NCBI GenBank assembly: GCA_021737565.1
Contig: JAIPDS010000001.1
Coordinates: forward strand, 1 to 64,000
Direction: 5' to 3'
Origin: Desulfobacteraceae bacterium
Lineage (GTDB): Bacteria; Desulfobacterota; Desulfobacteria; Desulfobacterales; Desulfosalsimonadaceae
DNA: 64,000 bases
Below the pieces are notes generated by a model. That model was not told where the DNA came from, made no database searches, and saw only the letters and a list, made by a program, of their open reading frames with translations. Numbering within the stretch: position 1 is the stretch's first letter; every line of letters starts with the position of its first letter. Position numbers and translations under genes: made by a program. This document shows, piece by piece, positions 1-64,000 of this stretch.

Positions 1-1
1 C

Positions 2-76
2 GATGAGTGGATCGAAACTGCCACAAGACTCGGTAGGCCTATTCCACAGCCGAAAGGCCGTCTTGCGTATGCCTAA
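2..76 (+). CDS. C-terminal end of a HicB-like antitoxin (5' part lies outside the window)
   Basis: Frame 2 reads DEWIETATRLGRPIPQPKGRLAYA* and stops at 74-76; the W-I-E-x-A-x-x-x-G-R-x-I-P-x-P tail resembles HicB-family C-termini. Confidence 0.55.
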   Translation, partial: DEWIETATRLGRPIPQPKGRLAYA

Positions 77-165
77 TCAACGGCACAGTTCGCACAACCA
101 GCCCCTCAAGCCGACGCTCGTTCCTCGCGCGGCTTAGGGACACCGTTCTGTGGGAAGGAAAAGAA

Positions 166-486
166 ATGAGTGAGGATAAGGATCCGAGCTTGGACATTCT
201 CGGTATTAAGCCCATAGGGGAATCCATCAAGACCGTGACAGAAGGATCTGGCCGGGGTGCTGCGGCATTCCTGTCAAGGATATGTCTGCCCGCTGCTAAG
301 GAGTTCGGTTTGCTTCTGCGTGACAGGGTGAGAAACTGGAGAAACACGAATGTGGTGACGGTTGCCCAAGAGGCCAAACGTATACACGAGGCGAACAAGA
401 TTCCTGACAACTACGCTGCTCATCCTAAGCTTGTGTCCGGCATTCTCGAGCACTCCTCTTGGGAAGACATGGAGACGCTCCAGTAA
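166..486 (+). pseudogene. DUF4393 (Abi_alpha-like) protein N-terminal fragment, nonsense-truncated
   Basis: MSEDKDPSLDILGIKPIGESI...LPAAKEFGLLLRDRV...HPKLVSGILEHSSWEDMETLQ*; after the TAA (484-486) the same frame continues MWAGLQAPVLNY..., resembling the LQ-x-MWAGLLASS continuation expected in this family. Confidence 0.55.
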
Positions 487-602
487 ATGTGGGCGGGGCT
501 TCAGGCGCCCGTATTGAACTACGCGTGTGAACAAACCAAATATAATTGATGATTCGCATGCTGTTTTTTGGATTTAACAAACCAATAGCATAAGGAGTTT
601 GT

Positions 603-3600
603 TTGAATATGATACGCAGCCTGACATTTTTTATTATCAGTATGATTGTATTTTGTACTCCCGCCCTGGGTGTTGATGTGGAACAGGCGAAACAAGACTA
701 CAAGGACGCCTTGTTTAAGGTTTCTTCCATCAGGGAGAGCCGGTATGAAAACGCACCTGCCATATCGGTTAAGTTTACTGTTCCTCTGTCAAAAAAATAC
801 CTGAAAAATTATCATGTGTCCCTTAAGGGAGGGGAATCAGAACACTGGATCATCAGTGAAGGCCGTTCCCGGGTGATTTTCCCCTTTGTATCCCCTGACA
901 CGGAATACAAGGTCACTGTCGCAAGTGAAATCAGGGATATCACAGGCAGAAAACTGGGCCAAGAGGAGACAAAAGAAATTAAGACCGACAAAGTAAAGCC
1001 CTATGTCGGTTTTGAATCCAGCGGACACATTTTGAGCAGCTCTAGCCCCAAAAGACTTCCTGTGACCACGTTGAACATCAACAAGGTAGACATCGATTTT
1101 TTTGCCATCCGCAAGTCAAGCATCCCGCAATTTTTGAAAAAGATGAAGCAAAGCGGCAAAAAAAGCTACCATCAGCTCAAACGGATTAAAAAATACGGGG
1201 CTCTTGTCTATTCAGGCCGGTTTGAACTTAAACACAGAAAAAACCAGCGTACTACCTACAATATTGACCTTGAAGAGATAGACCGGCTCAATGAGCCGGG
1301 TATGTATGCAGCAGTGATGAAACAGGCGGGAACTTATGAGTACAGGTGTGAATTCACCTATTTTATGCAAACAGATATCGGGCTGCATGCCCGCCGGTAT
1401 AAAGAAAAATTTTATGTATACGCCCAGGACATCACCACAGGCAAGCCCATGGAAAACGTGAGCATCTCTGTGCTCAACAAAGAGGGAAAAGTAGGTGATA
1501 CAGGAAGAACAGATCAAAACGGGAGAGTTCTTTTTTATAACCAATCCGGTAGAAACTGGATCCTGGCTGAAAAAAACGAAGATATGTCTGTGCTCCGACT
1601 GGACATAAACGCCCTCGATCTGTCCGCACTCAAAAATGCGGCGACCTCCCATTCAGAATACCAAATCTATGCCTGGGGGCCACGGGACCTTTACCGGCCA
1701 GGCGAAAAAGTCAAGCTGGATATCCTGGTCCGGGACCATGACGGCAAATCCCCTCCAACGATGCCGGTTGAGTATACCCTTTACAAGCCCAGCGGAGACA
1801 AAGCTGCGTCTGGCAAGCTTCAGCCATCCGAGAAGGGATTTTATACATTCGAGTATTTGACGAACCGTTCCAGCAAAACCGGTAAATACCACTTAAAACT
1901 GTCTTTTGCTGAATCCAATAAGGCAAGCTATTATTTTCAGGTGGAAGAGTTTTTGCCTGAACGTATGGATCTTGAAATATTCGACGGCCCGGCGGAGGAA
2001 AAACGCTTGATACCGCAGCAAGAGATGATCGAGGTGCCGGTGGCGGCAAACTACCTTTACGGCGCGCCTGCAGCCGGGAACAAGGTTGACGGCTTTGTCA
2101 CTGCAAAGATCGATCCTCACCCCTTTGAGCATCTCCCGGAATTTCATTTTGGAGACGCTGAGGAAAAGATCCAGTATAAAAGGGAAAAATTCAAAAAGAT
2201 CAATCTATCGGAAAACGGGACTGGTGTACTCACTATGGAAAACAAGTGGGAGGATATTGAGTCCCCGATCCGCCTTAATATAGAGGCAAGCGTATATGAA
2301 AGCGGCGGCCGACCAGTCACTAGAAGGGCGGCAACCACTCTTTTGCCGGACCGGCATTTCATTGGAATCCAGCCTCAGTTTGAAGACAACCCGGATTCCA
2401 ATGCCGCGGCTGATATCAAGGTGGGCTGTGTGGACAAGGATGGTCAATGGATGCACAACCGTTCCATGGAAGTCTCCCTGATCCGGATGAATCTTAACTG
2501 GTACTGGCGACACAGCAGAAGTCTAGGGTGGCACTGGGCAAAGGATGAAACACCGGAGACAGTACTTGTAAAAACAGTTCACATTAAGGATCAAAACACG
2601 GCCCGGGTAAGTTTACCCCTGAAAAGGGGGAGTTACCGGGTTGAGATCACTGATGGCAAGGCGTTTTCCGCCTATGAATTCAAGACCGCAGGATCGTGGT
2701 GGAAAAATACTGTTTCCTCGAACGCCCGTAAACCAGAGCTCATCAGTCTGGGATTCGAAAAATCAGCCTACAGGGCAGGCGAGGAGGCCCGGTTGCGCAT
2801 CCAGCCCCCGCAGGATGGCTTGGCCCTGGTGACGGTTGAAAGTTCCCAAGGAGTATTGTTTACAAAATATATTCCGGTACACTCCGAGGGTACGGATATA
2901 AATATCCCCACAGACAAATCCTGGGATCGACACGACCTTTACGCTTCAGCAATGGTGATACGGCCCGGTGATATGACCGAAACTCCAGTGCCGACAAGGG
3001 CGTTCGGCATGGTGCATCTGCCGTTGCAACGCGATCACCGCATATTTGACGTAAAAATCGACGCACCTGCCAAGACCGAACCCAATAAAAGTGTTAGCGC
3101 AAACATCAAGGTAGGATCGGGTAAACCCTTGCCTGAGGAAACAAAAGTGGTGGTTTCACTGGTGGATGTGGGTATACTCAATATCACCCGGTATAAAACA
3201 CCTGATGCTGCAGCCTATTTTTTCGGAACCCGCCGTTACAACGTGGACCTTTTTGACAACTATGGGCAGGTGATAGACAATCTTGGGCCCCAGACCGCCC
3301 GGCACCGGTTTGGCGGGGGATTCAAAGAGGAGGTGGCAGAACTGGCAAGGGGTGGTGACAGACCGAAATCCGATGTGATGATGGTCTCTTTCTTTTCAGA
3401 TCCCCTTAAGCCGGATGCAAACGGCGAAGTGAAGGCCAGTTTTGATCTCCCTAATTTCAATGGACAACTTCGCTGGATGGTGATGGTGTTTTCCGATGAC
3501 CGATTCGGAAAAACGGATGCAGACACAAAAGTGGTGGACAAGATCGTTACACAGCTTTCCAGGCCCAGGTTTTTGGCCAATAAAGACAATTCCACGGTGG

Positions 3601-5459
3601 CGCTTGATCTGCACAACAAAAGTGGAGATATGCAAACTTTGTCTGTTCAGATGACTATGCAAGGCGCCCTGGAAAACAGCAGGAAAAAACGAACAGTGTC
3701 ATTGGATGACGGGGAAAAACAGGTTCTCAAGTTTCCGATCCGAGCTGTTTCCAGTTCGGGAAAGGGCAAGATCGACCTGCACCTTTATAACAAAAACAAG
3801 GATATAGAAATTAACAGGAACTGGCAAATCGGGGTGCGATCCCCTTATCCAGAGGTTACCCGCACCGATTTTGCAGCGATCGCCCCCAATTCCTCCTGGA
3901 CACCCGATCTGGAGACCAAGGACTTGTTGCCGGACAGCATTCGCTTTCAGATGACGCTTTCCAATAAGCCTCCAATTAATTTTGCCAGCCACCTCAGACA
4001 TCTTCTGTGCTACCCCTACGGCTGCCTGGAACAGTCCTTGAGTTCCGGATATCCCTGGGTACTTGCCGTTCCTGCCAAGGTGACGGAAATGGGCCTTGAG
4101 CAGCAGATTCAAAAAAAGTTCGATCACGAGTATGATAATGAATTCCGTCGAAAACAGATTAACAAAGCAATCCGGCACGTTATGGACAAGCGGAAAATAG
4201 ACGGGAGTTTCGGTCTTTGGTCATCTGACAGCCCGGAACAGAAGTGGCTGACGGTTTATGCGGCCGAGTTTCTATACGATGCTGAAAAACAAGGGGGCTC
4301 AGTAAGTCCGGAGGCCCTGAAAGAAACCCTCAAGCAGTTGAGGGATTATCTGCGCGGTGATTTTCCGGAGCGCCACTCCCGCTGGAGTTCGGATTCAGAC
4401 CATTATGAGTTCGCTTTTAGGAGTTATGCCGGGTATGTTCTTGCCAAGGCCGGCCTGGCAAGACTGAGTGACCTTCGCCGTCTGGCGGAACAATACCGGC
4501 AAAAAACTGATGATGACGGGCTAAGTTGGATGCACATGGCGGCTGCGTTCAGGCTGGCCGGAGACGAGAATAATGCGGACCGGTGTTTTAAACAAGCCAT
4601 GTCGGAACGTATTAGGGAAAAACGCCGGTATTATGGAGAATACGGGTCCGGAATACGTGATCTTGCACGGATCTATGAACTTGTGCAGCGTCATAACTTT
4701 GATGGCAAAGATCTTATTTTCGACCTGGTGGATGCTGTAAAGAAAAGGAGATACCTGAGCACCCAGGAACGGATCTGCCTGTTCAGGATCGCCCTTTTAA
4801 TGCACCGGCAGGGCGGCAACAAATGGTCGGCCTCCTTGGTCACGGATACGTCGGTTCAGGAACTTGAACGCGAAAGTGCATTCAATACTTTGTTTGATAT
4901 GGAGATGTATAACCGCCTTAAAAAGGTTGAAGCCGGTCCAGAGACCCTCTATGCCAACATAAGCCTTGCAGGTGAACTGAAAGATCCCCCAAAGCCCCAG
5001 TCCAACGAACTGAGCATCCGCAGAAAATTTTACGACACCAAAGGCAATCCGCTTAAACTTGATCAGATGAAATCAGGGGAGTCAGCGCTGGTGCAAATCG
5101 AAATCACTGCAAAACAGCGAACCCCGGATGGATTGGTGGTGGACCTTTTGCCCGCCGGATTGGAGATTGAAAACCGGAACCTAAGTGCGGCCTCCATGAA
5201 TATGGATAATATGGAGATCAATGGCGAGCCGGTGGAAAAGATACGGAACTCACGGTATATTAAGCATGAAGAATTCCGGGACGACCGCTATGTTGCTGTC
5301 GTGAATATCCCAAAACAGGGGACGGTGCACCTTTTTTATCTGGTGCGGGCCGTAACTCCGGGTATATATCAAGTGCCACCTGCCTATGCGGAAGACATGT
5401 ACAGGCCTTACCACTTTGCAGTGGGCAAAACTCACGGTAAAACAGAGGTGTTCGAGTGA
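603..5459 (+). CDS. Bacterial alpha-2-macroglobulin family protein with signal peptide and thioester motif (start TTG 603 or ATG 609)
   Basis: 1618 aa, N-terminal signal peptide, MG-domain-like repeats, GCLEQ thioester motif (YPYGCLEQ), directly followed by PBP1C. Confidence 0.92.
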   Translation: MNMIRSLTFFIISMIVFCTPALGVDVEQAKQDYKDALFKVSSIRESRYENAPAISVKFTVPLSKKYLKNYHVSLKGGESEHWIISEGRSRVIFPFVSPDTEYKVTVASEIRDITGRKLGQEETKEIKTDKVKPYVGFESSGHILSSSSPKRLPVTTLNINKVDIDFFAIRKSSIPQFLKKMKQSGKKSYHQLKRIKKYGALVYSGRFELKHRKNQRTTYNIDLEEIDRLNEPGMYAAVMKQAGTYEYRCEFTYFMQTDIGLHARRYKEKFYVYAQDITTGKPMENVSISVLNKEGKVGDTGRTDQNGRVLFYNQSGRNWILAEKNEDMSVLRLDINALDLSALKNAATSHSEYQIYAWGPRDLYRPGEKVKLDILVRDHDGKSPPTMPVEYTLYKPSGDKAASGKLQPSEKGFYTFEYLTNRSSKTGKYHLKLSFAESNKASYYFQVEEFLPERMDLEIFDGPAEEKRLIPQQEMIEVPVAANYLYGAPAAGNKVDGFVTAKIDPHPFEHLPEFHFGDAEEKIQYKREKFKKINLSENGTGVLTMENKWEDIESPIRLNIEASVYESGGRPVTRRAATTLLPDRHFIGIQPQFEDNPDSNAAADIKVGCVDKDGQWMHNRSMEVSLIRMNLNWYWRHSRSLGWHWAKDETPETVLVKTVHIKDQNTARVSLPLKRGSYRVEITDGKAFSAYEFKTAGSWWKNTVSSNARKPELISLGFEKSAYRAGEEARLRIQPPQDGLALVTVESSQGVLFTKYIPVHSEGTDINIPTDKSWDRHDLYASAMVIRPGDMTETPVPTRAFGMVHLPLQRDHRIFDVKIDAPAKTEPNKSVSANIKVGSGKPLPEETKVVVSLVDVGILNITRYKTPDAAAYFFGTRRYNVDLFDNYGQVIDNLGPQTARHRFGGGFKEEVAELARGGDRPKSDVMMVSFFSDPLKPDANGEVKASFDLPNFNGQLRWMVMVFSDDRFGKTDADTKVVDKIVTQLSRPRFLANKDNSTVALDLHNKSGDMQTLSVQMTMQGALENSRKKRTVSLDDGEKQVLKFPIRAVSSSGKGKIDLHLYNKNKDIEINRNWQIGVRSPYPEVTRTDFAAIAPNSSWTPDLETKDLLPDSIRFQMTLSNKPPINFASHLRHLLCYPYGCLEQSLSSGYPWVLAVPAKVTEMGLEQQIQKKFDHEYDNEFRRKQINKAIRHVMDKRKIDGSFGLWSSDSPEQKWLTVYAAEFLYDAEKQGGSVSPEALKETLKQLRDYLRGDFPERHSRWSSDSDHYEFAFRSYAGYVLAKAGLARLSDLRRLAEQYRQKTDDDGLSWMHMAAAFRLAGDENNADRCFKQAMSERIREKRRYYGEYGSGIRDLARIYELVQRHNFDGKDLIFDLVDAVKKRRYLSTQERICLFRIALLMHRQGGNKWSASLVTDTSVQELERESAFNTLFDMEMYNRLKKVEAGPETLYANISLAGELKDPPKPQSNELSIRRKFYDTKGNPLKLDQMKSGESALVQIEITAKQRTPDGLVVDLLPAGLEIENRNLSAASMNMDNMEINGEPVEKIRNSRYIKHEEFRDDRYVAVVNIPKQGTVHLFYLVRAVTPGIYQVPPAYAEDMYRPYHFAVGKTHGKTEVFE

Positions 5460-5465
5460 TTGCAC

Positions 5466-7814
5466 ATGATACAGTTTGTGTTTAAGAGAGTCCCGGCCAA
5501 ACTCAAATGGACGCTGCTCTGGGCATTTATTTTCCTGCTTGCCGTTTTTGCCTTGTTTTTAACTTTTGACCGGATTTTTCGGGTTGATCTTGCTCCAGAT
5601 ACCCTTGCCCGGGTGGTGGTAGCCGAAGACGGGACCCTGCTCCGCTCGTTTGCTGATGAAGACGGGATCTGGCGGTATCCCGCCACCGTGGACCAGGTAT
5701 CGGATAATTATATCCAGGCTCTGATCGGTTACGAAGATCGCTGGTTTTATTATCACCCTGGTGTAAATCCGTTTTCCTTGCTCCGGGCACTTTACCAGTG
5801 GGCAAAAAACGGGCACGTGGTCTCTGGAGGGTCCACCCTGACCATGCAGGTTGCCCGGATGAAGAGACCGATGAGCCGTACAGTGATTGGTAAGTTTGTT
5901 CAGATATTTACAGCACTGCAGCTTGAATTTCATTTCTCAAAAGAAGATATACTGAACTATTACCTCAACCATGCCCCGTTCGGCGGGGGGTTGGAAGGAG
6001 TTCAGGCAGCAAGCCACGCCTACTTCGACCACAGCGCCGAACATCTCACCCGCGCAGAGGCGGCACTGCTTGCAGTAATGCCGCAGGCCCCCACCCGGTA
6101 CCGGCCGGATCTTCACCCGGATGCGGCCCAGAAGGCAAGGAATAAACTGTTAAATCGACTGGCGAAGTTTGATATCTGGCCTGAACCTGTGATCAAGACA
6201 GCCAAAGAGGAAAAAGTCATGGGATGGCCGGTAGAGACCCGCATGTACGCCCCGTTGCTGGCCAGGCGGCTAACCTCCCGGGCCGGGGAAAATACCAACC
6301 GGATCCATACTTTTATCGATTATCACCTCCAGCTTGCCCTGGAGCAGCTGGCAAGGGATTATGCTGCCAATCTTCCGCCGCACGTGTCCCTGGCCGTGCT
6401 GGTGATGAACAACCACAGCGGCGGGATAAAAGCGTATTGCGGATCTGCGGATTTTTTCAACCGCTCCCGTTTTTCTCATGTGGACATGGTCACTGCCATG
6501 CGCTCCCCGGGCTCCACCATCAAACCTTTTATATACGGCATGGCCCTGGACCGGGGCCTGATTCACTCCCAAAGCCTGTTAATGGATGTGCCGATACACT
6601 TTGACGACTTTCGGCCGGTGAATTTCACCGGTGGATTTTCCGGTCCGGTGAGTGCGGCAACAGCCCTGTCCAAATCCCTGAACCTGCCGGCGGTGCAGCT
6701 TATGGATCACCTGGGCCCCCGGTATTTTTACGCCCAAATGGTGAATTCCGGGTTTACTATCCGTCTGCCGGACGGGGCAAAGCCGAATCTTTCCATGGCC
6801 CTGGGAGGATTTTCCACCAGCCTTGAAAATTTGGTTACGGCGTATTCCTCTCTTGGTCGAAACGGCAAAACTATCAGCCCCAGGTACACAAAGGATTCAA
6901 AAAAAGAGCAGCATCGATTGCTATCTGATGGTGCAGCCTGGATAACCCACAAAATGCTGCTGCCGGAAAGCAGTGGACCGGTGAAAAGAGAAGACCAATG
7001 GCTCGCTGTCAAAACCGGCACCAGTTACGGCTACCGAGATGCGTGGGCCATAGGTGTGGACAAGGGATACACAGTCGGAGTCTGGGTGGGCAGACCCGAT
7101 GGGGTACCGGTGCCGGAATATTACGGAGCCAGTATTGCCACTCCATTATTGAAATCCGTGGCCCGACTTTTGCCCCGGCACCGGGCACGACTTAAACAGC
7201 CTGACTCCGTCACCAGGTGCAAAATCTGCTGGCCCGGTGGTCAGCGGGCAGTTTACGACCGTCAAACCAAGGAATATAATTGCGAAAATCGCAGGAGTGC
7301 CTGGATTTTAAACAGAACTACTCCAAAAACCCTTACCCGCAGAAGAGTGTTCATGGGACCGGCAGTGAAAGAACTCACATTGAGGTTGACCAAAAATGGA
7401 AAATACCGGGTACCTGCCGGATGCAATGTGGGCCAAACCGTTGTTGAAACCAATATTGTTCTGTGGCCCAGGATAGTGGAAAGCTGGCTGCCGCCTGAAC
7501 ACCGCCGCTATAACAAGATTCCTCCTATCTGTCCGAAGTGCCCTCAAATATCCGACGTTGTGTTAACCGAACCGGTGGATATCAGAGGCCTGTCTGACAA
7601 CGAAATCATCCAGAAAAAAGAGAAAAAAAACAGATACCCAGTTTTCGATTTAAAAGTGCACGGAGGAACCGGTCCCTGGTATTGGTTTGAAAATTCGATC
7701 TTGAAAAAAAAGGGCGGGGCATTTCGATTTGCGCCGAAACATGCCGGCACATACCAGATTCTGGTCATGGACCAGAGCGGAGCTGTGGACCGGGTCAAGG
7801 TGAAGTTATTTTAA
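5466..7814 (+). CDS. pbpC: Penicillin-binding protein 1C (glycosyltransferase/transpeptidase)
   Basis: GT51 motifs (EDRWFYYHPGVNP, GGSTLTMQVARM), transpeptidase motifs (SPGSTIKPF, SLN, KTGTS) and a C-terminal BiPBP_C-like domain. ORF 5460 opens with TTG; ATG at 5466. Confidence 0.93.
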   Translation: MIQFVFKRVPAKLKWTLLWAFIFLLAVFALFLTFDRIFRVDLAPDTLARVVVAEDGTLLRSFADEDGIWRYPATVDQVSDNYIQALIGYEDRWFYYHPGVNPFSLLRALYQWAKNGHVVSGGSTLTMQVARMKRPMSRTVIGKFVQIFTALQLEFHFSKEDILNYYLNHAPFGGGLEGVQAASHAYFDHSAEHLTRAEAALLAVMPQAPTRYRPDLHPDAAQKARNKLLNRLAKFDIWPEPVIKTAKEEKVMGWPVETRMYAPLLARRLTSRAGENTNRIHTFIDYHLQLALEQLARDYAANLPPHVSLAVLVMNNHSGGIKAYCGSADFFNRSRFSHVDMVTAMRSPGSTIKPFIYGMALDRGLIHSQSLLMDVPIHFDDFRPVNFTGGFSGPVSAATALSKSLNLPAVQLMDHLGPRYFYAQMVNSGFTIRLPDGAKPNLSMALGGFSTSLENLVTAYSSLGRNGKTISPRYTKDSKKEQHRLLSDGAAWITHKMLLPESSGPVKREDQWLAVKTGTSYGYRDAWAIGVDKGYTVGVWVGRPDGVPVPEYYGASIATPLLKSVARLLPRHRARLKQPDSVTRCKICWPGGQRAVYDRQTKEYNCENRRSAWILNRTTPKTLTRRRVFMGPAVKELTLRLTKNGKYRVPAGCNVGQTVVETNIVLWPRIVESWLPPEHRRYNKIPPICPKCPQISDVVLTEPVDIRGLSDNEIIQKKEKKNRYPVFDLKVHGGTGPWYWFENSILKKKGGAFRFAPKHAGTYQILVMDQSGAVDRVKVKLF

Positions 7815-7860
7815 GTATATAGTAGACGCTATGCCCAGGCACTCTTGTCCAAAAACGAAA

Positions 7861-7874
7861 GCTTGTATACAAGC
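7861..7874. repeat. 14-bp perfect palindrome GCTTGTATACAAGC in the intergenic region
   Basis: gcttgtatacaagc equals its own reverse complement. Confidence 0.6.
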
Positions 7875-7947
7875 ATCAATCCGAGCGTTTTGCCAAAAAG
7901 TTTAATTCATGGGAGCATTTTGTAGCCATGTTGTTCTGTCAGCTTTA

Positions 7948-9255
7948 TCACTGTCCCGCGGCAGACTCCTGTATTGCGGGTGCAAATCCGCCTGACGTTA
8001 CTACATCATCCAGGCGGACGGCAAAATCGTCAAAATAGATGTTTGGGACTTCGCCCTGGTCGGGCTCTCCGTCTGAAGATCCCCACCCCCAGGTATGAAG
8101 CCCGAGTTCCGGGCGTGTTTCGGGAAAACTGCCCGCCGGGCTTGTACCTGTAACTCTATTGGTGCGGATTACTGCATCTTCTTCGTTTCCGGTACCCATT
8201 TGTGAAATCGATGTTGGGTCAAGGTCCCCGTTTACTTCGTCCCACTGCACCAGTGTATAATAATCATTGCCGTCATATGTATCATCAACGTCCCGGGGTT
8301 GCCAGTTAACCCCTCCACGGGGGTTTGCAAGTCTTTGCCGGTCAAGGGGATCTGTGCCGGCAGTGCCGTGCTCCTGCTGGTCTCCTATGTATGCCCGTAT
8401 GTAATTCTGTTTGTTGTTTAGCGATGTGAGGTTCGCACAAACCTCCCCGTTGACAAGCAAATCCTGGCCTGTTTGAAATGTGCCCGAAATATCGCGAAGT
8501 AATATGTCTCCTTGGGCATTGCCTCCACTCCAGCTGCCCTGATCTATCACAGGGTCTGTGTAGACGGTTGCAGAAGCGGTGCCACTGCCGCCTGCATCTT
8601 CCTGGTACACAGTGTCGCCGCTATTTATTGAGCTGCTTCCATTGTTAAATGAAATTGATTCCGCCTCCTTTACGCTTACAAGCAGGGTGGGCCAGTTTAA
8701 CCCTTCGCCCTCATAAACTTTGACATCATCTATGTTCCAGTCAGGTGTCTGATTTCCTATGTCAAGTGCAAAGCGTATTCTTACCTGTTCTTCTCCCGCA
8801 TAATCCGAGAGGTCAATTATCTCCCGGGTCCATCGGTTTTCATTGCCATTATAGGCCTCAAGGTCCTGCCAGTTGTTGCCCCCATCTGTTGAAATCTGGA
8901 GCCCTCCGTCTGTGCTGCCTGTAATGGAATAATGATGCCAGAAACTCAGGCTGGGGCTGGTTGCATCCAGGAGGCTGAAATCAACAGAAGCCAGCCTGTT
9001 GTAGTCGGTTCCACATCCCCCGGAAAATGGATCGTTGTCCCAGGACTGATCCCCACTGTGGGAATCAGTGGCAGTAATATCCCATTCCCCTCCGTAATCA
9101 TCCCATTTCAAATCGCTTTCTGCTGTATCTTCCATATTGTCCTGGAAATATATCCTCGGTCCGATATAGCTGTCCTCGGGGAGTACATGATAGGCAAGCC
9201 ATGTCCAGTTTTCCAGGTTTGTGGTATCGTCATTTCTTTCCCATAGCACCACCAT
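7948..9255 (-). CDS. Secreted jelly-roll/MAM-like protein at the end of the pilus locus; candidate MshQ-like tip adhesin; 5' end unresolved
   Basis: Contains FQDNMEDT...LSFWHHYSITGSTDGGLQISTDGGNNWQDLEAYNGNENRWTREIIDLSDYAGEEQVRIRFALDIGNQTPDWNIDDVKVYEG, a carbohydrate-binding jelly-roll-like pattern. Protein-like sequence continues upstream of the ATG without an in-frame start. Confidence 0.6.
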   Translation of the reverse strand: MVVLWERNDDTTNLENWTWLAYHVLPEDSYIGPRIYFQDNMEDTAESDLKWDDYGGEWDITATDSHSGDQSWDNDPFSGGCGTDYNRLASVDFSLLDATSPSLSFWHHYSITGSTDGGLQISTDGGNNWQDLEAYNGNENRWTREIIDLSDYAGEEQVRIRFALDIGNQTPDWNIDDVKVYEGEGLNWPTLLVSVKEAESISFNNGSSSINSGDTVYQEDAGGSGTASATVYTDPVIDQGSWSGGNAQGDILLRDISGTFQTGQDLLVNGEVCANLTSLNNKQNYIRAYIGDQQEHGTAGTDPLDRQRLANPRGGVNWQPRDVDDTYDGNDYYTLVQWDEVNGDLDPTSISQMGTGNEEDAVIRTNRVTGTSPAGSFPETRPELGLHTWGWGSSDGEPDQGEVPNIYFDDFAVRLDDVVTSGGFAPAIQESAAGQ

Positions 9256-9430
9256 TGTCTGGCCGGGCTCAGGGACTATGTAGTCTGGTATTCCGTCAGA
9301 ATTATCGGATGCTGATTTTAGATATGATATTGCAAAGCTGGAAGACTAAATACGGCATAGAAGACATGTGCGCCCATGCATGGCTCTGGCAGTCCATGAA
9401 TCCGGAAGGGTATGAATAGGGGATTTCGTA

Positions 9431-10375
9431 TTATTCCGCCTTTATTTTTATTCCTGAAAGGCCGAATTCCCCGCTTCTCGATTCGATGGTAAATCGGTTA
9501 AACGGTTGATTGGATGTAACGGTTGCAGAGGAATTCGTAATATCATTTATATCTAAATTATCTCCACCTGCATTCGAGCCGTTCGTATAAAACCTGATCC
9601 TTGCTCTGTCTCCTGTATTAAAACTGGTAAAGTGAATAGTCAATTCCGTATATGCCGGATCATGCGGAAATGTGAATTCAAGCTGGTCGTTTGTTTCAAT
9701 AAGGCCTCCGGAACCCCATACATATGTTGTTCCGAGGGAATCATGCAAGTTGCTGTATCTCAATGTCTCATTGGCGGTTATGGTTACCAGTTGTCTTCCC
9801 TGGTAGCCATATAATACAAGATTGTTATCTTCGTAGTCATTATATGTATATCCCGGCGATTCGGGCGTGTTTTCAGGTACAATGTATCCCGTTCCCGGCC
9901 AAAAAATAGTTACATCAATGTTATGATCGCTGAAGTAAATGTTTACCCATGTTTCTCCTGCCACGAGAAAGCCTGCCTCATTGAGGGTGCCGACCTGAAC
10001 CCGTCCTTCTGAGGTTATATCATACAACGTGGGCAGGGTGTCGTCCTGGAGTACGGTTAGCCTGAATTCGCCTATATCCAGGCTGAAAACAGTGTCATTG
10101 ATATTATCTGCGCGGAATTGAGCTTTTAAATCTTCATCTTCTGCTTCAAGTGCGCTTTCTGCATAATCCAACCCGGATTGCGCCAAGTGCCTTGCCTGAT
10201 CAGAGCTGTTGTAGCTCAGTTCGCCAAGTGTTGAAGTGATAGTAAGTGATGCTATGGCTGCGCCCAGGGTGCCTGCGATCAAAATGGCTGCAACAATATA
10301 CAGAAGGACCGTCCCGTCCCGGTTGATCCGGAATAATTTTTTCATCTGTGTTGGAAAGAATCTTTGCCTGGGCAT
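9431..10375 (-). CDS. PilX/MshP-like minor pilus assembly protein
   Basis: N-terminal DGTVLLYIVAAILIAGTLGAAIASLTITSTLGELSYNSSDQARHLAQSGLDYAE, PilX/GspK-like hydrophobic helix; position in the pilin cluster. Confidence 0.65.
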   Translation of the reverse strand: MPRQRFFPTQMKKLFRINRDGTVLLYIVAAILIAGTLGAAIASLTITSTLGELSYNSSDQARHLAQSGLDYAESALEAEDEDLKAQFRADNINDTVFSLDIGEFRLTVLQDDTLPTLYDITSEGRVQVGTLNEAGFLVAGETWVNIYFSDHNIDVTIFWPGTGYIVPENTPESPGYTYNDYEDNNLVLYGYQGRQLVTITANETLRYSNLHDSLGTTYVWGSGGLIETNDQLEFTFPHDPAYTELTIHFTSFNTGDRARIRFYTNGSNAGGDNLDINDITNSSATVTSNQPFNRFTIESRSGEFGLSGIKIKAE

Positions 10376-10393
10376 TGACTGCCTTTTTGCAAA

Positions 10394-10885
10394 TTATCTG
10401 TGAGCAATTGAAGTGGTAAAGGTCTGTTCGATTCCGTTTTCACCTTCCAGGCTAAGCACAATGTCAATTATATAATCTTCGTAATCATAGTCAGAATCAG
10501 AAGTATCCGGTTTTGATGCATTAAAACCAATTACACCATCTGCAAGAATATAGCTGTCATTCTCTTCTCTTAGTATCAAATTTTCCTGTTGTCTCCTGAT
10601 GCGGTTGTCCTCTGAGGCTGTGCCGTCGGGATATTCCGCATCGTATCTGATGCTGTTGCCGGTTACATTTTCGATTTTTGTTGCATAATTTAACTCCACG
10701 GCTATGCGGGTAAGTGCGACCTGTGCCTTCTGGGTAAGATGTGCGTTGTCTTTGGTCCACTGATAGCTTTCTACAATTTTGACCAGAGCTGCTGTGCTAA
10801 TTGCTGCAATCACGCCGAGTATTACAAGTGCAACAATGATTTCTATGAGGGTAAATCCCCTGGAATTTCCGAATATTTTCGACAT
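10394..10885 (-). CDS. Type IV prepilin-like protein (minor pilin)
   Basis: Prepilin signature RGFTLIEIIVALVILGVIAA. Confidence 0.85.
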   Translation of the reverse strand: MSKIFGNSRGFTLIEIIVALVILGVIAAISTAALVKIVESYQWTKDNAHLTQKAQVALTRIAVELNYATKIENVTGNSIRYDAEYPDGTASEDNRIRRQQENLILREENDSYILADGVIGFNASKPDTSDSDYDYEDYIIDIVLSLEGENGIEQTFTTSIAHR

Positions 10886-10893
10886 TTTTTCTT

Positions 10894-11391
10894 CTATTCC
10901 CTGCGGTAAGGAAAATAATATGTCAATATTTCGCCCGGGTTTGCCGTGCTTTCCAACCGGACCTTGAGCACGCAGTCAAGAGAGCTCTGATCATCACACG
11001 CTGTTTCATTATATCCGTCCCCATCCTGTTCGAACATTACCAATTCATTTGCCGTAATATTTACAGTTTCTTCTTCTACTATGTTGGGTATTCCGGATTG
11101 AAAACTATCGGATCCAGTATGCATTTCATTCGTATTCTCCGGGGGATTGTTTCTGTAATAAGCCACTACTTTTGCCATTTCCGCACTCAGATCCGTGGCA
11201 TGATCCAGATTTTCCGCTGGCCTGTGGCTTCCGGTAAGGGCGGGGCCTATAAGCGGTGCAATGATAGCCCCCATAAAGCCTATCAGCATTATAACGATGA
11301 TCAGTTCGATCAGGGTAAAACCGGGTCTTTCTTTAAAAAAAAATGGCCTTTTCCCGGATAAATATTTTATAATCCCTGTGAGTCTGGTCAT
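10894..11391 (-). CDS. Type IV prepilin-like protein (minor pilin)
   Basis: Prepilin signature RPGFTLIELIIVIMLIGFMGAIIAP. Confidence 0.85.
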   Translation of the reverse strand: MTRLTGIIKYLSGKRPFFFKERPGFTLIELIIVIMLIGFMGAIIAPLIGPALTGSHRPAENLDHATDLSAEMAKVVAYYRNNPPENTNEMHTGSDSFQSGIPNIVEEETVNITANELVMFEQDGDGYNETACDDQSSLDCVLKVRLESTANPGEILTYYFPYRRE

Positions 11392-11915
11392 TGTATAAAC
11401 CCTGTAAATTTCTTGATGGTAATGGTAATTGTTTCAGAACCGACTGAAAGGGTCTGGTCATTTTCTATACGTTCGCCGTTGCTATCTATGGGGATTCCTC
11501 TCCCTCTGCTGAATGTGATCGGGTTGGTGAAATTGATGAACTCGATGCTTGTATCCTGCAGAGTTTTTGTAGCACTGTTTTCTCCGGGGAGGTTTATCGG
11601 TGCCTTAGTCCCGTTTTTTTGCAGGGTATAAGATGTGCTGTTTATTTCAATTCCCCAGCTTACAGTATCTCCCATGGCCTGGAGTTGAGCATAGCGCAGG
11701 TGAGTTTTCAGGGTGTTTGCTGCTGCAAGATCCGCTGTATTAGTTCGTGTATACCTTGAAATGGCAACTGCTGCAATAATGCCTATTATAAGCAGCACAG
11801 CCACTACCTCAACGATAGTAAAGCCTGAGCGGGATGTGCAGAAAAAAAACTTTTTCCTGCAAGCGACAAGTGGCGGGTGCGGTTTATGCCATATTTTTTT
11901 GAAAGTTTTTTTCAC
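11388..11915 (-). CDS. Type IV prepilin-like protein (MshC/GspH-like minor pilin)
   Basis: Prepilin signature RSGFTIVEVVAVLLIIGIIAAVAISRY. Confidence 0.8.
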   Translation of the reverse strand: MKKTFKKIWHKPHPPLVACRKKFFFCTSRSGFTIVEVVAVLLIIGIIAAVAISRYTRTNTADLAAANTLKTHLRYAQLQAMGDTVSWGIEINSTSYTLQKNGTKAPINLPGENSATKTLQDTSIEFINFTNPITFSRGRGIPIDSNGERIENDQTLSVGSETITITIKKFTGFIQ

Positions 11916-12047
11916 GGCGGATTTGACCTGCGGGTGTATAATGTATTATTGATTTTTTCAATGTACCCTAAATTATATAATACACTCTGTTTTTGATCAA
12001 GAAGGAATATCAGCAGGAATATCAGGGAACGTCACGGAAGGAGTATA

Positions 12048-14120
12048 ATGGAGAAAACCGGTGATTTTTATCTGGGGAAAATAACCGTACCGGCGAGGAT
12101 TCGGGCTTATCTGGCGCCTTTGGCGCTGATCTTTGTTCTGCTGATTGCGGTTTATGCAAACTCGTTTTACGGCACCTGGATATTTGATGATACTCCAAAT
12201 ATCCTTGAAAACAAGCATGTCCATGTAGAAAGCCTGGATTTTGAATCCCTGAAAAACTCGATTTATAATCTCAACGGCCGCGTCAACCGACCCCTTGCGT
12301 TTTTGAGCTTCGGCCTTAATTATTATTTCGGCAAAACCGATCCGTCCGGCTATCATCTTGTCAATTTTGCAATTCATTTTTTAACCACCTGTTTTCTTTT
12401 CCTGCTTATAACAAAGACTCTTAATCTTCCATTGCTCCGGGGTGCATACAGCAGGCACGCATACTCCATTGCACTTATGGCAGCTGTTTTCTGGGCGATA
12501 AATCCCGTACAGGTCACTGCAGTAACCTATCTTGTCCAGCGCATGGCATCAATGGCAGGGCTTTTCTATGTAATGTGCATGTATTTTTATGTTCTGGGCC
12601 GTCTTTCTGACAAACTGAAAAAACAGATCGCGTTTTTCGTGGGGGCTTTACTTTGCGCGCTGCTCGGGTTTGCCACAAAACAGAACGCAGCCATGCTGCC
12701 GGTGTCGATCTTTCTCTATGATCTGTTTTTAATCCAGGGGGTAAGCAGGCATACACTGAAGAAAAACCTTGTCGTTGCAGGGGTTTGCCTGGTTGTTATA
12801 GCAGTACTCGGCGCTGTATATACTGATTTTTCGTCTCTTCTTGCAGGATATGAAAACCGGCCCTTCACTCTGGGAGAAAGGCTGCTTACCCAGCCGCGAA
12901 TCCTGTTTTTTTATGTTTCCCAGCTTTTATATCCTATGGACAGCCGCCTTACCCTGGTCCATGAGGTTCAGGTCTCAACCGGGCTCTTTGATCCGGTCAC
13001 GACTTTTTTATCCATAGCCGGTATTGCAGGTGCGGTTTGCTTTGCATTTGTGCGCGGGGCAAGATATCCTTTGCTTTGTTTTTCCATCCTGTTTTTTCTT
13101 GTAAATCATGCAATTGAGGGAACGATTATTCCGCTGGAGCTTATTTACGAGCACCGCAATTACGTTCCTTCTTTTTTCTTTTTTGTGCCTGTAGCTGTTT
13201 TTATCGTTTATGTCATGCGATATTTTTCCTACCGTAAAACACTGCAGGCCGCGATTGCCATGGTTGTTGTAATCGTATGGGTGGGGCAGGGGCATACTGT
13301 GTATATGCGCAACCAGCGTTTTTCTGATCCACTGCTGTTGTGGTCTGATAATGCAAATAAAGCCCCGGGAGTGAGCCGGGTGCATACCAATTTGGGAAAC
13401 GTCTATTTCGACAGAAAACTCTATGCCAGAGCACATGAGTGTTATATGCAGGCAAAGAAGGTGGATTATCATCATAATATTTTTAACAAGGGGGTACTTC
13501 ATCAGAATTTGAGTAAGTATTACTTTCATATAGAAAGTAATACTGAAAAAGCGCTGTATCATGCGGAATTAGCCATGGAGTTTTCACCTGGCAATTGGCG
13601 GGTATGGTATTATTTAATCCTGGGAGAGCTTGGCCATGGCGACTTAATGCTTGCCAAGGAGTTGGCGTCTGCTGCTTGCGAAAAATGGCCTGAAAATGAG
13701 CATTTGAGATATTTAAAGGGGCTTATCTTGCTGAAACAAAAAAAATACCATGAATGTGTTGAAATTATAAGCAATGCGTTAAATATGGGGCTTGGCCCTG
13801 AGCGTTTTTACAAGATTTTAGGAATTGCTTGTTTCTATGAGGGAAAATTTGTCAAGGCCTCGAGATTTTTGGATATGGCATATAAAAAATTTTCTGAAGA
13901 TGTTGAACTTATGCTCGCGATGGTAGAGATATATCAGAATATGGAAGACTACGCAGCCAGGGATCGAATTGTGCAGAATTTGTTATGTGAGAAGGAAGAA
14001 TTGTCTTGGGAAGAATATATTAGGAGAGCAACAGAAAATAACCTCTTGAATACTTATGAGATCCGTCCTTCAAAATTGCTGCCGATTATACGGGAATCTA
14101 TGTGCAAAGTGACGCCCTAA
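12048..14120 (+). CDS. Multi-TM N-terminal domain (TMTC/oligosaccharyltransferase-like) plus C-terminal TPR protein
   Basis: 690 aa; N-terminal PMT/TMTC-like TM segments (NSFYGTWIFDDTPNILENKHV, RPLAFLSFGLNYYFG, YHLVNFAIHFL), C-terminal TPR-like repeats (HTNLGNVYFDRKLYARAHECYMQAKK). Confidence 0.75.
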   Translation: MEKTGDFYLGKITVPARIRAYLAPLALIFVLLIAVYANSFYGTWIFDDTPNILENKHVHVESLDFESLKNSIYNLNGRVNRPLAFLSFGLNYYFGKTDPSGYHLVNFAIHFLTTCFLFLLITKTLNLPLLRGAYSRHAYSIALMAAVFWAINPVQVTAVTYLVQRMASMAGLFYVMCMYFYVLGRLSDKLKKQIAFFVGALLCALLGFATKQNAAMLPVSIFLYDLFLIQGVSRHTLKKNLVVAGVCLVVIAVLGAVYTDFSSLLAGYENRPFTLGERLLTQPRILFFYVSQLLYPMDSRLTLVHEVQVSTGLFDPVTTFLSIAGIAGAVCFAFVRGARYPLLCFSILFFLVNHAIEGTIIPLELIYEHRNYVPSFFFFVPVAVFIVYVMRYFSYRKTLQAAIAMVVVIVWVGQGHTVYMRNQRFSDPLLLWSDNANKAPGVSRVHTNLGNVYFDRKLYARAHECYMQAKKVDYHHNIFNKGVLHQNLSKYYFHIESNTEKALYHAELAMEFSPGNWRVWYYLILGELGHGDLMLAKELASAACEKWPENEHLRYLKGLILLKQKKYHECVEIISNALNMGLGPERFYKILGIACFYEGKFVKASRFLDMAYKKFSEDVELMLAMVEIYQNMEDYAARDRIVQNLLCEKEELSWEEYIRRATENNLLNTYEIRPSKLLPIIRESMCKVTP

Positions 14121-14151
14121 AAACATGGACAAATAAAATAAAACCTTTATA

Positions 14152-14200
14152 AAGGCCAGCCTTCATGGGAAACCCATGCTTTTACTTTAAGGCTGGCCTT
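14152..14200. terminator. Bidirectional nested hairpin terminator between convergent genes
   Basis: aaggccagcctt (14152-14163) / aaggctggcctt (14189-14200) perfect 12-bp inverted repeat, enclosing catggg-aaa-cccatg (14164-14178); T-rich on the minus strand beyond the stem. Confidence 0.7.
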
Positions 14201-14229
14201 CAATAATTTTCTTTTTCCTGAAATAGATA

Positions 14230-14616
14230 TCAATCTATAGCACTAATGCTGCAGGTTGTTGTTGCGTAGTTGGAGGTCGTACACATCAATGTGAATGAAG
14301 TAGCATAGTCGCCAGTATTATCCAACGTAAATGCACCACCATCAAAATCTTCCACTACTCTTGAAGCGTGGGTGCAACCAGTAACAGTTGTGTAGTCTCC
14401 CCCGCTAGGATCCAATTTGTATTTGGCAAAATTCATTGCACTTCCTGCATTTATATTAGCAGCCTGTGCTTTGACAGAAGCCTCATCGGCTTCTTCTGTC
14501 AAATCGATGTACTTCGGCACTGCCACTGCAGCCAGGATGCCTATGATAATCAGCACCGCGATGATTTCAATCAGTGTGAAGCCCTGCTGATTCGATAATA
14601 TTTTTTTTGTTTTCAT
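14230..14616 (-). CDS. Major MSHA-like type IV pilin
   Basis: QQGFTLIEIIAVLIIIGILAAVAVPKYIDLTEEADEASVKAQAANINAGSAMNFA, MshA-like PK[YF]IDL pattern; Cys residues in the C-terminal region. Confidence 0.88.
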   Translation of the reverse strand: MKTKKILSNQQGFTLIEIIAVLIIIGILAAVAVPKYIDLTEEADEASVKAQAANINAGSAMNFAKYKLDPSGGDYTTVTGCTHASRVVEDFDGGAFTLDNTGDYATSFTLMCTTSNYATTTCSISAID

Positions 14617-14697
14617 AATTGTCCTCCGTTCGGGGGCTAAGGGTTAGTATGGTGTTCATAAAAATGAAACTTGTTTTTAAATTAGCTCTTATTAAAA

Positions 14698-14724
14698 ATA
14701 ATAAATAAATAAGGTGGTTGTCAA
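14698..14724 (-). promoter_or_regulatory. Candidate sigma70 promoter for the pilin gene
   Basis: Minus strand TTGACA (14724-14719), 15-nt spacer, TATTAT (14703-14698), about 80 nt upstream of the pilin ATG. The spacer is short. Confidence 0.35.
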
Positions 14725-14733
14725 ATGTTTTTT

Positions 14734-15948
14734 TTAAACCATTTTTGTAAGGTCCCACATGGGCAGAAAAATTGCCAGGGCAAAAAACCCGACCATTGCT
14801 GCAAGCATAAGTATAAGAACAGGTCCTATGGCTTCGGCCATTCTGCCGACAGCGTATTCCACCTCGTAGTCGTAATGGGCGGATACCTCTTTTAGCATGT
14901 CGTCAAGGTTTCCTGATTCCTCGCCTATTGCAACCATGTGGACCACCAGAGGGGTAAAGAATCTTGCCTTGTCAAGCGGATCGGATATGCCCCGTCCTTG
15001 TCTTAACTGCTCCTGGACTTCCTCGAATTCTTTTGAGATGGCCTTGTTTCCTATGGTGCCTGAAAGAACCTCGAAGGCTTGAAGTATAGATACCCCGCTG
15101 GTCTGAAGTATTGAAAAAATCGCAGCAAAGCGGGCCATGGCCCCTTTTTCAAACACCGGCCCCAGGATCGGGATTTTAAGCAAAAGATAATCCCTGTAAT
15201 ATTGACCGTGCTCTGTTCTCATGTAGAAGTAAAGGCCGATTATAACGGCTGCAAGCACTGCAAGTGCAACCGGCCAGTATATAATAATCACATGGTGAAG
15301 AATCAGACATATCCTTGTGGGCAGGGGCAGTTCTATGTTTGCCTGCCGGAAGATATCGACAAATCTGGGCACCACAAAGGTCAAAAGAAACAAAAAAGCT
15401 ACCGCCAGGGTTACCAGTACCAGTATGGGATACTGCATTGCGCTTTTTATGTCCGATTTTACTTTGTGTTCATGCTGCAGGATGTAGATCAGGCGCTCCA
15501 GGACTTCGCCCAGCCGACCGCTTTCCTCGCCCGCCTGTATCATGCTGCAGTAAAGGGTGGAAAAAATACGGGGATGCTGCCGGAAAGCCTCTGTAAGAGA
15601 CATACCCTCCTGGATGTCCCGGCTTATTTTGGCTGAGGCTTTTTTGAGCCTCGGATTTTCGGTCTGATACTCCAGGATTTCCATGACCCGTGTCATTGGT
15701 ATGCCGGCCTCAAAAAGGGTTTTAAACTGCTTGGAAAAAATTATCAGGTCCGGCAGCCTGATCCTGGCAAGCCCCAGATTTATTTTTTCTGTTATGTTTG
15801 TGCCGGAGGCTGCGGTTCCGTTTTTGACGCTAACCGGTATCAGTCCACTGCCTGCTATTTTTTCCCTGGCGTCTTCAGGGCTGTCAGCCTCTATTATTCC
15901 GGAGGTCTGTTTCCCCGCTTCGTTTATCGCCCTGTAGGCATAAGGCAT
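14734..15948 (-). CDS. mshG: GspF/PilC-family inner-membrane platform protein (MshG-like)
   Basis: T2SSF domains (FSKQFKTLFEAGIPM, MVAIGEESGNLDDML) and genomic position. Confidence 0.88.
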   Translation of the reverse strand: MPYAYRAINEAGKQTSGIIEADSPEDAREKIAGSGLIPVSVKNGTAASGTNITEKINLGLARIRLPDLIIFSKQFKTLFEAGIPMTRVMEILEYQTENPRLKKASAKISRDIQEGMSLTEAFRQHPRIFSTLYCSMIQAGEESGRLGEVLERLIYILQHEHKVKSDIKSAMQYPILVLVTLAVAFLFLLTFVVPRFVDIFRQANIELPLPTRICLILHHVIIIYWPVALAVLAAVIIGLYFYMRTEHGQYYRDYLLLKIPILGPVFEKGAMARFAAIFSILQTSGVSILQAFEVLSGTIGNKAISKEFEEVQEQLRQGRGISDPLDKARFFTPLVVHMVAIGEESGNLDDMLKEVSAHYDYEVEYAVGRMAEAIGPVLILMLAAMVGFFALAIFLPMWDLTKMV

Positions 15949-15958
15949 GCTCTCTCTC

Positions 15959-17683
15959 CTATACCATTACCACCGAGACCGCTTCTTCCACGGTGGTTTC
16001 TCCGCGGCATACCTTTTGAGCCGCATCTTCGCGCAGAGTTTTTAATTTTCCTGACTCAATCAGCGCCCGGTTTATTTGGGACGCTGAGGCCCTGTTCATG
16101 ATCAGGTCCGCCACCTCGTCATCCACGCGGACCACCTCAAATACAGCAGTTCGGCCGCGGTATCCGGTGTTCATGCACATTTGGCACCCTTTGCCCTGCA
16201 GGAACCTGCAACCTGTTGCCCTCTCCAGACCGAGTGACTGCAGTCCTTTGTCAGACGGAGTGTACGGCTCTGCACAATGCGTGCATACCCTGCGCAGAAG
16301 CCGTTGGGCAAAAGAGACAAGAAGTGTTGATGCGATCAGAAACGGCTCTATTCCCATGTCAACGAGCCTTGCAATTGCTCCTGCCGCGTCATTGGTATGA
16401 ACCGTTGACAGGACCCTGTGGCCTGTCATTGCAGCCTGCACACCGATTCTTGCGGTTTCTGCATCGCGCATTTCGCCCACCATGAGCACGTCAGGATCCT
16501 GGCGCAGAATCGAGCGCAGACCAGAGGCAAATGTCATGCCGGCCCGCGTGTTTAACTGTACCTGTCTTATTCCTCCCACCCGGTATTCAACAGGGTCCTC
16601 CAGGGTTATAATATTTATGTCCTGCCTGTTGATCCTTCGCAAAATTGCATAAAGGCTGGTGCTTTTGCCGCTTCCCGTGGGCCCGGTTGAAAGGATCATT
16701 CCGCAGGGCTTGACAATGGCGTCTTCCATTTTCTGCTGGTCATCGGCATTCATGCCCAGGTCATCCAGGGTGAATATGTCCGCGCTCATGTCAAGAAGCC
16801 TGAGTACAATGTTTTCGCCGTAAATCGTGGGGATGCATGAAGCCCGCACATTGATTTCCCGGTTGTTCATGGTGACGGTAAACCGGCCGTCCTGCGGGAT
16901 CCGGGTCACTGATATGTCCATGTTGGCAAGGATTTTGATTCTCGAGGCAAGGGCGGGCATAAGCTTTTTCGGCGGGGCCGGGACCTCCCGCAGCCTTCCG
17001 TCCACCCGGAAACGTACCTGGACACGGTTTTTTTCCGGGCTGATATGCACGTCGCTTGCCTTCTGGTTGACAGCCTGGGCGATTATGGAGTTTACCATCC
17101 TGATTACTGGCGCCTGATCTGCCTGGCTTTCCAGAACGTGAATATCCTGATCCCCGCCAAGCCCGGCAGCACCGGCTTCTTCCTGCTCGCCACGCACGGC
17201 GGTGATATCTTCGTCTACGCTTTTCATTATATCGTCCATGCCGCGGTACAGGCCGTAAAGCGAGTTGTAGGCCTGCTCAAAATCGGCCTGGGTGCACACA
17301 ATCGGTTCGATTTCAAGATTTGTTATGACTTCCAGGGAATCCAGGGTGTCAATGTCCAGGGGGTCAGTGGTTGCAACCCGCAGCACGCCGCCCAGTTTTT
17401 CAACAGGGACGACTTTTTTGTTTTTGGCTGTTTCAGCATCTATAATTTCAGCCAGGCCCAGATCCAGGGGGTAGCTTGAAGGATCATACTTGTCGATTCG
17501 AAGCTGGCGGCTTAACATGTCTACTATGGCGTCTTCACGGCAGATGTTTCGGTGCACCAGAAATTCTCCCAGTTTCTGGCCTGCTGCCTTTTGCTCCTGC
17601 AAGGCGGTCTGGAGCTGTTTTTCGTTTATCAGCCCTTCTTCTATGAGCATTTCGCCGAGACGCTTTTTTTTACGCAAGATCAA
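15959..17683 (-). CDS. mshE: GspE/PilB-family assembly ATPase (MshE-like)
   Basis: T2SSE N domain, Walker A GPTGSGKSTSLYAIL, Walker B region VGEMRDAETA, tetracysteine CTHC...CQMC. Confidence 0.93.
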   Translation of the reverse strand: MILRKKKRLGEMLIEEGLINEKQLQTALQEQKAAGQKLGEFLVHRNICREDAIVDMLSRQLRIDKYDPSSYPLDLGLAEIIDAETAKNKKVVPVEKLGGVLRVATTDPLDIDTLDSLEVITNLEIEPIVCTQADFEQAYNSLYGLYRGMDDIMKSVDEDITAVRGEQEEAGAAGLGGDQDIHVLESQADQAPVIRMVNSIIAQAVNQKASDVHISPEKNRVQVRFRVDGRLREVPAPPKKLMPALASRIKILANMDISVTRIPQDGRFTVTMNNREINVRASCIPTIYGENIVLRLLDMSADIFTLDDLGMNADDQQKMEDAIVKPCGMILSTGPTGSGKSTSLYAILRRINRQDINIITLEDPVEYRVGGIRQVQLNTRAGMTFASGLRSILRQDPDVLMVGEMRDAETARIGVQAAMTGHRVLSTVHTNDAAGAIARLVDMGIEPFLIASTLLVSFAQRLLRRVCTHCAEPYTPSDKGLQSLGLERATGCRFLQGKGCQMCMNTGYRGRTAVFEVVRVDDEVADLIMNRASASQINRALIESGKLKTLREDAAQKVCRGETTVEEAVSVVMV

Positions 17684-17699
17684 ACCCTTTCGATGTTTT

Positions 17700-19241
17700 T
17701 CAGCCTTTGTTTAAACCTGTCAGCAGCCTTAGGCCGTCTCTGCTCAAATCCAGCACAAAAGGCTTCTTTTCGCGGTTTTCCCCCCGGTCTTCGATTTGCT
17801 GCCGCGCCTGGCTTTCCAGGGCAAAGGGGTTTTTCTCAACCGCGGCGTGCTTTATACCAAAATCAGGATGCCAGAAGCTTATTATGCGAAGTCCTCCGGG
17901 CTGCTCCTGTGCTGCGAACCGGTATACAGAGTTTAAGTCTCCGGATTCCTTCCATGCTATCCGGTAGCGGTGTTTTTCCGGAACCGCTGCAGCTTCTGCT
18001 GCGGGAAATACAACTTCCTGCCCGGGCCTTATCAGGTTAGGGTTTTGTATATTGGAGTTTGCCTCCTGCACCTTTTTCATGAATAAAGGGGTATTTTCGG
18101 GACCGTAGAGTGCAGCAAGCATCTGCCAGAGCCTGTCTTTTTCGTTTATGGTTATTTCCCCCAGGATTTCAGGAGGCTTTTTCTCGGGTTTCCCGGCAGG
18201 CCCTTGCCGGGCCGCAGGCAGTACGGAAGCCGCTGCAGCATGTTTATTGTCAATCTTTTTTTCAGGTATCCCGGCGGCATTGTTTTGTTCTGGTCCTGGA
18301 ATTGCGGGCCAGTATGTGTATGCGGCCATTACCGCCAAAAGGATTCCGGCTGTTGCGGCAGCCAGGGCGGTTTTTTTAAGCCTTGTCCGCGAAAGTTCGC
18401 CCTTTTTGACATCCGGGAGTCCGGCCGCCGACCGGCTGACAATGGCCGGGGTTACCCTTTTGCCGCCTTTTATGAGCATGAGCAGCAGTATATTGTGCGC
18501 TATGTGGATCACGGTTCTGGGATATCCTTTGCTGATCCTGTAAATCCTGGACAAGGCTCTTTTGGTGAATACGGGGCCCGGGCCCTTTTTTTCGGGGCTC
18601 CCGGCTTTTTCAAGGCGATGGTTAATCAGGCGGGCAGTGTCTTTGCGGTTAAGAGGGTATAGTTGATGATAAAGAGCCGCCCTGTCTGCAAATCCTGGAT
18701 GTGAATCAAGCAGTTCCACGATTTCGTTCTGGGCGAAAATAACTATCTGGAGCAGCTTGTGCTCGTTTGTTTCATAGTTGAGCAGTTCGCGCAGAAATTC
18801 CGCGCACCCGGCCGAGAGTTTCTGACCCTCGTCTATTATAAGCACGATGGTTTTTCCGCCGTCCACTCCGGCTTCAAAAAGGCGGTCTTTTATTGCCTCC
18901 CTGCAGCCTGCAAGCCCGGAGCAGGCGCGCGCTTTATCCCGGCCGGCAATCATTTCACATACATTTGCCGCAAAGTCTTCGGTGCTCTCATAACCGGGAT
19001 CCATTACCAGGTGAGTCTGTATTGCAGGATCGTCTGAAAGCATCCGGATCAACTGCCTGCAAAGGGTTGTTTTTCCGGTGCCGATTTCGCCTCGGACAAT
19101 GCAAAGCCCTCTTTTCAGGCGCACTGCAAGTTCAACCTTCTGAAGGCATTCTGCATGCCGGGTGGAGCGGTAAAAAAAATCCGGGTCGGGTGTGTTTGCA
19201 AACGGTTCCTTCTCAAGGTTAAAGAGTCTGAAATAGTTCAT
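17700..19241 (-). CDS. mshM: ExeA/MshM-like AAA ATPase with C-terminal TM and LysM-like segment
   Basis: MNYFRLFNLEKEPFANTPDPDFFYRS start, Walker A GEIGTGKTTLCRQL, LVLIIDEGQ; after a TM helix, a LysM-like segment (NPNLIRPGQEVVFP). Confidence 0.82.
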   Translation of the reverse strand: MNYFRLFNLEKEPFANTPDPDFFYRSTRHAECLQKVELAVRLKRGLCIVRGEIGTGKTTLCRQLIRMLSDDPAIQTHLVMDPGYESTEDFAANVCEMIAGRDKARACSGLAGCREAIKDRLFEAGVDGGKTIVLIIDEGQKLSAGCAEFLRELLNYETNEHKLLQIVIFAQNEIVELLDSHPGFADRAALYHQLYPLNRKDTARLINHRLEKAGSPEKKGPGPVFTKRALSRIYRISKGYPRTVIHIAHNILLLMLIKGGKRVTPAIVSRSAAGLPDVKKGELSRTRLKKTALAAATAGILLAVMAAYTYWPAIPGPEQNNAAGIPEKKIDNKHAAAASVLPAARQGPAGKPEKKPPEILGEITINEKDRLWQMLAALYGPENTPLFMKKVQEANSNIQNPNLIRPGQEVVFPAAEAAAVPEKHRYRIAWKESGDLNSVYRFAAQEQPGGLRIISFWHPDFGIKHAAVEKNPFALESQARQQIEDRGENREKKPFVLDLSRDGLRLLTGLNKG

Positions 19242-19265
19242 TGCAGCACCGTTCGTTCCCCGGAA

Positions 19266-20786
19266 TTATTGTGTTTTTGTTCCCAGGATTGTGGGAGTTA
19301 TAAAGATCATGAACTCTTCCATCTCTTCGCCCTTTTCGGTTCCCTTAAAAAGCCAGCCGAGGCCCGGAATGTCCTTTAAAACCGGCACTCCGCTTTGTCT
19401 GCCTGTTACAGTCTGTTTGGACAGGCCTGAGATAACTATGGTTTCGCCGTCTCTCACCACCAGGTCGGTCTCTGTCTCCCTTGCCCTTATAACAGGATTG
19501 CCGTCAACTGTCTGGGTGAAATCCACCTCGTCGTTTTTGACCTTGATCTGCATCCTCATGTGTTTTCCGTCTATGATATGGGGCACAACCTCCAGGCGCA
19601 GGACCGCGTCTTCGAATTCAACCTCGGGCCTTCCTTCTTCGTCCGTGGTTTCGTAAGGTATCCGTTCGCCGTGTTCTGTATAGGCCGTCTGGTTGTCCAT
19701 GGTGGTAATAGACGGGCTGGAAAGTATGTTTAACTCCCCGTCTTCCTGAAGCGCTTGGAGCTGGGCGTAAAGGACGTTTCCCGCCATGCGGCCGCCCACC
19801 AGGCCGAGCGAAAGCCCCTGCTCGGGGTCGATAAAAGATTCCGAAGGCTGGTCCGGCTCGCCGATGATTCCAAAATCGTCAAGAGAACCGCTCGATGTCA
19901 GATATCTTCCGCTCCAGCGCATGCCAAGCTCTTTTGCTGTTTCCTGGGTGGCCTCTACTATATTTGCCTCTATCAGAATCTGAGCCCTGGGCTTGTCCAG
20001 GCTGCGTATAACCTGCTGCATGCGGTTTAGGTTATATCTGCTTGCCTGGAGTACAAGCGAATTGGTTTCGGAGTCAACAGAGATGTCTCCGCGCTGATCT
20101 TCTCCCTGCCGGCTGAGAAATTTTTTGAGAATTTCGCTCAGCTTCTGCGCGTCCGCATAATTGATCTTAATAATCCTGCTGGCAAGGGGGCCTGCTCTTT
20201 TTGCTTCCTCCTTCATGTTGCTTGCCCTGTGCAGAAGTTCCGACATTTCCAGTTCCTGCTTTATATCATCCATGCTTTTTATGCGGATGATATCGCCCTG
20301 CCATTGCCAGACAAGACCCCTGGAGTCCAGGATGCCCTCGAAAGCATGGTTCCAGGGGATATTTTCAATATTTACGCTCATGGTGCCTTTGACTGTTTCG
20401 TTTACCAGGATGTTGACGCCGGCGGCTCTTGCCATGGCCCGGAGAACCGCATGCACCGGGGCATCCTTAAGATGCAGGGTTACCTTTTGATCGGGCAGCG
20501 GTTTTGCCGGGGCCTTTTCATGCTTGTCTTCAATATCTGCATTTTCTGCAAGGCCTTGGATTTCCGTCATCTCTCTTTCTTCGATCTGCGGGGAGTAGCC
20601 CCTGGATTCCTCGGCCTTTTCAAGCCATTGCCTGGCAATGTCCTTTTGTGCTTCCTTTTGCCTGTTTTCCGGCGAAGATGCGCAACCCTGCAGGCAAAAA
20701 GGCAAAACAGCGGCCGCAAAAGCAAGCACCAACAGGGGGCGTTTTATGCTTTTTAAAGGGAAATATCCGGATTGATCCTGGCGCAT
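19266..20786 (-). CDS. mshL: Secretin (MshL/PilQ-like)
   Basis: Signal peptide with Cys (LQGCASS), STN/secretin N domains, secretin core VPVLKDIPGLGWLFKGTEKGEEMEEFMIFITPTIL. Confidence 0.9.
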   Translation of the reverse strand: MRQDQSGYFPLKSIKRPLLVLAFAAAVLPFCLQGCASSPENRQKEAQKDIARQWLEKAEESRGYSPQIEEREMTEIQGLAENADIEDKHEKAPAKPLPDQKVTLHLKDAPVHAVLRAMARAAGVNILVNETVKGTMSVNIENIPWNHAFEGILDSRGLVWQWQGDIIRIKSMDDIKQELEMSELLHRASNMKEEAKRAGPLASRIIKINYADAQKLSEILKKFLSRQGEDQRGDISVDSETNSLVLQASRYNLNRMQQVIRSLDKPRAQILIEANIVEATQETAKELGMRWSGRYLTSSGSLDDFGIIGEPDQPSESFIDPEQGLSLGLVGGRMAGNVLYAQLQALQEDGELNILSSPSITTMDNQTAYTEHGERIPYETTDEEGRPEVEFEDAVLRLEVVPHIIDGKHMRMQIKVKNDEVDFTQTVDGNPVIRARETETDLVVRDGETIVISGLSKQTVTGRQSGVPVLKDIPGLGWLFKGTEKGEEMEEFMIFITPTILGTKTQ

Positions 20787-20834
20787 AAATGAAATTCTCC
20801 TGTTATTTTTCAGGTCTTATCCAGACCTGCAAAT

Positions 20835-21320
20835 TTACTTTTTATAGTGCACAATTATCTGCTCTCCTGTATCAGTGGATTTGAGCACCACCCTTTGTGC
20901 GGAAATTGACTGAACCACGGCCTCTCCCTGCTCGAGTCTTTCTCCTGCGCGGTATTCAATGCCGTTTATAATTGCCATTTTAATATTTCCCACTTCCAGG
21001 TACCCGGTGTATTTCAGTCCTTTTGCACCCTTGCTTCCGGTGCCGGCCGATTCAATGCGCACAGATTTTTCCGGCAGGCGGTAGAAAGGGTCGCTTTCCC
21101 ATTTTTGGGCTGCAAGCCGAAGAATATGTATCTGCGCGGGGGTAAGCTCGGCCTGCTTAATTTGCATGGAAATCTGTTTGGCTATTTCCCGGGCTGACCT
21201 GATATTTGCCTCCGGACTTTGCCGCTCGGTGCCATTGCCTTCAGGGCGAAGTACTTCAAAGGCGCCGTATAAAACGGCGATAATCATGAGTGTTATCAGT
21301 ATTTTTTCTCTTCCGGCCAT
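20835..21320 (-). CDS. MshK-like pilus biogenesis protein
   Basis: 161 aa, single N-terminal TM, beta-rich C-terminus (GYLEVGNIKMAIINGIEYRAGERLEQGEAVVQSISAQRVVLK); position after mshJ. Confidence 0.55.
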   Translation of the reverse strand: MAGREKILITLMIIAVLYGAFEVLRPEGNGTERQSPEANIRSAREIAKQISMQIKQAELTPAQIHILRLAAQKWESDPFYRLPEKSVRIESAGTGSKGAKGLKYTGYLEVGNIKMAIINGIEYRAGERLEQGEAVVQSISAQRVVLKSTDTGEQIIVHYKK

Positions 21321-21338
21321 GAATTGCCCTTTTCTTAT

Positions 21339-21881
21339 CTATTCAATTGCCAGCCAGAGCCGAAGCCGGTATTCAGGGTGTGAGCTTGTGCTTTTGGCCT
21401 CCAGAAGTTCAAGATTCTCGCACGCGGGTGAAGTCACCAGGCTGATAAGAAAATTTCTGAAATCCGTATAATTTCCCCGGAGCATGCCGTGCACGAGCAA
21501 TCTGTTTTCTTTTTCCTCCATGGATCCGGGCACCGGGGAAAAGGATGAATATTGCATGCCCGCTGATTCGGCCATGGCTGCAAGAATGCCTGCTGCATTG
21601 TCTATGTTCAGGTTCCGGTTTTTGGCAATAGGGCCGCTTTCTGTTATTGCCTCCGGCTTTTCGGCGTTTTCGGTTTTTTGCTTCAAGCTCTGGTATAAAG
21701 GCTGAAATATTTTCTGTTCCTCGATCCCGGTTTCGAGACGCTGTGCCTGCTGCCTGGTTTTAGTGATTTGGTGCCCGGTTGGAAGAATACCGAATGCAAT
21801 CATTGCCCCCAGAATAACCGCACTAAACAGAATATAGGCTATGGCTCTCCGGTTCGCGCTTATTTCAATCCACCTGGTCAT
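21339..21881 (-). CDS. MshJ/PilO-like pilus biogenesis protein
   Basis: 180 aa, N-terminal TM and coiled coil, PilO-like C-terminus (LRGNYTDFRNFLISLVTSP). Confidence 0.6.
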   Translation of the reverse strand: MTRWIEISANRRAIAYILFSAVILGAMIAFGILPTGHQITKTRQQAQRLETGIEEQKIFQPLYQSLKQKTENAEKPEAITESGPIAKNRNLNIDNAAGILAAMAESAGMQYSSFSPVPGSMEEKENRLLVHGMLRGNYTDFRNFLISLVTSPACENLELLEAKSTSSHPEYRLRLWLAIE

Positions 21882-21882
21882 G

Positions 21883-23742
21883 TTATACCTGCAAAAGCTT
21901 TATATTTAAGGTGAACCTGTATACGTTTTCGCCCGAATCAAGGGTGTCTTCCCCGCTTTTTACAACAGACGGATTTTTGAAAACAGGCGAGCGCCGCAGT
22001 TGCAGAAGGTAACCCGTAAGCCGGGTTTCATACAGGGAAGGCTCGCTTCTGACAAAACCTTCCAGCGTCAATACGGAGGCTTTCTCCCGGCTTCGCCCTG
22101 AAGCGCGGTTTGCGTTTTCAAGGCGCACAGCAAGCAACTTAATGCTTTCGGGGGTGATTCTGCTTATTTCCTTTAAAGCGGCAACAGGGTAGAGGTTGCG
22201 GCTGTATCGGCTTAGTTCGTGGTTTTTTTCCCGGAATTTACCCGCCATTTCTGCCAGGTCTTCCTGGGTGAGCTGCGGGGTGAATTGTTCCAGGCGTTTT
22301 TCAAGCGCCGCTGTCTCGACCCTGGCCTGCTCCAGTTCATGCCTTGCGCTCCACCACCATATCCCTGTTGCTACAAACAGAAGCGCGCACATAACCGCCA
22401 CCAGGTTTGCGTTGCGCAGGGCCTGCTTTCCCCTGTCCCTGTCAAGGGCGGTATGCAGAAAATTTACCGTGTTTTGCGAGGACATGGCAAGCCCGGTGGT
22501 TGAAACAAGGCTGAGGCGCTGATGTCGGTCTGCAAGGAGGTCTTCGGAGCCGGCCGGAAGATCTTGCTCCGGGATGTCAATGATTACGGCCTCAAGCCCC
22601 ATCTGCTGGCTGAAAAAGTCAGAAAGCCCGGCAAGAGGCGAAATGCCGCCGCATATGTATATGCGTTCCGGGGCGGGGTTTTGCAGAACATTGACCGAAT
22701 GGTCAATGGTTCTTTCCAGTTGCCTGGCAAGTCTTTCCAGGGCCGGCTGTATCATGCCAAACAGTTTTTCATCTGAAAGCCCGGCGTGCCGCCTCAATAT
22801 TTCCGCCGCCTCCTGCCTGTCACGAGGGGGCGGTATTCCGGAAACATCTTCTGCCGACACCTGTTGGCTGTATTCCATTATCAGCGAATCAAGTATGCTG
22901 TCTCTGCCGGTTTTTATTACACGGTTAAAAAGTGCGGTGCCCCGGCCGCGGATTTCGATATAAGAGGAATCTTCTCCTATGTAGAGCGCGGCACAGGCTT
23001 GATCTCCCGGGTCTATCCATCTGTTTGCAAACAGGTTTTCAAAAACAAATCCGGGCAGGCTGATACCCTTGAGACTATAGCCGGCTTCTGAAAAGATTTT
23101 TTTATACAGGCTTATCTCGCCGGCCGAAGCGATTGACACACGGGCCGCGAGCTTCTGGATTCCCTTTTCGTTTACCTCGTCTGTTATGCGGTAATCAAAG
23201 TAGTATTCGCTCTCGTCAAAGGATTTCTCCTTTCTTGCAGACCAGTATACCGCGTTGGTAAGTCCACTTTTAACCTTGGGGACAAGCACGTTCCATGTTT
23301 CGCCTTTTGAAGGCGCAAGACAGACCCATATCTCGGCTTTGCCAGAAGGATCTGCATTGCGCAGCTGAGCTTTCAGAAAAGAAGGGAAATTCGGGTGAGT
23401 GATATCCACGCCTTCGGGCAGGGCTGTCCGGGATCCGCGGAAAAGGCGCCGTCCGTATTTGTCCCTGGTCTTAAATACAATATTTACGGAGTCCCGAAAG
23501 ATTTCAACGCCAATAATTCGGCGGGATTTGGCGGAGGGCAGCCTGTGCTTGATCTGTTCCCAGAAGCCCGGCTTGCGTGTACCTTCGGCAGGCGGGGTTT
23601 TTTCTCTGTCACTACTACTGCTGCGGATAACTTTAAGCAGTTTTTCCGTGGAAGAGATGTCTTTTTCAGTAGCCAATATGTAATTCCCCGCTGCAGGCCT
23701 GCATTGGATAAACAAAGGAAAATGCGGCACGCAGGCAAACAT
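21883..23742 (-). CDS. MshI-like fused PilM/PilN pilus biogenesis protein (start uncertain)
   Basis: PilM-like actin fold (GVEIFRDSVNIVF, IYICGGISPLAGLSDFFSQQMG) followed by a TM and PilN-like domain. Confidence 0.7.
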   Translation of the reverse strand: MFACVPHFPLFIQCRPAAGNYILATEKDISSTEKLLKVIRSSSSDREKTPPAEGTRKPGFWEQIKHRLPSAKSRRIIGVEIFRDSVNIVFKTRDKYGRRLFRGSRTALPEGVDITHPNFPSFLKAQLRNADPSGKAEIWVCLAPSKGETWNVLVPKVKSGLTNAVYWSARKEKSFDESEYYFDYRITDEVNEKGIQKLAARVSIASAGEISLYKKIFSEAGYSLKGISLPGFVFENLFANRWIDPGDQACAALYIGEDSSYIEIRGRGTALFNRVIKTGRDSILDSLIMEYSQQVSAEDVSGIPPPRDRQEAAEILRRHAGLSDEKLFGMIQPALERLARQLERTIDHSVNVLQNPAPERIYICGGISPLAGLSDFFSQQMGLEAVIIDIPEQDLPAGSEDLLADRHQRLSLVSTTGLAMSSQNTVNFLHTALDRDRGKQALRNANLVAVMCALLFVATGIWWWSARHELEQARVETAALEKRLEQFTPQLTQEDLAEMAGKFREKNHELSRYSRNLYPVAALKEISRITPESIKLLAVRLENANRASGRSREKASVLTLEGFVRSEPSLYETRLTGYLLQLRRSPVFKNPSVVKSGEDTLDSGENVYRFTLNIKLLQV

Positions 23743-23854
23743 GGTCGCTTAAATTACAGACAGAAACAGATCCCCCCCCTCGCGAAAACACAAAAAATCC
23801 ATATTATTGTGATAATTATGATATTCAGGCTTAATATGTCAACATTTTTGTGCA

Positions 23855-25474
23855 TTAGCGGCAAAGCACGGTGTCTTTTTCCCAGCGCAGATCGTTTTTG
23901 TATGGATAGGCAATGTTGTAGTGAAGCCCACGGCTTTCCTTGCGGTGCCTTGCGCACCGGATTATCAGTTCGGCCACTACTGCGATGTTTCGAAGCTCTA
24001 TAAGATCAGGGGTAACCCTGAAGTTCCAGTAGTATTCCTGGATTTCCTCGCCTATTATTTTGATTCTGCGTCTTGCCCTTTCAAGCCGTTTCTCAGAACG
24101 CACTATTCCCACGTAGTTCCACATAAGGCGCCTGATTTCGTTCCAGGTATGCGAAATCACTATTGCCTCGTCGCTGTCCATGGCTCCCAGGTCGTCCCAC
24201 ATGGGAATTTCGGTGTTTGTCTGGTTTTCGGCTTCAGAACCGCCTAATTCCTCGGCGGCTTTTATGGCTGCCTGGTTGGCGTATACCAAGGCTTCGAGAA
24301 GGGAGTTGCTTGCCAGGCGGTTTGCGCCGTGAAGTCCGGTGCAGGCGGTCTCACCTATGGCATAAAGCCGCTTGATATTGGTCCTGCCGAATATATCGGT
24401 TGCAACCCCGCCGCACATGTAATGGGCCGCAGGTACCACGGGCAAAGGTGCTGCGGTCATGTCAAAGCCGAATTCCAGGCATCTGGTATAAAGGTGAGGA
24501 AACCGGGATTTTATAAAATCAGGGTCCTTGTGTGATATGTCTAGAAAAACCGCATCATCGCCTCTTTTTTTCAGTTCCGAGTCAATGGCCCGGGCCACCA
24601 CGTCTCTGCACGCAAGTTCTTTTTGCGGGCTATAGTCGGCCATAAACGCACGGCCGTCCGAATTTCTCAGGATTCCTCCCTCGCCGCGCACGGTTTCCGA
24701 GATCAGGAAATTTTTCGCCTCTGGATGATAAAGACAGGTGGGGTGAAACTGCACGAATTCAAGATTTGCCACCACAGCCCCGGCCCTGTATGCCATGGCT
24801 ATGCCGTCGCCGGTTGCAACGTCCGGGTTGCTGGTATAGGCGTAAACTTTTCCCGCCCCCCCGGTTGCAAGAATCACAAAAGATGCAATAAAGGTATGTA
24901 TTTCACCGCTGCGTTTTTCCAGCACGTAAGCGCCGTAGCAGCAGTCCTCGTGGGTTGTGATAACAAGGCCGCGTTTTAGGCGCGTGGATCGGGTTATCAA
25001 ATCTATGGCCGCATGGTTTTCAAATATTGAAATGTTGCCGCAGGCGCGCACCTGTTCCGCCACGGTTTCTTCCACCTCGCGGCCTGTCAGGTCATGGGCG
25101 TGAACTATGCGGTTAAAGGAGTGCCCTCCTTCCCGGCACAGATCCAGTTCCGGCATTCCCTGCGAGTTTCGGTTGAAATTAACCCCCAGTTCAAGCAGTT
25201 CGTTTATCCGCTGCGGGGCCGACCTGACAACCATTTCCACCACATTTTTATTGCAAAGCCCGTCGCCCGAGGCAAGGGTGTCGCCAATATGGGATTCAAA
25301 GGTGTCTTCCGGGTCGAATACCGCGGCTATGCCTCCCTGGGCATGGACTGTGTTGCTCTCTGTGAGGCCTCGTTTGGTGACCACGGCGACAGTGCCGTGG
25401 CGCGATGCTTTCAGCGCGAACATCAGCCCGGCAATACCGCTTCCTATGACCAGAAAATCGAATCTGTGTTCCAT
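23855..25474 (-). CDS. nadB: L-aspartate oxidase
   Basis: [24 protein letters not shown]..., [49 protein letters not shown]-type motif. Confidence 0.95.
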   Translation of the reverse strand: [539 protein letters not shown]

Positions 25475-25496
25475 GCCTGTTTTGCCGGGATGCGGG

Positions 25497-26159
25497 TTAA
25501 AGCAGTGAGGATCGTTTTTTTCTTGAACCCGAGGTGCGGCCGAGGATGATTCCAAGGAGCAGAACCCCGGCGCCTGCAAGAAACCACTTAAGCCCGGAGG
25601 TCAGAAACGCATCGTTTAACTGCTGCTCTAAGGTTTTTACCCGCTGTTCTTTTCCCTCAAGGTTTTTTGTAAGCTCCTCGTGTTTTTCCTTGAGCTCCAG
25701 GAAATTTTTTGAATCCTGTTTAAGTTCGTTGTATTCTTTTCTGGCGTTTTCAAGCTTGTTCTTTGTTTCTTCCAGATTTTGGCCAAGCTCCTGGGTGCGC
25801 CGGATCAGCCGTTGGTTTTCCTCTTCAAGGGCTTTTACCTTTTTGCGAAGGGGGGTGATTTCTTCCCGTAGGTCCTTTACAGCCAGGCTGTCGGGCTTCT
25901 GATCGGATATAAATTTTGAAAACACCCATCCAATGGTCCCGTCCGGAAGCCTGACCTGAGTCCACCTTTCTTCTGTATCCAGGACCTCGAGCTGTTGCCC
26001 GGATTTCAGCATGCGATTAACCCTGTAGTCCAGGCCGGGGCCCGCTCTTAGGGTTATTTCGTTTAAATCTGTTACATAGTTGGTTTCGGCCGCTGCAAAA
26101 GCAGCCGTAAGCAAACACAGCACTATTGAGAGGGCAGAAAGTATGGCGGTTTTTTTCAT
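25497..26159 (-). CDS. SH3-domain protein with coiled coil and C-terminal TM (TIGR04211/YgiM-like)
   Basis: Signal peptide, YVTDLNEITLRAGPGLDYRVNRMLKSGQQLEVL, GTIGWVFSKF, coiled coil, C-terminal TM. Confidence 0.85.
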   Translation of the reverse strand: MKKTAILSALSIVLCLLTAAFAAAETNYVTDLNEITLRAGPGLDYRVNRMLKSGQQLEVLDTEERWTQVRLPDGTIGWVFSKFISDQKPDSLAVKDLREEITPLRKKVKALEEENQRLIRRTQELGQNLEETKNKLENARKEYNELKQDSKNFLELKEKHEELTKNLEGKEQRVKTLEQQLNDAFLTSGLKWFLAGAGVLLLGIILGRTSGSRKKRSSLL

Positions 26160-26293
26160 TGTCTCGTCCGTTTCGCGGAAACAGGTTTGAAAATTGTTTC
26201 CTTGTGTTTTGGGTTAGACTCCATAATGAAAATTGTCCCGATATTGATTTTATAGGAAATTTAAAGCAAGCATGCAAGCCAAAATACGTTTTT

Positions 26294-27061
26294 TCAGCCA
26301 TCGTCGACGGCTACGGCAAATGCATTTGCATGCCCGGTTTCAACAAGCCTGGTTTCGGTCTTTCTCGCGCTTTTAAGGCAGGAAAATCGTCCCACCCTGA
26401 CTCTGTAAAGGATCTGGGAACCTTTTCTGACAGGTGTGAGAGCCACGTGCTCGTATTGTTTCAGCAGTTTATCCCTTAAGTTTTCCGCAGATGCCCGGTT
26501 GGCAAAGGCTCCTACCTGGACAGTGAAACTGCCTGTTGAAAAATCAACCTCTTTGTCCACGCCGCCGGCTTTTGCCTGGCCTTTTTCCATGGCGATTACT
26601 TCCACCCTGGCGATTCCCGGACCGATCATTTCTATTTCTTTGGCGGCCCGGTAGGAAAGATCAATAACTCTGCCACGGACGAACGGGCCCCTGTCGTTTA
26701 TCCGCACCACGGTCTCTTCTCCGTTGTCACGGTTTCGGACCAGCACGTATGTGCCCAGGGGAAGTATCTTATGGGCCGCGGTTTTTGCATACATGTTATA
26801 GACCTCTCCGCTTGCTGTTATGCGGCCGTGAAACGGGGCTCCATACCAGGAAGCAAGGCCCGACTCCCTGAATCCGTCCGAATTTGTTATAGGGTGGTAC
26901 CATTGCCCGTTGATCCGGTAGCTTTTGCTGCCACGCGGCATTTTTCCCGCCGGGACATCTTTTACCGGCGGGGCGGTGCGGCATCCTGAAAATACAAGCA
27001 GGGCCGCGATTAATAATATAACCGCCCCACGGGCGAAAGTGCTGATTCCTTGTTTTTGCAT
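26294..27061 (-). CDS. rlpA: RlpA-like septal lytic transglycosylase (DPBB + SPOR)
   Basis: GLASWYGAPFHGRITASGEVYNMYAKTAAHKILPLGTYVLVRN...RGPFVRGRVIDLSYRAAKEI plus SPOR repeats. Confidence 0.92.
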   Translation of the reverse strand: MQKQGISTFARGAVILLIAALLVFSGCRTAPPVKDVPAGKMPRGSKSYRINGQWYHPITNSDGFRESGLASWYGAPFHGRITASGEVYNMYAKTAAHKILPLGTYVLVRNRDNGEETVVRINDRGPFVRGRVIDLSYRAAKEIEMIGPGIARVEVIAMEKGQAKAGGVDKEVDFSTGSFTVQVGAFANRASAENLRDKLLKQYEHVALTPVRKGSQILYRVRVGRFSCLKSARKTETRLVETGHANAFAVAVDDG

Positions 27062-27204
27062 CTCTATTTTCCCGGAGCTATGCGCAGCACCTGGCGCTTA
27101 TGTTTTCCGTGTCCACCGGAGCTTTCATCTACAGGGTTTTTTCAAAAATCAGACTTTTTACAAGTCCATCAAAATTAACACAGGGCTTTAAATTTGTAAA
27201 GATT

Positions 27205-28101
27205 TCAGGGGGCGGCGGCTACGGTTTCAGAAGATTCGCCCAGCATCCAGGCCGCTCCAATCCCGCCCATAAATGAATGCCTGGTTTCCACCAGCGGACT
27301 TTCCATGAAAGCCGCTTCTGCCAGATTGTCATAACGGGCAAACATTCCAAGCCACAATCTGCCGAATCGCCTGCTTGCAGAAACCTGCACGGAGGTTCCG
27401 CTGTAGCCTCCGTTAGCCCGCCAGGCCGGCCTGGCATCCGTGGCATAAGCGGGTTTTACCTCATAGTAGTAGGCATGGTATTTTTTATCCGCAAAAACAG
27501 GTCCCAGGGTCAGTCCGACATTCCATTGACCCAAAACATCTGAGGCATCCATTTTAACCTGCGGGTGCACCTTCCAGCCAGCATGCTCAATTGATGTAAA
27601 ATCCGTGGCAAAAGCGGCCCGGACCGGTAGGCGCAGGTGCAGGCTTATGCTTTTTCCTTCATAAAGCAGGTAATTAATGGAAGGGCCGAGTTCCCCGACA
27701 GCATCGAGATCCGGCATCCCCTCGCGCACATCCCCTTTGTCGCTTGTTGACGGAACGGCCCCGTCCGCGCTTAAATTCACTTCCGTCCGGGGGCTGTCAT
27801 ATATTAGCCCGCGTATGCCTTGCCGATCGATTTTAAGGAAATCGCCCCTATAGATAATATAAGGCAAGGGGGCGGGATAGAATTCCTGGTTTTGGGAACC
27901 CCTGTAAGCGGGCATGGTGACTACAGCAGCCCCTAGTCCGAATTCCCACAACGGTTGTTCCGCCTTCTCTGCGGTACGGCCCGGGGCGGCGCCTGAAAGC
28001 AGAAAAAGAATTATTGCAAAAAGCGGCAGCATCAGTGACTTTTTGCGCCCTTTTTTCTGCAGGCGCGTTATTTTTGATTTTTTTTCTTTTGTATAGCCCA
28101 A
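27205..28101 (-). CDS. MipA/OmpV family outer-membrane protein
   Basis: EFGLGAAVVTMPAYRGSQNQEFYPAPLPYIIYRGDFLKIDRQGIRG. Confidence 0.85.
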   Translation of the reverse strand: MGYTKEKKSKITRLQKKGRKKSLMLPLFAIILFLLSGAAPGRTAEKAEQPLWEFGLGAAVVTMPAYRGSQNQEFYPAPLPYIIYRGDFLKIDRQGIRGLIYDSPRTEVNLSADGAVPSTSDKGDVREGMPDLDAVGELGPSINYLLYEGKSISLHLRLPVRAAFATDFTSIEHAGWKVHPQVKMDASDVLGQWNVGLTLGPVFADKKYHAYYYEVKPAYATDARPAWRANGGYSGTSVQVSASRRFGRLWLGMFARYDNLAEAAFMESPLVETRHSFMGGIGAAWMLGESSETVAAAP

Positions 28102-28122
28102 AAAACGTGCCGTGACTTTCTG

Positions 28123-28416
28123 CTAAAGTTTTTCCCGTACTGATTCAACCTTGCCTTCAAGGCGATCCGAGCGCCCTTTGCGGTAATCGGCTTTCATGGT
28201 CAGATAGATGCGGTCGCTTTCTTTTTGAAGCTCCTTAAAGCATCTGTCCACCATGGCCATGACTTCATCCCAGTCTCCTGCAACGCATGTGCCCATGGGG
28301 TTTAGCTCATAGGGCAGCCCGCTGTCCTGGATCACTTTGACCGCTTTTGCAACATAACGGCTCACGCTTTCTCCCTTATCCAAGGGGAAAATTGAGATCT
28401 CCACGATTACGCTCAT
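28123..28416 (-). CDS. MTH1187 family thiamine-binding protein
   Basis: VEISIFPLDKGESVSRYVAKAVKVIQDSGLPYELNPMGTCVAGDWDEVMAMVDRCF. Confidence 0.88.
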   Translation of the reverse strand: MSVIVEISIFPLDKGESVSRYVAKAVKVIQDSGLPYELNPMGTCVAGDWDEVMAMVDRCFKELQKESDRIYLTMKADYRKGRSDRLEGKVESVREKL

Positions 28417-28529
28417 TTTAACGCCCTCCTGTGATATGGTTGTTAAGCATGGTTTTTTGCAACTGAAGATAATTTACATGCCAATTTTATTTTGTTAAAG
28501 ATTTTTATAAGCTTTTTGGGGGAGAAAAT

Positions 28530-29705
28530 ATGAATATTTTAAAGCTTGCTGCTGATCAGCGGCAGATGATGGTCAGGCTAAGACGGCAATTTCACATGTA
28601 TCCGGAAACCGGCTGGAATGAGCACGAGACATCCGCCGCGGTTCAGGCCGCCCTTGAGAGGCTGGATATACCTTTTACAACTGTTGCGCAGACCGGCGTT
28701 ATAGCGGTTATCGAAGGCGGGCAGCCGGGCGGAACCGTGGCTTTGAGGGCTGATATGGACGCCCTGCCACTGCAGGAAAAAAACGGGCATGATTATGTTT
28801 CCCGCAATCCGGGGGTGTGTCATGCCTGCGGCCATGACGCTCATATGGCGATGCTTCTGGGCGCGGCAGCCGTGCTGGTCGATATCAGGGATCAAATCAA
28901 GGGAAGGGTTAAGCTTGTTTTCCAGCCTGCCGAGGAAATATTCGGAGGCGCCGGGGCGATCATTGACGCAGGAGGAATAAACGGAACAGACGGGATCTTC
29001 GGGCTCCATATCATAGGGAACCTGCCTGCCGGGCAGGCGGCGGTCTCGCCGGGGCCGGTCATGGCTGCTGCCAATCATTTCACGGTTGACGTAACCGGCC
29101 GCAGCGGCCACGGCGGCCGGCCCCATGAAGGCGTGGATGCCCTGCTGGCGGGCTCCCCCATTATAATGAACCTTCAGTCCGTTGCCAGCCGGGAAATAAA
29201 CCCTCTTGATACCGTAGTCGTCAGTGTCGGGCGGCTGAGCGCGGGCACTGCTTACAATATTATAGCCGGCAGTGCATTACTTGAGGGTACCACCCGGTGT
29301 TTTTCAGAGCACGTAAATGAAGTCCTGCCGGGCAGAATGGAGCGGGTCATAAAAAACACCGCCCAGGCATACGGGGCCGGTGCCGACCTCGACTACACCC
29401 CCTCTGTTCCGCCTACCGTCAATGATTTATCCTGCACGAGGCTTGCCGAAAAAACGATTGACCAGGTATGCGGAAGTGGCAACCGGGGCCGGCAGCAGCC
29501 GGTAACAGGGGCGGAGGATTTTGCACTCTACCTCCGGCAGGTGCCCGGTGTTTTTGTGTTTCTGGGCGGCGGAAATAAAGAAAAAGGGCTTGTTTTCCCG
29601 CAGCATCACGAGTCCTTTGATATTGCCGAGGAAGCCCTGTCCGTTGGCGCGGCGCTGCATGCCCGGTACGCGGTGGATTTTTTAAACACATTTGAGAAAA
29701 AATGA
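28530..29705 (+). CDS. M20 family amidohydrolase/metallopeptidase
   Basis: RRQFHMYPETGWNEHETS, ADMDALPLQEKN, CHACGHDAHMAMLLGAA, FQPAEE. Confidence 0.93.
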   Translation: MNILKLAADQRQMMVRLRRQFHMYPETGWNEHETSAAVQAALERLDIPFTTVAQTGVIAVIEGGQPGGTVALRADMDALPLQEKNGHDYVSRNPGVCHACGHDAHMAMLLGAAAVLVDIRDQIKGRVKLVFQPAEEIFGGAGAIIDAGGINGTDGIFGLHIIGNLPAGQAAVSPGPVMAAANHFTVDVTGRSGHGGRPHEGVDALLAGSPIIMNLQSVASREINPLDTVVVSVGRLSAGTAYNIIAGSALLEGTTRCFSEHVNEVLPGRMERVIKNTAQAYGAGADLDYTPSVPPTVNDLSCTRLAEKTIDQVCGSGNRGRQQPVTGAEDFALYLRQVPGVFVFLGGGNKEKGLVFPQHHESFDIAEEALSVGAALHARYAVDFLNTFEKK

Positions 29706-29771
29706 CCAGGGGGTGCTTTGCAAAGCTCATTTATCAGGCCTTAAGGCACTGTGAAGGCGCAAAAACCAAAA

Positions 29772-29801
29772 AAGGGCTTATGGCGGAATCCATAAGCCCT
29801 T
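29772..29801 (-). terminator. Rho-independent terminator downstream of tRNA-Val
   Basis: aagggcttatgg (29772-29783) / ccataagccctt (29790-29801) perfect 12-bp stem; T-rich tail on the minus strand. Confidence 0.75.
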
Positions 29802-29808
29802 GATTTAC

Positions 29809-29883
29809 TGGTAGGCGGTACTGGATTTGAACCAGTGACTTCTACCGTGTGAAGGTAGCACTCTCCCGCTGAGTTAACCGCCC
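29809..29883 (-). tRNA. tRNA-Val (anticodon CAC)
   Basis: GGGCGGTTAACTCAGCGGGAGAGTGCTACCTTCACACGGTAGAAGTCACTGGTTCAAATCCAGTACCGCCTACCA; CTACC-TTCACAC-GGTAG anticodon arm, GGTTCAAATCC T-loop, encoded CCA. Confidence 0.95.
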
Positions 29884-29922
29884 GTGTTTGCCCCATAAAA
29901 TAAGAGGTGTGAGCACGGGAAG

Positions 29923-30456
29923 TCAAGTATTATTTTTTTCTTCTCCAGTGTTGATTTCCCGGGGGGCGGGCAGGTCTTTTAAGTCTTTTAAATCAAAGAG
30001 TTCCAAAAATTTTTTTGTGGTGCCGTAGACGAGGGGACGCCCCGGTATTTCCCTTCTGCCCAGCACCCGGATCAGCTTTTTTTCAAGCAGAAACCTTATG
30101 GTGTTGCCTGAATTGACCCCGCGGATGTGCTCGATTTCACTTCTTAGAACCGGCTGATGATAGGCCACAATTGCAAGGGTCTCCATGGAGGCCTTTGACA
30201 GCTTTGCAGGGTTGGGGGCAAGGAGTTTTTCAACCCATTGTCTGTATTCCGGTCTGGTTCTGAACTGATATCCTCCTGCCACTTCATGCAGGACAAAGCC
30301 ACCGTTTCTTTGCCGGTATTCCTGCTCAAGGGCTTCTATTGCCCGGCGGATCTCTTTAGGCTCGGCTTCCGGCAGCAGGTTTTTGAGCCGGTCAACCGAA
30401 AGCGGATCCCCGGAGACAAACAGCAGGCTTTCAATTATGTTTTTAAGATCCTCCAC
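29923..30456 (-). CDS. scpB: Segregation and condensation protein B (GTG start at 30456 likely)
   Basis: VEDLKNIIESLLFVSGDPLSVDRLKNLLP..., SKASMETLAIVAYHQPVLRSEIEHIRGVNS. Confidence 0.92.
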   Translation of the reverse strand: MEDLKNIIESLLFVSGDPLSVDRLKNLLPEAEPKEIRRAIEALEQEYRQRNGGFVLHEVAGGYQFRTRPEYRQWVEKLLAPNPAKLSKASMETLAIVAYHQPVLRSEIEHIRGVNSGNTIRFLLEKKLIRVLGRREIPGRPLVYGTTKKFLELFDLKDLKDLPAPREINTGEEKNNT

Positions 30457-30466
30457 AAAAAGCCTC

Positions 30467-31186
30467 TTACCTGGAAAACAGCACAAGGCCGCTGCTGTTT
30501 TCGGATTGTGATATGCCGGCAAGGTTCAGTTTTATTACTTCAAGTACGGCAAGAAAGGCGGCAATGATTTCGCCCCGCTCCGAGCAGCCGGCTGCCAGAT
30601 CCCGGAAGGAAACGGTTTTTTGGGTCTTGAGAAGGTCAATTATTTCCGTCATTTTTTCTTTTACTGATATTTTCTCGGGCGTGATTTCAAAACCGGGTTC
30701 CGGGACCATCCGGTCGATCATATCCTGGTAAAGCCCGATTAGTTCGTAAAGATCGGCTTCAACCGGGGTGTCCTGCCTTAAAGATGCGGATCCCGCGGCG
30801 CCGGACCGCCGGATAAACACATGCTCGTTTAGAATATTTCTGTTTCCAAGCTGTTGGGCCGCGGATTTGATGCGCATGTATTCGGCCAGGGGGCCTGCAA
30901 TGGCATCCCTTGGATCCTCGTCTTCTTCTGCTTCATTATCGGTATCAGCAGGCAGAAGAATCCGCGATTTTATCTGGGCAAGAGTGGATGCCATAACCAG
31001 GAAATCCGTTGCCACGTCTATTTCCATGTCCTGCATCCACTTGATATATTCCAGGAACTGGTCGGTTATCAGGGCAATCGGAATGTCGTATATGTCCACC
31101 TCGTTTTTCTTGATCAGGTGGACGAGCAGATCCATGGGACCCTCAAATATGTTTTCAAGCTTTACCTGGTATGCTGGATTGCTCAT
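30467..31186 (-). CDS. scpA: Segregation and condensation protein A
   Basis: YQVKLENIFEGPMDLLVHLIKKNEVDIYDIPIALITDQFLEYI. Confidence 0.95.
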   Translation of the reverse strand: MSNPAYQVKLENIFEGPMDLLVHLIKKNEVDIYDIPIALITDQFLEYIKWMQDMEIDVATDFLVMASTLAQIKSRILLPADTDNEAEEDEDPRDAIAGPLAEYMRIKSAAQQLGNRNILNEHVFIRRSGAAGSASLRQDTPVEADLYELIGLYQDMIDRMVPEPGFEITPEKISVKEKMTEIIDLLKTQKTVSFRDLAAGCSERGEIIAAFLAVLEVIKLNLAGISQSENSSGLVLFSR

Positions 31187-31339
31187 TGATCCCCGGCGGT
31201 GTTTTGTTTTTTTCCATTCTTCTAAGTAACTTCAAAAAAAGTTGCTGTTAATGCCCGGTTCCGTGCCTCGGCGCGGGGGGAACACTTCCAAGGAAATCCA
31301 TTTTTTGCGCTCTCACGAGATTGCAATTTGTTGCCCTGA

Positions 31340-31425
31340 CGGCGGTGCGCAAAAGCGGGTTTCCGAGCGGAAATTGAGGCTCCAGGAGGCTCCTGGAGCG
31401 AGGAAACTCCTTTTTCGCACCGCCG
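31340..31425. repeat. Compound inverted repeat / structured element of unknown family
   Basis: Outer arms cggcggtgcg (31340-31349)/cgcaccgccg (31416-31425); inner gtttcc/ggaaac; central gctccagga-ggc-tcctggagc (31379-31399) and ttccg-ag-cggaa (31361-31372). Confidence 0.6.
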
Positions 31426-31539
31426 ATCAGCCAAGGTGCTTACGGACTTCCTTTCTGCAAAAATGCCGCGCCAGCTGAATAAATCGCTTTTTACGGTGTC
31501 ATCAATGTTTCCTGAGTTCCGGAAGTTGCTCCTTTGAGC

Positions 31540-32526
31540 CTATATCTTTATTGCAGCACGCACCTCCTCAAGGCTCTGTTCGGCCACCCGGCGCGCCCTG
31601 TCGGATCCCTCCTGCATTACCTGGTCCACCTGGTCTGTATGGGTTTTGTAATACTTGATTTTTTCCCGGATGGGAGCAAGAAATTCTGCCAGGTGTCCGG
31701 CCATTTTCTTTTTGCACTCCACGCACCCTATCTGGGCGCTGCGGCAGGCGGGTTCAATTTCTGAGACAAGGGACTCCGGGGAATAAAGGCGATGAAAAGA
31801 AAAAACATTGCATATGGACGGATTACCGGGATCTTTTCGCCTCATCCGCTGGGGGTCGGTGATCATCTGAGAGACTTTACTGTGGATTTCTTCGGGCGAG
31901 TCCGACAGGAAAATCGCATTGTTGTAGCTCTTGCTCATTTTTCTCCTGTCTGTTCCCAGGATCTTGCTTGTTTCGGTAAGAATCGTTTCGGGCTCCGGAA
32001 AGACGCGGCCGTAGAGGTGGTTAAATCGTCTTGCGATTTCCCTTGTAAGCTCTATATGGGGAGCCTGGTCGATGCCCACCGGCACCCCGTCAGCCTTGTA
32101 AATAATGATGTCTGCGGCCTGGAGTACCGGGTAGCCCAAAAATCCGAAAGTTGACAGATCCTTGCTTTCCAGGGCCTCGATCTGTTCCTTGTAGGTCGGG
32201 TTCCGTTCCAGCCACGGTACGGGCGTAATCATGGACAGCAGCAGGTACAGCTCTGCGTGCTGCTTTACCCTGGACTGGACAAACAGAACGTTTTTTTCCG
32301 GCGAAAGCCCCGCTGCCAGCCAGTCAATCATCATGCTGCGTGTGTAGCTGTAAATATTTCCGGGGTTTTCATAATCGCTGGTAAGAGCGTGCCAGTCTGC
32401 TATAAAGAAAAAACATTCATACTGGTCCTGCATCCTGATCCAGTTCTGAAGCGCCCCGTGAAGGTTGCCAAGGTGAAGGGCCCCTGTGGGGCGCATTCCG
32501 CTTACGATTCGTTTTGCTCTGCTCAT
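31540..32526 (-). CDS. trpS: Tryptophanyl-tRNA synthetase
   Basis: IVSGMRPTGALHLGNLHGAL, KMSKSYNN. Confidence 0.96.
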   Translation of the reverse strand: MSRAKRIVSGMRPTGALHLGNLHGALQNWIRMQDQYECFFFIADWHALTSDYENPGNIYSYTRSMMIDWLAAGLSPEKNVLFVQSRVKQHAELYLLLSMITPVPWLERNPTYKEQIEALESKDLSTFGFLGYPVLQAADIIIYKADGVPVGIDQAPHIELTREIARRFNHLYGRVFPEPETILTETSKILGTDRRKMSKSYNNAIFLSDSPEEIHSKVSQMITDPQRMRRKDPGNPSICNVFSFHRLYSPESLVSEIEPACRSAQIGCVECKKKMAGHLAEFLAPIREKIKYYKTHTDQVDQVMQEGSDRARRVAEQSLEEVRAAIKI

Positions 32527-32568
32527 TGGTTTTTCTCTCCGCGTTGTAATATGGGCCCGGGTTTCGTC

Positions 32569-33216
32569 TTATCCGCCGGTCATTATTATAATCAGGGGTC
32601 TTATAATTTTAATGAACAAAAGGTCAAGTATGTCTGTCATTATCAGCAGCATGAGCACTATCAGGATGCCGAAAGGCCCTATGCTTTCATAGCTCTGCCT
32701 TGCCCCGGGCGGTAGAAGCGCTGCCAGGATCCGGCTTCCGTCAAGCGGGGGGATAGGAATCAGGTTGAATATGGCAAGGACAATGCTTATCAGGCAAAAG
32801 GCGTAAAGAAGTTGGCTTATAATCGCGCCCGGCACTGATGCTGTCAGTTGAGGAAACATTTGCAGGATACGGTATAAAAAACCTGACGCGGCGGCACATG
32901 AGAGGTTAACCACAATTCCCGCAGCAGATACCACTATGGTGCCCAGGCGCTGATCTGTCAGATTGTAGAAATTAACAGGCACCGGCTTTGCATATCCGAA
33001 TACAAACGGAGCTCCGGAAAAAATGAGCAGTCCCGGCAGTAGAATCGAGCCGAACGGATCCAGGTGTTTTACAGGATTTAAACTCAGCCTGCCCGCAAGT
33101 TTCGCTGTTGGATCTCCGAACCTGAGCGCTGCATACCCATGGGCCACTTCGTGGATGGTTACTGCCATGAGAAGCGGAATAATAAGGATGATTCCCCGAA
33201 GTATTTGAGTTTCCAA
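32569..33216 (-). CDS. Site-2 protease family (M50) membrane metalloprotease
   Basis: HEVAHGYAALRFGD, NLIPIPPLDGSRIL. Confidence 0.93.
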   Translation of the reverse strand: METQILRGIILIIPLLMAVTIHEVAHGYAALRFGDPTAKLAGRLSLNPVKHLDPFGSILLPGLLIFSGAPFVFGYAKPVPVNFYNLTDQRLGTIVVSAAGIVVNLSCAAASGFLYRILQMFPQLTASVPGAIISQLLYAFCLISIVLAIFNLIPIPPLDGSRILAALLPPGARQSYESIGPFGILIVLMLLIMTDILDLLFIKIIRPLIIIMTGG

Positions 33217-33250
33217 TATCGTTTCCCGTTATTTGTGTTTACCCAATGTT

Positions 33251-33292
33251 GATGGCACCGTAAAAAGTTCTTGAACTTTTTACGGCGCCATC
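33251..33292. terminator. Long hairpin, possible terminator or repeat element
   Basis: gatggcaccgtaaaaagttc-tt-gaactttttacggcgccatc: 20-bp arms with one mismatch. Confidence 0.55.
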
Positions 33293-33346
33293 TAAAATCA
33301 GACTTTTTACGAGTGCATCAATGTTGCCCATCACCCAACGACTACG

Positions 33347-33374
33347 GACTACTGACCACCGACTACTGACCACC
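33347..33374. repeat. Perfect 2x14-bp tandem repeat gactactgaccacc at the 3' end of the nucleotidyltransferase gene
   Basis: gactactgaccacc at 33347-33360 and 33361-33374; the second unit includes the stop codon and final codons. Confidence 0.85.
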
Positions 33375-36041
33375 CTCGGCCAGTTTTTTTGCCAGCTCAA
33401 GCTCTTGCTGCCTGGTTTCTATTTTCCCGTCAAGTTTTTCATGCAGCAGCCTGCGCAGGATTCTTCCAAAAAGAGGCGAGGGCGTAAGCCCCATCTGTTT
33501 TAAATCCCTACCCCTAACTGAAATTTTTACATCTTTCAAGTCTGTGACGTAGAAGGAAATGGCTTTTCTTATTTCTTCGCGCCCTGTTGCGGCCATCATG
33601 TATAACAGCAGTTCGGTCCGGAAGCCTGAAAGCATTTCGTAGAGTTCGCTGTTTTTTGCAGGCAGCTGCTGGCCGAGCCTGTAGAGGCAGTGTTCGGCCT
33701 CTTCTCTTTCGTGGACGAAAATTTTTTCGTATTTGGGTGCAAGCTCTAAGCGCCTGCATATCTTACAGGCTTTTTCACGGTCTGCATGGCTGATCATCAC
33801 AAGAAAGTATATCACCCATTTTCTGTGCTCGTTTTCCATGTATAAAAGATCGTACCACGCCAGAACTCCCCTGGCCGAGTCCAGCATGTTGCTAAGCCTG
33901 TCATTTGCCTTTATCGAGGGGTCTATTACCTTAAGCAGGTCAAAGTCTTCAAGGCGTATTATTGCTGGTATGGGGTTTTCCTCTTTTAAGATGTGGCACA
34001 ATTCCGAAAAAACACGCCTGCCTGAAAGGCGCTTGAAAAAATTCATCTTTACCGCGTTTTCAATCAGCCCGGCCGTAAGTTTGCCTATGGTGAAACCAAA
34101 ACGCTGCTCAAATCGTATGGCACGAAAGACCCGGGTCGGGTCCTCCACAAAACTGAGATTGTGCAGAATCCGGATGGCCTTTTCCTTCAAGTCGCGCATT
34201 CCGCCAAAAAAATCTATGAGACGGCCGAATTTATCCCTGTTTAAGCATATCGCCAGGGTGTTTATGGTAAAATCCCGGCGGAACAGGTCGAGTTTTATGG
34301 AACTCATCTCCACGGTGGGAAGTGCGGCCGGGAATTTGTAGTATTCCATCCTGGCCGAGGCCACGTCTATTTTAAAGCCGTCGGGAAATATTACCACGGC
34401 AGTGCCGAATTTTTCGTATGCATTGATCCTGGCCCCCTCCATCCTGGCAAAAGCCCTCGCAAACTCGATGCCGTTTCCCTCTATTACAATGTCTATGTCC
34501 TCGTTATGCCTGTAAAGAAAAAGGTCGCGCACAAATCCGCCCACAACATAGGCTGGATAGCCGTAGGTATCGGCTGCCGTGCCGATGCGTTTCAGCAGTT
34601 CGAGGATATCTTCATTTAACCGCTCCCTTAGATGGCCGGCCACGTTTTTGGTCCTGGGCCTGCGGGTTTCTTCCTGGGGGTCTTTAGCCCGGACCGTCTG
34701 TTTTTGCCTGTCGCGGTATATCAGTGTATTTAAAAGATCCGTGCGGGTAATGGCGCCTATGACGCGCCCGGCTTCCATTACCGGCAGTATCCGCTGCTTG
34801 CTTTCAATGATTTTTTCCTGGATTTCGGAAATATCGGCTTCCGGACCCGTTGTTGCAAATTCGGTTGTCATGTATTCGCTGATCGGGAGGCCCCCCAGAT
34901 CGTGATAGAGGGCTTTTTCGATTACCTGCCTGGTAATAAATCCTGTCAGGCACGAGCCTTCGCCGGTTGGGCCGAGTACCAGAAGTGCGTTGACATTGTA
35001 CCTGGACAGGAGCTGCCTGGCTTCCCTGCAGGTAATTGTGCTTTGGACCGTAATTGCCGGGGTTGACATGATGTCTGCCGCGTGCTGGCTTGACTTTACG
35101 TGTTTTTTCAGCAGATCTGCGATCCGGTTTTCCACCTGTGCCAGGGTTTTGTTGCGTATGGTTGCAGCGGCGGCAAAGCTGTGGCCTCCGCCGCCGAGTT
35201 CGCGCACAACCGCGCCCACGTCTATTTCCGGCACACGGCTTCTTGCAGCCACATAGATCTTGTTTTTCATCAGGGCGATTGCAAAAACAGCGTTTAAGTT
35301 TTCTATGCGAAGCATTTTCTGTACCAGAAATGCAAGGTCGTGTATGTAGTCCTCTGTTGAAACCGAGGTGACCACCACTTCTCTTCCGTTTATGTTGTAA
35401 TTGGTCGCGGAGCGAAACATGTCATTTAAAAGACTGATTTGCTGAGGATCCATTTCTTTTGCTGTAAGATCCGAGATGGTGGTAAGGCTCGCCCCTTTTG
35501 CCCGTAGAAACGCGGCTGCTTCGAAATCTTTTTCCGTGGTTGACGGATAGGTAAATGCCCCTGTATCCTCGTATATGCCCAGGCACATAACTGTTGCTTC
35601 ATCAGGCGTGACAGGGATGTTTTTTTTCTTTATCAGCTCCACGAGCAGGCTGACATTGGCTCCGGTCTGGCTGTGGATCTCAAAGTCGGCCTTTATGTCA
35701 TCGTCGAGTCTCGGGTGATGGTCATAAACATGAATTTCAAGGCCGGGCCTTTTTAAAAGATTTTCAAGTTCGCCTATGCGCGAGGGCTGCTTGGTGTCAA
35801 CGAGTATCAGCCTGCCGATGCTGTCAGGGTCGATTTTTCGGTAGTCCGCCATGTTGAAGAGATAGGCCATGGTGCTCACAAAAAAGTTTTTCATGCTTTT
35901 TTCATGAAAGCCGGGAAACACCACAAGCGAGCCGGGATAGAGCTTTTGGGCGGCAAGCATGGAACCGACGGCATCGAAATCCGCATTTGTATGAGAGGTG
36001 ATAATTGTTAATTGATCTGTTTTTCGGGTGCTGTTTTTCAC
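33363..36041 (-). CDS. DHH phosphoesterase - CBS pair - tRNA nucleotidyltransferase/poly(A) polymerase fusion
   Basis: DHH N-terminus (SHTNADFDAVGSMLA, YDHHPRLDDD, GGGGHSFAAAATI), tandem CBS, class II NTase head (YVVGGFVRDLFLYRHNEDIDIVIEGNGIEFA; RRDFTINTLAICLN). Confidence 0.93.
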   Translation of the reverse strand: MKNSTRKTDQLTIITSHTNADFDAVGSMLAAQKLYPGSLVVFPGFHEKSMKNFFVSTMAYLFNMADYRKIDPDSIGRLILVDTKQPSRIGELENLLKRPGLEIHVYDHHPRLDDDIKADFEIHSQTGANVSLLVELIKKKNIPVTPDEATVMCLGIYEDTGAFTYPSTTEKDFEAAAFLRAKGASLTTISDLTAKEMDPQQISLLNDMFRSATNYNINGREVVVTSVSTEDYIHDLAFLVQKMLRIENLNAVFAIALMKNKIYVAARSRVPEIDVGAVVRELGGGGHSFAAAATIRNKTLAQVENRIADLLKKHVKSSQHAADIMSTPAITVQSTITCREARQLLSRYNVNALLVLGPTGEGSCLTGFITRQVIEKALYHDLGGLPISEYMTTEFATTGPEADISEIQEKIIESKQRILPVMEAGRVIGAITRTDLLNTLIYRDRQKQTVRAKDPQEETRRPRTKNVAGHLRERLNEDILELLKRIGTAADTYGYPAYVVGGFVRDLFLYRHNEDIDIVIEGNGIEFARAFARMEGARINAYEKFGTAVVIFPDGFKIDVASARMEYYKFPAALPTVEMSSIKLDLFRRDFTINTLAICLNRDKFGRLIDFFGGMRDLKEKAIRILHNLSFVEDPTRVFRAIRFEQRFGFTIGKLTAGLIENAVKMNFFKRLSGRRVFSELCHILKEENPIPAIIRLEDFDLLKVIDPSIKANDRLSNMLDSARGVLAWYDLLYMENEHRKWVIYFLVMISHADREKACKICRRLELAPKYEKIFVHEREEAEHCLYRLGQQLPAKNSELYEMLSGFRTELLLYMMAATGREEIRKAISFYVTDLKDVKISVRGRDLKQMGLTPSPLFGRILRRLLHEKLDGKIETRQQELELAKKLAEGGQ

Positions 36042-36207
36042 TTTCAGGACCTGCGGCCGTACGGGGTTTTAAATTTTTTTTAAGGGTATAAATATTTGTT
36101 TTTTACAATTAATTATGATAATAATTATTCAAACATAAGTGTATCAGAATTTCATATAACACCTTCAAGAACCAGATAAAAATGAAAATTTTTGTATGGG
36201 GGGACAA

Positions 36208-37419
36208 ATGCCTGTTTTTCAATGGGAAGGAAAAGACCGCAGCAACCAGGTCCGCAAGGGGGAAATAGAGGCCGGCAGCGAACAGGAGGTCCGGGCCATA
36301 CTGGGCCGGCAGCGCATCACCCCTACCAAGGTAAAGAAAAAGCCCAAAGATCTGCTTGAAAACGTTACTTTTCTTCAGCCCAAGGTAAAGGAGCAGGATA
36401 TCATCGTGTTCTGCCGGCAGTTCTCTACCATGATAGATGCCGGCCTGCCCATTATCCAGTGCCTGGATATCCTGCAGTCCCAGCAGGAAAATGCCACGTT
36501 TAAAAAAATGTTAAAAGATATAAAAGAGTCTGTTGAATCCGGAAAAACACTTGCAGAATCCCTGAAAAAATATCCCAAACATTTTGATGATCTTTTTGTA
36601 AACATGATTGCCGCAGGCGAGACCGGCGGGATCCTGGATGTCATCCTTCGCCGCCTGTCGGCCTACATGGAGAAGGCCGCCCGGCTTAAGGCCCAGGTCA
36701 AGGGCGCAATGACATACCCCCTTGTAACCATAGTGATCGCAATCGGGGTGGTGGCCGTGATCCTGGTATTTGTGATCCCGGTGTTTCAGGATATGTTTGC
36801 AGAATTCGGCCGGAGCCTGCCTGCTCCCACCCAGATGGTCATCGGTTTAAGCGAGTTTGTAAAGGGAAAAATTCTCTGGATTATCGGCACTGTAATTATT
36901 CTGATCGTGGCATTCCGGCAATTTTACAAGACAGAAAAAGGCAGGGCCATGATAGACGAGCTAATGTTGAAGCTGCCGATAATCGGCATTCTGATACGCA
37001 AGGTGGCGGTGGCCAAGTTTACCCGCACCATGGGCACCATGCTTGCAAGCGGTGTTGCCATACTGGAGGCCCTTGATATAGTGGCTAAGACAGCGGGCAA
37101 CAAGAGCATTGAAACCGCGGTATACAAGGTCCGGGCAGGTATTACCGAAGGCCGGACAATTGCGGATCCGCTCGCCGAGACCGGGGTGTTTCCCCCCATG
37201 GTCTGCCAGATGATAGCAGTAGGCGAATCCACGGGCGCAATTGACTCCATGCTGGAGAAAATAGCAGACTTTTATGAAGAAGAAGTAGATCAGTCAGTGG
37301 AAAACCTGACATCAATGATAGAGCCCTTCATGCTGGTTTTCCTGGGCGTGGTAATCGGGGGCCTGGTGGTTTCCATGTATCTGCCCATTTTCAAGATGGC
37401 CGGTGGGATCGGAGCCTAG
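36208..37419 (+). CDS. pilC: Type IV pilus inner-membrane platform protein
   Basis: MPVFQWEGKDRSNQVRKGEIEA, T2SSF domains FCRQFSTMIDAGLPIIQCLDIL. ORF opens at 36196; the conserved start fits 36208. Confidence 0.93.
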   Translation: MPVFQWEGKDRSNQVRKGEIEAGSEQEVRAILGRQRITPTKVKKKPKDLLENVTFLQPKVKEQDIIVFCRQFSTMIDAGLPIIQCLDILQSQQENATFKKMLKDIKESVESGKTLAESLKKYPKHFDDLFVNMIAAGETGGILDVILRRLSAYMEKAARLKAQVKGAMTYPLVTIVIAIGVVAVILVFVIPVFQDMFAEFGRSLPAPTQMVIGLSEFVKGKILWIIGTVIILIVAFRQFYKTEKGRAMIDELMLKLPIIGILIRKVAVAKFTRTMGTMLASGVAILEALDIVAKTAGNKSIETAVYKVRAGITEGRTIADPLAETGVFPPMVCQMIAVGESTGAIDSMLEKIADFYEEEVDQSVENLTSMIEPFMLVFLGVVIGGLVVSMYLPIFKMAGGIGA

Positions 37420-37431
37420 CCCGGAAAGCAG

Positions 37432-38742
37432 ATGGTTTCATTTTCATCCAAGGCAGAGCAGGACCTTTACCGGAAGCTGAAATGGCTGATCCTGTTGCGG
37501 GCTATTTTTGCCGCGGTTATGCTGAGCTCGGCGGGCATGTCGATACTGCGCCCCGACTTTGACCTGTATCTTGCCGGAAGGGCTCTTGAATGCCTGGTTC
37601 TGCTTTCCCTTTTTATCCTGTTGTTGTCGGGTCTCTATATTATTGTCCTGCCGAGAATAAGGCACCTGGTACTGTTCGGCTATTTTCAGGTGGTTGTCGA
37701 TACTTTCGCTGTAACCCTGATCATTTATATTACCGGAAGTTTTGCGAGCATTTTCTCCTTTATGTATCTGGTGGTAATTGTTTATTCCTCCATGGTCATA
37801 TACCGAAGCGGCGGTATGATAACAGCCACCCTCTGCGGCATCCAGTACGGCCTGATGATCGATTTGGAATATTATGGAATTATAGTCCCCTTTGGCTCTG
37901 ATCCTTATTTTCTGATCGACAATTATGAATGGCAGTATGTTACATACAAGCTGCTTTTTACTATAGTTGCATGCTATGCGGTTGCCTTTTTAAGCGGGTA
38001 TCTCTCCGAGCAGGAGCGTGCGGCAAAACGCGAACTGTGGGCAATGGAGGACCAGGTAAAGCGGGTGGAGCGCCTGGCCGCAGCCGGAGAAATAGCCTCG
38101 GGTCTTGCCCATGAGATCAAAAATCCCCTGGCATCCCTTACCGGATCCATACAGATGCTGCGCGATCATTTGGAATACGACCCTGATCAGGACAGGCTGA
38201 TGCAGATCGTAATGCGGGAGGCGGGCAGGTTGAGCATGCTTGTCACCGACTTTTTAAGGTTTGCCAAACCCGGTCCGGGCCGGGCCGAAATAATAGCGCT
38301 CGACAAGGCGGTATCTGAAATTGTATCTCTTTTCGCCTCGGATCCATCCTGTAGGTCCAGGGTCAATGTAGAAACCGACCTGACTCCCGGATTGTATGTC
38401 CGCATAGATCCCGAGCATTTAAAACAGGTTATATGGAATTTGCTTAACAATGCCGCAGAGGCGGTCAGCGGGGAAGGCGTAATCGGGGTGAAAGTATATC
38501 CTGTAAAAAAGAACTATGCATGCATCAGCATTTCTGATAACGGATGCGGTATGGATGAGCAGACCCTGGCCGGGGTGTTTGATCCGTTTTTTTCAACAAA
38601 ACCCGGGGGCACCGGCCTCGGGCTCTCCATTGTTCAGCAGGTGGTCGGGGCGCACGGGGGACTCTTGGATATTGACAGCGCCCCGGACAAGGGTAGTACC
38701 GTAACTGTCCGGCTAAGGCAGCACCCGCCCCAAAAGGCTTGA
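37432..38742 (+). CDS. pilS: PilS-like sensor histidine kinase
   Basis: N-terminal TMs, H-box GLAHEIKNPLASLTGSIQML, N-box NLLNNAAEAV, G-boxes. Confidence 0.85.
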   Translation: MVSFSSKAEQDLYRKLKWLILLRAIFAAVMLSSAGMSILRPDFDLYLAGRALECLVLLSLFILLLSGLYIIVLPRIRHLVLFGYFQVVVDTFAVTLIIYITGSFASIFSFMYLVVIVYSSMVIYRSGGMITATLCGIQYGLMIDLEYYGIIVPFGSDPYFLIDNYEWQYVTYKLLFTIVACYAVAFLSGYLSEQERAAKRELWAMEDQVKRVERLAAAGEIASGLAHEIKNPLASLTGSIQMLRDHLEYDPDQDRLMQIVMREAGRLSMLVTDFLRFAKPGPGRAEIIALDKAVSEIVSLFASDPSCRSRVNVETDLTPGLYVRIDPEHLKQVIWNLLNNAAEAVSGEGVIGVKVYPVKKNYACISISDNGCGMDEQTLAGVFDPFFSTKPGGTGLGLSIVQQVVGAHGGLLDIDSAPDKGSTVTVRLRQHPPQKA

Positions 38743-38875
38743 CACAGGCTGTCAAATGGGATAGCAAGCCCCTTAACCATTTAAAAAAATAACAGATGAG
38801 TTTTGCAGCGGAATAGATTTTCCGGGTACCGGATTTTTACGGCTGCTGCATATGCGCATGTAAGCGGGAGAATTC

Positions 38876-40369
38876 ATGGCCCAGGCAAAAGACGTTATTA
38901 CAAAAAAAAAAGAGAAGATTGAAGCCTTAAAAGCCGAAGGAATAGAGCTTTTCCCCAGTGATTTTAAGGTGACCCATACTGTTGCCCAGATCAGAGCCGC
39001 CATAGAGGCGGGTGATAATCAGATGTCAGGCGGGCATGTCGGGATACGGGCGGCGGGCCGCATGATGGCTGTCAACCGTTTCGGCAAATCCGCTTTTATA
39101 CGCTTCCGGGACAGAAGCGGTCAGATGCAGGCTTATATACGCCGGGACCGTGTGGGCGAGGAAGCATATGAATTTTTCCGGAAGTTTGATATAGGTGATT
39201 TCATAGGTCTTAAAGGCACGATTTTTGCCACCAAAACCGGCGAATGGACGCTTCTGGCCGATGAGTGCAGGCTTCTTGCCAAGGCTTACCGCCCCATGCC
39301 TGAAAAATTCCACGGGTTAAAGGATCCGGAAAAGCGCTATCGCCAAAGATACCTGGATCTGATCATGAACCCCGGGGTAAGGGAGGTTTTTGTAAGGCGC
39401 AGCCTGCTGATAAGAAAGATCAGGGATTTTCTCCTGAGCAGAGACTATCTTGAAGTGGAAACCCCCATGATGCAGCCGATTGCCGGAGGTGCCGATGCCA
39501 GGCCTTTTAAGACCCATCACAATGCTCTTGACATGGACCTGTACCTGAGGATAGCCCCGGAGTTATACTTAAAGCGTCTTGTTGTGGGAGGGTTGGAACG
39601 CGTTTTTGAAATCAACCGCAATTTCAGAAACGAGGGGGTTTCAACCCAGCATAACCCGGAATTCACAATGCTGGAATTCTACCAGGCATATTCCACGTAT
39701 CAGGACTTAATGGATCTGACAGAAGAGATGTTTCGCTACGCGGCACAAGAGGTGACAGGCTCCGCAATTGTTTCCTACCAGGGAGAGCAGATCGATTTTG
39801 CAGGCAGGTGGCGGCGCATGACTCTTTTTGAAGCAATGGCTTCAATCGGGGGGGTGGAGCCCCGGTTGTTAAAGGACAGGGCCGCGCTTATGGATTTTGC
39901 CGAATCACGGGGTGTTGCAATCGAGCAGACAGGTGAAGCAGATATCGGAAAGGGCAAGTTGATTACAAAGATTTTTGATCATCTGGTGGAGCCCAGGCTT
40001 ATTCAGCCGACATTTATAACAGGCTATCCTGTGGAGGTCTCTCCGCTTTCGCGGCGAAGCAGCTCTGATCCCGAAATTGCAGAGCGTTTCGAGCTGTTTA
40101 TTGCGGGAAAGGAGATAGCCAACGGGTTTTCAGAACTAAATGATCCGGTTGATCAGAAGGAGCGTTTTGCCCGGCAGGTGGAAAGCCGGGATACGGAAGA
40201 CGAAGAAGTACAGATGGACGAGGATTATATCCGGGCGCTGGAATACGGCATGCCCCCTGCTGCCGGCGAGGGGGTGGGTATTGACAGGCTGGTCATGCTA
40301 TTGACCGATTCTGCTTCCATACGGGATGTCATCCTGTTTCCCCATCTGAAACCCGCTGAAAACATATAG
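38876..40369 (+). CDS. lysS: Lysyl-tRNA synthetase, class II
   Basis: Class II motifs (RQRYLDLIMNPGVREVF, FRNEGVSTQHNPEFTMLEFYQAY, GVGIDRLVMLLTDSASIRDVILFP). Confidence 0.97.
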   Translation: MAQAKDVITKKKEKIEALKAEGIELFPSDFKVTHTVAQIRAAIEAGDNQMSGGHVGIRAAGRMMAVNRFGKSAFIRFRDRSGQMQAYIRRDRVGEEAYEFFRKFDIGDFIGLKGTIFATKTGEWTLLADECRLLAKAYRPMPEKFHGLKDPEKRYRQRYLDLIMNPGVREVFVRRSLLIRKIRDFLLSRDYLEVETPMMQPIAGGADARPFKTHHNALDMDLYLRIAPELYLKRLVVGGLERVFEINRNFRNEGVSTQHNPEFTMLEFYQAYSTYQDLMDLTEEMFRYAAQEVTGSAIVSYQGEQIDFAGRWRRMTLFEAMASIGGVEPRLLKDRAALMDFAESRGVAIEQTGEADIGKGKLITKIFDHLVEPRLIQPTFITGYPVEVSPLSRRSSSDPEIAERFELFIAGKEIANGFSELNDPVDQKERFARQVESRDTEDEEVQMDEDYIRALEYGMPPAAGEGVGIDRLVMLLTDSASIRDVILFPHLKPAENI

Positions 40370-40381
40370 CATTCTGCATAA

Positions 40382-41617
40382 ATGGCTTTTGAATATTTTA
40401 TAGGCAGCCGGTATCTGAGATCCAGGCAGAAAACCGGCTTTATCTCCTTTATCACGGTACTTTCGGTCGCCGGGGTCACGGTCGGGGTCATGGCCCTGAT
40501 CATAGTGATTTCCGTGATGACGGGTGCTGAATCCTACTTTAAGACCAAGATTCTCGGAGTAGAACCCCACATCGTGATCCGCAGCTACGACGGCGCCATC
40601 GAAGATTATGCCGGCGTGATAGATTCTGTAAAGGACCGCGGGCAGGTGGAGTCCGCAGTGCCTTTTGTTGAGACCCAGGCCATGTTGAGATCTTCGGGAG
40701 GCATGTCAGGGGCGATTTTGCGCGGGCTTGATCCTTCCTTTAAAGGCACCGGGATCATGGGATTTTCAGAATCGGATCTCGAAGAAAAACTTGTGCCGAC
40801 GGCAGGAGACAGCGGGGAGCCTGCCATGCCGGGCATTATTCTGGGAAAGAACCTGGCCGGCCGCCTGGGCGTAAGGCAGGGGGATACTCTTTATCTTATA
40901 TCTCCAAGGGGAATGATGTCTCCGGCGGGCCATATCCCGTCAATGAAGAGATTTAGGGTCAGCGGGTTTTTCGAGTCGGGTTTTTTCGAGTATGATTCAT
41001 CGCTGGCCTATATCCATATGCAGACCGCCCAGGGGCTGTTGAAAATAGGCGATGCAGCTACCGGGATAGGGGTTCGCATCTCTGATATCTACAAAGCGCA
41101 CAGGGTTGCTGATAATATATCGAAAAGCCTTGGATATTCATACATGGCTACGGACTGGATGGAGATGAACCGCAATTTTTTTTCCGCCCTAAAGCTTGAG
41201 AAAACAGCCATGTTTGTGATCCTGACCCTGATCATACTGGTGGCCGCCTTTAACATAGCAAGCACGCTTATCATGATGGTTATGAGCAAAACCCGTGATA
41301 TAGCCATATTAAAGGCCATGGGCGCAACCGAGAAAAGCATACGCAGGATATTTGTGTTCAAGGGCCTTGTAATCGGGGGCGTGGGCACGGTTATCGGAAC
41401 TGTGCTGGGCATTGCAGGCTGCTTTCTTCTGGAAAAGTATCAGTTTGTTGATCTGCCGGGCGATGTCTATTATTTTACAACTCTGCCCGTAGAGGTCCGG
41501 TTTTTCGATGTCGCGGCAATTATTGCAGCAGCCATGGTAATATGTTTTCTGGCCACCCTTTATCCGGCCCGCAAGGCTTCGCGCTTAAACCCGGTGGAGG
41601 CCCTGCGTTATGGATGA
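40382..41617 (+). CDS. lolC: Lipoprotein-releasing ABC transporter permease (LolC/E)
   Basis: FIGSRYLRSRQKTGFISFITVLSVAGVTVGVMALIIVISVMTGAE. Confidence 0.93.
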   Translation: MAFEYFIGSRYLRSRQKTGFISFITVLSVAGVTVGVMALIIVISVMTGAESYFKTKILGVEPHIVIRSYDGAIEDYAGVIDSVKDRGQVESAVPFVETQAMLRSSGGMSGAILRGLDPSFKGTGIMGFSESDLEEKLVPTAGDSGEPAMPGIILGKNLAGRLGVRQGDTLYLISPRGMMSPAGHIPSMKRFRVSGFFESGFFEYDSSLAYIHMQTAQGLLKIGDAATGIGVRISDIYKAHRVADNISKSLGYSYMATDWMEMNRNFFSALKLEKTAMFVILTLIILVAAFNIASTLIMMVMSKTRDIAILKAMGATEKSIRRIFVFKGLVIGGVGTVIGTVLGIAGCFLLEKYQFVDLPGDVYYFTTLPVEVRFFDVAAIIAAAMVICFLATLYPARKASRLNPVEALRYG

Positions 41618-42344
41618 TTTTAACTTGAGGAAAACCGAAAAACATAGGGATTCTGCTGACCCCGGACAACCGCTGTTGCAGGCATCGGGCATATGCAGAT
41701 GGTTCAGGGACAAGAATACAACCATCGAGGTTTTAAAAGACCTTTCCATTGGAATAAGCCGCGGCGAAACAATGGCGGTGGTGGGCGAATCCGGGGTTGG
41801 CAAGTCGACTCTTCTTCACATACTGGGCACACTTGACCGGCCCAATGCCGGAACGGTGTTTTATAATGGTGTAAGTATCTTTGAAATGAACTCTTCGGAG
41901 CTTGCAGCCTTCAGAAATTCGGCCATAGGATTTGTATTTCAGTTTCACTATCTCCTTCCTGAATTTACAAGCCTTGAAAATGTTATGATGCCCGGGCTGA
42001 TCGCGGGGAAGAAAAAAAAAGATATAGGCGAGGATGCAGAAGCCATTCTCGTGCGTGTGGGCTTAAAGGACAGGCTCGGCCAGAGGGTCATTGATCTTTC
42101 AGGAGGAGAGCAACAAAGGGTAGCCCTTGCCCGCGCCCTGGTTCTAAACCCTGATATTCTGCTGGCCGACGAGCCGACCGGAAACCTGGATCAGAGAAAC
42201 AGCGCCCAGATACACGAGTTTCTGGTGGAGTTAAACCGGGAGATGGGCATGGCCATGGTGGTGGTGACCCACAACCTGAAGCTGGCCGATATGATGCATC
42301 GCAAGATGGGCATTGCCGAGGGCAGGCTGCGGGACACGGAATAA
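41610..42344 (+). CDS. lolD: Lipoprotein-releasing ABC transporter ATPase
   Basis: GESGVGKSTLLHILGTLDRPNAGTV, LSGGEQQRVALARALV, LLADEPTGNLD. Confidence 0.95.
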   Translation: MDDFNLRKTEKHRDSADPGQPLLQASGICRWFRDKNTTIEVLKDLSIGISRGETMAVVGESGVGKSTLLHILGTLDRPNAGTVFYNGVSIFEMNSSELAAFRNSAIGFVFQFHYLLPEFTSLENVMMPGLIAGKKKKDIGEDAEAILVRVGLKDRLGQRVIDLSGGEQQRVALARALVLNPDILLADEPTGNLDQRNSAQIHEFLVELNREMGMAMVVVTHNLKLADMMHRKMGIAEGRLRDTE

Positions 42345-42366
42345 GGCGGTGAAAGGAAAAAACGGG

Positions 42367-44631
42367 ATGCGGAACGGAATCTGGATAACAGCGGGGATTG
42401 CTCTTTTTTTTCTATTATGCAGTGACGCGGCGGCTGAAACAGTCGTAAAAGATATAAAGATAGAAGGAAACAAGCGTATAGAACAAGAAGCCGTTCTGGA
42501 GCGAATCCGCACGGAAGTTGGCGGCAAATACGATAAAGACTTGCTCTCGAAGGATCTTGAGGCCGTGTTTGCGATGGGCTATTTCGATAACGTCAGAGTC
42601 GAGGTAGAAGAAGATGATGACGGCATGGTGGTTGTATTTGTGGTCAAGGAAAATCCGTCACTGCGGAATATCGAATTTTCAGGCAACCGGGTCTTTGAGG
42701 ATGAAGAGCTAAAGGAAAACATAAATATCTCCTCCGGGGCCATTATAAATATCACCAGAATAAAGCGCGATATCAAAACAATAGAGAGGATGTACAAGGA
42801 GGAGAATTACCACAGCGCAAGTGCTGATTACAAAATCAAACAGGTAGATGAAAACAGGGCGGATCTGGAGTTTGTCATTGAAGAAGGAAAGAAGACCCGT
42901 GTCAAGGAGATCATTATTGAAGGCAATAATGCCTTTCCAGATAAAAAGCTTAAAAAGATAATGAAAACCTCGGAAAAAGGTTTTTTCTCCTGGCTGACTC
43001 TTTCGGGCGATCTTGACATGCAAACACTTGGGCAGGATGTCAACATGCTTGAGTCCCATTATCAGAATCACGGATATGCAGAAGCCAGGGTGGCTGAGCC
43101 TGATATCAGATACGAGGGAGAGTGGATTTATATTACAATTAAAATTCATGAAGGACCGCGTTTTAAGGTCGGGGAAGTGGCTTTTGAGGGGGAGTTGATA
43201 GCAAATGAAGAAAAGCTGAGAGAAAAAATTTCCATAGATGACCAGGAGTATTATAACCGGCAAGTGCTGCAGAACGATGTTATGTCCCTTTCAGATCTTT
43301 ATGCAGACCAGGGTTATGCACGGAGCGATATCCGGCCTGAATTAAAAAAACGGCCGGAGGACAATGTGGTCGATATTGTATTTCATTTGAGGAAAAACCG
43401 CCCGGTATACTTTGAGAAAATTATTATAGAGGGCAATACCAAAACCCGGGACAAGGTGATACGGCGTGAACTTCAAGTTCAGGAGCAGGAGGAATACAGC
43501 GCCAGCAAGCTGAAGCGCTCCGTAAGAAATCTTTACAGGCTGGATTATTTCAAGGATATCGACGTAAAGACGCGCGAGGGTTCATCAGAAGACCGGATGA
43601 TACTCGATATAAACGTAGAGGAAAAAGCCACCGGCAGTTTCACTTTCGGGGCCGGCTACAGCGCTGTAGAGAAGTTTTATGTTATGAGTTCAATATCGGA
43701 GCGCAATTTTCTGGGCCGGGGCCAGAGAATTGAACTAAGAGCCCAGGCCGGAAGCGAATCAAGGCAGTTCAGGTTTATATTCACCGAGCCGTGGCTCTTT
43801 GACATTCCTCTATCGGCGACCCTGGAAGGCTATAACTGGGAGCGCGATTACAGCGATTACGAGCGTGACAGCAAGGGGGGACTTGTACGCTTTGGCTATC
43901 CCCTGTTTGACTATACCCGGGGCTATATTTCGTATGCTTATGACATAAGTGGAATAGAGAATGTAAGTGAGGATTATACACACAGGGTCAGTGAAGGCCG
44001 CTACACGGAAAGCAGCGTGACAACAAGCATCGTCTATGACTCAAGGGACAGGGCTATCAACCCCACCGAGGGCTCAAAGCATAAGCTCAGCTTCGAGTAC
44101 GCGGGGCTGGGAGGAAATGTGGGTTTTGCGAAAACCAAGGCCGAGGCAGGCAAATATTTTCCGCTTTTTTGGGATACCGTTGGATTTCTGCATGCAGAAG
44201 GAGGACATGTCACGGAAGTGGGCGGCAAATATCTTCCCGATTATGAAAAGTTTTACCTGGGCGGGATAAATTCCCTGCGCGGATTTGACTGGCGGGATGT
44301 CAGTGTTATTGAAGAAGATGAAGAAGGCAACCTGATAAGGCTGGGAGGCGAAAAATACGTACAGTTCAACGTTGAATTTATATTTCCCTTGCTAAAAAAT
44401 GCCGGTTTGAGGGGCGTGCTGTTCTATGATACAGGAAATGTATATGAAGGAGGCGAAAGTGTTGATCTCGGGGAACTGAGGCAAAGTGCGGGATACGGAA
44501 TCAGGTGGTATTCCCCCCTTGGCCCGTTGCGGCTGGAGCGCGGCTATATCCTGGACAGGAAAAAAGACAAGGAGGGAAATTATATAGAAGATTCCGGCAG
44601 GTGGGAATTCTCCATAGGAGGGGTATTTTAA
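42367..44631 (+). CDS. bamA: Outer membrane protein assembly factor
   Basis: POTRA repeats, C-terminal barrel with YLGGINSLRGFDWRDV and terminal GGVF. ORF opens at 42313; M at 42367 precedes a signal peptide. Confidence 0.95.
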   Translation: MRNGIWITAGIALFFLLCSDAAAETVVKDIKIEGNKRIEQEAVLERIRTEVGGKYDKDLLSKDLEAVFAMGYFDNVRVEVEEDDDGMVVVFVVKENPSLRNIEFSGNRVFEDEELKENINISSGAIINITRIKRDIKTIERMYKEENYHSASADYKIKQVDENRADLEFVIEEGKKTRVKEIIIEGNNAFPDKKLKKIMKTSEKGFFSWLTLSGDLDMQTLGQDVNMLESHYQNHGYAEARVAEPDIRYEGEWIYITIKIHEGPRFKVGEVAFEGELIANEEKLREKISIDDQEYYNRQVLQNDVMSLSDLYADQGYARSDIRPELKKRPEDNVVDIVFHLRKNRPVYFEKIIIEGNTKTRDKVIRRELQVQEQEEYSASKLKRSVRNLYRLDYFKDIDVKTREGSSEDRMILDINVEEKATGSFTFGAGYSAVEKFYVMSSISERNFLGRGQRIELRAQAGSESRQFRFIFTEPWLFDIPLSATLEGYNWERDYSDYERDSKGGLVRFGYPLFDYTRGYISYAYDISGIENVSEDYTHRVSEGRYTESSVTTSIVYDSRDRAINPTEGSKHKLSFEYAGLGGNVGFAKTKAEAGKYFPLFWDTVGFLHAEGGHVTEVGGKYLPDYEKFYLGGINSLRGFDWRDVSVIEEDEEGNLIRLGGEKYVQFNVEFIFPLLKNAGLRGVLFYDTGNVYEGGESVDLGELRQSAGYGIRWYSPLGPLRLERGYILDRKKDKEGNYIEDSGRWEFSIGGVF

Positions 44632-44667
44632 GCAATTCGACAAATCAGATCCTGGAGGTATGATAAG

Positions 44668-45222
44668 ATGAAGGTCATGATGAAAGTTTTCGGTGCAATT
44701 CTGGTATCCATGACGCTTGCCGGTGCCTCCGCATCGGCCGCGGATGTGGCCAGGATAGGCATAATTGATTTTCAGAAGGTGCTCAGAGAGTCAGAAGCGG
44801 GAAAAAGCGTTCAAAGAGAGATTCAGAAAGAAGGCCAGGAAATGGAGGCCGATCTCCAGAAGCTTGCAAGGGAAATAGAGGAACTTGACAAGCAGCTTTC
44901 CCGCGATTCCATGGTCATGGACCAGGATAAGCGCCGGGAAAGGCAGCAGGAACTTGAGGATAAAAAACGCAGTTTTCAGTCAAAACGGGGCGAGTATCAG
45001 TCCCGGTTAAGAGAAATGGAGTCCGAACTTGTCGGGAAACTGCAGGACGAGATTTTCTCGATTGCCGAAGAGATAGGCAGAGAGGAAGGATACCTGCTTA
45101 TTATTGAAAGATCGGCCGCTATTTATTATCCGGACTCAATTGATATAACAGACAAGGTGATAAAAAAGTACAATGACCGTTTCGAAGGCCAATCCTCTGA
45201 TCAGGAGAAAGGTGAAGACTGA
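44668..45222 (+). CDS. OmpH/Skp-family periplasmic chaperone
   Basis: Signal peptide, ARIGIIDFQKVLRESEAGKSVQREI, coiled coil; between bamA and lpxD. Confidence 0.92.
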   Translation: MKVMMKVFGAILVSMTLAGASASAADVARIGIIDFQKVLRESEAGKSVQREIQKEGQEMEADLQKLAREIEELDKQLSRDSMVMDQDKRRERQQELEDKKRSFQSKRGEYQSRLREMESELVGKLQDEIFSIAEEIGREEGYLLIIERSAAIYYPDSIDITDKVIKKYNDRFEGQSSDQEKGED

Positions 45223-45252
45223 TGCATACCCTGGCCTGGAGGACATTTTGTC

Positions 45253-46320
45253 ATGCCGCGGATAACGCTGTCTGAACTGCTACGGCTGATAAAGGACGAT
45301 ACAGCCGACATCAGGGGAGATCCGGAAAAGATCATTGACCGGGCAATGCCCTTTGACCAGGCCGGAAGCGATGCCGTCACTTTTGCAGACAACCCGGAGA
45401 TGCTCGGGCGGATTGGCCGCTGCAAGGCAGGAGCGGTAATAGTTCCCAGAAGATTTGAAGGAGTCCCGGAAGTAAATCTGATTTTTTCAGATAATCCCAG
45501 GCTGGCCTTTGCAAAGGCCATGCATTATTTCTATCCGCGCCTGCCGGGGTTTTCAGGAATAAGCTCTATGGCCTCGGTGGGCAGAAATTTTAAGTGCGGC
45601 CGGGACACGGCAGTTGCTCCTTTTGCCTTTATAGGGAACAATGTTGCCTTGGGCAGCCGGGTTGTTATTCATCCGCATGTCTGCATAGAAGAGGATGTTA
45701 GCATCGGTGATGACACCGAAATCATGCCCAATGTTTCGATTATGCAGGGATGCGTGATCGGCGCCGGGGTTGTTATACAGTCCGGCACCGTGATAGGAGC
45801 CGACGGTTTCGGGTTTACCCCCGATCAGGGGAAACATTTTAAAATTCCCCAGGTTGGAATTGTCCGGATTGACGATGATGTGGAAATAGGGGCATTAAAT
45901 TCCATAGACAGGGCCACGTTCGGGGAAACAAGGATTTGTAGAGGGGTCAAGACCGACAACCAGGTCCATATAGCCCATAACGTAACTATAGGAGAGCACA
46001 CCATCATAGTGGCTCAGGTAGGCATAGCAGGCAGCACCAGGATCGGTAAAAATGTGATTCTGGCCGGCCAGGCCGGAATCGGGGGGCATATCTCCATAGG
46101 CGACGGGGCTGTTGTCGGGCCACAGGCCGGTGTTGCCAGGGATGTGGATGGGGGCAAAATTGTGTCAGGCACGCCCGAGATGCCTCACAGCCGGTGGCTG
46201 CGCATACAGCAGGAGATATCCAGGCTGCCAGAGATGAAAAAGAGAATCAGGAAGCTGGAAAAGCAACTGGCCGGTCTTGATCAGGACACTGAGAACCGGA
46301 AAAAGGATAAAAAGGGATAA
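45253..46320 (+). CDS. lpxD: UDP-3-O-acylglucosamine N-acyltransferase
   Basis: Left-handed beta-helix hexapeptides, GADGFGFTPDQGKHFKIPQVGIV. Confidence 0.96.
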   Translation: MPRITLSELLRLIKDDTADIRGDPEKIIDRAMPFDQAGSDAVTFADNPEMLGRIGRCKAGAVIVPRRFEGVPEVNLIFSDNPRLAFAKAMHYFYPRLPGFSGISSMASVGRNFKCGRDTAVAPFAFIGNNVALGSRVVIHPHVCIEEDVSIGDDTEIMPNVSIMQGCVIGAGVVIQSGTVIGADGFGFTPDQGKHFKIPQVGIVRIDDDVEIGALNSIDRATFGETRICRGVKTDNQVHIAHNVTIGEHTIIVAQVGIAGSTRIGKNVILAGQAGIGGHISIGDGAVVGPQAGVARDVDGGKIVSGTPEMPHSRWLRIQQEISRLPEMKKRIRKLEKQLAGLDQDTENRKKDKKG

Positions 46321-47090
46321 TGATACATCCGACAGCAATAATAGAGCCAAAGGCCGAGATTGATGAAAACGTGGAGATCGGGCCTTACTCTATCATAAAG
46401 GCCAATGTATCAATCGGCTCGGGCACACGAATAGGCTCTCATGTTACAATCGATCCGTACGTGGATATAGGTCCGAACTGCCAGATATTCCAGTATGCCT
46501 CCATCGGCGCGGTGCCCCAGGCGGTGAAATTCAAGGGCGAAGTTACTTACCTGAAGATAGGGCGAAATTCTGTTATCCGTGAGTTTGCTACCTTAAACCG
46601 GGGGACCGAATTCGGAGGCGGGGTAACCCGTATCGGGGAAGACAATTTCCTGATGGCATATACGCACGTGGCCCATGACTGTATTACCGGAAGGGGCGTT
46701 ATCATGGCAAACAACGCCACCCTTGCCGGGCATATCACCATAGGCGATCATGTAACCGTGGGAGGGCTTTCGGCTGTTCATCAGTTTGTACGGATCGGGG
46801 ATTATGCCTATATCGGCGGGAAAGCGGCGGTTGTAAAGGATATCCCTCCGTATTTGATAGCAGCAGGCGACAGGGCTATACTTCACGGATTAAACAAGGT
46901 GGGCTTAAAGCGTTACGAATTTTCGGAAAACTCGATTAATCAACTCAAAAGGGCCTACCGGATAATTTTTCGGATCGGGCTTACCGTAAACGAGGCGGTT
47001 GAGCGCGTGCTGGCCGAGGTTGAAAACACGCCTGAAGTGTTAAATCTTGTTAATTTCATCAAAAACACCCAGAGGGGCATAACCCGGTAG
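46320..47090 (+). CDS. lpxA: UDP-N-acetylglucosamine acyltransferase
   Basis: IHPTAIIEPKAEIDENVEIGPYSII, GAVPQAVKFKGE, GLNKVGLKR. Confidence 0.96.
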   Translation: MIHPTAIIEPKAEIDENVEIGPYSIIKANVSIGSGTRIGSHVTIDPYVDIGPNCQIFQYASIGAVPQAVKFKGEVTYLKIGRNSVIREFATLNRGTEFGGGVTRIGEDNFLMAYTHVAHDCITGRGVIMANNATLAGHITIGDHVTVGGLSAVHQFVRIGDYAYIGGKAAVVKDIPPYLIAAGDRAILHGLNKVGLKRYEFSENSINQLKRAYRIIFRIGLTVNEAVERVLAEVENTPEVLNLVNFIKNTQRGITR

Positions 47091-47099
47091 CTGGATAAA

Positions 47100-47975
47100 A
47101 TGACGGAAAAGGAAAAAAGAATCGGGCTGATCGCCGGAAGCGGCCCGTTTCCTGTCCTGTTTGCAAAAAAAGCCTCAGCCGGAGGATACCGGGTATATGC
47201 CGCAGGCTACCGTAATGAAACACAGCCTGCCGTCGCAGATCATGCCGCTGCAATGCAGATGTTTTATATCGGCCAGGTGGACCGGGTGATTAAATTTTTC
47301 AAAAAGCATGACGTCAGCCGCGCGGTCATGATAGGGGCCATTGACAAGCCCTCCTCTATAAAACAGATCAGGCCGGATAGAAAAGCCATTTCCCTGCTTG
47401 CCGCTGTGCGCAGGGATACTACGCATGACGACAGGGTTCTGCGGGCTTTTGCAGGATTGCTGGAAGACGAGGGTATAAAGATACTTTCTTCCACGTTTCT
47501 TCTGCCCGAACTGTTGGCTGCGCCCGGATGCTGGACACGCAGAAAACCCTCGCGCAAGGAGCGCGCAGACATCGAGCTTGGCTGGAAGATGGCCAAGGCG
47601 GTGGGCGGGCTGGATATAGGACAGTGCGTGGTGGTTGCAAACGGCTCGGTACTGGCTGTTGAGGCCATTGACGGGACCGACAGCACGATAAGGCGCGGCG
47701 GTGCTCTGGGCCGGGGAGATGCCGTGGTGGTAAAGGTCTGCAAGCCGATACAGGATTTTCGCTTTGACGTGCCGGCGGTGGGCTCGCAGACCATAGAGAC
47801 CATGCACGAGGCCGGCGCACGCGTTCTGGTCATCGAGGCCGGAAGGTCCATTGTTTTTGACAGGGAGGAAATGACTGAACTTGCGGATAAATACGGCATA
47901 TCCATCGAGGCTTGCGAGGATTCATACAATGAAGGTAAAACCGCGGGCCAGGAGGAAAAAAATGAATCCGGGTAA
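47100..47975 (+). CDS. lpxI: UDP-2,3-diacylglucosamine diphosphatase LpxI
   Basis: IGLIAGSGPFPVLFAKKA, EAIDGTDSTIRRGG, DVPAVGSQTIETM; position after lpxA. Confidence 0.93.
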   Translation: MTEKEKRIGLIAGSGPFPVLFAKKASAGGYRVYAAGYRNETQPAVADHAAAMQMFYIGQVDRVIKFFKKHDVSRAVMIGAIDKPSSIKQIRPDRKAISLLAAVRRDTTHDDRVLRAFAGLLEDEGIKILSSTFLLPELLAAPGCWTRRKPSRKERADIELGWKMAKAVGGLDIGQCVVVANGSVLAVEAIDGTDSTIRRGGALGRGDAVVVKVCKPIQDFRFDVPAVGSQTIETMHEAGARVLVIEAGRSIVFDREEMTELADKYGISIEACEDSYNEGKTAGQEEKNESG

Positions 47976-48939
47976 AAGGATTCGTGCCGCTGTGGTTGGC
48001 GTTGGCTACCTGGGCCGGTTCCATGCGGAAAAATATGCGGCCCTGGCCGGGGCAGACCTAATCGGGGTGGCAGACACGGACCGGGACCGGGCCCTGAAAG
48101 TGGGGCGCGAGGTAGGGACAAAAGCTTATACCGACTATACCGAGCTTTTCGGAAAGGTGGATGCGGTCAGCATTGCGGTGCCCACTGCCCTGCATTATAG
48201 TGTTGCAAAGGCTTTTTTGGAGGCCGGCGCGGACGTGCTCATTGAAAAGCCCATCACCCGGAGCGTTGCAGAGGCCGATGAATTAATAGATATAGCGGAA
48301 AAAAAAGGACGGATTGTTCAGGTGGGCCACCTGGAGCGGTTTAACCCGGCGGTAAAGGCTGTGCGCGATCTTGTTGAAACTCCGCTTTTTATAGAGTGCA
48401 ACCGGCTTAGCCTCTACCAGCCGAGAGGAACCGATGTCAGCGTGGTCCACGACCTGATGATCCACGATATAGACCTGATTTTAAACTTCGTGAAATCAGG
48501 CGTCAGTTACTGTCACGCCATGGGAGCGCCTGTTGTTACAAACAAGGTTGATATCGCAAATGCTCATCTTGAGTTTGAAAACATGGCTGTGGCAAATGTG
48601 ACCGCCAGCCGTATTTCAAGCAAAAGCGAGCGGAAGATCAGGATTTTTCAGCAGGACGGATATTTTTCCATTGATTTTGCCAATCGTTCAATCACCCATA
48701 TTCACCCGGAGGGTTCGGCAGAGCGGGGCGAACAATGCCCGGTGCCCGGCATGCGGATGGAAACCAGGAATTTTGAGAAAGCAGATGCCCTTGCAGATGA
48801 GATCCGGTCTTTTGTTTCAGCCTCGGCCACACGCAATTCCCCCGAGGTCTCGGGCAGGATGGGCAGGGACGCACTGGCGATCGCGGTAAGCATAATAGAG
48901 CAGATAGATGCCGCAATGCAGCGACTTAAAGGGGCATAG
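47962..48939 (+). CDS. Gfo/Idh/MocA family oxidoreductase
   Basis: IRAAVVGVGYLGRFHAEKYAAL, DVLIEKPITRSVAEADELI. ATG at 47962 used. Confidence 0.92.
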   Translation: MNPGKRIRAAVVGVGYLGRFHAEKYAALAGADLIGVADTDRDRALKVGREVGTKAYTDYTELFGKVDAVSIAVPTALHYSVAKAFLEAGADVLIEKPITRSVAEADELIDIAEKKGRIVQVGHLERFNPAVKAVRDLVETPLFIECNRLSLYQPRGTDVSVVHDLMIHDIDLILNFVKSGVSYCHAMGAPVVTNKVDIANAHLEFENMAVANVTASRISSKSERKIRIFQQDGYFSIDFANRSITHIHPEGSAERGEQCPVPGMRMETRNFEKADALADEIRSFVSASATRNSPEVSGRMGRDALAIAVSIIEQIDAAMQRLKGA

Positions 48940-48940
48940 C

Positions 48941-50155
48941 ATGATGCCTGTGCAAGAAAATGCCAGGGTGATGATAATTGCGGGAGAAACCTCCGGGGAC
49001 AATCACGGTGCGCGCGTTGTGCGTGAAATGTCTTTTAAAAGCGGGCGCCTTGAATTCTGCGGCATCGGGGGCCCCAGAATGAAACAGGCCGGGGTTGAAA
49101 TAATCACTGATGCAGGCTCGCTTTCAGTGGTGGGTATAACCGAGGTTTTTTCAAAACTGCCCGCGGTATTCCGGGAAGCCTCCCGGATAAAAAAAGAGAT
49201 GCTTAGCCGCCGGCCCGATCTGTTGATTTTAATAGATTTTCCGGATTTCAATCTTCATATGGCAAAATTTGCCAGCAAGAACAAGGTGCCTGTGCTCTAC
49301 TATATAAGCCCGCAGGTGTGGGCCTGGCGAAGAGGGCGGGTGCGCAGAATAAAAAAGTACGTGGAACACATGGCGGTAATTTTGCCGTTTGAGGCCGATT
49401 TTTACAGAGAACACGGTATTTGCGCAACGTTTGTCGGCCACCCCCTGCTGGATCATTATGCAGAAAAAGACAATGGCGATGCGGAAGAAGACAATGGCGA
49501 TTTTCCGGATGCCCGGCATTCCGATCAAACCGTGCTCGGTCTTCTTCCCGGTTCGCGCAAAAGCGAGATTGCCAGAAACCTGCCGGTTATGCTTGCCGCG
49601 GCCCGCAGGCTTGAAAGCAGGATCAGCGGCATAAAGTTTATTGTTTCAATGGCCCCGGGAATAGACCGGTATTTTATGGAAAATTTTACAGGGCCTTACA
49701 GGGATGTGCTCGATATTGAAATACATTCCGGCGCCATTGAAGATGTGCTAAGGCTATGCAGGCTTGTGGTGGCGGCATCCGGGACCGTGACCCTGGAGGC
49801 GGCCATTTTCGGGGTCCCCATGGTGATTGTTTACCGCGTCTCTCCGGTAAGCTTTCTGCTGGGCCGGATGCTTGTCAGCGTGGAGCACATAGGGCTTGCA
49901 AATATTATTGCAGGAGAGCGGGTGGTGCCCGAGTTGATCCAGAAACAGGCTGAACCTGCTCAAATCGCACGTACGGCTGCGGCTCTGCTTTCTGATCCCG
50001 ATTCGCTTGACCGCCTGCGCCGCAGGCTGCGCTCTGTAAGGGCGATGCTGGGAGAGCCGGGGGCGTCGGCGAAGACAGCCGACATTGCACTTTCAATGAT
50101 CCGGCGCAAAAGGTTTGGCTCCGGGTCATGTAAAAACAATTTCTGCGAGCTTTGA
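48941..50155 (+). CDS. lpxB: Lipid-A-disaccharide synthase
   Basis: AGETSGDNHGARVVRE, FCGIGGPRMKQAG, DFPDFNLHMAKFA, YYISPQVWAWRRGRVRRI. Confidence 0.96.
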   Translation: MMPVQENARVMIIAGETSGDNHGARVVREMSFKSGRLEFCGIGGPRMKQAGVEIITDAGSLSVVGITEVFSKLPAVFREASRIKKEMLSRRPDLLILIDFPDFNLHMAKFASKNKVPVLYYISPQVWAWRRGRVRRIKKYVEHMAVILPFEADFYREHGICATFVGHPLLDHYAEKDNGDAEEDNGDFPDARHSDQTVLGLLPGSRKSEIARNLPVMLAAARRLESRISGIKFIVSMAPGIDRYFMENFTGPYRDVLDIEIHSGAIEDVLRLCRLVVAASGTVTLEAAIFGVPMVIVYRVSPVSFLLGRMLVSVEHIGLANIIAGERVVPELIQKQAEPAQIARTAAALLSDPDSLDRLRRRLRSVRAMLGEPGASAKTADIALSMIRRKRFGSGSCKNNFCEL

Positions 50156-51948
50156 TGAGTATTAAACCAAAAATAGAACTGCGATCCAGGCACAAAAGGA
50201 TACTGGAATATATACGGGAAAGCTGGGGCAAGCTCGCCGTGGCAATGTTTTGCATGGTAGTGGTCTCTGCAACCACTGCTGCCACGGCCTTTATTGTCAA
50301 GCCTGTGCTCGACGACATTTTCATTAAAAAAGACGAGCGGATGCTTTTTCTGCTGCCCCTTGCGGTCATGGCAATTTATGTGCTGCGGGGTGCGGGCATG
50401 TACGGCCAGGAATTTTTGATGCACTATGTGGGCGAAAACATTATCCGGAAGCTGCGGGAAAATCTTTATGACAAGATCTCAGATTTGCCCCTTTCCTTTT
50501 TCCAGAAGGAAAAGACCGGGGTGCTTATGTCCAGAATCACCAATGATGTCAACATAATCAAGAATATGGTCTCCACGGCGGTTACAGGCGCATTAAAGGA
50601 CTGTTTTACGATTATAGGCCTGATATTCGTGATTTTCTACCGGGACTGGAAGCTTGCCCTGCTCGCCATGGTGGTTTTGCCCGCGGCGGTTATCCCCATA
50701 TATGAATTCGGGCGCCGCATAAGACGGTTTTCCACCCGCAGCCAGGAATCAATGGCCGATCTTAACGCGTTTCTGCATGAAACTTTTGCCGGCAACAAGA
50801 TAGTCAAGGCATTTGGCATGGAGCCTGATGAAAAAGCCCGCTTTTTTGACAAAAACAGAAGCTATTATCATTATGAGATCAAAACTTTCCGCATAAAAGC
50901 CTTAAGTTCGCCTGTGATGGAGCTTATCGGAGGCATAGGGGTCTCTCTTGTGATCTGGTACGGCGGCTATGGTGTGATACACGGGACCTCAACACCGGGA
51001 ACCTTTTTTTCCTTTATGACCGCTGTCATGATGATGTATGCGCCCATAAGAAAGCTTTCCAGGCTGAATAACGCGATTCAGCAGGGCATGGCCGCAACAG
51101 ACCGGGTTTTTGATATCCTGGAAACAGAATCAGATATTGTGGAGCCGGAAAATCCCAGTCCCATGCCGGCCCCTCCCCACACAGTGGCGTTTGAGAACGT
51201 TTGGTTCGGATATGAAAAGGAAGAGCCTGTATTAAAAGATATAGACCTTGAAGTGCGCCCGGGCGAGCGCCTTGGAATAGCGGGAACAAGCGGTGGCGGC
51301 AAAACCACCCTGGTGAATCTGATTCCAAGATTCTATGATGTCACCTCGGGTAGTGTTAAAATAGACGGCATTGATATCAGGGAGCTGGCCGTGGCCGACC
51401 TGCGAAGCCGCATTGCCGTGGTGACCCAGGAGCCCATTCTTTTCAACGACACGATCGGGGCCAATATCGCATACGGTAAAAAAGGCGCCACCAGGGAGCA
51501 GATACTGGATGCGTCACGGGCCGCCTATATTTACGATTTCATCCGGCGGCTGCCGAAAGGACTGGATACCGTGATAGGAGAGCTTGGCAGCAGGCTGTCC
51601 GGAGGTGAAAAACAGCGTATGTGCATAGCAAGGGCCCTGCTAAAGGATGCCCCTATACTTATTCTCGATGAAGCCACCTCAGCCCTGGATGCAGAGGCCG
51701 AGCAACTGGTCAAAAAAGCCCTGGAAAACCTGATGGCAGGCCGAAGTTCTTTTATTATAGCACACCGGCTTTCAACAATCGTGGAAGCGGATAGGATAAT
51801 TGTGCTTGCCAGGGGCGGGATCGCAGAGCAGGGCACCCACAAATCGTTGCTTGAGACAAAAGGGGAATATTACAGACTTTATTATCAGCAGTTTTCAGAG
51901 ACCCCGGCAGAAAATTCCCAAGACTCAATGCGCGGAGCAGCCGAATAA
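50155..51948 (+). CDS. msbA: Lipid A export permease/ATPase
   Basis: ABC exporter fusion: GTSGGGKTTLVNLIPRFYDVTSG, LSGGEKQRMCIARALL; adjacent to lpxB. Confidence 0.93.
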   Translation: MSIKPKIELRSRHKRILEYIRESWGKLAVAMFCMVVVSATTAATAFIVKPVLDDIFIKKDERMLFLLPLAVMAIYVLRGAGMYGQEFLMHYVGENIIRKLRENLYDKISDLPLSFFQKEKTGVLMSRITNDVNIIKNMVSTAVTGALKDCFTIIGLIFVIFYRDWKLALLAMVVLPAAVIPIYEFGRRIRRFSTRSQESMADLNAFLHETFAGNKIVKAFGMEPDEKARFFDKNRSYYHYEIKTFRIKALSSPVMELIGGIGVSLVIWYGGYGVIHGTSTPGTFFSFMTAVMMMYAPIRKLSRLNNAIQQGMAATDRVFDILETESDIVEPENPSPMPAPPHTVAFENVWFGYEKEEPVLKDIDLEVRPGERLGIAGTSGGGKTTLVNLIPRFYDVTSGSVKIDGIDIRELAVADLRSRIAVVTQEPILFNDTIGANIAYGKKGATREQILDASRAAYIYDFIRRLPKGLDTVIGELGSRLSGGEKQRMCIARALLKDAPILILDEATSALDAEAEQLVKKALENLMAGRSSFIIAHRLSTIVEADRIIVLARGGIAEQGTHKSLLETKGEYYRLYYQQFSETPAENSQDSMRGAAE

Positions 51949-51968
51949 TAAAAACGGCACAAAGCCCC

Positions 51969-53201
51969 ATGAAAATCAATACAATAGTCAACCGCTTTAT
52001 TTTAAAAGAACTTATCCCCCCGTTTTTAATGAACATGGGGTTTTTCATGTTTGTCTTTCTGATGCGAGAGATTCTGGAAATCACCAACATGGTTGTCAAT
52101 TACCGGGTGAATCTCGGGGTCTTTTTGCTGATGATTTTTTATTCCATGCCCTATTTTCTTGTTTATATCATTCCCATGTCAGTGATGATGAGCGTTCTTC
52201 TGACATTTCTGCGCATGTCTGCCGACAATGAAATCGTGGCGTTAAAATCCGGAGGCGTAAGCCTGTATCATATGCTGGCACCGGTAATGCTCTTTGCCGC
52301 AGCAGGCTGTGTTGTTACCGTGTTTATGGCGGGATACGGCATGCCCTGGGGCAGATATTCCTACGAGCAGCTTGCCATGGAAGTGGCCCAGTCCAATTTT
52401 AATATCGGTTTAAAGGAACGCCGGTTCATAGACAGTTTTGACGATGTAATGATTTATGTCAATGAAGTGGATATGAAAACCCGGAAAATGAAAGGGGTAT
52501 TTATAGAGGATAGCCGGGGAGAAGGCCCGGGCAGGACTGTGGTGGCTCCTGAAGGTCATCTTTTTGAGGGAGACGAACCTGATATCTTTATGATACGGCT
52601 TTACAGAGGAATTATCAGTCAGGGGCGGCCCGGAAACAAGACTGTCCATGCAACCCGGTTTAATACCTATGATATCAGGCTTGATCTTAAAAGTGCAGGC
52701 TCCGGGGCCGGCTCCAGAAGCAAGGACGAAAAAGAGATGAGACTGGGTGAGATGCTCGATTACCTTAATACGGCAAAGGAGCACGGCAAAAAATATCATT
52801 CCGTTCATCTGGAATTTCACAGGAAATTTTCAATACCGTTTGCCTGCATAGCCCTTGCCTTACTGGCCATGCCGCTCGGGATCAGGACGGTTACAGCCAG
52901 AAAATCAGCCGGTCTGGGTATAGGACTGGTATGCTTTCTTCTTTATTACCTTATTTTGTCGGGAGCAATGGTGCTGGGAGAGTCCGGCATGTATCATCCC
53001 GCCCCCTTGCTCTGGTTTCCGAATATAGCGATTGGGGGGCTCGGCCTCTATTTGCTTGTAAAGGCGGCAAATGACAGTCCTACAGCTTTGTCTGCTGTAT
53101 TCGGAAAGTTAAGGGGTGTGATCATGAGGCTGATACCGGAGAAAAAGCAAAGCAACACCCCCGGGGACCCGGGCCGGGCAGGAAAGGGACCGCAACCATG
53201 A
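51969..53201 (+). CDS. lptF: LPS export permease LptF
   Basis: YjgP/YjgQ family, six-TM pattern; ADNEIVALKSGGVSLYHMLAPV. Confidence 0.93.
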   Translation: MKINTIVNRFILKELIPPFLMNMGFFMFVFLMREILEITNMVVNYRVNLGVFLLMIFYSMPYFLVYIIPMSVMMSVLLTFLRMSADNEIVALKSGGVSLYHMLAPVMLFAAAGCVVTVFMAGYGMPWGRYSYEQLAMEVAQSNFNIGLKERRFIDSFDDVMIYVNEVDMKTRKMKGVFIEDSRGEGPGRTVVAPEGHLFEGDEPDIFMIRLYRGIISQGRPGNKTVHATRFNTYDIRLDLKSAGSGAGSRSKDEKEMRLGEMLDYLNTAKEHGKKYHSVHLEFHRKFSIPFACIALALLAMPLGIRTVTARKSAGLGIGLVCFLLYYLILSGAMVLGESGMYHPAPLLWFPNIAIGGLGLYLLVKAANDSPTALSAVFGKLRGVIMRLIPEKKQSNTPGDPGRAGKGPQP

Positions 53202-54301
53202 GCGTAATCCATCGCTATATTACTGTTTCGTTTCTAAAGTATTTCTCCCTGGTGCTAATCATGGTTGTGGGTATTTATCTTGCCGTTGATTTTATCGGCA
53301 AAATTGATAATTTCATCGAATCCGGACGCCCGCCCGGCTCGGCCGTGCTTTATTTTCTCTTTAAGATTCCTCTTATCATATCCCAGATAACCCCCCTGGC
53401 AGTGCTTCTCTCAGTGCTGATCATATTCGGGCTTATGAACAAGAACAATGAGATCATTGCGCTTAAAACCGGGGGGGTAAGTTCCTTTTATCTTCTTGTT
53501 CCGGTGGCGGTACTGGGTGTTTTATTTTCATCCTTTCTGTTTGTATTTTCCGAAACAGTGGTGCCCATAACAGCAGCCAGGGCTTCTTTTATAGAAGATC
53601 ATGAAGGAAACGATTCCCGGGCCGTATCTTTGAGAAAGAAGAATATCTGGATTCGTCATAACGGCAGAATTGTGCATATACAGCATTATCATCCGGCAGA
53701 AGACGTGCTTTACGGAATAACCATTTATGGATTTGATTCCGAATTCAATCTGATCCGGCGTATTGACGCTGTATCAGCAGCCTATGACCAGGGAGGGTGG
53801 GTGCTTTATGATTGTGCGGAGCAGATCCTGGGCGGCGATAAGGAACAAAGCCGGGATAAAGAGGCCGAAATTATAGTCAGCAGGCACCACGCTGAATTAA
53901 GGGAGCCGGGCCTGGATCTTAAGCCCGAGGACTTCAGGAAGCTGGCCAGGGATGCCGAAGAAACAAGTTTTACAGAGCTGTGGCAATATATTGAAAGAAC
54001 CAGGGCCGAAGGCTATGATGCGACAAAATACAGGGTTGACCTGCATGCAAAGGTAGCTTTTCCCGTGGTCTGCCTGGTTATGAGTCTCATGGGGGGGTGT
54101 CTTGCGCTTAAGGGGAAAACCGGCGAAGGGATGGCGGCCAGCTTTGCCTACGGTATCGTGACAGCGTTTGTTTACTGGTCGGTTTACAGCTTCTGCCTTT
54201 CACTCGGCTATGGCGAAGTACTTCCGGCCTGGCTGTCTGCATGGACTGCAAATATTTTGTTCGGATTTGCGGCGATGTTTCTGCTGCTGGGTCTGGGATA
54301 G
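53198..54301 (+). CDS. lptG: LPS export permease LptG
   Basis: YjgP/YjgQ family; NKNNEIIALKTGGVSSFYLLVPV; immediately after lptF. Confidence 0.93.
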   Translation: MSVIHRYITVSFLKYFSLVLIMVVGIYLAVDFIGKIDNFIESGRPPGSAVLYFLFKIPLIISQITPLAVLLSVLIIFGLMNKNNEIIALKTGGVSSFYLLVPVAVLGVLFSSFLFVFSETVVPITAARASFIEDHEGNDSRAVSLRKKNIWIRHNGRIVHIQHYHPAEDVLYGITIYGFDSEFNLIRRIDAVSAAYDQGGWVLYDCAEQILGGDKEQSRDKEAEIIVSRHHAELREPGLDLKPEDFRKLARDAEETSFTELWQYIERTRAEGYDATKYRVDLHAKVAFPVVCLVMSLMGGCLALKGKTGEGMAASFAYGIVTAFVYWSVYSFCLSLGYGEVLPAWLSAWTANILFGFAAMFLLLGLG

Positions 54302-54317
54302 CGGGATTTGGTTTTTT

Positions 54318-55466
54318 ATGGGAGATCTGAGAAAAAGAACTGAGCGTCTCATGCACACTGACACCGTCCGGGACGACAGGATCCTGGCCGGCCTGCTATA
54401 CTGGGCATCGCGGGTATACGGCGGTGCGGTCAGGCTAAGAAATTTTTGTTTCCGCAACGGCGTTTTCCAGACAAGGGCGCTTCCGTGCAGGGTTATCTCG
54501 GTTGGAAATATTACGGTGGGCGGTACCGGGAAAACCCCCATGGCGATATACATGGCAAAACTTATACAGCAGATGGGATACCGCCCTGCGGTACTGAGCC
54601 GCGGCTACAAGGGCGGGGCGGAAAAAGACGGCGCGGTTGTCAGCGACGGCCGCAACCTGCTTGCAGATTTTCAAACCGCGGGAGACGAGCCTCTTCTCAT
54701 GGCCTGCCGGCTAAACGGCGTGCCGGTGCTCGTGGGCGGCAACCGCTATAAAAGCGGCATGCGGGCTGTTGCAGAATTTGATCCGGATATGATCATTTTG
54801 GACGACGGGTTTCAGCACCGGGCAATCTACAGGGATCTTGATCTGGTGTTAATGGATGCAAGGCAGGGGGCAGGCAATGGATTCCTGCTTCCAAGGGGAG
54901 TCTTAAGAGAGCCGGTTTCCGGGCTCGGCCGTGCTCATGCGCTTGTGGCAACGCGTGTCAACCAGGCTCCGGATTTTGCAGGCGCGGTTGATGCAGCGCC
55001 CGGCATTCCGGTCTTCCGTGCAAATCATGATCCCTATGTCGCAGGTATATATCCCGGAAATGATGATTCTGCTGTTTCGGCGTCAGGCCTTTCAGAGTCA
55101 TACGACTTTTCATTAATGGAGAACCGGCGTATATTCGCTTTTTCCGGGATCGCACAGAACCTGGAGTTCAGGGATATGCTGGAGTGTCGCCTTGGGAAAC
55201 TTTCCGGGTTTTCAGGGTTTGCGGATCATCATTCTTACACGCAAAAAGACCTTCAGGCTATTGTGGAAGCCTCGAGGAAAAGTTCCTGCGAACTTCTTGC
55301 TACCACGGATAAAGACTTTGTAAGGATCGCGGGCAGACTGCCCGCCTCTGTCAGTGTCGCGGTCATTGGTGTTCACTTGGTTTTTACGGATACGCAGGAA
55401 GAAGACAGATTCGCCGGTTTTGTAAGGGAGAAACTGGCGGGCCGAATAAGGGAAGTCAGGCAATGA
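54318..55466 (+). CDS. lpxK: Tetraacyldisaccharide 4'-kinase
   Basis: VISVGNITVGGTGKTPMAIYMAKLI, ILDDGFQHRAIYRDLDLVLMDA. M at 54318 used because the ORF overlaps lptG. Confidence 0.95.
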   Translation: MGDLRKRTERLMHTDTVRDDRILAGLLYWASRVYGGAVRLRNFCFRNGVFQTRALPCRVISVGNITVGGTGKTPMAIYMAKLIQQMGYRPAVLSRGYKGGAEKDGAVVSDGRNLLADFQTAGDEPLLMACRLNGVPVLVGGNRYKSGMRAVAEFDPDMIILDDGFQHRAIYRDLDLVLMDARQGAGNGFLLPRGVLREPVSGLGRAHALVATRVNQAPDFAGAVDAAPGIPVFRANHDPYVAGIYPGNDDSAVSASGLSESYDFSLMENRRIFAFSGIAQNLEFRDMLECRLGKLSGFSGFADHHSYTQKDLQAIVEASRKSSCELLATTDKDFVRIAGRLPASVSVAVIGVHLVFTDTQEEDRFAGFVREKLAGRIREVRQ

Positions 55467-56122
55467 GTTTGAAGATAACAAGGCGTTTAATGGAAGAACT
55501 GCCAGCACAGGTGCTTTCAAGGGGGAGGTGGGGCAATGCCGATCTTATCCGCCTTGTTTTTAACTCAAATCAATACACCATCAAGGATTTTTCACCATGT
55601 CCGCTTATTGTGAAAAAAATCTGGGGAAAGTGGATGGTGAGGCGGGAGTACCGGGCTTTTCTCCGGCTTGAAGGTATAAAGGGCATCCCTGAAGAACCTT
55701 TTATGCTGGATGCATATGCGGTCGGCTACAGGTTCGTGCCCGGCAAAACCCTTCGCGCGGCCGGGGCAGATGAAATCCCGGACGGGTTTTTCCCGGAACT
55801 CGAAGAACTGGTGCACCGGATGCATGAAAGAAATATTGTTCATCTGGATCTTAGGAACAGGCGCAATATCCTGATTGACGAACAAGGCTCTCCCGTGCTG
55901 CTAGATTTTCAGTCCTGCCTTGATTTAAATTTCATACCGAGTGCCTTTCACAGGCTGCTTAAGGAGGTCGATCTTTCAGGCGTTTACAAGAGCTGGCTCG
56001 GGCTGCGTCCGGATCTTATGGACGAGGCCAGAAAGGACCGCCTGCAGCGTCTTAACCGCAGGAGAAGATTCTGGATTTTCAGGGGATATCCAATGGGGAC
56101 AAGGGGAGGGAGAAGGCGGTAA
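55463..56122 (+). CDS. Small RIO/LPS-kinase-like protein
   Basis: Catalytic HLDLRNRRNILIDEQGSPVLLDFQSC; overlaps the lpxK stop. Confidence 0.75.
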   Translation: MSLKITRRLMEELPAQVLSRGRWGNADLIRLVFNSNQYTIKDFSPCPLIVKKIWGKWMVRREYRAFLRLEGIKGIPEEPFMLDAYAVGYRFVPGKTLRAAGADEIPDGFFPELEELVHRMHERNIVHLDLRNRRNILIDEQGSPVLLDFQSCLDLNFIPSAFHRLLKEVDLSGVYKSWLGLRPDLMDEARKDRLQRLNRRRRFWIFRGYPMGTRGGRRR

Positions 56123-56139
56123 AAATTATCCTGTTTTCT

Positions 56140-56730
56140 TTAAATCGGCCGTACAAAGGTAAATATATACAGCACCACGTAACAGATCCCCACAGCCGCC
56201 ATGTTTCGCAGCCCGTGGTTTTGGGCAAAGCTTTCCCTGTCGAATTCAAAAAGTCTTTTGGCGTTAAAAAAGCTGTTTACAGTCGGCATGTAGGGGCGCA
56301 CCCGGTTGCAGTATTCTTGATAATCCGGGCCGAATACTCCGGATAAAAGCTCTTGCTCCCGTTTTACCCTGTTTGTCATGTAAAAACAGTAAATAATGAT
56401 GCAGGCCAGCATAATCCACGGGTTGCCGGTCATCATAAGGATTCCGAAGACCAGGAAAAAACGGCCGATATACATGGGGTTGCGCACAAACATGTAAGGG
56501 CCGTGAGTGGTAAGCTGTTTTTTTGTCTTAATGGTTGCAAAGCACCAAAGCTGTATTATTTCACCTAAAACCGATACTGCAAGGCCGGGCAAAAACCATC
56601 TTTTATCAAGCAGGGGCAGGATCAGGACAAAGATAACAAGAATAAGGGGGATGCGCAGCTTAAGAAAGGTTTTTCTCGCCTTTCTGTTGTTAAACAGGTT
56701 ATTTATGCGCTCAATTATGGATAAGGTCAT
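56140..56730 (-). CDS. Isoprenylcysteine carboxyl methyltransferase/PEMT-like membrane methyltransferase
   Basis: LTTHGPYMFVRNPMYIGRFFLVFGILMM, RVKREQELLSGVFGPDYQEYCNRVRPYMP. Confidence 0.85.
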   Translation of the reverse strand: MTLSIIERINNLFNNRKARKTFLKLRIPLILVIFVLILPLLDKRWFLPGLAVSVLGEIIQLWCFATIKTKKQLTTHGPYMFVRNPMYIGRFFLVFGILMMTGNPWIMLACIIIYCFYMTNRVKREQELLSGVFGPDYQEYCNRVRPYMPTVNSFFNAKRLFEFDRESFAQNHGLRNMAAVGICYVVLYIFTFVRPI

Positions 56731-56733
56731 GTG

Positions 56734-57483
56734 TTAAGTCTTTCTTTTTAATTGGTCTGTTACCTTTTCAAGATCCTCGGGCCGGTCCACGCTTATACCT
56801 TTATTTTCGGTTATCTCCACATGTATATCAATGCCGTTTTCAAGAAATCGCAGCTGTTCCAGTCTTTCAATTTTTTCAAGCCGCCCCCGGCCGAGGCTGA
56901 CAAACTCGTCAAGGGCTTTTCTCCGGAAGGCGTATAAGCCGATATGACAAAGGTATTCTGCTTCTTCTTCATCTACGGGATAAGGAATAGGGGCCCGGGA
57001 AAAATACAAGGCCCTGCCGTCCGGCGCTATCGCCACCTTGACCCTGTCGGGATTTTGCGCGGCTTGCAAATCCATTCTATGGGCCAGGGTTGTTACGGAG
57101 GTTTTCGGCTCGGCAAAGGGCCGGATCAAAACAGATATCATCTGTGGATCAAGAAGAGGTTCGTCGCCCTGGATGTTTACGATCACCTCGTGGGGCTCTA
57201 TGTTTAAGCGGGAAGCGGCCTCATGCACCCGGTCTGTCCCGCTTTTATGATCGTGCCTGGTCATGATGACGGGTATGTCAAGCGTGCGCGCTGCATCGCA
57301 GATTCTTTTATCGTCTGTGGCAAGAATAACCCGGCTTAACTCCGGGCATTGTGCAGCCCGGGTGTAGACGTGCCAGAACATTGGCTTGCCGCAAATTTGC
57401 GCCAGGGGTTTTCCGGGGAATCTGGTGGATGCGTATCGTGCCGGTATTATGCCACAGCATTCAGGCAATCCGGGACTGTCCAT
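56734..57483 (-). CDS. kdsB: 3-deoxy-manno-octulosonate cytidylyltransferase
   Basis: [44 protein letters not shown]. Confidence 0.96.
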
Positions 57484-58777
57484 AAGACCTCCTTTGCCGG
57501 CCCTGATGCATAAGGTATTCTTCTATCATGTGGCAGGCCTTTTTTGTCCCGCCCCTGCGGGCGGCTATATACCGGTTTGCCTTTGTTCGCATGTTTTCTT
57601 TTTCAGCAGTATTTTCAAGCTGGTTTAACAGCTGCCGGGCTGCCGCCTGCCAGTTGTTTTCCCTGAGCACAAGCCCGCGGGAAAAAATTTCCTTTCCAAC
57701 CCATAAAAAGTTCTCCCAGTAAGGGCCTATAACAGGCCTGCATCCCTGGACAACGGGCTCCAGGAAATTCTGCCCGCCCAGCGGGGCAAGGCTTCCGCCC
57801 ACGAATACCGCATCGGCTCTCTGGTAAGCATGTGAAAGCTCTCCGAATTTATCCCACAGAATTATTGTGCCGGTTTTTGCGGCACTGCCAAGTTTTGAGC
57901 GGAGCTGCCATGATCCTTCCATTGCCGCAAGTTCGTGCTTCCAGTGATTTATCCTGTGCATGTGCCTGGGAAACAAGCCTATGATTGCATCCGGATAATG
58001 CGAATGCACATGTTTTATAATGTTTTTGACCTTGTTTTCCTCCTGCCTGCGCACAGATCCCAGTATTATGAATTTTGCTTTTGAATCAATTAGTTCGGCC
58101 AGGGCGCTCTTCTGATCGCCGTCTTTTTCAGTGGGCAGACTGTCAAATTTCATGTTGGGCATCATGGATACTATGTCTTTGCCGAAAAGGCCTGCAAATC
58201 TGGCTGAATCCTCCTCTGATACCGCGAGGATTTTCTCGGGCCGCACCTTTTGCAGTAATCTGCGGCATATTTGATAGAAGAACAGGCTTTTTGGGGTGAT
58301 TCTGCCGTTTATGATCCAGGCCGGCCGCTTGCGGATTTTTAATGCATACAACAGCCCCGGCCAGATTTCTGTTTCAAGAAGCACAACAAGTCCGGGATTT
58401 ACCTGGCCAACAGCTTTTTTCATTATTTCCGGCCTGTCAAACGGGCACCATCCCAAAAGCAGGGTGATGCCGCTGGAGCCGGCGCAAATATCGGCCCTGG
58501 CTTTTTCCAGTATGTCCATGCCCTGGCGGGTATTGGTGGTAACAAGTATCCTTAAGGGTCTGGCCGGTGATAGTTTGCGAATCAGGGAGCAGGCCAGATA
58601 GGCTTCCCCGCCGGAGGCCGCCTGGATCCATAGTCCCGCCCCGGGCAAAGGAACTAAGAGCTTGCGCGCTTCAAAGCTTTGCCTTAGCCTGGAACTGATG
58701 CGCAAAACAGGAATAAGAAGCTGCCAGCCGAGATCATAGAATTTCAGAGCAATTTTAAGGAAACCGTATTGGTTCAA
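57461..58777 (-). CDS. waaA: 3-deoxy-D-manno-octulosonic acid transferase
   Basis: [51 protein letters not shown]. Confidence 0.94.
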
Positions 58778-58816
58778 TTTTAAACTTTTTAGGTAATCGA
58801 TTAAGCGCTGTACCCT

Positions 58817-59749
58817 TTAATCGATTTCCGGCCGCGGCAGCAGACCGGCGCGCTCCACGATTTCCGGCACCTTTTCCTCCCATTCAATAGCCATGATATG
58901 GAAGCCACTGACGCCTTTTAACTCCTTTAGCCGCTGAATGGTTTCAACACAGATATTAATCCCCTCTTCGGCCTGCTTGCCCTTTTGTGTGTCTGACATG
59001 CGTTTTACCACGTCGTCTGGCACGTCCATGCCCGGGACCCGGTTTTTCATGTATTTTGCCATGCCGGCGGATTTAAAAGGGGTCACACCGGCCATGATAT
59101 AGCATTTTTCAGTAAGACCGCGGTCTTCTGCCTGTTTGACCCATTTCTCAAACTTTTCCAGGTTGTATATGCACTGGGTCTGAATGAATTCTGCGCCCGC
59201 CTCTATCTTTTTGGCAAGCCTGGGCACCCTGATTTCAAAAGGGTCTGCAAACGGGTTGGCTGCCGCACCAACAAACATTTGGGGCGGCCTTTTGATTTCG
59301 TCTCCTCCAAGGAATTTGCCTTCATCGCGCATGTTGCGAACTGTCCATGCAAGCTGCATGGAGTCAAGGTCATGGACGTTCTGCCCTTGGGGATGATCGC
59401 CGAAGCTTTGATGGTCTCCTGAAAGGCAGAGTACATTGTATATGTCAAAGGAGGCTGCGCCCAGTATATCGCTTTGCAGGGCAATGCGGTTTCTGTCCCT
59501 GGTAACCATCTGGAGAATGGGTTCCAGGCCCATCAGTTTTAAGTGAATGCATGTTGCAAGGCTGCAGGTGCGAACCACGGATGTCTGATTGTCTGTTACG
59601 TTTATTGCATCAACGCAGCCTTTCAGCAGTTCAGCCTTTTTTTTGATCACTTCAGGGTCGCTGCCCCGGGGCGGACCGCATTCCGAGGTGACGCCCAGAT
59701 GACCCGCAGCCATGATTTTTTCCAGTTTGCTCGGAGTTTTCGCGTTCAT
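58817..59749 (-). CDS. metF: Methylenetetrahydrofolate reductase
   Basis: SECGPPRGSDPEVIKKKAELLKGCVDAINVTDNQ, FIQTQCIYNLEKFEKWV. Confidence 0.92.
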   Translation of the reverse strand: MNAKTPSKLEKIMAAGHLGVTSECGPPRGSDPEVIKKKAELLKGCVDAINVTDNQTSVVRTCSLATCIHLKLMGLEPILQMVTRDRNRIALQSDILGAASFDIYNVLCLSGDHQSFGDHPQGQNVHDLDSMQLAWTVRNMRDEGKFLGGDEIKRPPQMFVGAAANPFADPFEIRVPRLAKKIEAGAEFIQTQCIYNLEKFEKWVKQAEDRGLTEKCYIMAGVTPFKSAGMAKYMKNRVPGMDVPDDVVKRMSDTQKGKQAEEGINICVETIQRLKELKGVSGFHIMAIEWEEKVPEIVERAGLLPRPEID

Positions 59750-60417
59750 ATCTGTACATCCTCCCTCTGAACTTTTCTGGGTCCGCCTGCCCGGTCAGTG
59801 GACCAGTCCTTGATGCCGAAAAGTTTCTCATAAAGATCCATCCGATCAATGGCTTTTAACCTGTCAATAATCAACTGCCAGGCACAGTCAAGCTCCTTGT
59901 TGATCTCGCATTTGCCGTTGGAAGATCCTCCGCACGGACCGTTTAACAGCCGCTTTGCGCATCTTGCCACCGGGCAGATCCCGCCGGTGTAAGCCAGAAT
60001 ACACTGCCCGCATGCCTGGCACCTTTCGGTCCACAGCCCCCGCTGTTCGGTCGCCCCGAGAAAGCAGGTGTTAACGCCGGGATAAACCGGGATGGAGTGG
60101 TATTTTTCAGCGGTGAACTGCACCCCCACGCCGCACGCAATAGAAACGATGGCGTCATAATTGTCCGCTATATCCCTGATTTCCTCCAGGTACTCATGAT
60201 CGCACTGCCGCTCCAGAGTGCGCTCATCTACCAGTGCATCTTCAACACCCCGGTTTGCAAAATACATGCGCAGGGCTGAAGCCAGCACGCCTGCTTCCTT
60301 TTTCCCGCCCGCCTCGCAGACTGTAACGCATTCATTGCAGCCGAGAACCAGGAGCTTTTTGCAGTCCTTTACATATTCAATGATCTCCTCGACCGGTTTT
60401 TTATCAGCAACTATCAT
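59746..60417 (-). CDS. metV: MetV-type methylene-THF reductase C-terminal/zinc-binding subunit
   Basis: VLGCNECVTVCEAGGKKEAGVLASAL, ERCQACGQCILAYTGGICPVARCAKRLLNGPCGGSSNGKCEI; ATGA overlap with metF. Confidence 0.9.
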   Translation of the reverse strand: MIVADKKPVEEIIEYVKDCKKLLVLGCNECVTVCEAGGKKEAGVLASALRMYFANRGVEDALVDERTLERQCDHEYLEEIRDIADNYDAIVSIACGVGVQFTAEKYHSIPVYPGVNTCFLGATEQRGLWTERCQACGQCILAYTGGICPVARCAKRLLNGPCGGSSNGKCEINKELDCAWQLIIDRLKAIDRMDLYEKLFGIKDWSTDRAGGPRKVQREDVQI

Positions 60418-60460
60418 TTGTTGACCTCTTTGTAAGGGTTTAAAGAGTTATATGAGGGTT

Positions 60461-60892
60461 TTATGCAGCATTCTTTTTTTTCTTTTTCATAGGATTCGGC
60501 CCCAGATTGCGGATGCGCTCATCCATTTCCTGGGCGTACTTTACAAATAAAGGGCCGTCGCTTGACGACAGGTTATACATTTGGGCTCTTTCACCTTCAA
60601 GTCCTATGGTGTTTAAAATCTTCTGCACCTGCTCCACTCTTTTTCTGGCGCGCAGATTTCCGGTCTTGTAATGGCAATCGCCTTCCATGCATCCGATGAT
60701 CGAAACGCCGTCTGCCCCTTTTTCGAATGCACGAAGCATATGCTGAACATCCACCTTGCCGGTGCAAGGTACACGGATAATTCTGATGCTTGCAGGATAA
60801 GTAAGTCGCATGGAACCTGCCAGGTCCGCGGCGTTATACCCTCAGTAGTCGCAGCAGAAGGCCAGTATCCTTGGTTTAAATTCCTGGTCCAT
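60461..60892 (-). CDS. mvhD: MvhD-like hydrogenase iron-sulfur (delta) subunit; selenoprotein with UGA-encoded Sec at codon 17
   Basis: Minus strand from ATG 60892-60890: M D Q E F K P R I L A F C C D Y (TGA 60844-60842) G Y N A A D L A G S M R L T Y P..., continuous with ORF 60461-60811. Confidence 0.85.
60812..60827 (-). promoter_or_regulatory. Candidate bacterial SECIS hairpin
   Basis: Minus strand GGACCU-GGC-AGGUUCC: six base pairs, GGC apical loop, single bulged U in the 3' arm, starting 14 nt after the UGA. Confidence 0.7.
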
Positions 60893-63800
60893 TATTCCTC
60901 CTCTTCCAGCAGGGCGTCAACCTTGCTCATTATTTGATCGTCTTCATACCAGCGAAGCTCTATGGCCTTGGCCGGGCATTCCGCGGCGCATGCTCCACAG
61001 CCCTGGCACAGGGCATCATCTATTTCACTTACGCCTTCCTCGTTGATCCTGGGCACACCATAGGGGCAAGTGCGTATGCATATCAGGCAGGAAGCGCACT
61101 TTTCGGGATTTACATGTGCCGTAACCGCTGAAAGCGTGAGATACGGCTGGGACAGCATGGTCGTTGCCCTGGACGCCGCTGCCATGGCCTGGGCTATGGA
61201 TTCCGAGACAAGTTTAGGGCTGTGCGCAGTACCGCAGAGATAGACGCCTTCGGTTCCCATTTCCACGGGGCGCAGCTTGACATGGGCTTCGACGAAGAAG
61301 TCTTCCGCATTGCGGTTTAACTTCATTATGTTTGCCAGTTCCTCGGTGTCCTCTGCTTCCACGCCCGCGCTCAAAACCAGCATATCAGCATCCACGCTTA
61401 TTTTGCGGCGCAGTATATGGTCGGTAAATTCCACGTTCACACCGTTGTCCCCGGAATCTACTGCAGGCGGGTCCTCGGGATCAAAGCGGAAGAACATCAC
61501 CCCGAGTTTTCTGGCCTCGGTGTAATAGTCCTCCAGCATGCCGTAGGTTCGGATATCCCTGTAGAGTATGAAGACCTGGGTTTCAGGGTTGAGCTTCTTG
61601 ATGTGGATGGCGTTTTTGATTGCGCTCTGGCAGCAGACCCGCGAGCAGTTGGGGTTTTGATCGTTTCGCGATCCTATGCACTGGATCATTACAACCTGGT
61701 TCAGATTGTCGGCTGCTCCTTGCTGTTCCAGTTTTTCGCCGAGTTCAAGCTGGGTGACAACAGCGGGGTTCTCGCCGTACAGATATTCCTCCGGACAGTG
61801 CTCTTTTGCACCTGTGGCCATAATGGTTGCGCCGTGTTCTATCTTGCGGCTTACCATCTGTGCGCCCACCAGGACCTCTGTTGTAAAGTTGCCCTTGAAA
61901 CCGGAAAAGTCCACTATCACGGAATCGGTGAGAACTTCGATTTTGGAATGCGCATTTACCTGCCCGGCCAGTTCGCCGATATACGTCCGGACATCCATTC
62001 CCTCTATAGTCTTGGTAAGCCTGTTTCCAAGGCCGCCCAGAACAGCTTCTTTTTCAACCAGCACCACCTCAAATCCCTGGTCTGCGATACCCAGGGCCGC
62101 GTTCATTCCCGCAACACCGCCGCCCACAACCAGGGCCCGCTTTGTCACAGGGATCTGTCTTTCATGCAGAGGCTGAAGGGAGGCGGCTCTTGCCACTGAC
62201 ATGCGGACCAGTTCCTTTGCTTTTTCAGTGGCCAGTTCCGGGTTGTCGCCGTGAACCCAGGAGTCCTGGTTTCGGATATTGGCCATTTCAAAAAGATACT
62301 TGTTCAAACCCACGGATTCCAGGGTGTCCATGAATATGGGTTCATGTGTTTTGGGCGTACACGACGAGACTACCACCCTGTTGATGTTGTGCTCCTTTAT
62401 TACTTCTTTCATGTTGTCCTGGGCGTCCTGGCTGCATGTAAACAGGTTTTCGCCCGCATAGACAACATACGGCAGATTTTCCGCATATTCACGTACTTCC
62501 GGTACATCGACCACGCCGGCAATGTTTATGCCGCAGTCGCAGACAAAGACCCCGATCCGGGGAGGCTCTCCTTCGACGTCAATTTCCTCCGGCCTGGAGA
62601 CATCCTTGATCCGGGTTCCCCGGGCTTCGGCAAGGGTGCGGCCCGCCGCACATGCAGCCGCACTTGCCTCAGTTACAGATCCCGGTATATCCTTTGGCCC
62701 CTGGAAAATTCCGCAGGCAAAAACCCCTTCCCTGGAAGTGTTTACAGGGGCAAGCGGGCTTGTTTCCGCAAAGTTGTAATGGTTGAGATCTATGTTTAAG
62801 CGCTGCGCAGTTTCTATTGTGGACTGCGGAACCTGCAGACCGACTGAGAGCACCACCAGGTTGAATTCTTTTACTTCCACGTTGCCGGACTCGTCCACGT
62901 ACCTGAGATGGAGGTTTCCGGTTTCCGGATCTTCGTCTATTGTGTGGACCCTGGACTTAACAAACCTGACCCCGGAACTGTCTTTTGCCCTCAGGTAATA
63001 TTTTTCGTAATCCTTGCCGAAGGTCCTGATGTCCATGTTGAAAATTACTGTGTCCAGGCCGTGCTCGGAGTGATCCTTGGCAATCATTGCTTCCTTTATG
63101 GCATACATGCAGCACACCGAAGAGCAGTAGCCGTTTCCGCACCTGTTGGTATCCCTTGAGCCTATGCACTGGAGCCAGGCAATCTTTTCGGGCTCCTTGT
63201 TGTCCGAGGGCCGGACCAGGTGCCCCATTGTTGGCCCGGATGCCGAAAGAATGCGTTCGAATTCCGCGCTGGTCAAAACATTCGGGCTGGACTTGTATCT
63301 GTAGGTGTCCTCCAGGATTGCCGGATCAAACACATCATTTCCCGGACAAAGGATTAGCGAGCCCACGTCTATGTCTCTTTCCTCCGCGGTTTGCTCATGG
63401 TCAATGGCGTCTGCAAGGCAGGCCCTGACACACTGGTAGCATTCAGAGCAGATGCCGCATTTTAAGCACCGGTCGGCCTCTGTGCGGGCTTCCTCCTCGC
63501 TGTAGCCCAGGGATACTTCCAGAAAGTTGCATTCTCTTGCTTCGGGATCCAGGCACTTTACCGGGACCCTTTCCTTGTGGGGCTCATTTACAACGTCAGG
63601 CTTTTCATAGGTCCATTCTTTTTCCCGGCCTTCTTTCAGATCCATACCGTTTATAAACCGGTGGATTGATTCTGCAGCCTCTTTTCCGCAGGCAACTGCA
63701 TCCACGACGGTTTTCGGGCCGTAGTATGCGTCACCGCCTGAGAATACCCATTCCATTGAGGTCTGCAGCGTGACCGGATCGCCTTCCAGGCCGCCGCGCC

Positions 63801-64000
63801 CGGTCATGGGAACATTTTGCCCCTCGATGTCCGTGGTGTCAGTTGCCTGGCCTATGGCAAGAATAACGGTGTCGCCGAAAAAAGCCTCGCATGCGTTTTC
63901 GTCAAATTTCGGGTTAAACCGCCCCTCTTCGTCAAATACAGCGGTGCAGGTTTTAAATTCAATTCCGGAAAACCGGTTTTCATTGTTTATGAAAAAACTT
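60892..64000 (-). CDS. hdrA: HdrA-like electron-bifurcating subunit with two FAD/oxidoreductase-like halves (truncated by window edge)
   Basis: VCDCGINIAGVVDVPEV, ALVVGGGVAGMNAALGIADQGFEVVLVE, CIRTCPYGVPRI, CQGCGACAAECPAKAI; N-terminal half FGDTVILAIGQATDTTDIEGQNV...GDAYYGPKTVVDAVACGKEAA resembles GltD/NfnB. Frame stays open to 64000. Confidence 0.9.
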   Translation of the reverse strand, partial: SFFINNENRFSGIEFKTCTAVFDEEGRFNPKFDENACEAFFGDTVILAIGQATDTTDIEGQNVPMTGRGGLEGDPVTLQTSMEWVFSGGDAYYGPKTVVDAVACGKEAAESIHRFINGMDLKEGREKEWTYEKPDVVNEPHKERVPVKCLDPEARECNFLEVSLGYSEEEARTEADRCLKCGICSECYQCVRACLADAIDHEQTAEERDIDVGSLILCPGNDVFDPAILEDTYRYKSSPNVLTSAEFERILSASGPTMGHLVRPSDNKEPEKIAWLQCIGSRDTNRCGNGYCSSVCCMYAIKEAMIAKDHSEHGLDTVIFNMDIRTFGKDYEKYYLRAKDSSGVRFVKSRVHTIDEDPETGNLHLRYVDESGNVEVKEFNLVVLSVGLQVPQSTIETAQRLNIDLNHYNFAETSPLAPVNTSREGVFACGIFQGPKDIPGSVTEASAAACAAGRTLAEARGTRIKDVSRPEEIDVEGEPPRIGVFVCDCGINIAGVVDVPEVREYAENLPYVVYAGENLFTCSQDAQDNMKEVIKEHNINRVVVSSCTPKTHEPIFMDTLESVGLNKYLFEMANIRNQDSWVHGDNPELATEKAKELVRMSVARAASLQPLHERQIPVTKRALVVGGGVAGMNAALGIADQGFEVVLVEKEAVLGGLGNRLTKTIEGMDVRTYIGELAGQVNAHSKIEVLTDSVIVDFSGFKGNFTTEVLVGAQMVSRKIEHGATIMATGAKEHCPEEYLYGENPAVVTQLELGEKLEQQGAADNLNQVVMIQCIGSRNDQNPNCSRVCCQSAIKNAIHIKKLNPETQVFILYRDIRTYGMLEDYYTEARKLGVMFFRFDPEDPPAVDSGDNGVNVEFTDHILRRKISVDADMLVLSAGVEAEDTEELANIMKLNRNAEDFFVEAHVKLRPVEMGTEGVYLCGTAHSPKLVSESIAQAMAAASRATTMLSQPYLTLSAVTAHVNPEKCASCLICIRTCPYGVPRINEEGVSEIDDALCQGCGACAAECPAKAIELRWYEDDQIMSKVDALLEEEE

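Follow-up and report, generated by a model that had tools for sequence, protein, structure and literature searches.

The DNA between hdrA and metV on the minus strand of a Desulfobacteraceae contig raises the question of whether a protein that an open reading frame track begins only at 60811 is in fact a longer MvhD-like subunit, with an in-frame TGA read as selenocysteine (Sec). The locus lies in the window, by which we mean the whole 64,000-nucleotide stretch that was analysed, and the features at issue are as follows.

60461..60892, minus strand: putative mvhD/flpD selenoprotein gene, 143 aa with Sec at codon 17 (PF02662 match; orthologues with the same TGA)
60842..60844, minus strand: in-frame TGA, codon 17, predicted to be read as Sec (Cys in paralogues)
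60813..60827, minus strand: candidate SECIS upper hairpin, GGACCU-GGC-AGGUUC (conservation, fold and published bSECIS model)
60895..60905 (limits approximate), minus strand: Shine-Dalgarno-like stretch (AGAGGAGGAAT) upstream of the mvhD ATG, placed by sequence

A reading frame restored through one TGA

The sequence-only reading had held that an MvhD-like protein is hidden by the UGA and that its N-terminus is recovered upstream of 60811. The frame from 60892 to 60461 bears this out, as it contains a single in-frame TGA (codon 17, 60844-60842) before the next stop, a TAA at 60461, and is translated with read-through as MDQEFKPRILAFCCDYUGYNAADLAGSMRLTYP... The read-through protein covers positions 1-123 of the 123 of PF02662 (E 3.9e-50, above cut-off at 169.4 bits versus 22.3). 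The form starting at 60811, directly behind the SECIS hairpin, covers positions 21-123 only, and the full match thus requires read-through. The longer form had also been argued for from the overlap of its ATG at 60892 with the hdrA stop (ATAATG), which is indeed present and is preceded by a strong AGGAGG Shine-Dalgarno sequence.

The Sec residue replaces the second Cys of a conserved C14-x-x-C17 pair, which is kept in the solved MvhD chains that were aligned. Among 60 relative genomes, the best mvhD homologues contain exactly one TGA each in most cases, and this TGA is at codon 17 in those homologues whose sequences were read; an alignment shows TGA at this codon in 44 relatives' genes. A further scan of named genomes from Desulfobacterales and neighbouring Deltaproteobacteria (including Desulfococcus, Desulfonema, Desulfosarcina, Desulfobacula, Olavius symbionts, Desulfohalobiaceae and Desulfobulbaceae) recovered TGA at codon 17 in 80/80 loci kept; the mvhD homologue in the complete genome of Desulfonema magnum 4be13 (L170) likewise has TGA17. 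The seed peptides lay outside the hairpin, but the scan retrieves near relatives of the query, so the figure of 80/80 does not make Cys forms rare. Cys occupies position 17 in paralogues that the same genomes encode. The in-frame UGA is therefore aligned with a Cys conserved in homologues, which is a criterion for a bacterial UGA-Sec codon, and the proposal that Sec occupies a position usually filled by Cys agrees with an alignment in which homologues have either Cys or Sec at codon 17. The Sec-17 genes fall into three separate groups of the FlpD protein tree. The residue has switched state two or more times along branches with strong support, and all three groups have the hairpin. A phylogenetic sign test of hairpin against Sec state gave the expected direction in 2/2 pairs, which are too few for significance.

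The hairpin begins 14 nt after the TGA, with a 6 bp stem, a GGC loop starting 20 nt past the UGA and a folding energy of -12.5 kcal/mol. These values satisfy every part of the published bSECIS model (a stem of 4-16 bp, a loop of 3-9 nt with G within its first two bases, 16-37 nt between UGA and loop, and MFE <= -7.5; PMC13188914). The earlier description of an in-frame, SECIS-like hairpin at this distance is upheld by this agreement and by conservation. The bulged U that was part of that description is not, as no bulge appears in the minimum-energy fold and the would-be partner of the first G (the third base of codon 27) varies between C, G and A; a G1-C15 register with a G-U pair fits better. 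Folding energy was dropped as proof of a SECIS, as shuffled sequences fold equally well (z about -0.3). The hairpin is instead regarded as meaningful because of its sequence conservation. All 111 distinct Sec-17 genes contain the 12-nt core GACCTG[GT]CAGGT and none of the 27 Cys-17 genes does. When 50 codons that are well conserved among the Sec genes are compared, synonymous entropy is 0 at codons 22-26 and no lower than 0.73 bits at the remaining 45. By this sequence measure, the hairpin is under nucleotide-level selection within the coding sequence. The same synonymous-freeze test (111/111 versus 0/27) provides a clean argument from sequence for a coding-region SECIS and is reusable for other candidates. 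A tRNA was the sole Rfam hit in the window. That the clade's selenoproteins all share one SECIS core was considered and rejected, since the selD hairpins differ.

The same genome encodes a second FlpD (C45:14059-14424), in which a TGA occupies the Cys68 position and is followed by its own hairpin (ATTACCTGGAAGGTAAT). It is one of seven genes found with Sec at position 68 instead of 17. These genes lack the codon-17 core and have a different hairpin after codon 68 (ATTTCC-TGG-AAGGAAAT), which in the own-genome copy carries a paired change (ATTACC..GGTAAT).

The operon and its predicted second Sec codon

The neighbours of mvhD extend from metF to a point beyond the window end.

60892..63999, minus strand: C-terminal part of hdrA/hdrL; the frame extends to 65145, beyond the window, and then meets an in-frame TGA
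C70:65148-65146, minus strand, 1.1 kb past the window end: predicted hdrA Sec codon TGA (motif TNDCAMU, conserved hairpin)
59746..60417, minus strand: metV, the MTHFR C-terminal partner (PF12225; kept beside mvhD in relatives)
58817..59749, minus strand: metF, methylenetetrahydrofolate reductase (PF02219; kept beside metV in relatives)

The gene order hdrA-mvhD-metV-metF is retained in nearly all relatives whose contigs are long enough. The hdrA frame halts at a TGA inside TNDCAM-U-VISPKLVEVGRH, in agreement with the CxxU motif listed for Sec-HdrA. This codon is TGA in the operons of 18/19 relatives and Cys in one (L232), and in the 18 it is followed by CTGGTCG-AGGT-CGGCCGG, a 7-bp hairpin with its loop 22 nt away. 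As judged from these sequences, the operon has a second selenoprotein gene, the hdrA beside mvhD, giving the order Sec-hdrA / Sec-mvhD / metV / metF, and the truncated models of two genes of an energy-metabolism operon, mvhD and hdrA, are corrected. The middle part of HdrA resembles by eye a GltD-type NAD(P)H/FAD domain, matching the HdrL type described for Desulfobacterium autotrophicum HRM2. No hdrB or hdrC was found between 58817 and 65145, and by eye the next large frame upstream on that strand (65546-66724) does not resemble an Hdr gene.

MvhD/ElpC proteins use a [2Fe-2S] cluster to relay electrons to the FAD of HdrA (PMC12350162), and in Sporomusa MvhD and HdrA interact with MetVF (PMC9430772). 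Homology with MvhD structures predicts that the protein encoded here carries a [2Fe-2S] cluster relaying electrons between the flavin of HdrA and partner enzymes. An MvhD-HdrA-MetVF complex would probably couple the interconversion of methyl-THF and methylene-THF, in the methyl branch of the Wood-Ljungdahl pathway, to HdrA flavin chemistry; MetVF in a sulfate reducer may run oxidatively, with the direction of electron flow set out here as a proposal.

Selenocysteine decoding and its alternatives

With a probability of roughly 0.95, we take the product of 60892..60461 on the minus strand to be a genuine selenoprotein that serves an HdrA(L)-MvhD-MetVF complex as its MvhD/FlpD electron-transfer subunit. 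At UGA17, SelB with Sec-tRNA(Sec) would bind the in-frame hairpin, the loop of which starts 20 nt downstream, and Sec would be inserted without termination. The conserved TGA, the selection on the SECIS, the operon and the selB gene are read from sequence, and from them we infer Sec insertion in this organism.

The search for the selenocysteine genes, which had been proposed as a check, gave a divided result. selB is present (340 bits), and searches of this 2.65-Mb, 88%-complete MAG recovered none of selA, selC and selD, though most relatives have all three (selA in 51/60, tRNA-Sec in 50/60 and selD above cut-off in 53/60). The absence of three of the four sel genes is more than 88% completeness would predict. 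Those own-genome tRNA-Sec candidates that could be checked proved to be tRNA-Ser, -Leu and -Arg, and a selD-like match of 56 bits, below cut-off, was not taken as selD. In comparison with congeners (G008 for selC), in which the names of sel neighbours come from reading the translations, the selA region with its hemC and uvrA-like neighbours has no match in the MAG except a dispersed repeat; contig C102 matches one flank of selD and ends within that flank; and in the selC region the recA side has no significant match, while the other side is present on C34 beside unrelated sequence. Synteny on C34 breaks around 8888, directly beside the place of tRNA-Sec in the congener, by rearrangement or misassembly. 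Assembly gaps are the simplest reading of the missing sel genes, less certainly so for selC because of this break. Several relatives (G018, G027, G033, G048, G004, G005 and others) contain a second, weaker tRNA-Sec-like match (50-61 bits), which in some shares its contig with a nearby FlpD or selD match.

The same observations bear on a loss of Sec decoding in this organism or a recent ancestor, after which UGA17 would terminate, leaving the operon with no MvhD at all or with one that begins at the 60811 ATG and lacks its N-terminus. The missing selA, selC and selD and the synteny break at the selC site speak for such a loss, but selB is intact, the mvhD frame has no other lesion and three Sec-type TGAs (mvhD, the second flpD and hdrA) remain in the genome within conserved contexts. 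Moreover, the blocks lacking a significant match include hemC/uvrA beside selA and the recA side of selC, the match on the selD side stops only where its contig ends, and the truncated protein would be without C13, C14 and residue 17. We regard this loss as very improbable. Decoding of the UGA as another residue, by a Trp/Gly code change or near-cognate read-through, would account for a frame that is open through the codon, yet homologues carry Cys rather than Trp or Gly at the site and the SECIS core occurs only with TGA. TGA is also the ordinary stop of other genes in the window, such as lpxB and metV, so it has not been reassigned genome-wide, and this decoding is less probable still. Nothing except the break in the open reading frame track suggests that the TGA arose in sequencing or assembly or marks a pseudogene; an assembly error was ruled out by the same TGA in dozens of independent assemblies, and with the codon shared by 111 distinct homologues and strict synonymous conservation downstream, this account is already refuted, with a negligible probability left to it.

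Relation to known Sec-containing Hdr modules

The selenoprotein reading places the gene among described families. Sec-FrhD was reported in 2006, in 19 genes and with Sec/Cys exchanges (PMC1794560), and the FrhD selenoprotein is listed with a CxxU motif and PF02662 (PMC13188914). The protein encoded here shares with this family PF02662, C-x-x-U, Sec/Cys exchange among homologues and an in-frame bacterial SECIS, whereas the operon of 2006 was glpC-hdrA-frhD-frhG-frhA with hydrogenase subunits and the partners here are metV and metF. In HRM2, Sec-MvhD1/2/3/5 and Sec-HdrA/HdrL were reported in 2009 (PMC2702500), and the two loci, compared by description, share co-located Sec-MvhD and Sec-HdrA or HdrL (an HdrA/glutamate-synthase-type fusion) in a sulfate-reducing deltaproteobacterium, but the operon here ends in metV-metF. 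Sec-MvhD with Sec-HdrA/HdrL is thus already published for Deltaproteobacteria (2006, 2009), and mvhD here adds one more case of a kind that sulfate-reducing bacteria commonly encode. No explicit description of a metVF operon with Sec in HdrA as well as in MvhD was seen in the main text of the open-access papers found. The closest solved chain by sequence (E 1.6e-40) is PDB 9sfi chain K, the F420-non-reducing hydrogenase subunit delta, which differs in being named a hydrogenase subunit and has the letter X at the equivalents of both Sec17 and Cys68; we infer that X stands for Sec.

The clustering of hdrA, mvhD, metV and metF is shared with the Hdr-type MTHFR of Moorella and Sporomusa (HdrCBA-MvhD-MetVF; PMC9430772). 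In contrast to those systems, HdrA and MvhD here both carry Sec and the cluster has no hdrB/hdrC, because of which the operon is described as working like the Hdr-type MTHFR and is not assigned to it. The findings suggest that, throughout a large clade of sulfate reducers, hdrA-mvhD-metVF depends on selenium. A broader reading, which we hold tentatively and at somewhat less than even odds, is that MetVF of Desulfobacterales is served by a doubly Se-dependent, largely co-conserved module (HdrA/HdrL CAMU, MvhD CCxxU) without HdrBC. If true, C1 electron flow would depend on selenium, and the Cys paralogues might substitute. As an independent point, this reading has Sec at Cys position 17 in some FlpD paralogues and at 68 in others, with a separate, rigid SECIS for each position.

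Also observed was an intergenic element of ~80-90 nt that is dispersed through the genome and folds into a long hairpin of great stability (about -55 to -79 kcal/mol when flanks are included). A search of the window allowing 3 mismatches found no copy, and copies are present elsewhere in the own genome (G000: C15, C101, C103, C113, C7 and C70:67002-67069), with one in a congener (L102:9497-9568).
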